From: Apus apus
Taxonomy: Eukaryota; Chordata; Aves; Apodiformes; Apodidae
Direction of reading: 5' to 3'
DNA: 64,000 bases
Assembly (NCBI RefSeq): GCF_020740795.1
Contig: NC_067283.1
Span: 111,649,706 to 111,713,705 of the forward strand
Part shown: in pieces, positions 1 through 64,000 of the stretch
Layout: every line of letters begins with the position of its first letter
How positions within the stretch are numbered: position 1 is the first letter of the stretch
Made by a program: the position numbers and the translations under genes
Notes under the pieces: generated by a model
Told to the model about the DNA's origin: nothing
Seen by the model: only the letters and a program-made list of their open reading frames with translations
Database searches by the model: none

Positions 1-640
1 CCCCTCCCACAGCTTCAGGCCATTTCCTCTGGTCCTGTCATTATTCACCTAGGAGAAGAGGCCAACTCCCACCTCCCCGCAACCTCCTTTCAGGTAGCTG
101 TAGAGGGCACTGAGATCTCCCCTCAGCCTCCTCTTCTCCAAACTAAACATCCCTAGTTCCCTCAGCTGCTCCTCGTATGACTAGTTCTCTAGGCCCTTCA
201 CCAGCTTGGTAGCTCTTCTCTGGACACCCTCCAACACCTCGAAGTACACTTGTCTGTGCCATGATCTGCCAGCTTTTCCAGGAGAATGCTGTAGGAGACA
301 GTGTCAAAGACCTTACCAAAGTCCAGGTGGACAATGTCTGCAGCCTTCCCCTCATCCAAAAGGCAGGTCACATGGTCATAGAAAGAGATCAGGTTAGTCA
401 AGCCAGACCTCCCTTTCATAAACCCATGCTGGCTGGCCCTGGTCCCCTGGCTGCCCTGCACTTGCCATGTTAGCTCGCTCAAGATGAGCCTCTCCATAAT
501 CTTTCCCAGTACCAAGGTCAGGCTGACAGGCCTGGATTTTCCCTGGATCCTCCTTCCAGCCCTTCTTGTAGATGGGTGTCACATTAGCCACCCTCCAGTC
601 ACCTGGGACCTCCCCTGTTGATTAGGAATGTTGATAAATT
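1..640 (-). mobile_element. CR1 LINE fragment (antisense), cut by window edge
   Basis: This is a chicken-repeat-1 type non-LTR retroposon read on the minus strand. The + strand shows the reverse complement of the CR1 3' region (ctcagcctcctcttctccaa, then accagcttggtagctcttct). Further right lies part of the reverse transcriptase domain: a minus-strand frame at about 198-515 contains HLDFGKVFDTV, a degraded form of the RT motif usually read as LDFSKAFDTV. The frame is broken by shifts, so the copy is dead. The right border near 640 is estimated from where the similarity fades. The true 3' end lies outside the window. Confidence 0.9.
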
Positions 641-1327
641 AGCTTCCTCTTTGTTCTGTGGTGTCTGTGAACTCTGAACTGCTGCTGTCTCCAGAGGGAA
701 AAAAAAGGTCCCATGCTCCATGGATCTTCTGGTGCAAGGGATTGCAAGGGTGGAACTGTGGCTTGACTGTGGGAGGAGGAGTGTTTAGCAGCTGCCAGGT
801 TAATGTAGAGGCAAGGCAAAAAGAAATTTCACTTCAGTGGTTGGTGACACAGCTACTAGCTGTGTTAAAAACAAATTGATATGGTTTGACATTTATTTCA
901 TAACATTAGGCAAATTATTTCTGTAAAGTATTAGTAATAAAAGTTTTCCATACAAGGGAACTGAGGAACCTTCATAATGTTTAAAATTATTTCTGCTTTG
1001 ATCAAATAAACAAGTTTTGTAAAGCCCCAAACTTTTTTTATGATGACTGAAGGTCTTGGAGCATGTGCAGGAGATGTCGCTGACCCACGTTAAAGTTACA
1101 AGCAACATAAGAACAGACATCTAAGTTCTGACAAAATAATTTCCAGAAAAGCTTCTGTCTCGCTGAGGCTCATGAACCATGTGAAAAAGACATTATTCTA
1201 CTCATTTATCCTGAGAATACATAGGTACTTCAAAGGGAAATCAGTACTAAGGATTTTTAAAGGGAATTAAATTAGCTTTTTACTCTATCATATCAGCATT
1301 AAAAAACTGGCAACTAGTCATAAATAT

Positions 1328-1362
<35 letters not shown>

Positions 1363-2524
1363 TTAACACCTCATTAACATTATGTCAGACAGGCAACCAA
1401 AACCTTTGTCAGAATTCCAGGGAGCTAACTTCCAGATTAAGAAGAAAGTCACAAATCAAGGTCTTTTCTTGCAGCCTTTTGATGTAAAGAAATACTTTCA
1501 AGTTATGCATAACTATTAGGCTAGGAAATGTAATATACAGCTAGCATCAGAATCTACTTCTAAACATGAAATTAAAAGCAGTGTAATATCAAGGCTCTCC
1601 GACACATGTTCTGCCTCATTCATCTCAAACAGGAATTACTAAAAAAGAACGTCACTCACACTGTTTTTACTAGCATTGGCTGCACTAGCTACCTCAGCTG
1701 TTAAACCTGTACCAGATGACACCCCTGCCCTTGAGACCCTGAAGCAGATCCTCAGAGTATTTCAGAGGGTATTCTTGTGCAAGAACCCATTTCTGTTCAG
1801 CTACAAAGCCACCAGTCCAGCACAGTGACTCAGTGACAGAAACAAAAAAGAATAAGGAAATCCTTAATGGATTTACATTTAATGTATACAGGTTTCTTTG
1901 TTTCTGCCTCTTTTTTTCCTTTAAAATAAGACAATTATATTAACGCAAGGGTATCAGCAAACTCCATAAATGGTTATATTCTAAATAAATAACACAAACA
2001 TACAGATACGCATAACTTCAGAATGAATTGTGAGGTAAAACAGTTCTAATAGTTATATAATAGAAATATTATATATTTGCTGCAGCCGACATCACACAGA
2101 ATGTGGAATTACTTATCATACACTGTTACAACAGTTGTAAGGGGTCATAAAGTAATTTGAAAGACTGGTTCCCTCTCCAAGCCCTCATAGTATCAGAGTT
2201 TCATTACCAGCTGCCTCAGAAATTATTTAAGGCAATTGAGTGTGATCTTAGAAAGACTAATTAGGGAAGTGTCTCAAAGAGGAGAGGATGTCTGGGAAGT
2301 ATATTTAATTGTTTCACCATCATAAAGAATCAGTCGTGCCTTTGTAAGCATCAATTAATCAGGTGTATCCAGGAAAGATCTCTGCCAGATAAGAGTAGGA
2401 AGGATATGGCTCGGAGCATATGAAAAGGAAAATTACAGGCAAGGTTATGCTAAAACAACTCACGATTTTATTTCCCCACACGACTGTGTTCACCCCCCCT
2501 ATCAATTAATTACTCGTTCACTTA
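641..2524. other. AT-rich region upstream of DSG2, no gene seen
   Basis: I see no coding exon with splice signals here. The stretch is AT-rich and holds one simple repeat (1325-1364). It lies immediately upstream of the DSG2 CpG island, so distal regulatory elements are possible, but no specific site can be supported. Confidence 0.6.
1325..1364. repeat. (TTTA)n microsatellite
   Basis: About ten perfect copies of the tetranucleotide TTTA in a row. This is a simple repeat, likely length-polymorphic. Confidence 0.95.
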
Positions 2525-3260
2525 TCGTTTTGTTGCCACAGTTGCTCCGCGCGCCGCCTACACTCTCCACCTCCCTCTCCTTGGCGGGGGGCAATAAAAC
2601 CCCAACTCTGAGAGCCCCAGGGGAACGGGGGCCGCCCGCCCCACGGGCTGCGGGCAGAGCTCGACGGGGCGCGGCCCGGGCTCCCCTCCCGCGGGCCAGG
2701 CGCCCCGAGGGCGGGCCGAGCCTTGGAGAAGCCGGGAAGGGCTGGGCGCTACCTCCCCCGTCCCGGCGCGGCGGAGCTCCCCGCCCGGCACACTCCGCCC
2801 ACCCGCGGCTACTTGCGCGCCCCTCCACGGGCCGCCTCCATTTCCGCAGGCGGGTGGCCCCGAGGAGGTGACCCTGCGGCGGGCAGAGCGCGGAGGAGGA
2901 GGGCGGGGGCGATGTCGCGGGGCTCCGCCGCGGCGCGGCGGCTGCTGGCGCTGCTGGTGAGTCCGGGCCCCGACGGGGCGCGCCCGGCCGCGGGGGGCTG
3001 CCCCGGGAGGGGGGCGGGAGGACGGCGCCCCGCGGCCGGGCGCGGGATGTTGCGCGGCCTTGCGCGGAGCTGTGCGGAAACGGGGCTCGGGAGCTGCGCG
3101 GGGAGCGGCGGCCGCACCCCCCGCACCCGGCCTCTGCACCGCGGGGGGCTGGTGTGTGGCCGCGGGGGACAGCTCTGGCCGGCTGGGCTTTGGCCGCCCT
3201 CCCGCCGCCGCTGCTTGTGGCTGGGAACGGGTTTTCTCCCGTGCTTTGGAACGCGCATAA
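2525..3260 (+). promoter_or_regulatory. DSG2: CpG island promoter of DSG2
   Basis: An abrupt change from AT-rich DNA to very GC-rich, CpG-dense sequence surrounds coding exon 1 (ATG at 2912) and runs into the start of intron 1. No TATA box stands at a convincing distance from the ATG, as is usual for CpG-island promoters of widely expressed epithelial genes. The transcription start cannot be fixed by reading. Long frames across this island on both strands are a by-product of the low stop-codon density in GC-rich DNA. Confidence 0.8.
2912..2956 (+). CDS. DSG2: DSG2 coding exon 1
   Basis: Fifteen codons from the ATG, starting [15 protein letters not shown]. This is the basic and hydrophobic first half of the signal peptide. 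It is followed by the donor gtgagt and ends in phase 0. The start context has G at -3. Intron 1 (2957-9104, about 6.1 kb) is the longest of the gene and holds CR1 fragments. Confidence 0.9.
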
Positions 3261-6200
3261 AGTCGGTCGCCGTTTGCTGTCCGAGAGCAGGTGAGGGTAG
3301 GAAAGCTCGATAAGAACGGTATCTCGGAGGGGTGGGGTTCTTTGGGACGCCGGGAGGGAAGAGGAACGCAGACAGGAGTGCTTCATGTTCAGCGTACTAT
3401 CTCTGCTAATAAATTGCGTTAGCTTTTGGAAGCAGAAGTGCCAGGTGGGGAAAATGGATCATAAAAGTATGATTTAGTGCAAGTCTTTATTGCCTTAGGT
3501 AAATGATACCAAATCCTTAACAATCCCAGTCACTTCAGGCTTTCGGCTGCCCTGCCCTGACTGAGTCATCAGCCCAAAGACTGGGCTTCCATTCTGTGAA
3601 ATAGCGTTTTAGGCTATAAACGTTAAGTATTTCATAAGAACCTGAGACCAAAAAGTCTGGTTTGTTTAATTCCGACCGATGCTTTCTAGACGTTTTACAG
3701 GAAGCTCTCCTTTGTATCTGCTGCATGGTTCTTTAGCTGTTCACCTTCCCAGGCTGGCGAGATGCCTGCGGAAGTCAGGTCGCCACCGTTCAGACAAAGG
3801 GGAGGGTGGAGACCAGGCCATGGGCTGTGCCAGGGAGCTGCCAAGGAGCAGGGAAGGGTTCAGCAATGGTTTGTTGGTCACACTGGCAGGTGCTGCAGCT
3901 TGGGACCTTGCTCTCTGAGCACAAGTTCCAGCAAAATCAGGTTTGTTAGTTGGAGACCTGTTGCCTGATAACTTCGGTGTTAGAGTTGTGGTTGGCCACA
4001 AGTCAGCCAGCAACAGTTAACCCAGTTCTTTGCAGCTAGCTGGGAGTTACGGTTTGGTTGGGAAATGGTTTGTCCTGGTTTTTCCTGAAAGAGCAATGGG
4101 AAACATGCAGAAACTTGTACAAAAGTTTTCAATTACTCTTTCTGTAACACCTGAAGCCACAGTATCCTGGTTTTGGTGGGCTTGCACTGGCTCGGGATGA
4201 AGTTGCGTTTGCCTGAAGAAAAGAGGGATTTTTTTTTCCTCAATCCTCATCATCCTCAGCCTCAGCTCAAGCTGGGACAGTGTATAATACACTATGAGTG
4301 AGCTTAGTTTGGTGCATAAATGCCTCATCTGGTAGAATATTGGAGCAAATAAAGCTGTCTTCAGTGGTTGGTGTCAGGAGAGAGAGGCACTGCTGCATTT
4401 TGTCTTTCTTGTTTGGTTAGTTTTTTGGGTTGTTTTGTTTTTCCCTAACCTGGACAAAGGCATTCAAGTGGTGGAAAATCTAGTGGCTTGTTTGAGAACA
4501 TCAGATTAGGGTCATTTGGATCTTCTGGCCTGCAAAGATGGCATTGATAACTTCAAAACCTTTAGAAACTACTGAAAAACAAAATCAGTCTAAAAGTAGT
4601 GTCTTCACAAAGCATTTTCTACCTTAGAATCATTGAGAACTATACATTATTCTTCTTTCTGGTTTTTTCTGACGGTGTTTCTTGGTTGTCTGTGCTCCCT
4701 TCCTGCCCATAGGCTGCATCTCTCTGTCTTCAACCCTGGGTACATCACAAAGCTCACAGCAGCTTTCCCCGTGTTCCTGCCTCCAGCCCTTTTCCAGGGA
4801 TGTCCGGGTACACCAGACAGGAGTGTACCCTTAGGGCTGGGCTCAGCTTGGCATGTATCCAGGGCACACAGCCAGAGCCATGTGCCCGCCAGGCGGGCAC
4901 GGCTATCGAGGTTTATGAGACTGGGAGTTTCTTACGTCATTTCTCAAGGGGATGGACATTGACATCTTCCTGCTTTTGAGTGGAAGAAGAGTTGACAGGT
5001 GTACAAATCTTACTAGGCAAGTACTAGCGATTATTTTTTCTCTGACTGTCTTGTCAGATTGTAGTTCCTTGATGTTTAGGATGATAGGCTGGGTGTGATT
5101 AAATCAGTCCAGAATACATTAGGTCGCTATTGTAATGTCAGAGCCAGTATCAGTTGTTTTACAAAATTGAGAAACAAGTTAAATAAATAAAAAAAATTTA
5201 AATCCATAAAAAACCTAACATGATGCTTAGTTTTAGAAATAACAAAGGTGAGGTGATTCAAAGCAGCCTAGGTTCTATCACCAGTAACATGCTGAAACAT
5301 GGTAACAGTTTTGTCAATCATCTGTGCTTTGATTCAACAATTTAGTACTGTTCCAAAAAGGCAGGGGGAAACTAGCACTCGGGTGAGGTATGAAAGCAGG
5401 TGAGAAATACGTAAGATCCTGTTGAACCAAAGTGGTGTATTATTTTGGACACCAGACTTCAGAATAAAGTTAATCTGCCCAGGAGAAAGTAGAGAAAACC
5501 AAAAAATGCAATCGAAATTTAGGAAATCTGTGAAGTGAAATTAAAGAACTGAGAACTGAGAAGAGAAAGTAGGTAAGATGCATTGTAAGTTTTGAGATAT
5601 ATGAAGGGTAATTGTGAAGAAAAGGGAATGACACTGTTCCGTTGGAGTATTATCAATGTGGCAAAGAGGAAGATTCAGTTTGAGATTAAGACATCTCAAT
5701 GTAGGTGTCTGAGTTTCTGCTATGGTAAATGGGGATGCAGAGCACACCTATTTGGTTGGATCAAATTGTGCTTTCAAAGCAGATCTGCGGAGTATGTGAA
5801 TCTGATCTCTCTGGGGTGAAACTGCTTTGGCAGATGCATCCGTGTGCTCTTGGGTGTTTGGTCTGTGGGATGAGGCTAATTCTAGTATGAAGTTACAACC
5901 ACAAAACATGGGTTGTGTCATGTTAGGTTCTCAGCAGCAACTGCTTTGCTCTACAAATCCTCCCGTATTGGGCTTACAAAGCAGGCATAGCTACTGTCAG
6001 TGGAATCCAAGAGAGAAATAGGTGATGTGGGCTGTCTTTGGGGCAAATTGAATTGCTCTCTCATGCCTTTGTCTGTGTTGGCTCTATGTCTGTTGAGAGT
6101 AACAGAAGCTTAGGCATTTAGCATTCATTTAGACATGTAGATTTGTGTGTCTTAATTTGAAACTGCATCTCATCCAAACAGCAATATGATCAACTTGCAA

Positions 6201-9200
6201 AGAGCTGAAAATTAGGATAATAAAATTAGGATTAAAATTAACAAAAACGTTTTCATCTGTAAGGCTAGCTAGGCACCTCCTTAGATTAGCTAGGGAGGCT
6301 GTGGGACCTCCATCACTCATTTTTAAGAACAGATTAAACAGTTGTCAGAAAGCACTTAATGTAGTTCATCTCGCCCCAGGGCTGGGAGATGGACTAGTGG
6401 ATAATCTTGGATGGTCTCTCCAGCCTGCTTCTCTGAGTGTGGAAGATCTGCACTTGCCCATGGTCTTCAACACCAGCCTGACTCACAGAAGGTGCAAGAT
6501 CCAGATCTCCTGACACACAGCCTGCGTGAAAGACCACATTTCTAGGACTTACTGCTTCATAGTGTAGCAAATACCGACACATACCCTCTTGCCTGCTCAG
6601 TCTGCATCTTTGCAGCATAAAACTAAGCTGTGCGTTCAAAATGTGTCCTTTAGTCACCTTTTGACTATACTTGAGCGTGAATTTGGACAAGAGCAGCCTT
6701 GCGCTCTCTATACACAGTCACTCCTTTCTTTACCCTGCCCTCTTGCCTAATCCTGATACTTTCCTGTGGTATTTAATTCCATTTCTATTACTTCAGACCT
6801 CAGGTTTTCCACCTTTTTTTTTTTTTTCTGGAACCATCATCCAGTTTTCTGCTGACAATGCTTTCTTAGCAATGTGTCATCAACAGATGTGATCAATAGA
6901 CGTCTTTTTTTTGTGCCAAGGCTATGATCCACATCAAATGACTTTCAGGTCTTTCGTGATCTTACTAACCCATTTAATAGAAGGCTCTGGTATTTAAAAA
7001 AAAAAAAGGAAAAAAAGAAAATAATAATTCAGGACCTGTTAGATATGTGACTTTTCCTTTCTCCTTGAAAAAAATGTCATTGAAAAGTTCTTTCCCCTTT
7101 CTAAAATTTTTTGAACCTTAAAAAATTTTCAATCAAAATGCAATATCCCTTTATATATTTTTCCACATGTATTTCTGCTTCTCATAAGTAAAATTGTCAT
7201 TCTTAAACACCTTTTGTAGATATCTTAGAAGTCCCTTATGTGATTACCTGTGGACTACAGACTGAAAAGTACAAGAGCAAAAGTTTTTTTTACTGTTGTA
7301 GCAATAAAACAGAATGTTTTGAGGCTACTTTGCTACTAAGCAAGCAAACTGATTTTTGCTTTCAGTTATCTTAATGAAGGACTTTCTGTTTAAAATGACT
7401 AATGGGATTTTCTCTGCTTTCTTCATATGCATCTCAGTGGAAGACTTGCTTATTCTTAAACTTCAGACACTTTTGTTTATACTGTGGTTCAGAAACACTT
7501 TTGCCTTCAGTTTACCACTAAGAACAAACAAGGATGTTCACTTTGACATCTTGACAGCTATTCACATTCCAAAAGAGCTGCAGCTTCTGTTGGAAAACCT
7601 TGACTATAAACCAGAATTCTCCTCTTACTTCTGCTGGTACAATCTCATTAATCATGAAAATAAATTTTGGAAATCCATATAACTAATAAAAGCAAATAAG
7701 ATTCAGAATATTCATTAAAACAACTGGGTCTAAGGCGTAAGATCACAGAATCATTCTCATGGGAAAAGACCTTTAAGATCGAGTCCAATCACAATATGTA
7801 TCTGTTGGGGAACTCAGTGCTTGATGATTTTTGTCTTCAGAATATATACATTGGGAAAACTGCCATTTGTAAAACAGTTTTGTTGTGCAAGTTGAAACAG
7901 TGGTCTGCTAGGTTGCTCAACATAGTCCACTGTATTTTTGCATTGTGTGGGAAAGAGATAAGATTTTTTTAAATTATTTTTTTTTAAGTGCTGTCATCAG
8001 TACAGGAATCAAGGGTGAGTCAGAGGGGTGAATATGGAGAGTCCAATTAACAGTCTAGAAACCAGCCAAAGAGAATATAACTAAATGCTCCCTGACTTAT
8101 TTCAGTAGGGAATCACTTTTTCCATGCCTGTTTTGTCTTTGGCATTAATATTAAAAAAAAAAAAAAATCACCTAAGGTGCAAAATGTAGGCAGATGTAAT
8201 AGTTCTGAGAACAATAAAATAATTCTATACAAAGCTCAGAAGCTCTTTTTGTTGATTTTTCTTGTTGTAATAACCTACTTTTTGCTTGTTGTTGTTTCCC
8301 AATACCTTCATTTTTGCACTGTTTGAGAGGGTTTGTAACTTTTGGAGTCTTTGGTGCATGGAGAGTGGACATAAAGACAGGGTCTCTGGTAATTTGGCTG
8401 ATGGCTCCAGTTCCTTCCATCTAGCATTGTGTTTAAGGGCTTGCATAGCTGCCTGGGCTGTCCTGGTGCATGAAGATATGGGCAGTCCCAAGGGTGGTTG
8501 TTGATGGATCAGGTTTTGACAGAGCAAGCATGATTTCCTCGCTAGCATGAACATGTCTCCGCCTTGTTTAAGTAAGGGGTGTATGTGTGCCATTTCTCCT
8601 ACCAGCAAGGTGCTAAGTAGAGAGCTGCTCCTGTCACTTTATCTAATCTGTGGTGTCCTCTTACGTGGCTGGTGACCCACCACAGCCTGTAGAATCCATG
8701 ATTTGCCCAGGAGAGGGAGCTTCTCCGGGGTGCTGCTGGCACTTCAATAAATTTCCCATCCTTTTGAAATGCTGATGCATTATTCAGCACTAAGAAAAGG
8801 ATATTTGAAAATTACTTATTAGGTCTGCATTTATTAAAAAAAACCCTAATAAATAATGATTGCTTATTATCTCTTTACTGCTGGGAGAAAAGCGAGAAAT
8901 TTAACAATTCTATAATTATAGTGTATGTTTTTAATGTGAATGGTTATGGGTAAATTTTTTGGAAGCTATTATGGATAACTATGGGAGTCAGATGCCCTCT
9001 TCCTTAAGGTTTTGATGTTCTTATGAGGTTGGTTACATCAGTTGAGTTTTACTACTGCTAAAGTGACATAGAATTGATAATGATTATCATAACTTTCTTT
9101 GCAGATCTGTTTGAATTACGGAAATGGACTCTATGTGAAGGTAGGAAATAAAGGAAAACTGCTTTGCTTATGTCTGAAAAAGGGTTCTCTGAGCAAAAAG

Positions 9201-12200
9201 CAAGTGTCAAAGGCATGTCTTGCTTGAGTTGATAAATATCTTGATATTTACCATTTTCTGAAACATGGAAGCTGTGTACTGAATAATGAAATCATAGAAT
9301 GCTAGGTTAGAAGGGACCTCAAGGGTCATCTGATCCAACCTTTCTAAATGAAAAGCTGAAATTAAATTAAATTAAATTAAAGCCGAGATGTAAGTTAATA
9401 GATCCCTGCGTCCATTGAACTAAGTGGTCTTCAACTTTGAGAAACTTCCCCTAAAATATTAAATTTGTAGATACTTTTTTTAACTGTCTCTAAATTAAAT
9501 AAACTATTATTTTATGGAGGACATTAGTTGTGGAAATATTTCCAGTTTTTGATCTGGAAGCCAAGAGACACAGTAGAAGCTAAGTTGGATAGGACAGAGG
9601 GTGTCATGCAGATTGAGAATGAGGGGTAGTTGAGTAAGGGTAACAGAGGCAGTGGATGGGTTGAGTAGAGTTCGAGTACAGGGAACTATTGGTGGGATGG
9701 TTAGGAGGGTAATAAGGCAGAAATGGTTGTTTAAACAGCCTTAGTGCCAAACGTCTTCCTACATCTGATGACAAGCACTTACATTTTCTAGAACAGGTAT
9801 ATTCTCACTAATGCCTGGTCATGGGAACTTGCTCATGTATTTAAAACCTGTCATACCTAATTCTGGCTTGGTGAAAAGACCAGTGTAGTTCTCCTCCTCA
9901 AATAACTTGAGAAACAGACAGCTCTTAGATTGTGGTGTGGAAAGCTAGTGTTGCTCCATGTTTTCAAAGTTACTAGATGTTGAAATAATAAAAGCCATTC
10001 AGAAGTCTGAGCTACAGCAGCAATAAAGCATTTGTCTGAAATGGCTAAATGTAATGCTGACATTCAACCTTGTTTTTTCACAGGTTTATAATCGAAATGG
10101 CAGAAGCGGTGTGTTGTCTCACCCCAACAGCCTAGTCAGACAAAAGCGAGAATGGACAGTCCCTCCCGCTTTCATACGGGAAGAGGAGGACAATTCCTAT
10201 AAGAATCCAATTGCTAGAGTAAGCCCAGAGAAGAGATAAATACAGAATACTCATAAAAACAGAGATAAAAATGTAAAATAAGAGCGTGACTGCCCTAAAC
10301 GCATGCACAAATATTTATTGAATTTCCTGCTGTTTCCTTCCTTCAGCAGATGAGTTGCTCTCGCAAACTGATTTGGCTCAGTCTTTTCATTTCCCAGTCA
10401 CCAGTGTTCATAAAACTCTCAGAAATGCAGTACCTTTGAGTTTTTTATTCCTGTGGTTGAACTTGGCAAGTGAGCCCCAAAACTGCTGGTGGCGACTGGG
10501 CAGAAGAGTCTACATGGAGCATGATTGTGCATGCCTAATTTTTCAGGAAACAGGGCTAAAAAAACCCCAGGGTGTTACCCTCTGATTGGGCTGCCCCTTG
10601 ATGGTGATGCTGGCACAATGCACACGTGCTTTTCCAGATGTTTCAGATACTTGCTGACAGCAGAGGAAGGGTATAACCTCTAGTCTGTGCAGCCCTTTCT
10701 ACCTGTTCCTCTCCAGGCTTGACCTTTCTTCCTCCACCCTATCACTTCCTCAGTCCTGGTCCCAGTTGCTAGTTTGGGTCTAATCTCCTTCAAAAAGTCA
10801 TTTTTTTCCCAGGCTTTGCTCAAATAACTTCAGTCTTCTCTGCTCAACTTACTGTTCCAGGCTCTGTTTTGGTTTGGTTTGGGTTTTTTTGTTTGCTTGT
10901 TTGTTTTTTCCTTAGTCTTTCTCCAACCATTTGATCAGCCAGTTTCCTTCTCCCCTTATTCCAGTTCCTTATCTTATCCTGGTGGTTTTCTAGCCTTCCC
11001 TTGCACTTCTGTTCTATCTCACTCTCTTTGCTCAAGCAGTCCTGATTTTCTTCTCCTACGCAGCTCTCCAATCCATGGTTTCCAGCTGTTGGGCTGCCCA
11101 TCATGTTCCTCATCTCCCTGCACAAGATCCCCAGACAGAACTGAATCTTCCTACATGTGTTTCAATATCTCTTACACTCAAAAGAGTGCATGAAAATGTG
11201 TTGAATATTTTTTTTTTTGTTCATTATAAAAATAGCAAAAATACTTTATTTGCATTTTTAAATGTTGTTTTATTTACCAAACACTATTTGATCTGTTTTA
11301 TTCTTGCTAGATACATTCTGATCTTGAAGATACAGGGGTAGTGGTGACTTATACTATATCTGGTCAAGGAGTAACAGAACCCCCTTACGGATTATTTGTT
11401 ATCAATGGAAAGACTGGAGACCTGAACATAACAGGAAGAGTTGACAGAGAAAAGACGCCAATGCTGCTTGTAAGCTGAACAGTAACTTTCTCCTTACAAG
11501 TGTCCTTCATTCAATATATTATTCTTTTTTTCAAATGTGTTTGTTTCAATTAGTTTAATCCAGTTTCTCATTATTTATATGTCTATGTATGCTCATATTT
11601 ATAAGCATATTATTTATGCTTATCAAATGCTTACATTTTGTTATATGTATTTTTATATATGTATTTCTGTTTAGCATATGTATTTTTATATATTACAGTA
11701 TTTTGCTTGTTATTTCTGTCTGTATTATTCCAGCTCAGAGGTCATGCACTAGATAAGAATGGAGCAAAACTGGAAGAGCCAATAGACCTACCGATTAAAG
11801 TCATAGATATAAATGACAATTTTCCAGTATTTTCGCATGAAGTTTTTGTTGGTTCAATTGAAGAATTAAGTGAAACAGGTATAACTATCTTTAAATTTTA
11901 ATTTTTTTTTCATTTAGCTTTTCCCCACACATGCAAGGCACACAGGAATACATCCTTTGCAGCAGCGGCATATCTGCAATAACATTTTCTTGCTTGTGTA
12001 GGCCACATTATCCATGTGTGAATGCAAGTTTTTATTCAGGGCTAAGCTGCATGATATGATGATGGGGAAGTATCCACATAAAGGCAACAGAGAACACCAC
12101 TTCCTCTTATGTCATCTTTGGTGTGGTATCAAAGCTACCACAAGTCCAGCAACCTGGGCCCTTCAGCAGGAATTGCAGGGGTAATTCAGTCTACTTTCTG

Positions 12201-15200
12201 GCCTAGCAGTCCCAGTTTATTTGGGAGGGACTTCACTCCCATGCTCATGAAGAGCTCTGCTTTATCTATGGGCTGGAAGGGCACTTCATTGTTAAAGTAC
12301 ATATGGCTGTGACCTAACCCTCAAAGAGAAGTTAGTGGAAGCTTTCCTATTGATGTCAGTAAACAGAAGAGCAACAGGTTATTTCCCAGAAGATACAAAA
12401 AGCTGGAGTAAAACAACCTATTAAGTACCTGACGCTGTGTCGCTTTCAATATGACGATAATCTGAAGAAACCAGTTATTGTCTGTCTGCTTGGGTGAGGT
12501 TTTGGGGTCTCTCAGCTCTCTTTCAAGTCACTAGCAACTGTATGGTCATTGCTTCTTCGCCTGAATTCCAGCTAATGTTCAAAGTCAGGCGCTGGATGCT
12601 GAGGTACACTCTTTCCCCAAGGACCAAAATCCTGTGCCATGAGTTACAAGTGTATTGCACAAAGGGGTCCAGTGTGTGTTATGACTGATGCTGTTGGGAA
12701 ATGCAGCTTGTTGTTCAGAAACGTCTTTCTTCCCCGTACAGTATCTACAGTTTTCTGACAGAATTTTTGTGACAATTCAACCTGGTGTGTAATTCTGGTG
12801 CACTGACTTCTTTGAGTTAGAGATATGTTCATGGAGTGTTTTTGTTTGTTAGAGGTTATACTTTTAACATGTGCTGTTAGGATTTTAGGAAGGCTTCTTC
12901 AGCTCTACTAAGTAAATAAATAAAGGCAAGTGCATCTAACGACAGTATCCTTATCTCTGACATAACAGCAAAAATACTTGCCAGTGCATGGCAGTGTAAA
13001 CGTGCTATATTTTGTTTGCTTTTTCCAGGAACAATTGTAATGAAGATAAATGCAACAGATGCAGATGAACCAAATAACCTCAATTCCAAAATTGCTTTCA
13101 GGATTGTTTCCCAAAGTCCTAGTGCTGCATTCAGTATGGATAAAAATACTGGCGAGGTTCGAGTAGCAAAAATAAATCTTGACAGAGAGGTAAAAAAAAA
13201 AAATCCCATTTTTTTTATCTGTCAATAGCAATCTTCTGGTGCCTTTTGTGTCACTTTCAGCTCCACCTGCCAGGTTGGAGAGCTGGGCCTTTTACCTTCC
13301 TTCACCTCCTTTAGGATTAAAGCCTTGTCTAGCCAATGCATGTTTTTTAAGAATTGGGATGGGGGTGACAGGATCAAGGTTGTATTCCCCCTTTTAACTC
13401 TCTTGCACAAGTACCAGCCTGATGGCTGTCACTTTCTGTCCCTCCCATGCGGCCAGGACAGCAAGGGGTCATTTCTCTGTGTTGGAGATCATATGGCAAA
13501 GACAACCCAGATCACTGTGAGAAAACTTCTCACTGCATCTAGATTTTTGTAGCCTGCGATGCAAATCATGATGGAAACAGTTAGGATGGGTGCTGATGTG
13601 AAACAGCATTGAAAGCCATGTATTACTAGCAACTTTACCTGTGCTTGTATGAATTTTCAGTGGCCAGCAGATGGTGATCTGGATGTTAGCTCTGGGGCTG
13701 AGAGCAGTATCTCTAGCCCAATCCTGATATGCAGGTTACTACTGCTCCTGTCTCTGTGTATAGCTTTTAATATTTTTTTATTTGCCATGTAAGCACAGTC
13801 TAACTGTGGGGGAGATGCAGAGTCCCAAATCCTTTTCAAGCCTCAGCTTTACTCCAGCAGAGCCTGTGAAGGTAGTTGTGTGTGAGATTTACTAGTAGCT
13901 AGGGAGAAAATGAGTTATAATTGGCCACAAGAGGGACTGCCAAAATGTAATAAAGGGAGTACAGCAAAGGAAAAAAAAAATTATCCTGGTTTAAACATTT
14001 GTTTCTTATCATGGCAGACAGAAAGCAGCTATTCTTTGGTGGTGGAAGCGAAAGACCGTGGTGGTGAAATAGGTGGGAATGCTGCAACATGTTCTTTAGA
14101 AATCAAGATTTTGGATGTCAATGACAACCTGCCTGTGGTTGAAAGTCATGCAGTAAGTACATTTATCACAATAATTGGCATATTTTGGAATTTACACCTG
14201 CCAGTATCCCGTTGCTTAATACAAAGTTGTGCAAACTTTCTTGTGCTGGTGAAACAAGGTAAGTGTGACATCTTTTTAAGGAAGGGTATTTTTCAATTGC
14301 AGTTTGAAGGAAGCATTGAAGAAAACCGAGCAAACGTGGAAATTCTGCGAATAAAAGTGTTTGACAAAGATGAAGAATTTTCTGATAACTGGCTGGCAAA
14401 CTTCTCATTTGTTTCTGGAAATGAAGGTGGCTTTTTTCGTATAGTAACAGATACACAAACAAATGAAGGAATTTTGACTGTTGTGAAGGTTAGTATATTC
14501 TTTAGAGAGTGTGCTGTAAATATCCCTGTAAATATCCCTTTAAGTTGGCAAACAAATTACTTATATTCAGTCAGTGTGTAAACTGTAAATTTACATGGTG
14601 GACACTGCTCCTTTGTCATATTCTTTGCTGATGGCTTCAACAATTAATAATTTTGTCCAGCTTTACCATTTACAATCTGTATGATCTCAAAAATATCAAG
14701 TCAGGCAGAAGTCCCCAAACTTTCTTTGTCAGGCAACAGTGCTAAGACATATCTATAAACTTTCCCATATTTTTGCTCTCGTTTCTGATCTCCATTTAAA
14801 TTTCTTTATTTCTCATGGCCACAGATAATGTTGCAGGCAACACATACTCCATGAGCCATGGGGTACAGACTATTCTGTGAACTTCGATAAATTGAAATTA
14901 TGAAAATATTTTCCATAAAGGAAAATTTCTGTTTTATTCATTTCACTCCCCTTTAGTTCACAAGAACTGAAGATGCATATTGCCTTAAGTACCTTTTTTT
15001 TTTTCTTTTTCCTTTTTTTTTTTTCCTGCTCTGGTTTCCGTATCTGAAAACTGATAATTGTAGTAATTTATAAGCATTATTAAGTAAATAAATGGGCTTT
15101 ATAAAGAAATAAAGGAGCCAGGTAGCAGAGCACTGATTTGCTGAAAGACAGAATATGTGGGTAGGACTCTGCACCAAACTCAAATTAGTTTGAATTCAGT

Positions 15201-18200
15201 AATGCAAAGGCACATGCATGTTGTCATCCATTAAAAATAAGAGTAATCTTCTTTGTGTACTTTTTAAAGAGTTGAAACATTGTTTATTGAGACTAATATG
15301 TTAACCAGCAGTTCTTCTTTGCACTAATAAGAAATAATATTATTTAAATATTAAATGCATTAATGTTATCCAGACATTAGATGCTGTCAAATTCTGAGTG
15401 ATTTTATCTTTTTTTTTTTTTTCTTTATTGCTCTAGGAGCTGGATTATGAAAAAATGCAAAGCCTAAACCTGGGCATTGTTGTTACAAACAAAGCAGAGT
15501 TCCACAAGTCAATTAAACACAGTTTTAAAGCACAAACAATTCCAATCAAAATTAAAGTGATTGACGTGCGGGAAGGCCCTGTATTCCCTGGTGGTACAAA
15601 AGTCATTGAAACAAGTGAGACAATGCAGCTAAGACAGGTTATTGGACAGTACCAAGCCATTGATGAAGACACTGGAAAAACAGCAAAGCAAATTACGTAA
15701 GATTCTTTGTCTAACTATGTCAGAAATCACATCTGATTGTAAAATTGTGTATATTGAAGTGAAATAATTTCAAAGACAGTTGCTTTCTAATATGTGTAGT
15801 TCACACCTAAAACAACGTCATCGTCAATACTCCATTATGCAGAAAACAGCTGACTTGAAAATGCTGCTTGTTTGGTCGTCTGTGGTGAGAGATGAGCGTT
15901 TGGGCTGACGTTGTCTGTGCTTTCATGCTGTTGGTCATGCCTGTCTGCTTTTGAGAGCAGGTTTACTCGTCTGACTTAATCATCTGCAGAAATGTTAGGG
16001 AGAAATATGCAGAAGCATCTAGCAGTTGGACAGATTGGGTGTAAATTAGATAAGGCCCTGTGTGTATTTAGAATGTGAATTGTGGCTCTTTAGCTAAAAT
16101 GTTGGATCAGCACTGTGGCTTTTACAAATGGTGCAGACCAGAAGAGGTACATACCCAGTGGTGGACCCCTCTCCCCAGTGCCTGTAATAGAGTCTCTCAT
16201 GGGTGGCTGCTGCTTAGCTTTCACTGGGAGCAGGGATGAAGGGGAAGAAGACCATGACTGGCAGCACAGCTCCCTCTCCTGATCTGGTGTCACTGCCTGA
16301 GATGACTTTTTATTATGCCTCCACACTTAAATCCTGGCTCTAGAGGGAAAAGCAAGTTTCAGCTTTTGGGGTGGGTTCACAAAGCTGGTGAAGGGTCTAG
16401 AGCATAAAGAGCAGCTGAGGGAACTGGGGTTGTTTAGCCTGGAGAAAAGGAGGCTGAGGGGAGACCTTATCGCTCTCTACAACTACCTGAAATGAGGTTG
16501 TAGTGAGGGGGAAGCTGGTCTCTTCTCCCTAGAAACAAGCAATAGAACAAAAGGAAATGGCCTCAAGTTGTGTGAGGGGAGGTTTGGATTGGATATTAGG
16601 AAAAAATTCTTCACTAAAAGGGTTGTCAGGCACTGGAACAGGCTGTTGAAGGAAGTGGTTGTGTTAATTGAGTAAATACCTCCCTGGAGGTATTTAAAAG
16701 GCATGCAGATGTGGTGCTTAGGGACATGATTTTGTGATGGACTTGACTAGGTTAACAGTTGGACTTGATAATCTTAAAGGTCCTTTCCAACCAAAACAAT
16801 CATGTGATTTATAATCTTAGGTTTATAGTTGAAACCAATCCCAGTGGCAGGAGTGTCAGACCTCAGAGCTATGGATTTGATCTCTGCTTTAAATGAAGAG
16901 GAAAAATACTGTGAAGCTGCTTTTTCTGCTGATGGTTGTTTTCCTCATTATAAATGTATACATCTTTATATAAATTTTATTCAGATACATGAAAGGAAAA
17001 GATGCAGCAAATTTGATCACAATAGACCCTACCACAGGTGAAATCCGACTTGCCAAAAAACTTGATTACGAATCATCTCATGTAGTAAATGGTACCTACA
17101 CTTTCACCATATTAGGTGTAACTACTGGTAAGTTGGGAAGTTGTTGGGTTTTTTCATGTTAATTTGTTTGTTTAGGCAATAGTTTGCCTTTCTACAAATA
17201 CAGTTGCTTTAACCTTGCTTTCTCCAACTGCCTAAAAGTTAGGCACCTAGTGCAGTTTCCCATAGGCTTTATATTTGGAGGAGAGATACGGGCTACTCAC
17301 TGAAATAGGATGAACCTTGAAATGGGTTCCTGAGGTGCCCATTTCTCTTCTTAGACTGGATGGAGGTGAACTTTCTGTAAAAGTTTTGCAAAGACCAAGT
17401 CTGATAGGAACATCCCTTGTCAAGGTAGAAATTGCTAGTATCTAAGCTAATCAGCAGACTTCAGAGTTCTAGATCCTAAAAAATGAGTTATTTATTTTAA
17501 GATTAATTTTTTGTACTTTTCAAATTAATTAAATTTTTCGTGTTTTAAAATCTTAGATTTTCCTCAGAAAACAGCCACAGGCACAGTCGTCCTTCAAGTT
17601 AAAGATGAGAATGATAACTGCCCAGTTATTGTGAACCCTGTGCAGACTGTGTGTTTAGATGCAAAATCAGTTGATGTTACTGCTCATGATTTGGATGGTT
17701 ACCCAAACAGTGAGCCCTTCAGCTTTACTGTCATTGATGAGCCAGAAGGGACAGCAGAAAAATGGAAAATTGCATCCAGAAATGGTAAGAAAATACATTT
17801 TTAATCACTTTTAGTTCTTTGGAACCCTAGTGTTGTAATTTGTTAATTCCAGTCAACTAACAGTTTGGCTGATCCAGACAAAAAAAAACAACAAAAATCT
17901 ATGGCGTCAGACATGAAGACACGTCACTCACATTCTGTTCCCTTCTTTTTAATGGCTGTAAAAGCACAGTCATATCTTCTGGGGCCTGCCACCTTCCCTC
18001 CGTTGGACCATCTTGGCCCAGTTTGACAGCCTGTCTGTGCTTACCAGGATTTCATGGATAATGCTGGGATCAAACCATTCCTGTCTTCCCACAAAAAGCA
18101 TACCCATTGTTAAAACTGAGAGCTTGGAGATCTAATGGTGCTACTGGCTGCAGTTGCTCTACCATACAAAATAAATTAATAAATATGTCTGCACAGTGGA

Positions 18201-21200
18201 CCTCGAATAGGGGAAATACAGTGTCACCCATCTAAGATTGTCCAGCATGCTAAGAACAAAAATAAGTTAGAAGTCCTAAACCATTTTAGTGAGTATTTCA
18301 AAATGAGATGGGTGTTTTCTTCCTACATTTCCGTTCGTATAAGCCAGGGAAAGTGCTTGAAGAAGATGCTTCAGGTAGATGCAAGGCACCAGAAAACATC
18401 TTAGCTTTACTCACCCTGCTAGCAGCCAGACTAGCAGTAGTTGTAGGGATCATAGGTTTTCCAAATTGGGTGGTGTTCTCCAGCTTGGAACATCACCTGG
18501 GCCTCTCACACCTAGCTGCGTCCTAGACAAGAGGTAGCCATAGGAGTAGGTGTAAATAGGTCACTGGTCTCTGCCTGTGGTCTGCAACAGATTAATCTTC
18601 CAAAGACTGAAGCTGTTTTTTTGTGAATTCAGCCTTTAGCACTCCAGATGACATGAAGGTTAATGCTGTATAGGTGATTGGGCTATCTTCCATGATAATT
18701 CTCTGCTGGTTTGAAACTCTTCTGAGGCTGTAAGTGAGCACGGTTGCTTTGTTACCAGCATGAATTACTTGATAAAAGTGAAAGCATATCTGATGTAACA
18801 GCAGCTAATTAAAATTAATTCCGTTGCATTGACTGGACATAACTGGAGGGGGCTTTGTTGGGAAGCCGTGAAGGTTTTATTTCCCTGATTTTACAGAAGT
18901 CAACTTTTTCTCCACTAATTTCTTATTTGACTTTTCTTTTCCTTTAACCCCTTCTGCCTCAGACACCAGCATACAGCTGGTACCGCAAAACCTGAAGCTG
19001 GGCAGAACTGAAGTTCCCATCCTAGTGAAGGATTTCCAAGGGTTCAGCTGTGCTCAAGCACAGTCTCTGCAACTGACTGTTTGTAACTGTGCGGAGGAAG
19101 GCGTATGCAAAGAGAAAATAATTGGCGCCAAGTCAGTGGGCCTGGGACCGGGAGCGATTGCGCTAATCATCTTGGCGTTTTTACTTTTGCTGCGTAAGTA
19201 ATTGTTTCACGTTATCTCAGAAGCAGTGTAAATACGGTCTGCATGGCATCAGGAAAGAAACAAACCAGCTCCCAGGTTTTATAATCTTGATATATCCTGT
19301 GTCAACTCCTAGCCTGTGTGAAGTCATGGCAAATCCCCAACTAATTTTGGTAACATCAGCATTTCACCTTCTAAGGATTTCGAGCGGTGTGTTTTAAAAT
19401 TAGTGTGTACAGCTGTAATATTTGTTTATGGCGCTGTAAATAACAGGTGGGGAAGCAGTAAGGAATCTTCAGTGTTCCCATGCCTATCCGTGTGAACCCT
19501 AACTCTTTCCACTCATACTGCAGTGTGCTTTCCACTCTCTTTTCCCGCACTGCAGACCCAAGTCTGGTGCCTTGCTCTGAGCAGCACGTGAAGTTTTTCT
19601 TTGGCAAGACGTAATAGAAGCCTGAAAATAAGAGAAGAATGCTTGTAGTTAGGGTATGGCCATGTGTACCAGTGCTGTGTTTAAAATGGCAATAGTTTAC
19701 TGCTTGGGCTTGTAGCAATCTAGCTGTGGCAAAACGAAGTTCATGCCACAAGATTATGTTCTGCTCCTGAAACTGGCTTGTAGTGAGTTCCCCAGGCAAT
19801 GCTCTAGAGGTGTCACAGAAGTGATGAGGTGGAGTGCACATCATTATCTAGTGGTAAAAGAACAGGAGGAGTCAGAAGTCCTAAGGTTGTACAATGATGT
19901 TTAGGGCTTGGTTTTAGTATACAAGATCTTTGATAGCAGTCTAGCTATATGGCTGTATGGTCATCTGCAGGATTGAGGCCCTGACAGGCTATTTGTCAGT
20001 TTTCTCTCTAGGAAACCAGCCAGCCGTATGTTCCTAAGAAGTACCTTGAACATTTAGGAACGTGTTTTGAGACTTTACCAGCCCTCATTCTGTTCACTAG
20101 CTCACTAAAGATACATTTCAGAATGAGAGCTGACCGATTTTTGGTACAGGCTGTGTGAGCATGCTTTGACCCTCATCACCACGTGGTTAATGGCAAACTT
20201 GTGTTTCCCCATAGTTCTTCCATTGTTACTGCTGCTGTGTCCCTGCGGCTCAGGAGCAAAGGGATTTGCTGCGATACCGGACTACAGCGAAGCCATGTTA
20301 CGTCAGTGGAACAGTGAAGGGGCAGCTCCTGAGGAGAAGGCATGTATCCCTAACAGCATTGCTCTTTGATTTCCATCCAGGTGTTCAGTTTGGCACTCAC
20401 TGTCTCTCCCACATGATAGGCTGACGTTTCAGGGCTGTAGAGCAGATTTTAACCACACATGAACATTACTTAAAATTAACCCTGTAAGGCTTGGTGAAGG
20501 ATGCATGGAAGATTAACTCTATTCCGTGCTTTGGGAGCATGGTAAAGCAGGAAAAGAATGGGTTATGAAGCTCAGCTTTTAGTTAAAGTTTCAGATGGCA
20601 TTTTAAATTACTTCCCTGTGTATTTGCCTTATTAAACAGAGTAAATTCTTTAAAGAAAAAAAAAAAAGGAAAAAAAGCAGAAAAAAAGTGCAAATCTGCA
20701 GAAGGAACTGTGAATGCCAAGGGAAGGTTGCCCATTCTTGTTATGCTACAAAACCCAGTTTTCAAAGTACAAGAGCACAACACTGGCATGCTTTTGCACA
20801 GCAACAAAGAAACAGAAGTAGGGTAAAAGACTTTGATCGTGAGCCAATGCTCACAATAAATTTGTGATAAAAGAATTGTCAGGGAAGCCAAACTGCTAGA
20901 AAAGAAGAACGGGCCAGGCAGCACCACAGAGGTAGTGGGCAGTGCACACTCCTCCACTTCATGTTTAGGAAAGCTGGGCAGAGTCTGTATTGGAACAGCT
21001 GAGCTCCCTGGAGTTTTTCAGACCTTTTTTGGGTGGGTTTTTTGGTTTGTTTTTGTTGTTTGGTTGTTTTTTTTCCTGCTTTCACTCCCAGCCCCTTGAG
21101 TTTCAAGAAAACAATGACCTAGATAAACATTTCCATGATCCTTTCTGGGAATGCAGTTGTGGAAGCTGCACCCTATTTCAGGAAGCCCTTTACTCTTTGC

Positions 21201-24200
21201 AGCAACATGCACAAGTGCAAATTCGAACAAGTCGTAAGACAGCACCCTCCCAGGTCCCACCCAGCCCCACTGCTGGTTTGGTGAGTTCTGTGTGCTAGAT
21301 AGCACACCTTTCATGTCACATCCTAATTCATGTTATTTATGTAGCCAGTTCTAAGCCTCATCCCACCCACTCTACTGGTGAACCAAAAAGGAGTGACCAG
21401 CGGAGCAGCAACAGCAGTAGGAATGAGTGGAGAGGAAACTGCAACAGGAGGAGGCAGCTCTGCCTCTCAAGTAAGAGAGCATTGCAACACCATTACCAAG
21501 GAAAGATGGGAAGAACAAAGACATCTCCTTTCTGGTGCTGACTGTGGAGCCGTGGCAGCTGGAGGGGCTGAAAGCATGGCAGGTGTAGACAGCAAGATGG
21601 TGGTGGCTGGAGGAGGAGTCTCAGTGAGAGCTGCAGGAGCCATGAATGAAGAATTTTTAAGAGACTACTTCAATGACGTAAGCATATGACATGAAACTTA
21701 ACAGTATTTTGGTATTTACACTTAGCATTGGGAAATGTTCATATTATTACAAACACAGATGAGTAGGTATGTGTATATCCATGGTCCTGATACAATGGCA
21801 AATGTGTGCATGAGGAGTTGGGGGCATTAAGGAGTTTTGAATTAGGCTCACATGTGGGACTTGGAGCACAACAATGCTCAGTCTTATAGCATTGGGTGCT
21901 TACAAGTTCTTCCACAACGAGACCCTTCTTTTGAGGGAGGCACTTGGGAATAGGATCCGGAATATTCAGCAATGACCAAGGAGCCCCTTGCTCAGGAGGA
22001 AACCATAAGAAAGATTGAGATATAAATCTCAGGGACTTAAGCACATTAAACTGGCCTGTAGGGAGGTACCTCTGACTCACCATGAGTCACAGCTACAAAC
22101 TGGAGCAGGTTTCTGAAAGATAAGACAGAGATGTCAAACAGTAGAGGGTGGGTCTGTATTTTCAAAGTAGCTGTTGAAGTAGCTGATGCTGGACTTGTCT
22201 CTTTGCTCAGTAGCCTGGGTAGAAGGCCACTCATCAGCAGCGTATGAGGCACATGTTGCAATCCCCTTTCTGGCTTTTTTTTTTTTTGTGGTGACCTCAG
22301 CATTGATCAGGAGGCTATTCCTACTCATTGCAGCTAATTCTCTTTGCCTAATGCACATCATTAGTCCTTTGGCTGGTGAGCTCCTTAGAGTGAAAGTTTC
22401 ACTTCTATATTCCAGGGAGTGTACAGATGGAGCATCACCTGTACAAATAAAACATCTTTACACCCTGTAGATGGCTGATGGGGTTCTGCAGGGGAATAAC
22501 TGTGCAGGTTTGAATCACCTCCTCAGGCCAGGGAAGGATTTGAGCTTAAGATACTTGTATGTCTCCTGAGTGCTTGGGTGAACAGATGAAACAGTAGCAA
22601 TTCTGCTTTCCTTCCACTCTTTGCACTTCATAATATTAAGACATGCTTTAAGCATAGCTGCCTACTGAAGTCCTGCAGGAGAGCTTAGTAAAGGTCATAC
22701 TACAGTACTCTTTACAACTTTTAGGCTAAAATAACTCAAGTTATAGGGGGGGAGTAATTCAGGTAACCAAACCAAATCGTTTCAGGTATGTGCTGTTTTT
22801 GTACAAGTGTCTCAGGTAATGTGCCTACTTCCAGGATTAAATGCAGATAAACACACAGTGTCAATTGGATGTGTACCATAATTACACAGATGCCTGAGCT
22901 AATATGTACTGTATAACTTCAAATGTGGCAGAAAGTGGTTCTGTGCACAAGCCAGCAGCTGTATTCTGTGAAGCTGGTTCAGCAGGCCCAGAGGATTTGG
23001 CTGCCTTTGCTCCTGGAACTGGAGCTGGTGAGCGCATGTACCTGGATATTTGAACAAGCACTGGCAGCAGTTCCAGTGCAGATGCTGCTTTCAGACTGAG
23101 CTGGCCGTGGAACAACTGGAGTCAGAACCTGTGAACCCTCCTTGTTGCAGAGTGGCATGCATGGAGTTCAAAATTTTATGTGCTGGGCTATGTTCCCATA
23201 CTTATCAAGCCATTTAACTTTGTGATTAGTTTGCCGTTGGGCTCCTTGGGCGTGCTCTTGCAGGCTATGCTAGTAAAAAGGGCAATAGCAGGTGATAACA
23301 TGTCATCTTGTACTCATTGAATGTGCATTTAAATGTTAGGATATTCTCAGACAGGGTTTTGGCACTCTGCCATGAGCGCCTATTTAGAGCTAAAGTTCAT
23401 TCACTGAACCAAAATAAAAGCAATAGATGTATGTGAGAATGGAGCAGTATCACAAATGGCAACATTCCTGGTAGGAATAGCAGCAGGTGGTGATAGTACT
23501 CAAGGTTTTCAATTTAATCTCAGATTTTTCTTCTCATGAAGTAAACTGTCAAGTTCAGACTACAAAAAAGCAAAAAGTATTTTTAGTTACTGCCCTCACT
23601 TGGTTAACTGTTTTTGTGGGTTCCGTTAAATTTTCTTATTTTAACCATTTTGACCAAGCATTACTGATTCTCAGATTTATTATGTCTAGAGCTGGCATTA
23701 ATCAACTTTTGTTTGCTTTTGTCTTCTGTCTGTAGAAAGCTTTCTCTTTTGCGGATGAAGATGAAGCCAAGGCTGCAAATGACTGTCTCCTGGTTTATTC
23801 CCAGGGAGAGTCAGAGTCCCCCCATGGCTCCATTGGCTGCTGCAGCTTTATTGAGGGTGATCTTGACGACCACTTCCTTGACGATTTAGGAGACAAATTT
23901 AAGACTCTAGCAGAAATATGCATAGGCAGACACATCAACATGAAAGACAGTAGCTACAGGAATGAATCAGGTTTCGGTCTTAATGACGCAAACTCACGAT
24001 TCTTAGATCAGCAAAATGCTTCCAGCTCTGAGGAAGCTTTTGCCTCCCGCAGCCGCTTCCAGCCCGCCTCACTGGTGCATGCAGCTGATGGCACAGGAGA
24101 AGGCACCTTGTCCAAGGAGGTGGTCACGGAAACAACCTACTTATCCCACTCTGGCCAGCACCATGCCCGGCCCCTTCCCACTGCCCATGCTGAGGCCAAT

Positions 24201-24758
24201 TTGACTGTAGCAGAGACGTCCTACTCTGCAGGAGCTCCTGCCCGCTCAGCCGCCACCTTTCTAGAGCCCCAGTTTAAGGAGAACATAGTGGTGACAGAGA
24301 GAGTGCTGGCACCCGCATCAAGCTTACAGGCTATGGTGGAAATCCCCAGTTTGCCACATGGAAGTAATGTGGTGGTTACAGAGAGGATGGTGAAGTCAGA
24401 GGGTTCCAGGCCAGGAGCCCTGACAGTTCAGGATCTCCCTGACTCCCAGTACGTGGTGGTGAGGGAGCGGGAGAGGGTGCTTGTGCCTGCTGCAGAGCCG
24501 GGCTCACTCAGCTTCCCCACGTTGGCAGAGGAGCACAGCGTAGTGGTGAATGAGAGAATGGTGACAGCCTCAGGGGTGCAGAGCAGAGCTGAACAGGCAG
24601 CCGGTGCCACCCCAGGAAGGCAAGAGCACGTGTTGATCACAGATTCCCTGCTCAACCAGGCAGGCTCCAACTTAGAAGGGCCGCCTTCTGCCAGCGCCAT
24701 GACGAGCAAGTCTTCCAGGGTCACCAAATACAGCACAGTACAGTACACACGCTCGTAG
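2912..24758 (+). CDS. DSG2: Desmoglein-2, desmosomal cadherin (15 coding exons)
   Basis: Calcium-dependent adhesion protein of desmosomes. Joined exons: 2912-2956, 9105-9140, 10084-10218, 11311-11469, 11734-11878, 13029-13189, 14018-14152, 14303-14488, 15437-15696, 16985-17127, 17557-17784, 18963-19193, 20215-20339, 21345-21677, 23736-24758. All phases join into 1114 codons, close to human DSG2 (1118). Seen in order: signal peptide (1 to about 25); propeptide ending in the furin-type site RQKR (46-49); mature start EW with the adhesive Trp at 51; four cadherin repeats with Ca-binding motifs DINDN, DVNDN and DENDN; a membrane-proximal extracellular anchor; a membrane segment about 604-630; a plakoglobin-binding intracellular cadherin segment about 788-836; and four desmoglein repeats with a VVVTER-like core near 958, 986, 1014 and 1043. 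The membrane motif GLGPGAIAL, four desmoglein repeats and overall length favour DSG2 over DSG1, 3 or 4. Unusual point: intron 13 appears to begin with GC. Confidence 0.96.
6260..6432 (+). mobile_element. Old CR1/L3-type LINE 3' fragment
   Basis: The sequence ctgtgggacctccatcactc, later gatggactagtggataatct and then ggtctctccagcc, follows the pattern of the CR1/L3 family 3' end. The copy is highly diverged, so the insertion is old. The borders are approximate. Confidence 0.6.
7744..7797 (-). mobile_element. CR1 3' end remnant
   Basis: A short antisense match to the terminal CR1 signature (cagaatcattctcatgggaa, then agacctttaagatcgagtcc). Only the last ~50 bp of the element remain. Confidence 0.6.
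9105..9140 (+). CDS. DSG2: DSG2 coding exon 2
   Basis: A 36-nt microexon ([12 protein letters not shown]) completing the signal peptide and starting the propeptide. Acceptor tttctttgcag, donor gtagga, phase 0 on both sides. Its small size is typical for desmosomal cadherin genes. Confidence 0.85.
9285..9345 (-). mobile_element. CR1 3' end remnant in DSG2 intron 2
   Basis: An antisense CR1 tail (aaatcatagaatgctaggtt, then agaagggacctcaagggtca) about 150 bp after exon 2. A pentanucleotide repeat follows a few bases later. Confidence 0.75.
9359..9381. repeat. (AAATT)n short tandem repeat
   Basis: Four to five copies of the pentamer directly after the CR1 remnant in DSG2 intron 2. Confidence 0.85.
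10084..10218 (+). CDS. DSG2: DSG2 coding exon 3
   Basis: Forty-five codons holding the end of the propeptide, the proprotein convertase site RQKR and the mature N-terminus [10 protein letters not shown]. The Trp right after the cleavage site is the strand-swap residue of cadherins. The exon ends in NPIAR, the start of EC1 strand A. Acceptor tttttcacag, donor gtaagc. Confidence 0.95.
11311..11469 (+). CDS. DSG2: DSG2 coding exon 4
   Basis: Fifty-three codons of cadherin repeat EC1, including [16 protein letters not shown] and the Ca-site VDRE. Acceptor ttcttgctag, donor gtaagc, phase 0 on both sides. Confidence 0.93.
11734..11878 (+). CDS. DSG2: DSG2 coding exon 5
   Basis: This exon carries the end of EC1 and the first Ca-binding linker, DINDNFPVF, then the start of EC2 ([11 protein letters not shown]). 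The cell-adhesion-recognition position reads GHALD. The exon is 145 nt and ends in phase 1; the codon for Gly is split across the intron. Confidence 0.93.
13029..13189 (+). CDS. DSG2: DSG2 coding exon 6
   Basis: EC2 with the Ca-binding motif DADEPNN and the LDRE motif. The 161 nt restore phase 0. Acceptor ctttttccag; donor gtaaaa, followed by a short A run. Confidence 0.93.
14018..14152 (+). CDS. DSG2: DSG2 coding exon 7
   Basis: End of EC2 with [10 protein letters not shown] and the second linker DVNDNLPVV. It is 45 codons, phase 0 on both sides, with acceptor catggcag and donor gtaagt. The 150-bp intron that follows has no stop in this frame, so an open frame runs through exons 7, 8 and the intron between them. 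Confidence 0.93.
14303..14488 (+). CDS. DSG2: DSG2 coding exon 8
   Basis: EC3 with [16 protein letters not shown] and the conserved GNEGGFFRI core. It is 62 codons with acceptor ttcaattgcag and donor gttagt, a weaker donor than its neighbours. Confidence 0.93.
15437..15696 (+). CDS. DSG2: DSG2 coding exon 9
   Basis: End of EC3 (ELDYEKM) and start of EC4 (DEDTG). The linker position reads DVREGPVF rather than DxNDN, as is usual at the EC3/EC4 boundary of desmogleins. It is 260 nt and ends in phase 2. Confidence 0.93.
16380..16812 (+). mobile_element. CR1 LINE 3' fragment in DSG2 intron 9
   Basis: A sense-oriented CR1 3' region of about 430 bp: aaagctggtgaagggtctag, ggaggctgaggggagacctt, ggatattaggaaaaaattct, and the end ttggacttgataatcttaaa. 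It is clearly diverged from consensus and not coding. It lies in intron 9, about 170 bp upstream of exon 10. Confidence 0.92.
16985..17127 (+). CDS. DSG2: DSG2 coding exon 10
   Basis: EC4 with [18 protein letters not shown]. It enters in phase 2 and leaves in phase 1 at actactg|gtaagt. The acceptor (ttttattcag) lies about 170 bp after the end of the intronic CR1 copy. Confidence 0.92.
17557..17784 (+). CDS. DSG2: DSG2 coding exon 11
   Basis: End of EC4 with the linker DENDNCPV and the start of the membrane-proximal anchor domain ([18 protein letters not shown]). It is 228 nt, phase 1 on both sides. Confidence 0.93.
17785..18962. other. DSG2: DSG2 intron 11, no other feature
   Basis: Intron between exons 11 and 12. 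Nothing beyond a short A run at about 17880 stands out. Confidence 0.6.
18963..19193 (+). CDS. DSG2: DSG2 coding exon 12
   Basis: Rest of the extracellular anchor, with the paired cysteines CNCAEEGVC, and the start of the membrane segment [18 protein letters not shown]. It is 231 nt, phase 1 on both sides, donor gtaagt. Confidence 0.94.
20215..20339 (+). CDS. DSG2: DSG2 coding exon 13
   Basis: End of the membrane segment and the juxtamembrane intracellular anchor ([18 protein letters not shown]). The last codons are GAG AAG, followed directly by gcatgt. The frame of exon 14 requires the break here if its acceptor is the first AG, so the donor is GC rather than GT. The only GT alternative compatible with the frame is four bases further on. 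Confidence 0.85.
20340..21344 (+). other. DSG2: DSG2 intron 13, apparent GC-AG intron
   Basis: The exon-intron junction reads gaggagaag|gcatgt. It matches the known GC-donor pattern (AAG|GCAAGT) at all but one position. The 3' end is tttatgtag|ccagtt. A GT donor four bases downstream (gcat|gtatcc), combined with an AG four bases downstream of the acceptor (ccag|ttct), would keep the frame and change two residues (PV to AF). That donor is a much poorer match to consensus. Short purine- and T-rich runs lie inside the intron. Confidence 0.7.
21345..21677 (+). CDS. DSG2: DSG2 coding exon 14
   Basis: Cytoplasmic linker, 111 codons, rich in Gly, Ala and Ser, with the conserved [11 protein letters not shown] segment and [11 protein letters not shown] at the end. 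Acceptor tttatgtag, donor gtaagc. Low-complexity composition is normal for this part of desmogleins. Confidence 0.92.
21678..23735. other. DSG2: DSG2 intron 14
   Basis: Intron of about 2.06 kb before the terminal exon. It contains a T run at about 22276-22288 and an open stretch at about 22906-23053 that I could not connect to the gene by splice phase. No repeat family was recognised. Confidence 0.6.
23736..24758 (+). CDS. DSG2: DSG2 coding exon 15 (terminal)
   Basis: This exon encodes 340 residues plus a TAG stop. It begins with the plakoglobin-binding segment (DCLLVYSQ, then [20 protein letters not shown]). A Ser/Ala-rich linker follows, then four repeats of about 28-29 residues with VVVTER, VVVRER or VVVNER cores (the repeat-unit domain specific to desmogleins), and a Ser/Thr-rich tail that ends YTRS. 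Confidence 0.95.
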   Translation, partial: KAFSFADEDEAKAANDCLLVYSQGESESPHGSIGCCSFIEGDLDDHFLDDLGDKFKTLAEICIGRHINMKDSSYRNESGFGLNDANSRFLDQQNASSSEEAFASRSRFQPASLVHAADGTGEGTLSKEVVTETTYLSHSGQHHARPLPTAHAEANLTVAETSYSAGAPARSAATFLEPQFKENIVVTERVLAPASSLQAMVEIPSLPHGSNVVVTERMVKSEGSRPGALTVQDLPDSQYVVVRERERVLVPAAEPGSLSFPTLAEEHSVVVNERMVTASGVQSRAEQAAGATPGRQEHVLITDSLLNQAGSNLEGPPSASAMTSKSSRVTKYSTVQYTRS

Positions 24759-26590
24759 CCTGGCCCCTTGCAGGGGAGATGGTGTCCAGCACCCCTGTCA
24801 ATGCATGCGTCTCACCTCAGGCTTTTTCTTGAGACTCAACTTTGCTGGAGCTTTCAGAATGACATGGACTCGCTTTCAGTAGTTTGTATAAATAAGGATT
24901 ATGACCAAGAAGCTAGTAAGGAAATCTGCTGTTGTTCTTAGGCAACATTGGCAGTGATGCTTTTGAAGTGGAAGGATATGGGAAATACATTTTTTTCTTT
25001 GTTTGCTGTTTTTGTTGTTGCTTTTAATTATTCAGTTAGTGTAATAATACCGTCTAACCACAGCTGCATAATTATGGGAAGGCATAAAAAAAGTCTAAAA
25101 TCTAGTGTTGGACAGTAGTGTGCAAAGCACAAGTTAAGTTTCTGAACTGCTTATTTAGTGTATGTGCTGAAGTCCCTCATACGAGGCAGCAGTTTCTTGT
25201 GGCATGTTTGCCATCTATTGCCTTGCAGGCCAGGGCAGCTCCCCCTGAGCTGCAGCTGTAGATCTCCACACCGTGGTGAATTGCTAAGAAGTTTCTCCTT
25301 CATGAGAAGATCACTGGCCACTTAAGCTGGTATGTCCTCAGGGCAGTGGTGTGTTGATCTCCTGGAGGGATGTCACAATTTCAGGTTATCAGCGTTTGTA
25401 CCTTAAGCAATCAATACTTGTGTATTAGCACAGGGGTTAACAACAGCAAGTAGCAAAAAAAGCTGAAAAATGCATTTATTTTTTTTAGTACCTCAATGTA
25501 AAAATTAATTACTTGGGCTGGATCTAGGCTGACATGGACAAGCCAAGCATTTGCACTGGCTCCTAATTTGTCCTTCAGCGAAACTACCAAAACTGATCTT
25601 AGCTTTAGAGCCAGAGATTCAGTCAGTGGCTTTGCTGGCAAAGTTTATGGCCCCTAGACATCTGTAGGACCTGGTTCACAAGTGCAGTTAGCCAAGTGAT
25701 TTTCATTCTGTCTGTGGACTCACAGGTACAAGCATATAAATGCAGCCTGATGAGTGTGTTTGCATAAGGTTCTGCTGGCTCCAGTACAAGAGCTTGGGTG
25801 GCCTCTGTCCTGCTGTAGTATGGCAGCTTGCCTTAGCTCTGACAAGAAAAGAGAAGGGTCCCTATAAATCTGCAACACTTAAGCTTCATGGAAATAAAAG
25901 TAATTTTATGTGGCAAAAGCAGAAGAGAGTGCTGCACACTGCTGGACACTAAGTATATCTGCACATGTAAATATTTATTTGTATGCAGTGTGAAACATTT
26001 TAACATTAATTTTGTAGCCATACACTTCAGGTGTCTTGTCAGAGTAGAAAAAAGTATTTTACATTGGTACTCTATTCATCTCATACCTGTAAAGTCAGCC
26101 AAGCTGGCCATATGGTAATGCAAAGCCCATGCACCTGCAGAGCTTGCTGCTTGCCTCTATCTCTCCTGGAGTTTTCCTGCAGCTGCAGTGTTATGGTTTC
26201 CACTGATATGTTTTGCCTTTGACTAGAAATGCTTTCAGTGTATTTCATTTTACTGAAGAGAGTGTAAAAGTTGATTCCAAACATAATAATAAAAAGTAGG
26301 AACTATAGTTACTGTCCGCAGGATGAGTCTTGACAGATGGGCCATTACATTTAATTGAGGAGGAGTGCTTCCAAGCAAATCAAACTACTTAGTTGCATGG
26401 ACCTTTTGGTTATTTATCTCTTAAACTTAATTTTTAAAGTTTTTTATTTACTTTTAAGCAAGCATGCAGTTTTAAGTGATCACCACTTTTTCCTGCAGTT
26501 AGAGAGAGTGAACTTATTTCTTTTTAATGGAGTATTTTGTGGGTTTTATGCAATCTTAAAATAAAGATCTCTACTGTATATTTTATTTAT
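24759..26590 (+). other. DSG2: DSG2 3' UTR (end inferred)
   Basis: AT-rich, non-coding sequence follows the stop. AATAAA-type signals occur at about 25891 and 26286, and the clearest is at 26560-26565. A 3' UTR of about 1.8 kb would be in the normal range for desmogleins. The true end needs transcript data. Confidence 0.55.
26560..26565 (+). terminator. DSG2: Candidate DSG2 polyadenylation signal
   Basis: AATAAA about 1.8 kb after the DSG2 stop, followed by a T-rich stretch from 26580 that would suit a downstream element. Earlier AATAAA copies could be alternative sites. Confidence 0.5.
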
Positions 26591-28489
26591 TGTATTTTTT
26601 AATTTATTCTTCATTTCCCTGGTGAAAACACTAACTTACCTATTGCAAATGATAAGTTTGAAGATATAATGAGGATTGGGATTTCCCAGACAGCCTGAAG
26701 GAATACCTGAAAGTTACAGATGTAATAAACGTTGGTGTCCTGCTATCTTAAAGATTGTGAAAAAATTCTGCTAGCACACTGAATTCTGTGAGAGCTTGAT
26801 GCAAGACAACAGCAACCCATCCATAGACTTGCTGGGCTTTGAGTCAAGCTAATAAGCTGTTTATACTTAGAAACAATATGGTATAAAATATTGTCTCAAT
26901 TTTATAGTTGTTAAAACATATAGTTGTTAATATCCAGAAGACAATGTAAGAGTCATTACTGTCACAGAAATCCTGACTTTTCTGTGTATTGTTCATGTAT
27001 AAACTTTTATGACATATTTGCTAGTGCTGCAAGAAGTCTATTTGAATAGATTAATTAAGAGTGAATAATTATTTGTCTTAGTCTTGTACCAAGACTTCAG
27101 AAGCTATCAGCATGTGCTAATGCTGGCAGAACGTCCATCAGATTAAACGAGTCACTACTACTGGAGCTGTGTTTTCTAAGTGATGGTGGCTGGTGGGCAG
27201 AATGTAGAGACCCAAACTAATGCAAACGCCTGGTTAGCATCTGACCTCTAGATAACCCTGAGAGCAGGACTGCCCCTAGGCATTTATCCTTGTGAGAGGT
27301 ACCTTGTTCTGACTTCAAAAGTAAAGACAAAGTCTGTAATTTTCTTATCTAAAAGTAACAGAGCACAGTTACACTGAAATACCAGTGTGACAGCTCTTCC
27401 CTGATGTGTTTTTCCTTTGGCTCTTCACTACGTCAGTGCCCACAAATGTGAACCAGCAGGAGGGCAAGTGGAGCCCCCCTCCCGAGCACCTATGAGAATG
27501 TGTTTTCAGTGTTGTGCCTTAGCATGTACTGGGAGCCAGGCTAGACTTTGCAAGACAGGATGATCTCTTCCAGGCTCAGTTCTTTCCTGGGCATTTGACC
27601 ATCATCCACCATCAAAGGCTTAAAGCTTGTCAGGGTTATCAACAATAAATCAGTTAAATAAATCAGTTGTTCTCCTGAGGAGAGTGATGGTAAGTGTTTA
27701 TGGCCCCGAGACATCCCAAAAATGTATCATTCCCTCTGCCTCATTGTGATAGCAGCAGAGCTGTGAGCTCTGGTTATCTCCTTGACTGGCTCCTTGTCCC
27801 TTCTGGTAGCCTTTGAGCTCCCCGTGAGAAAAAAAAAACAGTGAAAACCATCTGCTCTTCCTGCCCTGTGGGTAGGAGAGGTGCCCTCTGCCTGACACCA
27901 GCACGGGCTTTTGAACACACTCCTTTGAGTGAACCAACCTGGGTCAAAATTAGGAGGGGGGGTGGAAGTCGGTGGCAAACTCCTTTTGCACGTGAGGAGG
28001 TGAGACTGGGCTGAACAGTTCCCCAGGGGCTCAGGGTGCCAGTGAGGTGCCGTTTGTGAACCTATCTTGAAACACACAAACTTGGAAAGTCAGCTTCTGG
28101 GCACCTGAGGTTCTGTAGGTTCTCAGTGCTTCATGTCAAATTTGCCAGCACAGGCTGAGCTGCAGGACCTGCCAGACCTGAATTTATTGGCACAAGAAGA
28201 AGAATGGCTTCTGTTTACCTGAGCCTGTTTAGGCCTCGGCCCAGGAGCCACAGCTTGCAAGCACACATACCCTTCCATTGTTGCCTTGAAATGGCTGGGA
28301 AAGCCCAGGGAGAGAAGGATTCGCATTGTGCAGATGTTCCCTCTAGTTACTTTATTATTTTCTTTTAGTTACTGAAATGGGCATACAAAGTGATAGCACT
28401 GGTTTTAAAATGCCCTGAAACTTTATTCCTTATAATATATAACAAAAAGTATCTCCAGCCAAACAGTGGGAATGCCTCCAGAAGGTGCT

Positions 28490-28790
28490 GGGGATTCACT
28501 AGAGGAAAACTGTGTGGCAAAGATGAGGGGTAATGGGCAAAAGTTACTCCTGCAGAGAGTCCAGTTGGACAGAAGGAAAATTACCCACAATTAGAATCAT
28601 CAGCCATTAAAATAAACTTGCCAGGGAAGTGGTGGATTCCCCAACACAGCATGCTTTTAAGATTCAGCTGGGCAGGATGCTGGGCCATCTCATGTAGACC
28701 ATGCTTTAGCTAAGAAAGATTGGACCAGATGATCCTTGATTGGACCAGATGATCCTTGAGGTCCCTTCCAACCTGGTGTTCTTTGTTCTG
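28490..28790 (+). mobile_element. CR1 LINE 3' fragment with internal 20-bp duplication
   Basis: Sense-oriented CR1 3' region: agagtccagttggacagaag, gggaagtggtggattcccca, and the end gaggtcccttccaacctggt. A 20-bp unit (gattggaccagatgatcctt) occurs twice head to tail at 28718-28757. Most CR1 copies have it once, so this is a local slippage event. Confidence 0.88.
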
Positions 28791-30069
28791 CAGAGCCCTG
28801 AGGCGGGGGAGGAGGGAGTGTTTATAGCCCTCCCACCTCAGATCCAAGGTGGTTTCTGACCTATGATTCAGATGTTTCGTCAGAGTATTTCTCTTAGATC
28901 TGTTATCTCTAGCAAATAAAACTTAGGGATGACATATCACCTCCCAGTGATTAAGCAACAACATGGATTGATTCCCTGGCTAATGGTTATCCAATGTCTT
29001 TGGAGTGTGGCTAAAGTTTAAACCCTGGAGGAGCACAGAATTTGAGAGGACAGTGCTGGTACCAACTGACAGGTCTCCATCAGGCCTGGAATTCAACCTC
29101 CCAAATCACTTGACTACCCTTCTCCTGCTAGAGACGGTATCTGGGAATAGCTGTGGAGCACAGGATGATTGAGGACACTGACCAGCTAGGAGCAGCTTGG
29201 TGGCAGGCACATGGCACAGGGCAGCAGGAGGGCACAGGCTGGGTACCAAGGGCAGGACTGCAGTAGCTTCTCTGGGCAACCTCCAGCCTGGCGGGTTGCC
29301 TTCTCTGCCTTCTGATGCCCACACTGGTCAAGCTGGTGCCTTCCTTGCTTCCCTTGCCTTCTTCCCCTAGAGAAAAACTCCTCTCCAATGTAAGGCAGAT
29401 TTATTGTTTTAGTCTGCATTACCAACTACTCTTTTTAATCCTTTCTTGAAAAGAAAACTAAAAGCAGAGCTTCCAGGTAGAAGGAATTATGTACTTACGG
29501 CATCAGCTTTGAGATGGAGTCACATCTCCCAGATGATGCATTGCACCTGATGTAACTCACATCTGGCAACACACAACTTGTGCTGGCAGGGAGAGACTCG
29601 CCCTGTGTGCAGGGCCACTCACCATTTTGCCATTTATCATTCAGAATAATGTTTTTTTTATTATAGAAAAATAAAATATTCTGAGTTGCCTTTAAATCTT
29701 CACCCCCTCCCATTATGTTCTCCTCCTTTCAAATCCAAGGAAATTCCTGCAAACTGGTTTAAAATTAGACTTGCACCTATAGAGCATAAAACAGTATTAG
29801 GAGCTGGGAAAGCAAGCACAGTAAAATTGGACTTGTAAATTAATCCAGATGAGTCTAGAAGTATAGTTGGCTGTTCAAAGATTAAGGAGATATTTAAGTC
29901 TTTTAAAGGAGATATATAAGCAAAAGTTCTGTTTAAAAAAATCCTGAGCATTCAAGGCCCATTTACAAGAGATATTTCAGTGTATAATTTACCGAAGATC
30001 TCACCATTTTCTTGTAATCCCCATCCTACAAATTCCACTGGTAACTTCTAGTGCAATCTGGTATCCCAT

Positions 30070-30290
30070 TGTACTGGTTTTGGCTGGGATAGAGTTTATT
30101 TTCCTCACAGTAGCTCCTATGGTGCTACATTTTGGATTTGTGACAAAAACAGTGTTGATAACACAGAGATGCATCAGATACTGCTGAACACTGGTTGCAG
30201 AGCATCCAGGCCTTTTCTGCTTCTCACATTGCAAGGAGGCTGGGGGTGGGCAAGAAGTTGGGAGGGGATACAGCTGGGACACTACACCCA
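30070..30290 (+). mobile_element. Partial LTR of an endogenous retrovirus (ERVL-like)
   Basis: It begins with the TG of an LTR and reads tgtactggttttggctggga, then cagtgttgataacacagaga and caagaagttgggaggggata. This matches a common avian LTR type as I remember it. Only the 5' part is recognisable; the usual promoter and terminal CA parts are missing or diverged. No retroviral coding sequence is adjacent, so it is a truncated solo LTR. Assignment to ERVL is from memory and not certain. Confidence 0.65.
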
Positions 30291-31439
30291 CAGTGCAAAA
30301 TCCAAGAAGGGCAGAGCATGATGCTGTCCCAGGATGTCTTTGTTTTTCAGAAATCCTGTTCAGGTTTTTCACTGAGGAGGAGTATTCTGCCCTATGACAA
30401 AACAAAAAGAAGAGCATTTTTGAAGCACGTGAATGGAATGGCAACATTCTTGATGTGATCTGGTGTGAGTAGCAAGAAAATAATTTGAGGTAGAAAGCTC
30501 CAGAGCAGTGAGGTTCTGCTGCAAACATAATTTTAGGCTCCTGAAAGCTGATTTATTGCATCAGCTGATTAGCAGAAAAGGACAACATGACACAGTATGC
30601 GATGGTGTGGAAGAAGGAGATAAGCTGTTATTTTAAAAGTTGTTTCTGGAACAATATGCTGAATGTACCAGTCAGTCTGAACTTACAAAATTATGTGCTG
30701 TGTGTTAGAGAGAAATAATCTGTGAGGAATGTTTGCTGCACTGGAAGGAATTTGTACCACAAATAAATTAGCAGTTAGCACCACCCGGTTCATTGCAGAG
30801 AGAGCTTCCTTCAAAAAACCCTGCCCCTCAGATAACCCCTCTGTGTTGTTCTCCCACATCTACCTTTTCCCACTCTGTTCTATAGCCAGATTAAGGGATC
30901 AGCAGGAATCAAAATATTCCACTGTGCCACCCACTTATCCAGCAGACTCGGTGCTTTTTTGTTTGAAGGAGTTGGAGTTTGACAATATCTAACCTATCTG
31001 AGTGCATTAAGTTTGTTGTTTGTTTTTTTTTTTTTTCGCAGAGCATTACAAAAGAAATCCAGACTTTCCAAGACAAGGGAAAACTGCCTTCAGCATTTTC
31101 TTTTTTTGATTTACCTTGGCGACAGAATGATTGTTAGGTTTGGGGTTTTTTTTTGTGGCTGGCTCTGTCTGCCACTACAGATAAGCTTCTGCATCAGAGT
31201 GACAGAGGAATGGCAGGCATTTTCCCTGGTGTGGCGGAGGAGAGAACTGGTTTATATTTATTACCAGCAGATGACCAGCTACTTCCCTGGAGGCACCAAG
31301 GGTGTTACGCATTTCTCGAAGCAGAACCATTAATTCTTTCCATCTGCAGTTGGAAAGCGTGAGGCTCGCATCCCTGCCTGCCTTCAGCAGGATATTTTCC
31401 TGGAGTTGGTGGAAAAAAAAAAAACAACAACCAACCAAC

Positions 31440-31665
31440 CAAACGCAGGGTTGGGAGGTGACAGCATGCGGTGCCTGATGCCACCAGGTGGCAGCCGGAG
31501 ACCGCGGGTGTCCCCAGCCTCAGGCGCGCCAGAATGCCCCGAGACTTGAGGGATGCTGAGAGGGGCAGTACTAGCCGGGGCGCACGGAGGTACCCGAAAA
31601 ACGAGGCGTTACAGACGCCTCTGCAAGGGATGGGCAGCAGAGTGGCTGGCAAAAAATGCCTCGAC
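31440..31665. promoter_or_regulatory. CpG-rich patch in the DSG2-TTR intergenic region
   Basis: About 225 bp of GC-rich DNA with many CpG dinucleotides (for example ggcgcgcc at about 31523 and gccggggcgcacgg at about 31574) inside otherwise AT-rich, CpG-poor sequence. It contains the CTCF-type motif listed next. Retained CpGs suggest an unmethylated regulatory element. A 138-codon open frame across it begins at GTG and looks like a composition artefact. Confidence 0.55.
31481..31494 (+). promoter_or_regulatory. CTCF-type binding motif
   Basis: CCACCAGGTGGCAG fits the 14-position vertebrate CTCF core (CCASYAGRKGGCRS) at every position. It lies in the CpG-rich patch between DSG2 and the TTR pair. 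Binding is inferred from the motif only. Confidence 0.6.
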
Positions 31666-33325
31666 AGCCAGCGAGGCTTTTCCAGAGCATCTGAAAGAAT
31701 TTTGGCTTGGTTAGAAACAAAAATTATCTTTACTGGTGCTCAAATGGAACCAGTTGTGCTCATTAAACCCAGCGAGAATAAAGAACAAGGTCCTGGAGTG
31801 CAATACAGGCTCCCTTTTCTAGTGTTTCATGTAGGTAAAACATCCCTTCCAAATAATGGTTTCCCAGCTTTGTCATTGATGTCTTAAGTAAGATGTTCTC
31901 TAGCAACATCTCAACACTTTTCTTGAAGGATGAATCCCTTAGGAAGCACTTAGGGCATTTTTCTTTCTGAAGTTTTGACACTTTTTGTAATGAAAAGAAA
32001 AACAATACTCAACCTGACAAAGAGAAGTGCAGCTGACAAAAGGTGTCCTTGGGGAGCAGTAAGTTTCCTTATTGGTCTTATCATTGAGTAATTCCCAAGC
32101 AAAATCTCCAGAATATCCATCCTCTTTTCCTTCATTCTTCTTCCTCTCAATTTTCCATGATTTTAACCTGAGGCAGCTCTACCTGTGTCCTAGGTTTGTA
32201 CAGGTGATCAGTCAAGCTATGGGGGGTGAGGGGGGCGGGGGGGGAAAGACATCCCAGCACTTCAGTTCACTGTGTGATGGTTTCTGCATCACTGTAAATC
32301 AAAGGGAACAGCTGATCAGTGACATCTTTAGAATGGATATTATGGATTTTTTTTTTTTTTTTTGAGGAGCAAAAACTAAGTTGGGATTGGAGAAAAAAAT
32401 TATACAAAGCAGCACAGGAGGTTCCCTCCCTCAGAAAGCTAGCAGAAAGCTTGTTACGTGTTGTGCAACACTGTATGCATTTTCAACCCTTTTCTCTGTC
32501 CTTGCTTTGTTGGTTTTCCACAGCAAGCTGCTTTTCTTCTATCAGTGCTTCTTTCTTTAGAGGCTCACCCTTTCCATCCCACTATTCTGAAAGAATTGTA
32601 AGAGGAAACTAGACTTGGCCTAGGGTCAGGACTAGACCCTATTTGCTATGAGGGCACTATTGTGCTCGCTCCTTCAGCATTCATTTGGTATTTTCCTCAG
32701 CATCTAGGCAAGGGCACAAGAAGAGAGTCCAGCAATTCCTCCTCCTTTTGAGCAGAACTCAGTCTGACATGAGAGGCAAGTGCAATTCTAATGGGAGTTA
32801 CTATGTTAATCACAGCAGTCATATAGGGACATACATAGGTCAGGGACAAATTAGTCACCTTATTGTAACTGGATATTCTGACAAATAGCGAGGCTGCCAG
32901 GGTCCTACTCATTTATTTTTCATGGATGCAAGGAATTCCGTTTTTGACAACTCTGGTCAAAGACGAAGTTTAGAACACAGATGAGTAATCATGAAGACAG
33001 TAGGATGGATGTCTGTAGGAGTGAAAACAGAATGGTTTCTATTTTTGAATGATGTTTTTCCTCCTTCCAGAATTACTTCAGATGAAGGGCCCTACCTGAT
33101 CTTAGTCAAAACCTTTTTTTTTTTCAACAAAAGCAGACTGCTCAGGGGGGCAGCAGTCAAAAGCAGAAGCTGTGTGTATCACTGTTCAGAAGTACACACT
33201 GGTCCCTTTGCCTGTTTGCTTCTCTGCTTTCCACCATCTCTTCATGGCCAGCTGTCCCAGGCCTGTACTTCTGGAGCAGTCCCTGGGCACTGCCATGATG
33301 AAGTGAATGCTACCCTTTCAGACTG

Positions 33326-33330
<5 letters not shown>

Positions 33331-33359
<29 letters not shown>
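33331..33359. repeat. Poly(A) run, 29 bp
   Basis: Twenty-nine A in a row. No processed-gene copy was recognised in the sequence before it, so I do not call a retropseudogene. Confidence 0.9.
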
Positions 33360-33361
<2 letters not shown>

Positions 33362-36334
33362 GTCTCAGAGCTGAAGATCCAGATGGACTCAGATGGGAAG
33401 GAAAGAAATTAAGCAGCCTCCTGTCCTCATCCAGGGTGCTGTGCCAAAACAAAAGAGCTGCAAGGGCACCAAACACCTCCTGCTGCTTGCTGCTAAGGAT
33501 GAGGAGCTCTTCTTCCAGTCTGAAGGAGATGCATAACATACACGGGGTAAGAACTAAAGTTCTGGGGTAAGAATTGCAAAGTGAGTGTTTGTCTTGTGTT
33601 TGATCAGATGAATTAGCATATCCCAGCAAGAGTTCCATTATTTGACTCACTACTGTAGTCACTAGCTACCCTGGTGTGGACACTGAGCTAAAACTGATCT
33701 TAGCATACACAGTGTCCTGTTTGAAAACAGCAATGTTACCTCCAAAGAGAAATTACATGCAACGCTAGGGCAGAGTGGAGTGACACAGAGTGGAGTATTA
33801 CACAAGCTCTTCAGAAAAAAGACCAGTGCATATTGTATCCTTCTAAAAGCTGAAACAAAAAGAAAAAAGCCCAAAGTCTCCTCTGCAAGGGGCTCTGTAA
33901 AGCAGGATGTCCATCAAACACAAGGCCTTGAGTAGGCACATGGACAGCATATTTAATGCCAGCTATAGTTTAAAACACAGAGACTGCCCCAAAAATATTG
34001 TTTCAGCCTTGCTTTTTCTTGAGTTGCTGCTTCCCTGGGATACTGAAGCATAAAAGACATTGAAAATACCAGTTGCTTGGAAAGCAGATTTATTGAACTG
34101 CCCAGATAATTGCTTTTCTATACATTGCTACTTCCAGTTTCCATGTTTTATTTCCATGACACTCTGTGTTCATCAACTCCTCAAAGTGTATCCTTTTGCT
34201 TACCTCTGTCCCTCCACACATCCTTCCTTTCTGCTGTTTTGCAGCTTCCGTTTCTCACCATTCCCTCTGCTAATCCTACCTTTCAGTTCCATTTTAGCCA
34301 AGCAATTCTCCTCCTCCCCTTCCTTGTGCTTATTAAATGCTCAGCTCATGTTTCTTCCTCCCTCTGAGTCCCAGGGACAGGTCCCTGCCCAGCTCTGCCC
34401 TTCTATCTCCTCTTCCTCTTGTGGTTCTCCTTGGTGCAGCTTTTCAACTGAAAATCATCTACAACAATTTTTGACCACTTTCCTACATGAGGAGGCCGTT
34501 GCTCTTCAAGCTTTGTGCTGTGCACAACCATCCTCTCCTCCCAGCTGACAAATGACATCTGGTCTCAGACTCCCTGTCTGTCTACATCCCTGACACCAGC
34601 CAGTTGTGCTATTTCCTGGTTTTTCTGTGCCTTTTCACCGATTCCCTCTCAAACCCCACTCTAAGCAACTTCTGCTAGAGGTTCACCCTTAACACTTAGT
34701 AACTACCTTGGCCACTCAGGCTTTTTCTTCCTCCACTTTCTGAAGCTGCTTGACCAGCTGCTTTCTTGAGAGAGTGGAACTGCAATGACTGCCAAGAAAG
34801 AAAAAGAAACAGGGAATTTCTCAATGAAGGAAGTGAATGGGTGACCTCGGAAAGATCTGAATTCCCTACACTGTTTTATACACTCTTTCCTGCTTTCACC
34901 CAAAACAAAATATTCAGAAACACTAGGGTAGGACATTAGTTTCTAAGCCACTCAGGGTACCCTGCTACCTTTCAGAGCCACCCCAGGGTCCAGAGGGTGA
35001 GCATGGAAAGGAAGGGCCAGTTGTTCAGGATCCTGACCAGCCTCTGAGGATAACAGGTCTATGGAGGAGTAAGGGTAGGGTAGGAGCACGGCAGCTAAAA
35101 ATCAGTTATCAAATAAGTAACTGAAATGTATAATTACACAAGAGCACTGAATAGAGGTTTCTGCTAATCTGTGATCCGATAATCTTCTTTTGTTGCCACT
35201 TAGCAACAGAATTACAAACCGAGGATGGAAAGGCAGGGTGACTTAAAATTCCTCTCTTTGCTGAGCAGAGAAGAGAAAAGGTCCCTTTGTGGGCAGGCAT
35301 AACAGGCTTCCCAGGTACTGGTTATATTGTGCTTTTCAGCACTATTATGCAGACACCTGAATTTCAAGTTGTCCAAAGTCCAGCTCAGCTGGGAAAATAA
35401 AATTGTTTATAAGAATTAGCAAACTTCACTCATAGAAACACAAGGTTAATCCAAACAACTACACCCATGGACTGCATTAAGATCATACTTTGTAAGCAGG
35501 AGGAATGTAGAAGAAGGAACAAATGGGCCAAAACTGCTGCACTAGAAATTACTCTTAACTGGTGAATAAAAACAATAGTCATCACATCTTTTGGGGGATT
35601 CCTAATGTCACAGAGATGCTCAGGGAGTGTTGTATCCCTACCCAGAGCCACTGGCCCTCATCATGATAACTTTGAGGGACACTCTGGACTCAACAGAGTG
35701 CCAGCCTACCTCAGCCCTCTTCTAGGTTCAGCTGGTTTCATGAACATCACTGAAAGTGTTAGATTTATGTGCCTTTACATCTCAGCCTCTTTTTTTTTAA
35801 TTTTTTGTCTCCTTCTTACCATTTCTTCCTTCTTACCATTTCTTCCTTTTTACCTTTTTTTGCTTCTCCTGTGCTTTTTAACTAAAAAGTCTGGAGTAGC
35901 CGGACTTTTTGCAGTGTTGCTATGATTCTGGGGGCAGAGAGGCCCCCAGACATGCTATAAGCTGCCTGACAGCCAGGCTCAGCTGCACCTCAGAGCAGCT
36001 GCTAAGACTCCATGCCCCACTTGCTGTTCAAACCATCAGCAGATTCTCCTCCATAGTCCTGCTCAGATGCTTTTTTCTTTGCATGTGTAGTCATCCTGAG
36101 AGACAAGAATCCAGCTACGACAGCTTCCTCCCACCTTGAACAATTTGTTCCCCATACTGTGGAAGGGATGGGTTCCCATCCCAGCTCAGCAGCAGAGGAG
36201 AGAGGGGAGGTATTCCAGGCAAAGGGCATCAGACCCAAGGGTGTCATTAAAATGAAAGTTTAATTTAATATTTACATTTTAAAAGGATTAACCTTGCTTT
36301 GCTGGGTTTGTTTATCTTCAGCCAAGGACATGGC

Positions 36335-36355
36335 TTTTTTTTTTTTTTTTTTTTT
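36335..36355. repeat. Poly(T) run
   Basis: About 21 T in a row within the intergenic region. No element was recognised around it. Confidence 0.9.
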
Positions 36356-39300
36356 ACAGTGATATTTTGCTCTGAAACTGAGCAGACATGACCTGCCTTT
36401 GCCAGACCCATCAACCTTGTTTAGCAGAGTCATTTTGTACCATGATATGACTCTGCTTCGAGTTGCTGGAGCCATTTATTTCCAGGCCAAACCAACTGAG
36501 GTGGCACGAGTCTGGCCAAGGGTGTTGCAGAGCTCCATGATTGCTGGATGCCTTGCTGAGGGCCATGGGGCAGGGTCCCCTTGGGAAGGAGCTGGCAGGA
36601 AGGAGAATGGGAGGGACAGAACAGGGCACTCTACTACCTCTCCTCTACTTGTTTGGGTGGTTGGGTGAAGGGAAAGCTGGAGGAGTTCTGGCTTTCAAAA
36701 GAGGCCAAGAAGCAATTGCACCCATGTTGGCACATATTACTAAAGTACTTCTGGACCTCTGGAGAACACAAGGCCATCATCCACAAGCCACTTGCATGTA
36801 TGCAGCACGAGGCCGTGCATGCCACTTCAGAGGGAAAAAAGCATCAGAAACCATGTACAGCTCAGTGCTTTCACCACTTAGTTTTTCCCAACTTCTGCAT
36901 CCCACCCCTGAGTTTTAAAAATCAATAAAAAGGTAATTGCTCAACAGAAAGGAGTGTGACTAGTAATTACACTTTTCCTGCTATTTACAGCCTTCCTCAC
37001 ACCATGGTACAAAGAAGGAGCAAAATTACTGTATGTTCTTCTTCTTATGGGACTTTTTGTACCTTGCAGAGGAACTTCAATAGACTCATCAAGCTGATAC
37101 TAATAAAAGTTCTACAATTCTTTCTATAGTTAAATATTCCCCCAAGCAATAGCCGTGGGCTGGAGGTATTTGCTGGTTTTGCTCATCTCAAGCTATGCTT
37201 CTATTATCATTTTTCAGAGACTAAAGCACCTACTTGAAGCATATCATCTCTAAAGAAAAAGAAAAAAAAAAAAGCTTTTACTTCTTCCTTGTCACCAGGA
37301 GCCCAATAGCTCATGGGAAAGCATCGGTACAGAGTAGTAGCCAATAGAGCAGAGAAGTCTAATACTGAGGAGAGAGGGAATCTTTTAAATTGTGTGAGGG
37401 AAAGCAGAATAAAGAAAATCATCCAGAATGTGTAAGTCTTTTGTCCTCTATTGGGGGAGACTGCTAATTAGCAAGGGTTACGTAAGGATTTTGATCTGAC
37501 ATTTCAAAGCATTTTGAGGAATTCAAGCAATCCTAAGGACTTCGTCTGTTTGGCCACACTTGAGAGTTATTTAAGGCAGTGTGTGAACACACAGTGTGGT
37601 AACTGTTTCTGCTAAGTGTGGACAAGCTGCAAGCCTTGGTGCCTTCTCTGGCCTACATGAAAGGAGATTAAAATACCTTTGAAACATGCTTGAAGGGGAA
37701 AATCACAGAGATGAAGAGGATTAAACAAACTTAGTTTACCAGCACATATTTCCCTAATCTGGTTTCCAGTGGCTCCAATATTATGGGCTGTGATGCAGTT
37801 TCAGAAAGACACAGGATGCTGTGCACTGCACTGTGTAGTAGTAAAAGGACCACAGTGCTGCCCTACAGACAGGGAGGCCACTTCCTGGCAGGTGCCTTTG
37901 GGCACGAGGCCTCGTGCAGCCCACAGGTCAGCTCTGCACAAACGTTGGGGTGATGAGGAGCAGGAGTGGTCCCTGAGCTCTGGTCTGTGAACTGTTGGTA
38001 GAAGGCCCAGTACAACAACCACAGTTCATACCACAAGGACTCCAGGTTTTCTTGAATTACTTTAGCTGGCCAACACTGAATTCCTCAGAGACTCAAAAAA
38101 CCCAAATTCAATCTCTGGAGGAAAAAAATGTCCCAAATGGTAAAACACAATCTAGGCATGTTTTATTGGCACATTCTACAACATAATGTGTGTTACAGAA
38201 TTTATAGATTTTAGAGTAAAGAAAGGAGAAGAGGTTAGACTAATTGCCTGAATATGAAAGATCTGTGGGCTTATATTGCAGTTAAGTCATTGGTATGTAG
38301 CATTCCGTGGACAAACATCCAGCATCAAGGGATCCTTTGGGGAGCTCTGATACCGACTTGAATTGCTGCAAGGAAGGAAAATGAGCCTTCATAGAAAGAC
38401 ACTTGAGACCTCCACACCTCATGACAGCGAGCAGTGGGAATAATTCCCCAGTAGCTCCATGCTTATCCAGGTCTGTGGATCACTCCACTTGCACAGTTTT
38501 ACACAATATTTAAAATCACTATGTGGACTCCAGGTTTGTAAAACAAGCTGTTGGAGTAAATAAGTCAAAATTCCTGCCTCTCTGAGTTGAGTACAGGTAT
38601 ACATCTTTTTCCCTAACTATAGCAGAGATCTGAGTGACAGAGAGAAGCTGCTGTAAGCCAGCTACTGTTTCACCCCCTGGACACTACATACTGCATGACA
38701 CATAGACGGCCTGTTGCATAAGGTGGTGGTTGTTCTCCTTGAGTTTGTCCTAAACACACAGCAGGCTTCTGCTTCATTATTGTTATTGATAAAGCATCCC
38801 TGAGTGCAGAATAAGTCCTGAACAGTCCTGTGATCGAACAGGTTCTCAGCAGTTGTGTGTGGTGGACCCGCATATTATGCAGACCAAGAAAGAGAAGCTA
38901 TCTGCTCCTCAGGAAGAACATATGCACATCCAGACAAGGATAAAATCCCTACCCTAAGTGCAAAACGCACATTTTATAATCTCTTTGATTGTAGATCTAG
39001 AACAGAGGCACAACTGCCATACATACAGATAAGTTGCAGCCTTAGCTGATACACATTTTATTTTTGTGCTACAAGAGATGTTCTGAACCAAGTTCAGACA
39101 TAGTGAGTAAAGAAACTGCTATTTTTATCCTCTGCAAGTGCTGCCCTGAACTGTTCACAAGCTTGCACTCTATAAACCTGAGCATGTACCTGTTACATGA
39201 TTAGAATTGCTTGGCTGGCAGTAGGTAAAAGGGAGTTATAAACACAGAAGCTTAATCAGGAAGTATACATGTTGCCTTTTTTTATCCTTTAAAGCAGCAA

Positions 39301-42300
39301 TCCGTGTTTGCAATTATGTGTAAGGCAGACAGCACTTCATACAGAATGCATACTAGAGAGTTTATGTATTTACATTTATGAAAACATACACAAGCTAGAT
39401 TTTACCTTACAATATACCAAGTTAGGACTGCCAGTTAATCTCCTGTTAACTCATGTAGCCCACAGCATTTCAAAGTGTACGAAAGATTTCTGTCCCATGT
39501 AGCACAAAACTAGCTCAATTTCCTGGCAGTGTGGTGAGTAGCACGAGGATTCTAAGAGCTACTCATGTTTTTTGTACTATGCCTTCACCACATTATTTTC
39601 TGCCTTGCTCACAGGATTAGCTTTCACTTCTCTTACAGGTATTACCCACATCAGCTTTTGGCTCAGAAAAACTAGTCTAAGAGCAGTACCTGGTCTACAA
39701 TAGCTATTAACTTTTCTGCTTATGCATGACACTGCTGGTTCCCCAGCACAGAATTGTCTAGCTCTTCTTCAACAGTTTTTCTCCTTGAAACACTGTCATA
39801 TACTTTCTCCTTGTTCTTAAAGTTGAGAAAGAGCAAAAAGACAAAAAAAGGAAATCCTAATGTTACTACTGTATTGTACATAAGGGTCATAATCTTCCCT
39901 GTTCTTGCTCTTTTAGGATACCCTTTTCTTTCTAACTCTCAAAAGATACAAGGTTGTTCCCTCTCAGATCCATTTTCATGCAGTACATGTTTGTTTTTGC
40001 CAGACCAGTGACACTGGTAAATTTACTCAGAAGCTGATGCAAAAGTTCATTGAAGCTCATGGTAGATACAGGAATGCTGTTTATGAGATAAAATGATTAG
40101 TACAGCATTTCCTCAGAGCTTTTGGCAGGAAGCAGGCACTGGTTCAATTAATAAAAAGAAAGGCAGAGAAATGTGACCGTCATTGTAACTTGGCAGCTTC
40201 CTGCTCAACAGCATGCCTGGTGGATATATTCCATGGTAGATGGAGATCTTACTCTGAGGTGGGGCAGATCAATGAGAGGGTTATAGGAGCTGGGCAGCCA
40301 AGGACACATGACAGCGTAAAGGCACTCACGGACACTCCAGTGACAGTTCACATCCAAGCTGCATCCAGATGAATTCATGCGGTGATCTATGTCTATTATT
40401 CTCCACTAAAGAAAGAACCGAGTAATTTAAATGCCATTGTAGGATGATTAGCCATTAACCAATGGCTAATTTGGCCCCTCTGCAAATTTGAAGAAGCTTT
40501 TGAAGTGGATACCCAGGTGGCCCTGCATGCTGGAAAAACAGGCATTTCCACACACTTATTTGTATTCAGGTCCTAGAATGAAGTGCCTTAGACTCAGCAT
40601 TTTACAATCTTGAACAGCAAGATGCTGAGCAAAGTACATAGCTGCAATAGCTTTAGCAAATATATATTTAACCTAATAAAAGATTATAATTTAACTCTAC
40701 AGAATCTTGTTAATGGTCATAATAGCTAGGGGAAGATTTTCATTGTCATGTCTTGATTTAATTATTCATTTGACATCAGCAGTCTGCTGAGAATAAATAG
40801 AGAATTTATGGAGATTCCCATTAAAAAATGTCATACACTCCCAAAAGAGCCTAGCCAAGACCCTATGAAAATAGTGGCCTCTGTTCATGTTTTTTGCTGT
40901 CAGAAACATTTGCATCATGTTGCAGGTTTACTGTGTACCTTTAACTGTAAGAAGTGGACAAAAATACATTTACAACCAAAAAAACCTAATCATTTTGCTA
41001 ACAAAGAAATTGAAGACATTGATCTCATGGCACGCTCCAAGCATCTTTCAGCATCAGGAAATGTTAAAGCATCAGGGCTGGCACAAGGTTATGCAGCTAG
41101 TTTTGTGTATAAAATGATCTGGGAGGTTTTTTCCAATCATTTGTCTGGAGCGATGGATTAGTACATAGACATGAATTCATATTAAAGTTGAAGAACAGAA
41201 GTTTATTTTAGAGGGATGACAGGGACAACAGGGGTAGCTAGTGAAGTGACTACCTCATAGCAATCAGTGCCCAGTGACCTTGGAGTTTAAACACTTCAGA
41301 GCACAAGCCTGCTGAGATGAGCAGGTGCCAGGTGAGCTCATACATGACAAATGCCCGAAAGCAACAATAATCTATTTATATGGTTCTTTTTTTGGACTTC
41401 AGGCTATGTCCTAGGATGCTGTTTAGACATAACCTTGAAATGATCAAAAAAGGTGATTTTCTATCTGAAGGCCAAACCAATCCACTGTCTTCTAAATAAT
41501 TTTGTTTACAGTTTATATTTTCTTGTTTCCAAATTAACTGGATTTTATATGGGATACAAGATACAGATGATATTCTTATTTTTCTGTCTAAGATCAGTAG
41601 TGTTTCCCTACTTCCCATTAAAACAGCCAGTGTTAGTTCTATGAACAAAGAAATCTGAGAATGATCATTAAAGCTCTACATAAAGCCATACTCCTCATAG
41701 GAAATCAAAATGGGCAGCAGGCTGAAATACATGCACACACCACACACACCTGAAATGCCACTATCTTTTAATGCAATTCTTTACAAATTGAAATTCAAGC
41801 TTAATCATGAACCTCGCTGAGCACACTTTTTAATTAGAAAAGCATTATCCCTGGCTTTGCAGAGAGGAAAAATCTTATATAATTAGCAAATAGTGGTATC
41901 AACAGAAAATCTCTCACTGACTTCAGCTTCAGTTACTGCACTGAGCACTCACTGATGTGCCAGAGCTCTGCCACAGCAACTCAGTGGCAGTCACCTGGAG
42001 TGAAACTCAAAGGAGTTCATTATTGTAGTTCAGAAAATTCAGGCAAACCTCTTTAAGAGGTAAATCTCAGGTCTTTTCCTATAAGCTCCCATGGAATGTT
42101 ACTCCAGAAAAGTGAAAGAAGGTGTCACATTCAGGTCTCTGTACTTTAGAAGGGATTTTTTCAGAGTTCAGGAATTCATTAATTCTTTGGAAAGTGTTAG
42201 GGAAATCTATCCAGATTACTGAGTGGCTTACCATCTCTCAGCCCCTTTCACTCCCATGTCACAGGAGAAGCTTACAGGTTTTTATGGTAAGAGTCAGATA

Positions 42301-45140
42301 TTCCAGCCTGTCTGAGCATTTTGCCATGTAGAAGCCATTGGCTTTCTAAATAAAATCAAATATAAGGGAATGGAGCAGAGAATAAGGAGCTTATCTATGC
42401 AAAACATGCATAAATGTGTGAGACTACGTGGAAGAGAGAAAAAAATACCATGGTACAGTGGGAAAAATTCTTGACATAAACAAGAGTATTAGAGGGACAT
42501 GTTTGTTCTTGACCTGAACACTGTATTGCTTCCAAGCAGGGAACATGCCTTCATTAAAAATAGGCATTAATTCTAATTCTTCAGAGATGAACTTCAACTG
42601 ATTTGGAATTCAGATAAGCCTTAAGGCATTTACATATTTAAGGATTATCTGAATTTTTCCTTAACTGGTGGTCTCATACTTCTTGGCTTCCAGATTGCTG
42701 AGGTTACTGTGCATACCAGGGACTCTCTGCCATTCTCTTCTCCAGCCCCCTAATCACCCTGTGTGCTGGGTGATGACCCCTTCTTCTGGGTTTTGTGTGT
42801 CCCTCAGCCCCCAAATAGTCTTATGCTATCTCTGCATTTGCTATGTAACCCTACTGCTTCTTCCACACCAGGATACCTAAGTATCTCCTTCTGAGGAGTT
42901 TTCAGTGACTCTGTTTACTCTTTCCTTACAGCAGGGCTTTTCTTTTATTACTCTGTGTTGCATCACTTTCCTTGCAGCATGTATCCTGCTAGCAGTCTCT
43001 GGGAGCTGCCCTGTTTCCTGGTCTTCAAGGCAGCTTCTCTTCTCCTTCAGAAGGCCTAGATTTTCCCAGCACCACTTACTCCTTAGTGCTCAGCCCCTTG
43101 TCATTTCACATTCCCCTATCTTATTTTTTTTTAATCTGGAATAAGTTATTCAGTTTATAAGCTTCAGAACCCCATCGCACAGAAAATGTTTAGTAACAAT
43201 AGGCAGACAACACTCAACTAGCACATATTGGATGCTCAGCTCACATTGGATTTTAATAGAATTCTGTATAAATTCTCAACACTCCATGGCCTTCCAGATC
43301 AGATAAATGATAAAGCCTTTTTTTCTTACCTTCTCACTAAGTTCATTTGTATCGTAGAAATTACAGGAATAATCATCTGCAAAATATGTGAATGGAGATT
43401 CACAGACAACCAAAATCTTACCTCCCTTCAGAATGGTGCCCCTGCTAACAGCCAAAGGATCCCTATCCAGATTAGGTTTGGGATGGCAAGAGTTGAAAAA
43501 AACAGCAACTGAAGGACAAGAAAAAAATTCATGTTTGGGGTTAGAATTTTCTGTGCTCCTTATGCACTTTAAAAACAGCTGCCAAAAAGTTAATGTTCTA
43601 AAAGAGGAACATAAAACAGATAATATGCACAGCTGAAACATACTGTCCCTGTAGACATGATTTTTCAGAGACTCCTACCTTGCAAGAAAACCTAAGAGAA
43701 GTAATTATTTTTTAAGTAATTCTTCCATAGGAAAGCAATTTCACATGAAGGCAGGTGCCAATACCATTAGCTGCTTGGCATTATTTCCTTGCAGAACAGC
43801 TGATAGCAAATAACAGGACAGTCACCTTGCACTAGAATACAGATACACTCTTTCCATGACACACACAGCTTTACTGCTTCAAAGAAATACTTACAATGGG
43901 AGCAAAATCATGAAGTGTCGATGCACAGGTCTAAGAGCAGCATTTACCTTCCCAAGATCTGAATATATCCCACAAGAACCAGATTGCTGGGCACCTTGCA
44001 TTGACTTTGATGTGCATGCAAAGTGAGTGTAGAATGCTACCCACGTATCAGCCTCCTTTGCTCTAAGTACAAAGGGCACTTTCATCCCAGTTCAGATTAC
44101 TGTAATATAGATTTTTTTTTTTCCAAAAAACAACTTTGCCAAAAGGGAACATCTGCATAAAGCAGCCTGAAGGCATGGAAGCCATTGGGGAGCACCATCC
44201 ATGACTTCTCTCTAAGACCCTAATCATCATGCTATGAAAGAGGCAAAATTGCTTTTTGTTAGAATACTGTGAAATCAGTAAAAACTAAATGTGCCAGCTC
44301 CTCAGAACAGAAGTGTAGACTCGGGGTTGTCTAGGACATGGGCAGAAGGAAATGCTAAGCAGGACTGTTTCTTTGACTCTCAACTTGCACAGGGTATATA
44401 GTATGGGCAATTTTTATGAAATGCACCTGGAGAAACCCAGCTACACCAACATGCCTAGTTGAAATCTCCCAGCTTAGGTTGGGTCTTAGTCCACCCCTGA
44501 AAAAACTCTTGCCTAAATGTACATTTCAAAGCACAACAACAACACTTCCAGCATAATAAGAGTTTGGCAACTGGAACGTTAGCTAGATATTAATATAAGC
44601 TAACAGTCCATGCTAGTTGCCTTGGCTCCTTCTGGGGCAACTGGAGTAAGAAAGGACTCATTTAGCTTTTTTTAAAAGACCTTTATCTTCCAAAGGGGAC
44701 AGATCCCTCCAGGTGTCTTCCCAGTGACTAAGAGGAAACCTCAAAGTCCACCTGAAGATTGGGCAAGATGAATCCTTAGGAACTTCTGGTTAGAGGCAGA
44801 TGTCAGATCTTATCTAAATTAGACTTCAAAAAGCAACACAGCTCCATTTCAACAAGCAGGGGAACTGCTTGGGAATTTGTTTCCCAGCATGGACCATTAG
44901 CACTACCTGAGGTAGACATAGAACAAACTGAGTCTGCATCTGTATGTGGGAAGTGGTCTCCAGGAAGTACTGAGTACAGTGAGAAGAAACATGGAGCAGG
45001 CACAGAGAAATCATGGGGCCATTGCTGTACACAATCTGAGGGCAAGGTAAAGAAGATCTCCTAGAACTGATTGGATTTCTAGGCAAACAAAGGTCATTAG
45101 CATTATTTTGTGGAGGGCTTCTACAAGCCTAATCTCCCCA

Positions 45141-45399
45141 GGCAAGGGTCATGTTTGTGTCCGTTACTTATTCTCTTTGCCCTAGTGATACTGTAGTCCT
45201 TCCATTGACTGCAATGGCAGTGCTATCCATGGACTGACTCTAGGATTGGACTGTTTACTAAGCAAATAATCAGAATCAGCAGATTTGGAGTCATATGGGC
45301 ACCCAATAAGCAGCCTGTTTTGTTGTAGGATTGGCTATAAAATCCCAAATCCCCTCAGCCTCTAGCTGCTGGCACCAAGGCTCACTAACAGCAAACAGA
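45141..45399 (+). promoter_or_regulatory. TTR: Promoter and 5' UTR of TTR copy 1
   Basis: In order: a shared block caagggtcatgtttgt (45143-45158), an HNF1-like element gttacttattctc (45163-45175), a FOXA/HNF3 element tgtttactaagcaaat (45252-45267) followed by the mammal-like stretch aatcagaatcagcag, and a TATA box tataaaa (45336-45342), 64 bp before the ATG. As I remember it, the proximal mammalian TTR promoter carries these same liver-factor sites. Here the HNF1-like and FOXA elements are about 76 bp apart, against about 2 bp in the second gene. Confidence 0.75.
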
Positions 45400-45468
45400 A
45401 TGGCCTTTCACTCTGTGTTCTTTGTTTTCTTAGCTGGACTGGTATTTTTCTCCGAAGCTGCACCACTG
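45400..45468 (+). CDS. TTR: TTR copy 1 exon 1
   Basis: Twenty-three codons: the signal peptide [20 protein letters not shown] plus the first mature residues APL. Start context is strong, with A at -3 and G at +4. Donor gtgagt, phase 0. Confidence 0.96.
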
Positions 45469-48400
45469 GTGAGTCTCTTTTTATTCAAACTCAATCATCA
45501 CAAGAATGATAATCTAGACTTTCTAGATGATTAGCATCCTTCTCATCCATGAAATTCTATAACCATTTGGCTTTGCTGGAGGATTATTTTACCATTTTTT
45601 AAGTAGCTTCTTCAGAATTCTTAAAACTTACCTTTTTTGCCATTTACTCATATATTCTTAGCACATTCTGAGAAGGTCAAGAATCTAGAAGGTGTGACCT
45701 TTCATTTCTGTCTGTTTGTCAGTTCGTGACTCACATCCATACCTTCAATATAGAGGTAGCTTTATCTTCTTCACCAGGCAAGTGATTATCTAAAGCACTA
45801 AAAATACTTTTGAAGTATGACTAAGGCTTCCTTATAGTACAATGAAACTTAAGAAATACATATTCTTTTAGCAATACGAATGTCATAGGTATTTCTTTGC
45901 TGGTTTCCTAGGCTAATATACTCTGCCTACAATTCTAATAGTTTACTATTTTCTTATCTATGACCTCATTGAAAAGATATCCTTTATAACACTTTCCCAG
46001 GGCCATATGCAACTCTTAAGAATCTATTAAGCAACTTGTTTGTGTGTGTAATAAAACTATTGGTATAAAGCTCTAAGATACTCTGCTTTAAGAAAAATGT
46101 TTGTTAACTAACTTCCAATACCATTTGGCAAAGAACTTGCTTTTAAGTCAACATTAATTCTGCAATAACAATCCATCTTTTCTTTGAAAGGTTTTTACAG
46201 GGCTGGTGAACAGCTCCTAAACAACCTCTCCTGTTTTCCCCAAGGTCTCCCATGGCTCTGTGGATTCCAAATGCCCCCTCATGGTGAAAGTGCTGGATGC
46301 AGTCAGAGGAAGCCCTGCAGCTAACGTAGCTGTTAAAGTCTTCAAAAAGGCTGCAGATGGAAGCTGGCAGGATTTTGCTACTGGGTAAGTTATGTGGTCT
46401 TGTAGAGCCATTTTCAAGGTATCTTGGGCAAACAATTGAGAAGTAAAGGGAATATAGCTTTGATTTTAAAAAGCAGTATGTTTTCTAGCATGTGTCACAC
46501 TGTGTTAACAGCACATGAATTCTGGTCTAACAGCCATCAGATTGAAGTGGAAATTATCCGTGACTGAAGTACATGCTACTTGCAAAAATATTTTGAGATG
46601 CTCATCTTATCTTTGTAAGGGAATAGGTTTAATAATGTATTTTTCTCCTAGCTTCAGGAAAAAAAAAATTAAAGCCTATTTATCAGATTTTTTGTAGACA
46701 ATCCAGACTAACCTACTATTTTTTAATGTAATGAATATAGAGCTTTATTTGCAGCAGTCACATACAAGATCCTCTCTGTAAGCTTTGTCAGTACACATGC
46801 AAATAATAAGCACATTGGGTTGTCTTCTCCTGTGAAACAGGTGTGCTGGCTGGAAGAAATTCCTTGAACAAAAAGTTTTAGAATCCCATTGTAACATAAC
46901 ACAGAAGCATTTCAGCATTTGTTTGTGGTCATTTCTATACAACTGCGTAACTTCTGCAAGAATGACAGCTTAATATATACAAAGCATCCTCAGAACATCA
47001 CCGAGGGGCAGGCAGGCAATAATACTATTATTTTAAGTCTGTGGGAAAAGGTAACAGAGGGATACAGTTTACTAAAATTTAAATAATGAGGTATTCAGGC
47101 ATTTAAGTTTCATTGTAAAAAAACACTGAGTCAGATTTTTTAGTAAATCAAAAGGAACTTCTTGTAACACCAGGATATTCAAGCACAAAACAACAATCAC
47201 AAGCATGGGCAGGAGCCACCAGAGCATCCAACTGTCTTTTACTAGGATTTTTATAGTATTATTTAAATAAAAGCTGCAAAAAGAAACACAGAAGACTACA
47301 AGGAGAGAGATACCTTTCTCTCCATCTGAAGGTTTTGGGTTCTTTTTTTACAAACCTCAAAACAAAAAATACTTTTTCCTATTGAAAAGGAACAAGAAAG
47401 GTTAGGAGACTGAAGGGGAAACAAACACCTCCATTCCCAAATGCTGCATCTTAATCTGTAAGAAAATTACTCTGGTAACACATTTATTTACTTTAATGAA
47501 CAGAGAAACCCCATTAAAAATTACATGCTGTTTTCAAGGGAAGTGGTGGTAAGGATAGTATCTTGTCCATAGTGAGTATTTCTGTCATTATTAGGAAAAC
47601 CATTAATTTAAAATGTTTTGTCAAGTTTTCTTGAACATGTAATATAAAATATAATTTACAGAAGAATAAGATAAATGTAACATCATCATTAAATGCTCTC
47701 ACTTTTTGGGCATGACAGCATTTTCTTGTTTAGTTTGCAATGCTGCTCCCAACAAGCCCAAGGAGTTGAATCCCACAGTTCTCAGCCAAGTTCTGTTGAT
47801 ACTTGAGGTCAGTACACCCTTGAGAAAATTTAATAACTTATATTTAAATATAAATTGAGAAGATTGACCTTAGGCAGGTGAGAAGCATTTTGCTGGGGGA
47901 AGGCAATGGAGGAACACTAAACCACCATTCATATTGTAGGTAAATATTTTGACCTTCTCCCTGGCTTGCATTTTAACCAAAGATGCTTTCAATTATGCCA
48001 TTGACTTTAACTGAGGACACTTGTTTGAACTGTTTTTTCACATGTGGTAGCAATTTTTTTTGTTTGGGAAAACCAGAGTTTCTCTGTCTTTTTCTTCTGG
48101 TTAAACCAGATGAAAATCTGAACAGTCAAGGAACACAAATCTCTAACTACTCCTGTCAGGTTAATAATACTTTTAAGTTACAGCACCTAGAAGGTGCATA
48201 TGAAAAAGTTATGTTTATGTCTGTAGAAGTTGATTTTGTACCTTTTTGTTTGTTTGCAACTAGTTTGCTAACACGTTTTAGTGAATCAAGCAAAGGCACC
48301 TAGCAACTATTGAATTTTCAGTAATAGTATTTAAAAGGCAGGAAGGAAGACACCATAGGAACAGCTGATATTAAGAGGCTCATTTCAAAATTAGTCCAGC

Positions 48401-51400
48401 CAAAAATATGCAAGAAGAGATAACTGAAGCCTCTTATGACTAGCTTTGACCTTCTCACTCCTCATATTTTCTTGGAAATCTAGGTCTTATCATGCATTCA
48501 CCAAACATAATTTTCATGTGGTTTAGGTCAAAAATCATCTAAAACAAAACAAAAGAAACAAAAAAAAAACCCCAAACAAACAAAAAAATCCCGCAGCATA
48601 ACTGGAGTGGCTCTCTATAGTCTCCTTTTTTAAAAACAACAACAACAACAACAAACAAACACAGCTCCAAACTAGCAATTTGTTTTTCTGAGATGTTTTC
48701 TCAGAAGTCTGCATCAGAGGGCAGAATTTATCACAGTGCAGCACGTCCCAAGTGTTCATAAAGGTCACTGCACAGACAGTGTAGGTTTAACCTGGTCACA
48801 ATATACAACTAAGGTGCAGACAGTGAAAAAGAGGATCAGGGATTGCAGTCTAGGCTGGAGCCAGGGCTTTTTAACTGTCCATCTTACAGCAAATGTTAGC
48901 AGTCCACATCCTATTAAGGACAAGCAGCCACACTATATTTATTTCCCCAGTCAAACAGAAATATGAGTGCTGTTCAGAAGGAATCACTTGTAGCATTTTG
49001 CTACACTGGCTGAATGCAGGGCATCCTCTGTTTTTTCCTAATCCCATCCAGGCTTTGACTCACACACTGTCCTGTTGGCTGTCAATGCAGAGTAATCCTG
49101 AAGGGTTTCCTTGTAAGACCACTTGCATTGAATGGCTGCTACCTAATAACTAAAATTAAGAAAGTGCCATTAACCTACGATCATGGGCAAGACTGTCCAA
49201 GTGAACTCTAGGTTCCAGTTTCCCAACCACTGTGGATGGTTAATGTCTGAAACTCTGTCAGCATCCATCAGGAAAAGCATCATTCATGATGCATCCACAC
49301 TTTACTCAAATTAAAACTTGTTTACCTGAACAAAGATTTTGAGGCAGACACCATTCTTCCTTTTAACTGGTTTGTGTCTGGACTATCCAGCTTGTAAACA
49401 GATGTATGTGAATTGCTAACTTGTACTCTGAACACTTTTGCAGGATCTCAGTACATCTTCAAGAACATTTGCCAATGAATCCTTCCTTCTTTTATCTGTT
49501 GCCTTTTATTAAGGCAATATAGGTTAAGTCAGGAAGTACTAATTAAACCAAAGGAAAAAAGCTGCATACACTTCAGAAATTGCCTGTGAGCCACATTTCA
49601 AACAGGCCTTGGATTCTCTGCAGGCTTGGTCTGCCCTGGATACAGTTTATTTCACTTGTATTGGACCAGTAAGACACTTGTCAGTCTTCAAAGTGCTAAA
49701 CTATAAGCAAATCTGAAAATGGGATTTTCAATCCTTTTACTTAATTTAAGTAATAGTTCTGTCTTTAAGGCTTTATTCGTTCACCACCCTTAGCCAAAGA
49801 TGACAAATAAGATGAAGGAGGAGGCCACAGCTGGCAAAGAAAAATGGCAATAGCACAAATGATGATGTCTCTGATAAGAAACACGTCAGTTTTCTCCCCT
49901 TTGTCTCTTTCTCCTTGAGATTTTGTTTTCTGCCTGGACAACTACTCCTCGCCACACAGCAGGAAAGTTCCATTAGTTGTTCAACTCAAGGCTTTCTTCA
50001 ATTACATAATGTGGCTTTGAAGTGTAATAAATATTAAATAAATCTTTTCAGCAGAAAAAAAACAGCAACAACAAAACAAAACAAAACAAAACAACAACAC
50101 AAAATAGCTTAAAAAAATCAGGAATAAAATAAAAAGAAGGAAAAGAGAGAAATGGGGTTTAGGAGCTGAGTATATAAAGAACTGTCATACAAAGCTTGCT
50201 CCTTTTCAGACAAATAGGGTGCAATGCCAGCTATATTTCCTTCTTGCTTCTGAACTTAATTTACCCACAGTTTTTTGTTACAAGTTGAGTACATAATATC
50301 TCTGAGCTGGGAATTCTTATTGCACATTTTAACAGCACCCAGTGGAAGAGATCCCTGTTCTTTGACCAAGGCATTGTAATTCAAATTAATAAAATCTTGT
50401 GAGGCAAAATTGCTTTTCCAAGAGACAATCATTCAGGGTCACATAAAATCGCATCAGTGTGTAGGGGTAAAACCTAGAGCCTCAGTGCTAATAACTAGAG
50501 AACAAATAATTTTCCAGTAATTTCTCTCATTAATTATAATTTGAGAGTTGGCATCTTGCCTTTCATCATGACAATCCTTTTCCTAAGCCACTAACATTTG
50601 GTTCCAGAGGGCACTTGGTACAAGTTAAACATGATATGAAAAAAGGGGCCTTAACTATAATCCCTGCTGTAGCAACAGAAATAACAAAAAAGCCAGCCAG
50701 CTGTGATTTGTGATGTATATGGATGAGTTGGTAGCAAAGACAGGCTCTGCAATATGGAAACATACACTACAAAGAAGGAGGGAATTATTTCAAATTTTTA
50801 GAAACCATTCAGTGTAGAGTTTGGCTGTGTAGCATCTTTGCTATTTAATATTCTACATCGACTGTTTCTGTTTAGCATCTAAACAACAGTACAGAATATT
50901 AATGTATATATCTTATCCTTACAGGAAAACCACAGAGTATGGGGAGATCCACGAGCTTACAACAGAAGAACAGTTTGCAGAAGGAGTATACAGGATTGAG
51001 TTTGACACCAGCTCTTACTGGAAGGGACTCGGCCTTTCCCCTTTCCATGAATATGCTGATGTAAGTATTTGCAAATATACCTAACAACGTATATGCTTTG
51101 TACTGGCATCAGCTGGAAAGAACAAATACAGTGTTTTACTACTGAAGGAGCAGCATCATTCAATGAAATGGGTCACTGGCACTTTACATTGGGCAAATAA
51201 AGTCAGTATATAGCCAGCTAAGACAAAAGAAGTAGCCAACTTCCCTGTAAATACTGACACAGCTCAAAGTTGAGCTGTGCTCATTCACCCATTCAGACCA
51301 GTAGGGACCTTTGTTCAAAAAGGGCTACATTATTCAAATTACAGTATTTAAAAAAGAAACAAGGAAAAAAAAAAAAAAAGACTAATGAAAAAAACTGCTG

Positions 51401-53014
51401 AAGGAATACAGGAATTTGGAAACCCTAATTTTATAGGAAAAAGCTATTCTTCATTCAGAGATATGTTTCCCATATCAGTTACCTGCAAATCCCTGAATTC
51501 TGGCATGACCTGTAATTACAAGGGAAAAGAAACTGCTCTGCTGTGCCTTTTTTAAAAATAATGCTCAGTATTGAAATATGCATTAGAAAATAAAAGGCAT
51601 ACAATTATAAAGAAATAACCATAGTGGCAAAGGAATCCATACTCAAATTTCACAAGCCATGCAGCAAAATAATCATGCCTTGTGCCTCCCTACACTGATT
51701 TATTGTGCACCCTATTCTATCACATTTACTTAGCACTTCAAAAATATTTGTTTAAATTCTTCAGGCATAATTTGCCATTAAATTTAAGTTTCCCCAAATT
51801 AAGTAGTCTGGAATGGCTATAGGTTGTGTTGTAGAACATTCTAAGCCACAAGTTTCTGAAGCTCTATAGAAGACTACAAGAAATAGCTGAAGGCCCAGGT
51901 CCCTAAAAGACTGAGATGCAGCTTGGGCCATTTAGGTTAAACAAACAATCCTCAAAATTATTCCCTAACCATTTGGTTGTCTGAAAGTTTCTGGGGCCTA
52001 TGGAGGGGCTTATTTTTTTTGCATAATAGCACCTGGTTGAGACTGTTCCAGCTATGGTATTTAAGTGCTTTCCTTTGGCATAATAGCTTGTAGGTCAACA
52101 AATTAGCCTGGGAAGCAAGCAGAATTTAATGACTGGCTGAATACAGGATAACTGAAGGCTGCAGTCCTCATGTCCCAGAATCTCAGACTTTGGCAGGACC
52201 AGGATGTAGGAGGAAAGTCGATAGTCCTCTTATAGAAAGTACAGTTCAGAAAAAGTAGCTCAAATATTAGGCTAAAGAAAGCCAAATAAAGTGGGAGCGT
52301 AAGCCATGTGACAATACTTTCCTGAAAAATGGGTGTCCCAAATTCCAGGGACTGATTTGGAAAGCAGCAAATTTTAACCATCTTAGGACAAGGATCTCTC
52401 CTTGTTCTGACAAGTCTAGCCACTCAGTTCTTAATGCAAGAACTGATCCACCACCAAATGTGTTAAAAACAGGAGTGAGGCATTGAAGTACAGAAAGCAA
52501 CTTTGGGCTCCAACTGCCTACTTTGCTTGGACACCTCACACAGAGGGTGTATTTAAGTTCACTAGATAGGATTTCACCTCTGTCTTTCTTATCAGTTGTT
52601 TGAGATACCTCCCCCTCATCCTCCTAACCCACTTCACAAACTAGTTTTCCTCACTCAGGTGTAGGTATCTCCACCTAGCTTCACCGCAGCCAAGGCACTC
52701 TGTGGATTTTGGTCTACATCTCATAGTTTCTCAGTCTTCAGCATCACAAAGTAAGAGGGAACACTAACCTTGAGAAGAGGAAGATCATTCACTGGACAAA
52801 ACTGGCAAAGTCTTCTGCAGAGGAAATGGAGTGTGCTCCCTAATTCTCAATAAGGTAGTCTCAAATATACATTGTTCATCATGATCATAAGTTTTCTCTC
52901 TTCCAGGTGGTGTTCACTGCTAATGATTCCGGTCACCGCCACTATACCATTGCTGCCCTCCTCAGTCCTTTCTCTTACTCAACCACTGCTGTCGTCAGTG
53001 ATCCCCAGGAATAA
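45400..53014 (+). CDS. TTR: Transthyretin (copy 1, canonical avian form)
   Basis: Secreted homotetrameric carrier of thyroid hormones and of the retinol-binding protein/retinol complex, made in liver and choroid plexus. Joined exons 45400-45468, 46245-46384, 50925-51060 and 52907-53014 give 150 residues, the length of chicken TTR. Signal peptide 1-20 (ends FFSEA), mature start [16 protein letters not shown]. Human-numbered functional residues are kept: Cys10, Lys15, Leu17, Glu54, Thr106, Ala108, Ala109, Leu110, Ser117 and Thr119. The long hydrophobic N-terminus is the bird/reptile type. Exons 3 and 4 have the same sizes as in human (136 and 108 nt); exon 2 is 9 nt longer. The C-terminus lacks the YRGS motif of the related enzyme HIU hydrolase. 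Intron 2 (46385-50924) is 4.5 kb. A close, divergent copy follows 1.6 kb downstream on the same strand. Confidence 0.97.
46245..46384 (+). CDS. TTR: TTR copy 1 exon 2
   Basis: 140 nt from acceptor ttttccccaag. It encodes [20 protein letters not shown] and the strands up to WQDFATG, and ends in phase 2 before gtaagt. The first three codons (VSH) are those absent from the second copy. Confidence 0.95.
48541..48660. repeat. A-rich (AAC/AAAC)n simple repeat in TTR intron 2
   Basis: An A-rich, C-interrupted low-complexity stretch with a cleaner (AAC)n part at about 48636-48653. No coding or regulatory role is visible. Confidence 0.75.
50056..50099. repeat. (CAAAA)n simple repeat in TTR intron 2
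   Basis: Four to five copies of the pentamer CAAAA within an A-rich low-complexity stretch. Confidence 0.8.
50925..51060 (+). CDS. TTR: TTR copy 1 exon 3
   Basis: 136 nt: [18 protein letters not shown] and the helix/loop region to PFHEYAD. Acceptor atccttacag, donor gtaagt. Confidence 0.96.
52907..53014 (+). CDS. TTR: TTR copy 1 exon 4
   Basis: 108 nt including TAA. It encodes strands G and H ([19 protein letters not shown]), which form the hormone channel and the subunit interface, and ends SDPQE. Confidence 0.96.
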
Positions 53015-53162
53015 GCATGTACGTGTCGTTATACAAACACCCTCCTCTGCTAGAACTATAGTAGGCTTTCAGGAGGAAGGTTTTTCCTACTGCTAATGCA
53101 TAACTTTTTGCTACATTAGTGTGTGGTTTTTTTTTCATTTTGTACCCTGGCAAACTTAAGTC

Positions 53163-53168
53163 AATAAA
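53163..53168 (+). terminator. TTR: Polyadenylation signal of TTR copy 1
   Basis: AATAAA about 150 nt after the stop, giving a short 3' UTR as in other TTR genes. It lies about 1.4 kb before the ATG of the second copy. Confidence 0.8.
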
Positions 53169-54400
53169 ATGTTACTTTAAAACAGTTTTGATTCTACTGA
53201 TGAAGTTTTATTGTGTCCTAAGGTGTCATGATTTCCATTCAAGTGCAAAGGACCTCTGGAAAACATGCCTGGCACGGCACTTGATATGTTCTGTTATCTA
53301 TCTCCACTACCTTAAAATGCCTCACCAAATGCATTGGGCTCAAAATAATGAGTTGTGCTGCCTTTAAAAATATGACCAAACACATTACTGAAATCACGCC
53401 ATTCAGAAACCATCAGCACTCATCTGCCACCAACCTTGAAGTTTATCTCTACACACCAAGCTTGCTGGGATGACTGCATACCAAGTGAATTCACAAGTTT
53501 CAAAAGTCAGCAATTAACATTTCACTATTTAGTTAGTTTTTTCCATGATTTCTGGACACTACCGTAGTTACACAACACTTGTAAGCAGTGCAAAAATAGT
53601 ATAAACACAGCACCTGTCTTAAAGCATGCAGATTTCATGGGATCCTACTATTCCTGGAGCTTAAAAACCAGTAGCTTTGATTTGCAGAGGGCTATGCCCA
53701 GACCTCAAAATAGGACAGAAATATGTTCATACAGGTGTAGTTATTAAGAAAACCTGAAACAAACTACAAACCAAAAACTACTCTGCATTTTGTCATCCAT
53801 CTGGTGACAGGATAAACCTAGTAAGAGAGTGTGCATACACGTCTAACCAAAGATCAGAAAGACAAAGTTTAATTTAAAGAAGTAACATCTCCCTAAAATG
53901 AAGCTGATCTTTCTGGTCAGAGCTAAATCTTGCAGTTGCACAGGGAAAGTCCTGAATTTGTACTGAATCTAATGGACAAATGAAGTGATAGGGCTTACAA
54001 CACTGTTTACCTATGCTTCAGAAATGGGTGTGTAGGTATCTGGTCATCATACTGGAAGCCAAGAGTAACATTTTTCCCTCAGGAGAATGCATAAGATAAC
54101 TAGATAGCCCACAGATTAACCACCTATCTTTTTCTCAGAAGTGAGAAATCTCTTAACAGATAGAAATGGGTAAGTCAATTATGCCAAGCCATAACCACAG
54201 AGAAATTCTCACTGAACCTGGGATTACTGACTTGACAAGAAATTTGTTCTCAACTATATGAGATCTGTGTAACACTATTCCTCAATAAAAAGAAAAAAAT
54301 AACACAGAATAGACATTATTTCCAAGAAAACAGGTCACTGCTGTGGAGCTAGGCAGTATTAACTATTTCCACAGGCAATGATAGAAGATACTTATTTTTG
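53169..54400. other. Spacer between the two TTR genes
   Basis: About 1.2 kb of AT-rich DNA with no recognised repeat or exon. It separates the polyadenylation signal of copy 1 from the conserved promoter block of copy 2, so each gene has its own promoter and a single read-through unit is not needed. Confidence 0.6.
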
Positions 54401-54589
54401 CAGACAAGGGTCATGTTTGTATGGGTTACTAATTTTCTCATTGTTTACCAAGTAAATAGCATGAATTGGCATGTTGAAAGTCCTGTGGATTTTCTGATAA
54501 GTTACTGCAGTTCAGAGGTCTTGATATAAAAATCACAGATTCCATCAGTTTCTACTTGCTGACACTGAGACTTCCTAGTGGTAGGCAAA
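54401..54589 (+). promoter_or_regulatory. Promoter and 5' UTR of TTR copy 2
   Basis: It begins with the block caagggtcatgtttgt (54405-54420), identical to that of copy 1. An HNF1-like element gttactaattttctc (54425-54439) and a FOXA-type element tgtttaccaagtaaat (54442-54457) follow almost without spacing. A TATA box tataaaa (54525-54531) stands 65 bp before the ATG. The compact HNF1-FOXA layout resembles the mammalian TTR promoter as I remember it. The promoter was evidently duplicated with the gene and retained. Confidence 0.75.
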
Positions 54590-54658
54590 ATGGCTTTTCA
54601 TTCTGTATTTCTTGTTTTCTTAGCTGGCCTGGCATTTTTCTCCGAAGCGTCACCATCG
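54590..54658 (+). CDS. TTR copy 2 exon 1
   Basis: Twenty-three codons: [20 protein letters not shown] plus SPS. The signal peptide is nearly the same as in copy 1. Start context is strong (A at -3, G at +4). Donor gtaagt. Confidence 0.93.
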
Positions 54659-57600
54659 GTAAGTGTCTCAGGGTGGAGGTTCCTTAGTAGTCCCAGCTTT
54701 TTTTCTTTTTTTTTTTTTTTATCCTTCAATTAGTGTAAGTGAAAAATAGAGGATTACATCTTGTTGGAATTATTTTTATTATATGGTATGTATTGACAAT
54801 AGTTATCTCCTACTGCTCTTTCTCTACTCTTTCTCCTCTCGGGATTAGTGAGAGATCTTTACAGTTAGAAAAGCGGCACTTAGCATTACTCAGTGACTAT
54901 ATGAAAAATGAATTAAAACAAGAAAGGGAAAAAATAGCATATTCACTACAAAAAAAGGCTTGGGCTTGTTATAAAGTAACTAAAAGTCCTTATAACACAA
55001 CGAACAATCATGAGGCATTTTTTTTCCTGTTTTGAGATCCATTTTGAAGAAATGCCTTCTCTAGTCTTTTCCCTTACTGAGCTACTCAACGCAGCTCAGT
55101 CCTGCAGCAAGCAGGACTGGATTTCAGCAATCATTAATGTAAGCAAAGAAGAGAGCCAAAGCCAGGATCCACTTCCAGAAGGCTCATTTATTGCAGCAAA
55201 GCAAGCCAGAGATGCCGGAGCTTCAGCCTGAAATTCTCCAAGAACAGACCTGTCTCTTTTTTCACCCCTACTCATTCTTCCTCTCAAGCTCTGTTCTTTG
55301 GGAAAATTAATACCTGACCAACCTTTGTGAGGAAGCAGACTTTAATTGAACTCCCATAGTGCAAAAGCCAGGATCACACGAGGTGACAATAGGCTCAACG
55401 CCCTGCCAAGGCCTCAGAAGAAATGCTAGTGAAGAGCATCTGCCCTCTAGAAAGGGAGCCTGACCATACAGGCAGTATAGAAGCATCCTGATACATTGGT
55501 CTGATATAGGGCAGGGTTCCTGCATGACAGAATTTTCAGTATGTCCCAGACTGTAGGAGGGGATGTAAGCCAGAGTTCTTAGTTTTTACCATCTACATCG
55601 TTATTCAGTTTGCAATGATTAAATGGAGATCAATTATTGCTATTTTGAGATCATCCCCACTTAGCACCTTTCACAAAGCTCCATTTTCTCACTTCTCATC
55701 TACAGAATTAGGTAATGGAAGGTCAAGGCCCTGATTCAACTCTGCCTTTGAACAGGTACAATATCAGGGCATGACCACTGCTTGTGATGAACACGCCAGA
55801 AGTGAAACTACAGCCATCCTATCTTTGAAAGGTTTTCCTCTCCTATCCCTGCATAGCTGCCAAGGGCTGACAAATCTGATCCACTACAGTGTTAGGAGAG
55901 AGTCTGTGTCTGGTAGTTATAATGTTTACAGCAGAATTATATGAAGTCTATGGCAACAAGGTATCAGAGACTCTCAAATAAAGCAAGCCATGCTCCACAA
56001 TACAGAGAAAGACTTTGCCAGATTTTTAAACATTCCTGCTACCTTTGATAATGTATCTGTTGAGATCACAATTTTGTTACATCTTCATGCTGGAGATGAT
56101 GTGTAGCTAAGCCATGTCACAGAAAAAAAACAGAAATGTGTTCTCACACACAGGCACAGCACCTCCTCAGTGCACACAGCTACACTCCTGACAGCTCCTG
56201 ATAGCTTCCTACCTGCTTCCACCATATAAAGCCCCCAGAAAGCTTCAGGCTACATTTCTGCAGGATAGAGCGATGGAATATATTCTGATGGTATATTGAT
56301 GGTATATTCTGAAGACCTGAAGAATAATATACCTTACTGCTTTATTATGCACCATCACATACCTTTCTTACAATATAAAATTTCTCTTCCTATCTGAAGG
56401 ACTCTCCTGACTCCAAGCATCCTCTTGTTATAAAAATTCTGGATTCAGTCCGAGGAAGTCCAGCTCCAAATGTTCCAGTTAAGTTATATAAAGAAGCTTC
56501 AGACGGATCTTGGGACCTGTTAAATACAATGTAAGTCATATCAAAATAATGAGTGAAAGAAGGGAAAGGCACTGGGAAGAGGCCAAAAAGTGGAAAAAAC
56601 AGTTTCATATTCTCTAACAGGTTTTTTTTTACTCGGAGGAAAGATAACATACTACTGAATTAATTTGCTGCAGACTGTCTTTTAACTGTACTATAGTTTC
56701 AACTACCAGATGGATTTATAATGGTTTATAATTACTGTGAGCACAAGAAAGTATTTTTAACTATCCTTAATTCAATCATCGCTTCTCTTCAATTTCATTA
56801 CAAAGGATTATGTTACTTTTTAGTACCCAGCAATGAATTGCTGCATTGTTACTCCAAGATTCAGGCAGACTCTGTTTAGTTTGTTTGCAGCCAAGACACT
56901 GGCTGAGAATCCTACCCTTATTGGCTATTTTCCTTCTTTCTAAATGGATTTTAATTTCATACTAGCACCACAGCTCTAAAAAGAAAACATGGAAATGTTT
57001 TGAACACCTACCATATGGTATTTGATAGCATTCTTTGCTTCAAGTCTCAACTGAAAGGAGAAAATTTGGGGATAAAGCTTTACCACCTACTCCCCCACAG
57101 AGAAATAATTGTATCTAAAATAAGAAAAATATCTTCCAGATATTTAAATGTTGTCAAGTCTTAAAAAAAAAATATTATTGTAGAATTTCAGGAATAGATT
57201 AGTTGGTTTTTTTTAATTGCCCTCAGTTATAGTATATACTAACACTTTAAAAACTCAAAATCTATATTTAGTTAAAGTATAACCCGAAATGAAATTGAAG
57301 AAAAATTCTTAGGGGGTACAGAGAATAAACATTCTGTATTCAACAAACAACATTCCACTTCCACACTTCTCTCAAAATAGTTACAAAGTGTCACCTGAGA
57401 CCTTTCCAGGTCTGTTAATAGTCTATACTACTTTTTAAAAGTGATATAGGGCTCATGAGGGCTAAAGCTGACACAGTGCAGGAATTTCAGTAGTGAGAAC
57501 CCACACTCAGTGGCATTTCCAGAAAGTCCACAAGAAATTATATGTAAGTGGACCTTTGGTGTAATAGAGCAGTGGGCTGGCAGAAGCGAGAGTGCTCTCC

Positions 57601-60600
57601 TATGTGTCCTTGAAAAATACAGCTACAGTGAAGGCCACACTTATTTGTACAAGGTGGGGAAGAACAATCTATTCGTGTTGTCCTACTTAAATTGCCTCCT
57701 ACCCCTCAAGTGAGAAGATAGCTTCACACATACTCTGTCTCTGGAAATGTGTGACATTTTCCATTAAGAGGGTGTTCAATTTACCTATTTTCAAATCTGA
57801 GCTTAGAGGCTTATATAAAGATACTCAGATGAATAGCTAGATGTTGACTTAAGCCCTAAAAACAAATTTAACATTTGAAAAAAAGAACAAAATAACTCTA
57901 AGACCAGGTACGAGAAAAGTTATGATACTACTAAATCAGCCTACCTCTACAGCCTTGTTAATTTATACATAATTGAATGTTTACAAGACATTCTGAAATA
58001 ACTGTTCCCAGTTAAAGATACGTTTGCTTTTAGCTGAGAAGGCTTATTAGATAAATGAAGTTCTCTAACAATGACAAGTCTACAACAAGGAAAAAATAGA
58101 AACATTTGAACAGATAAAAAAATTCTGGTAACTCACTACAGGGTATCTTGTAAGATAGAAAAGGAGTTCTATGACTTCCTAAGTAATGCACTGGACAATG
58201 ATATAAAAAACATTATTTTTCTCTGCACGTAATTTGAACAAAATATGTTCAGAAAAAGATTTAGCATCCAAAACAGTGGTGTGCAATTACTAAAATCAGG
58301 CACTACCAGCATTGTTATTTGTGGATAACCTACCCAATCAAAAACCTAGTATTATAGAACTTATTTCAGAGATTTCAACCAAGAGATATGCTTGACAGAC
58401 AGCATTCAGTATTGGTTCTGGAGCCCCAGGATGGTTGGTGTTCAAAGTTCTATAGTTTCAAGCCATTATATGGCCTTGGATAGCACTGATAGCATCTTAA
58501 AATCAAACAAAACCATCTGTTTGTTGAGGGTGGAAAACCAACTGATCAATAGAGAAAACATGGAATTCCATAAGCTTACGCTGTTGGTTGACCTACAGCC
58601 ACTTCAAACAACAGATCTCAAACTTCAGATAGCCAACTGTAAAAATATCCATACTAACAGAACAACCTGACGTATGATAAAACAACCCAATGTATTTAAA
58701 TAAGAAAGAAAACTATGGGAAAACTGAGAGTTGACACTACTTACTTGCACAGTAAGTACATCATAGTTTCCATAGTGTTTACAGCAGTGGTGAAGTTTTC
58801 CTTCTGAGTGGGTTTGTTTAATTAACTTCCAAGACTCTGCCAACAGTCTATGAACAATAATGCCAGTTTTTGGCTCACCCCTACACCACACAGAGTAGCA
58901 ACATGGCAGGCAGCCATCTGCTGTGGTGATTGTGGAAGTAATAAATGCCAAGATAAGCTCTGAAGCATCCATAATACAGATGGACATAAGCCACTCCAGA
59001 TCAATAGAAGTATTAATCATATTACTTCAGCTACATAACATCCCTCAAGTTCAGTTGTTACGAACTGCATTCTTCTTGGACTTTTAACCAAAAGTGCATT
59101 CTTCTGCCATCACACAGACAAACCAATGACAATGGAGAGTTCCGTGAGCTCATAACTAAAGAAAAATTTGCAACAGGGATATACAAGATTGAGCTTGACA
59201 CAGCCACTTATTGGAAGAAAATGGGCTTGAATCCCTTCCATCACCATGCTGATGTGAGTAATTTTTTTATTTTTTTTTTTCCCCTGCACTTTAGCTGCAA
59301 ATAAAAAAAAATACTTTTTATGTCTAGGCTTCAATTCATAGTATAGAATCATCCTAGTTGGAAGGGACCATGAAGATCATTAAAAGCCCAACCATAACCT
59401 AAATCCCTCTACCATAATCTAATTTACCTGTTCAGTGCTTAAATCATGTCACTAAGTACTGTATCTATATTTCTTTTAAACACTTCCAAGAATGGTGACT
59501 CCACCACGTCCCTCTGGGCAACAGGTTCCACTGTCCAACCACTCTTTCATTAAAGACATTCTTTCCAAAATCCAGTCTAAACCTCCCGTGGCACATCTTC
59601 AGGCCATTTCCTCTCATCCTGTCATTATTCACTCGGGAGAAGAGACCAACACCCACCTTCCTACAACCTCCTTTCAGGTAGTTGTAGAGAGCAGTGAGGT
59701 CTCCCCTCAGCCTCCTCTTCTTCAAACTAAAAAATCCCAGTTCCCTCAGCCTCTCCTCTTAAAGCTTATTCTCCAGACCTTTCACCAGCTTGGTAGCACG
59801 CATGTGTTGAACTTCCTTTTCCTCATCTCCTTGGAGAATAGATGACAAGCACCCAAGTTAAATTTTGTTTCTGCCTCCCTGAAATGGATGACAGATTATA
59901 TTCTTATTCAAGACAGTAATGGAGGTTAATGCTGGATTGTCTATGCCTTCTGTAGTAACTGAAATAAAAAAGGCAAGATGAAAGATTTACAACATGCAAA
60001 TACACTAATTAAACATCAAGGTAACATCTAAAGTCTATATTCCAGACTAGAAATTAATTTAATCCAGAGTGCAGGAGTCTACTTTCTTAACAATAACCCT
60101 CAGTAGGGATCATGTTTTGTTCAGTTCACCAGTTGTTTCACATGCATGTTTTTTAATAACACTGAAAGCAGCACAAGTTATGCATCACAGAATGTTATTA
60201 GCCTCTGTCTATTTTAAAAGCTGACACACATTGTCGCACAACACAAAATAATCTACTACATAGAGGGAGAAATCAAAGGACAGGACATGAGCTGATGGGG
60301 AAGATGTTAAAAGGGCTGTTGTAAATCATTCATGTGTAAGGTTATTCTCACAGTGACCAAAGGACTAACGCAGTCCTTCTCTATCTACTAGATATGTAAG
60401 CAGGATTAAAATAAACCCATTGCTTCATATTATGGCCTGGTGATAGTTCTGGTAGCACTATGTTTACTCTGTTCCTTGAAGTTCAGGATTTCATAAAGGC
60501 ACCAAAAATATTAAAATACTTGAGAGACTGATTTATTTATTTATTTATTTTTAATAAAGACACTCAATGGGGTGTGATGTAGATCTTCAATAAGGAAATT

Positions 60601-60974
60601 ATCTTGTTGCCATTTGAGAACCAACAAGGAAACCCCAATTTGTATAATAAGTATTTATTTTATAAAATTTAAATCATGTGACATGGGTGCTTCTTAGAAG
60701 CATATTTAAAGTGGAAAAACTTTGACAGGCAGTCATGGATAACAGTGATGGAGAAAGTATTTCCAAAGTTTTGTGGAAAGTTAGAGAAAATGAGAACAAT
60801 GATTCCATCTAGGCTTGTATCTAGAAATCACTTCTCATTTGCTTTTTATTTGTTTTGTTTTTCCAGGTGGTGTTCACAGCTAATGATTCTGGTTATCGAC
60901 ATTACTTCATTGCTGTTCTCCTCAGTCCCTATTCTTACTCAACTACAGCAGTAGTTAGTGAGCCAGTGGAATAG
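54590..60974 (+). CDS. Transthyretin-like paralogue (tandem copy 2)
   Basis: Second complete transthyretin gene. Joined exons 54590-54658, 56400-56530, 59118-59253 and 60867-60974 keep the exon phases of TTR and give 147 residues: signal peptide 1-20 and a mature chain of 127, which aligns to human TTR numbering without gaps. No internal stop or broken splice site is seen. By hand, 99 of 147 aligned residues match copy 1: about 83% in exons 1 and 4, about 57% in exons 2 and 3. Kept: Lys15, Leu17, Glu54, Ala108, Leu110, Ser117, Thr119. Changed: Cys10 to His, His56 to Arg, Thr106 to Phe, Ala109 to Val, and Leu82 and Ser85 in the retinol-binding-protein contact loop. It is probably a secreted tetrameric transporter with altered ligand or partner preference; that is inference. 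It is not HIU hydrolase, since the C-terminal YRGS motif is absent. A recently inactivated gene cannot be fully excluded without expression data. Confidence 0.93.
56400..56530 (+). CDS. TTR copy 2 exon 2
   Basis: 131 nt, nine shorter than copy 1 and the same length as mammalian exon 2. It starts [20 protein letters not shown] after acceptor ctcttcctatctgaag and ends phase 2 at gtaagt. His replaces Cys10. Two prolines are new in strand B (PAPNVPV). Confidence 0.88.
59118..59253 (+). CDS. TTR copy 2 exon 3
   Basis: 136 nt, same size as copy 1. It encodes [18 protein letters not shown] to PFHHHAD, and 25 of 45 full codons keep the residue of copy 1. This is the most diverged exon. Acceptor catcacacag, donor gtgagt. 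Confidence 0.9.
59341..59797 (-). mobile_element. CR1 LINE 3' fragment in intron 3 of TTR copy 2
   Basis: An antisense CR1 with a near-complete 3' end: tagaatcatcctagttggaa at the left, then caacaggttccactgtccaa, tcaggccatttcctctcatc and ctcagcctcctcttcttcaa. It lies about 90 bp after exon 3. I see no CR1 at the matching place in copy 1, so it inserted after the duplication or was lost from copy 1. Confidence 0.92.
60530..60551. repeat. (TTTA)n short repeat
   Basis: About five copies of TTTA in intron 3 of TTR copy 2. Confidence 0.85.
60867..60974 (+). CDS. TTR copy 2 exon 4
   Basis: 108 nt including TAG. It reads [19 protein letters not shown] and ends SEPVE. Amino acids are well kept (29 of 35) while many third positions differ, so constraint rather than recent gene conversion explains the similarity. 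Confidence 0.93.
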
Positions 60975-61159
60975 AAGCTGATATTAAGCAAGAAAATTTA
61001 GACATGTAAATTAAAATTTCCATAAATGATAAGATCTAGGTTTCTGACTGTATCAACAGCTTTAGATTTCACAATGAACCACTAACAGTAAGAGTTGTTT
61101 ATCCACTTCCTTAACTTTGGGAAGCACGTGTATTGTCTTTGTTTTCAAATACTCTTCTG

Positions 61160-61204
61160 AATAAAAGTACTCTGTATTCTGTAAGTACTGATCTTCTAAA
61201 TAAA
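61160..61204 (+). terminator. Polyadenylation signals of TTR copy 2
   Basis: Two AATAAA hexamers, at 61160-61165 and 61199-61204, lie about 186 and 225 nt after the stop. The short 3' UTR resembles that of copy 1. Confidence 0.7.
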
Positions 61205-64000
61205 AGTTTAGGGTTTGAAAAAACACATTAGTCTTAGGAAAAAAAAAAAAGAAAAATAATTGAAAATAATTACTGGGATTCTGATAATAAACCAAAGCAT
61301 TTCATGAAGTCAATAAACTGCATTTCTTCTTGCACAGGAAACAAACCAAACAATCTGAAAAGTGTCTCATGAATAGTAAGTACACAGGAAATGCAAGCCA
61401 CCCCCCACCTCATCTTTATTTTATTATTGAAATTCACAACAGATGAAGTCACATCGGACTGCTACCCAGGGCCCCACATAACCATGAGATAAACTCACCC
61501 CCCAATTCTGTTTTTTAACATACAGAAGCAAAGGCAGCTTAAACACAACAAAACACAGAATAACATTTAAGGAGGCTACACATTTAAAATGTCTACTTTC
61601 CTGCTTTCCAATATATTATATAACTCATAACACTTCCAAGGCGAGTCTGTACCTAGTGCTGCAGAAAAGCCTATCCATCAAACAAACCTGAAGTTTATTT
61701 GTGTATTTTCATAAAATTCTGCAAGTATCTTTGACTCCAGTTGAAGTACTCCCCAAAATTACCTGCATACCTCTAACCATTGGACACTTTTGTAATCAAT
61801 GTAAGAAACACAGAAAAAAACATGAGTAACAACTAACATTTCCTAAGAAAAACAGGTCCCTATTTAATGTCAGGAGCAATAAAAATGAATCCTATTTCTC
61901 ATTTGTAATGCATATATAAGGAGGATTACTCCTAAACAGAATTAAGTATACAGAGGAGCCATTAGGAGATTCAACAGAACAGCAATCCTATCTTGAAAAA
62001 GTACGCAAAATCATTGAGTCATTTAGCCTAATCAAGTCAAAAGCTGAATGCATATAAATACCAATAAAGGGAAAACAATTTGTTAGCTTAATGCATGATC
62101 CTATCACAGTCTAACCTGATGTATTTGCTGGCCAGGTGTGCCTTTTGTTACTTTGAGGAACTGTGCATTAGAAAAACACACACTTTGCCTATAAACAAAA
62201 CACAAAGGATGTTTCTCTAGAGAACCTTAGAATAAAAAAGCCAACACAATTTTTAGAACATTATATTTCATAAAAGACAATGATAAAAAAGTACAAACAT
62301 TTTCATGAACAAAAAATCAAAACTATGACAGTACACAAGAAATTCCCAGCATTTGGTTCAGTGCATTTTTCATTAAGCCTATCTTACATACCTCTACAAA
62401 TAAAATAATCTTAAGTACACTTCCTCTTGCTGATATGCAATGGATCCTTTCAATATTTTTAAGTAACTGGCTCATTAGTAACCCACTGCAACACAGTCAT
62501 TAGTAAACATGATGGAAAAATACACTGGCAAGATCCAAGAAAAAGGACATTTTGCACCTGCTTTTCAATAAACTGCCTATTGCAATATGAATTTTCTATC
62601 TTATATTCTGCTTAAATTTGAAATACAGCAAATAGGCTTATGAGTATCTTAGCAACCAGATTCTACTCTTATTATTTGTGTAATGTTTTTCACTTGTTAA
62701 TTTGCAAGACCTTCAGAATCTTGTAAAATACTCCCTCTTTCTTCTCCCTCCATATTTACTCATTGAAGAGAAAACATCCTTAACTTGCCTTGTCAGCAAT
62801 GCAAAAGCCAACGCAATCAGCTTCTCTCTGCATTTTACAAGAATCATGAAAATATAAAACAGAATGTGCACAATTCTTAGTTCTGCATCACATTTATTTT
62901 GTTTGAAGGCACTGTCTATGTTAAAATTCACTACAGAATAGCACTGAGTTCAAGCAGGTAGTATACAAACACTATTTTGATGAAATTTAAAGATGGCAAC
63001 TTTTAAAACTTCCCAAAGTGATAAAATGTATTTAGAAACAAGTGTTGGTGAATAACTCATACTTCAACATCCATCACTTCGCAGCACCAAAATGTAAACT
63101 TTTTAAGAACTCAGCTATATGTCATAATCCATTCACATACTGGTTTAAATCAAAATTTTCTAAGACTATACATGATTAATCACTGAGAGCTGTAAAGTTA
63201 TATTAGTTCAGTCACAGCATATGTGTAATATAGTATGTATATGCACATACATATGCTTTAGAATTTTTTAAAACTGCACGTTAATTTCACAGAATGCCTA
63301 ACAAATGGGCACAAAAGCATGCTTCAGAAAACAGTACAGACCTACGGTACCAAAGGATGTCTCATAATAGTACATGTTAAATTGCAGGTGAACTTGTACT
63401 GAAAACCAGAAATCACTTCAAAATTACATCAGGGATTTAAAAATGTATTCAACAGTCCTTAAAGAATTGTCTTTGTCTGTTATGAAATAAGGATAATTTT
63501 ATTTTGAAGATATAATTGTTCAGACAATGTACTAGCTATTTAGCCTTTATCCATATGCTTCAGAGTATTCTTTACACTGAGTTTTCAAAAAATATATCAG
63601 GAGGTGATCAAACCACTTAAGCATGCTTTTGAAGGATGTTTTGTTGACTTTTCACTCACTTCTTGTTATTGACATTACATTACGTCATTCTTAAAGTATA
63701 TTATATTAACTGGTAGATTTTAGGGTAATTCCTATACAGCTTAAAGTATCTCTTACAATTGTTCTCAACTACTTAAATTAAATCATTACATATCTACTAA
63801 ATATTTGCGATGCCTACAACTAAGCTAACACCTTTACTGAAAAATGGCTAATGGCAAAAGTTGCTGCTGGGTTGTCAAAGAAATAAAAGACGTTTATGGC
63901 AAACAAACTCATATACACAAAGCACCACACCATCTGTGGCAGCACACACAGTAATGAGTTAAAGTTAGTATTCTTTGTCAACACTCTTACAGAACACTCT
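61205..64000 (-). other. AT-rich tail, possible 3' UTR of a convergent gene (B4GALT6?)
   Basis: No coding exon was recognised. On the minus strand, overlapping AATAAA hexamers (TTTATT on +, 61415-61425) could end a transcript coming from the right. The low repeat content further right fits a long 3' UTR. In other vertebrates B4GALT6 lies beyond TTR in opposite orientation. The assignment rests on gene order alone. Confidence 0.3.

Follow-up and report, generated by a model that had tools for sequence, protein, structure and literature searches.

A tandem pair of complete transthyretin genes in a bird, the second under constraint and with changes in its predicted hormone channel

Introduction

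The evolution of transthyretin (TTR) is usually told as that of one gene, whose product shortened its N-terminus stepwise and passed from a carrier of T3 to a carrier of T4. In the 64-kb stretch of bird DNA analyzed here (the window), two TTR genes follow one another. Is the second of them, copy 2, a real and working gene, how old is it, and would its product do what ordinary bird TTR does?

Results

Structure of the locus

The window is carried by a 157-Mb contig of a 1.10-Gb genome in 110 contigs, and the gene order is DSG2, TTR copy 1, TTR copy 2 and a gene of the B4GALT family. Both copies are complete four-exon genes lying head to tail on the + strand (Table 1), from the copy 1 start codon, which begins at 45400, to the copy 2 stop codon, which ends at 60974, with 1575 bp between the copy 1 stop and the copy 2 start. 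Upstream of the pair, an open frame at 13910-14578 encodes a cadherin domain whose best solved relatives are desmoglein-2 chains. Downstream, a B4GALT-type Glyco_transf_7C exon lies at C3:111719103-111719273, 5.4 kb beyond the window end, and presumably belongs to B4GALT6.

Four exons, intron phases 0, 2, 0 and a signal peptide in exon 1 are the typical TTR layout, which is seen here in copy 1 (150 codons). All six introns of the pair are GT-AG (6/6) with phases 0, 2, 0 in each gene, and copy 2 (147 codons) has neither stop nor frameshift and has sound splice sites. Signal peptides were assigned by alignment with a TTR precursor, Pfam PF00576 was recognized in both products (E = 3.6e-24 for copy 2 and 1.3e-22 for copy 1), and four AATAAA lie within 400 bp downstream of copy 2. 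The sequence-only reading had described two intact four-exon TTR genes in tandem, about 1.6 kb apart, with signal peptides, matching phases, and a TATA box and polyadenylation signal each; all of this stands, and its coordinates (45400-60974) were exact.

Table 1. Positions of exons, promoter boxes and polyadenylation signals of the two TTR genes in the window
Feature	Position	Strand	Remark
Copy 1 upstream box CAAGGGTCATGTTTGT	45143..45158	+	exact 16-mer
Copy 1 box TGTTTACTAAGCAAATA	45252..45268	+	fits pattern TGTTTACYAAGYAAATA
Copy 1 TATA box	45336..45342	+	
Copy 1 exon 1 (signal peptide)	45400..45468	+	
Copy 1 exon 2	46245..46384	+	
Copy 1 exon 3	50925..51060	+	
Copy 1 exon 4, stop TAA	52907..53014	+	
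Copy 1 polyadenylation signal AATAAA	53163..53168	+	
Copy 2 upstream box CAAGGGTCATGTTTGT, same sequence as in copy 1	54405..54420	+	alignment and exact 16-mer
Copy 2 box TGTTTACCAAGTAAATA	54442..54458	+	alignment and pattern search
Copy 2 TATA box	54525..54531	+	
Copy 2 exon 1 (signal peptide)	54590..54658	+	
Copy 2 exon 2	56400..56530	+	9 nt less than copy 1 exon 2, difference placed at 5' end
Copy 2 exon 3	59118..59253	+	
Copy 2 exon 4, stop TAG	60867..60974	+	
Copy 2, first AATAAA 3' of gene	61160..61165	+	others at 61199, 61286, 61312

Divergence of the two proteins

The proteins are identical at 99/147 residues, the 67% that had been estimated earlier, and at 81/127 in the mature part (80/127 if the gap is set at the N-terminus). 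Copy 1 matches PDB 1TFP, which we take to be chicken TTR, at 126 of 130 mature residues, and shares 92, 99 and 97 of 127 residues with the solved TTR chains that we assume to be those of human, rat and mouse, respectively; for copy 2 the corresponding counts are 71, 73 and 74. The expectation of the sequence-only reading that the two copies would be less alike than bird and mammal orthologues is thus borne out (81/127 against 92-99/127). Fifty-seven columns are invariant in the other seven TTR sequences, and copy 2 breaks 11 of them, including 10, 13, 47, 56, 89 and 106. Cys10 is lost in copy 2; Arg21, His88, Ser112, Tyr116 and Val122 are kept. Among the rows compared, Glu57 is shared by copy 2 only with the two bird TTRs.

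This divergence refutes the idea that the pair is an assembly artefact or an unmerged haplotype, to which we give practically no credence: nothing was found in its favor, the proteins differ by 33%, and the introns are without homology at E<1e-3. The sequence-only reading had called an artefact unlikely, and the divergence of the copies rules it out.

Search for further copies and the hydrolase family

A search of the whole genome with the copy 2 protein gave 8 places, the eight exons of the TTR pair, and one with the copy 1 protein gave 9, the same eight exons and a weak match on contig C12 (E 0.07). A third TTR copy was not found in the genome by these two protein searches, which a much decayed copy could escape. 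A Pfam profile search of the genome found the C12 stretch only; as it detected none of the eight TTR exons, it says little about a third copy. The C12 match is a 5-hydroxyisourate hydrolase-like gene stretch (G000:C12:1148034-1148331) ending in ...ISPFSYTTYRGS, that is, with a YRGS end, and the C-terminal YRGS motif is a mark of the 5-hydroxyisourate hydrolase family.

Could copy 2 itself be such a hydrolase, also called transthyretin-like protein, and not a TTR? The Pfam family is common to both, but the C-terminus of copy 2 is VVSEPVE, with SEPVE in place of the YRGS motif; it has a TTR signal peptide and TTR intron phases, the best 60 of the 156 solved relatives listed for it are TTRs or a TTR ancestor, and a separate gene stretch on C12 carries the hydrolase end. 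We regard this reading as scarcely credible. By its sequence, exon structure and locus, copy 2 belongs to the TTR family and is not a hydrolase.

Constraint on copy 2

The comparison of the copies by NG86 gave a dN of 0.235, a dS of 1.016 and a ratio of 0.23, a value that covers both branches together. Other methods gave ratios of 0.24 (LWL85), 0.24 (ML) and 0.14 (YN00; dN 0.203, dS 1.475), and the bootstrap limits from 500 resamples were 0.66-1.72 for dS and 0.12-0.40 for dN/dS. If dS is split evenly between the branches, the dN/dS of the copy 2 branch would be roughly 0.2 to 0.4. Differences between the copies at codon positions 1, 2 and 3 number 39, 22 and 64. By exon, dN/dS is 0.18, 0.13, 0.44 and 0.10 for exons 1 to 4, values that leave out one split codon and, for exon 2, rest on a dS saturated at 2.6; exon 3 is without third-position excess (16, 8 and 15 differences). 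Positive selection was considered and rejected, no exon dN/dS being above 0.44.

In simulations of neutral decay at K 0.25, 0.4, 0.5 and 0.7, an intact frame was left in 0/3000 runs at each value when stops and frameshifts were both counted at an assumed indel rate; 10%, 4%, 2% and 1% of the runs, respectively, were free of stops alone, and the mean identity retained fell from 0.60 to 0.28. The reading of copy 2 as a decaying pseudogene, open by luck, has to be set against this evidence. Several otherwise invariant residues are altered in it, and the absence of stops alone occurs in 1-10% of neutral runs. Nevertheless, the dN/dS of 0.23 (0.12-0.40), the excess of differences at third codon positions, the lack of any intact neutral run at all four K values once frameshifts are counted, and a promoter that has been kept next to introns that have lost their likeness make such a pseudogene highly improbable. 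The pair ratio lies below neutral; the sequence-only reading had named a neutral value, together with a lack of spliced transcripts, as what would speak against the gene. As far as its sequence tells, copy 2 is under constraint and cannot have decayed neutrally throughout its history; a loss in the very recent past would be compatible with it.

Constraint is accompanied by a strong asymmetry of rate. With human, rat, mouse, sea bream and 7KJJ as outgroups, the changes resolved to copy 2 and copy 1 were 26:5, 30:4, 28:5, 23:2 and 26:7, so that copy 2 has accumulated 3.7 to 11.5 times as many protein changes as copy 1; another 13 to 22 sites, with a different residue in each of the three sequences, are uninformative in these counts.

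Age of the duplication

Introns of the two copies differ in length throughout and gave no match to each other at E<1e-3. A looser search (E up to 1) returned two short matches of 23 and 29 bp, with E 0.007 and 0.084. The first (91%) joins 46173-46195 and 55814-55836, in intron 1 of each copy, and may be a true remnant of intron homology, perhaps the sole one; the second pairs 50660-50688 in copy 1 intron 2 with 59943-59971 in copy 2 intron 3. When copy 1 introns were diverged in simulation, matches were found in 8/8 runs at each of K 0.2, 0.3, 0.4 and 0.5, and in 6/8, 4/8, 1/8 and 0/8 runs at K 0.6, 0.7, 0.8 and 1.0. Since simulated introns at K 0.5 or less matched in every run, the intron divergence is probably about 0.6 or more, given the simulated indel rate.

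The neutral avian rate is about 2e-9 per site per year, and crown birds are about 90-110 million years old. At this rate, the intron divergence would translate into some 150 million years or longer, and the limits of dS into 165-430 million years, figures that are an estimate and not a dated tree. Because the estimate exceeds the age of crown birds, the duplication should be older than living birds.

The competing account makes copy 2 a recent duplicate, confined to its lineage, that positive selection has driven to evolve very fast. The majority of resolved amino-acid changes do fall on copy 2, and dN/dS peaks in exon 3 (0.44), but even the lower bootstrap limit of dS is 0.66, all intron lengths differ, and the introns hold only the two short matches at E 0.007 and 0.084; we judge this account very unlikely. 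The sequence-only reading had left copy 2 as either old or fast evolving, and with a dS of about 1.0, introns nearly without homology and the outgroup counts it looks to be both.

Two further observations belong here. Among the exons, dS is lowest in exon 1 (0.53, compared with 1.02 overall), but the 23 codons of this exon are too few to claim gene conversion. Stretches at 1-650 and at about 59340-59810 resemble CR1 retroposons, and we take them to be CR1 remnants; a reverse-transcriptase-like open frame lies at 198-515 on the minus strand in the former, and the latter, in copy 2 intron 3, has no match in the copy 1 region.

The promoter

The 330 bp upstream of the two start codons align with a score of 82.2, about 9.5 standard deviations (z) from a null of 300 shuffles (mean 19.0, sd 6.7, highest 48.8). 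Among six control 330-bp pairs, five gave z of -1.4 to 1.0. The remaining one, 44410-44739 against 53600-53929 (990 to 661 bp before the start codons), stood above chance with z 3.5, a likeness due either to a further shared element or to shared base composition.

Two boxes stand out in the aligned promoters: CAAGGGTCATGTTTGT, which we take to be an HNF4-like site, and the pattern TGTTTACYAAGYAAATA, presumably a FOXA/HNF3-like site and represented in copy 1 by TGTTTACTAAGCAAATA. With both strands of the 64 kb searched, each occurs exactly twice, once ahead of each gene. About 70 bases between the two copy 1 boxes (45177-45251) are absent from copy 2, and because the resulting compact spacing resembles that of the mammalian TTR promoter, the copy 2 promoter suggests that an older layout was kept. 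In the mouse TTR promoter, according to the available text of the review PMC12786076, HNF4 and strong HNF3 sites matter most. Liver expression of copy 2 is likely.

Hormone channel and N-terminus

Ten halogen-pocket residues were taken from the accessible parts of PMC5364509 and PMC3866121; copy 1 keeps 10/10 and copy 2 keeps 7/10. The three changes are M13V, T106F and A109V, of which the first and second affect residues that never vary among the other seven sequences; residue 109 is variable (Leu in sea bream and 7KJJ). For human TTR, the sources as available describe that filling residue 108 stabilizes the tetramer and abolishes T4 binding. T106F and A109V should narrow the channel of copy 2, with weaker binding of thyroid hormone or a shift to another small ligand as the predicted outcome.

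Because its exon 2 is nine bases shorter, mature copy 2 has an N-terminus of the short eutherian length, with nine residues ahead of position 10. The GRAVY of this N-terminus is -1.92, compared with -0.08 in copy 1, -1.38 in human and -1.99 in sea bream; since sea bream equals copy 2 in hydrophilicity here, hydropathy alone says little. In the accessible text of PMC4324301, TTR comes to prefer T4 over T3 as its N-terminus shortens, and the shift of an exon border is the mechanism given for this change in mammals. By analogy, the short hydrophilic N-terminus of copy 2 should favor T4 over T3. The N-terminus and the filled channel may then pull the T4 affinity in opposite ways, and in view of these two opposing kinds of change we commit ourselves only to an altered ligand preference. 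A TTR-like tetramer is likely for copy 2 because Arg21, His88, Ser112, Tyr116 and Val122 are kept.

These residues also enter the argument that copy 2 is a redundant TTR, giving more of the same carrier by dosage or by a tissue split, with most of its changes being drift at tolerant sites. Such redundancy accords with the promoter boxes common to both copies, with the retention of 7/10 channel residues and of the five residues just named, and with the strongly constrained exon 4 (dN/dS 0.10), but it sits poorly with the 11/57 otherwise invariant columns that copy 2 breaks, 10, 13, 47, 56, 89 and 106 among them, and with the strong rate asymmetry. We consider it unlikely, though deserving of some weight.

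Placement of copy 2

Trees of eight mature proteins were run with and without a reconstructed ancestor. With the ancestor, bird and mammal TTR grouped together and copy 2 fell outside (support 65/79, not firm); without it, copy 2 fell beside the mammals (61/75, not firm). A constraint that places copy 2 with the bird TTRs was not rejected (AU p 0.16 with the ancestor, 0.24 without), nor was one that keeps bird and mammal TTR together with the ancestor left out (p 0.18). A firm pre-amniote origin of copy 2 is thus not claimed, as the tree places copy 2 variably and rejects no placement tested.

Discussion

The reading that we prefer, and hold to be somewhat better than an even bet, is that copy 2 is a working TTR paralogue with a remodelled ligand channel, produced by a tandem duplication that carried the promoter along. 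Under this reading, copy 1 would retain the ordinary TTR function; the copy 2 protein would be secreted by the liver, would form TTR-like tetramers, perhaps mixed with copy 1, and would have a ligand preference unlike that of ordinary bird TTR. A bolder proposal, which we offer tentatively and would not ourselves bet on, is that 'TTR2' is a distinct, overlooked vertebrate gene whose separation from TTR predates birds, and possibly even the divergence of birds and mammals, and which mammals and some birds have since lost. In this species it would serve as another carrier in plasma, with a mammal-like N-terminus and an altered channel that would give it a ligand unlike that of bird TTR.

The sequence-only reading knew of no description of such a pair, and nothing in the open-licence literature, as far as its text was available, contradicts this. 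No report of a bird TTR pair was found in that literature, nor did a search there bring up work on an ancestral TTR. The review of TTR evolution gives, in its available text, one affinity set each for emu, chicken and pigeon (PMC4324301). Automatic annotation may already name copy 2 transthyretin-like.

If the age and the ligand change of copy 2 are borne out, the pair is of interest in several respects. TTR, generally regarded as one carrier protein, may have a functional sister, and studies of bird plasma, brain and toxicology that assume a single TTR may have mixed two proteins. Moreover, where a bird has both an ordinary avian TTR and a second TTR, each under constraint, and the second combines an N-terminus of mammalian length with channel changes at otherwise fixed sites, the N-terminus idea would be open to a within-animal test, and copy 2 may supply natural channel variants relevant to tetramer stability.

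Among the known systems, 5-hydroxyisourate hydrolase (HIUase, TLP) resembles copy 2 in Pfam family PF00576 and differs in its YRGS end, and an HIUase-like gene exists separately on C12. The 'TTR ancestor' of PDB 7KJJ has residues 44, 50, 59 and 77 in common with copy 2, where the compared bird and mammal TTRs differ; overall it shares 77/127 residues with copy 2, no more than 1TFP does. Bird TTR (1TFP) is like copy 2 in its signal peptide, its four exons (as seen in copy 1), its family and most of the interface residues examined, and copy 1 is the ordinary bird TTR gene by its 126/130 identity. Copy 2, in contrast, is identical to 1TFP at 77/127 residues, has an N-terminus three residues shorter, lacks the cysteine and carries M13V, T106F and A109V. 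Eutherian TTR has nine residues ahead of position 10, as copy 2 has, and the human-type precursor aligns with copy 2 without gaps over 147 residues; the short N-terminus of copy 2 may be either inherited or gained anew.
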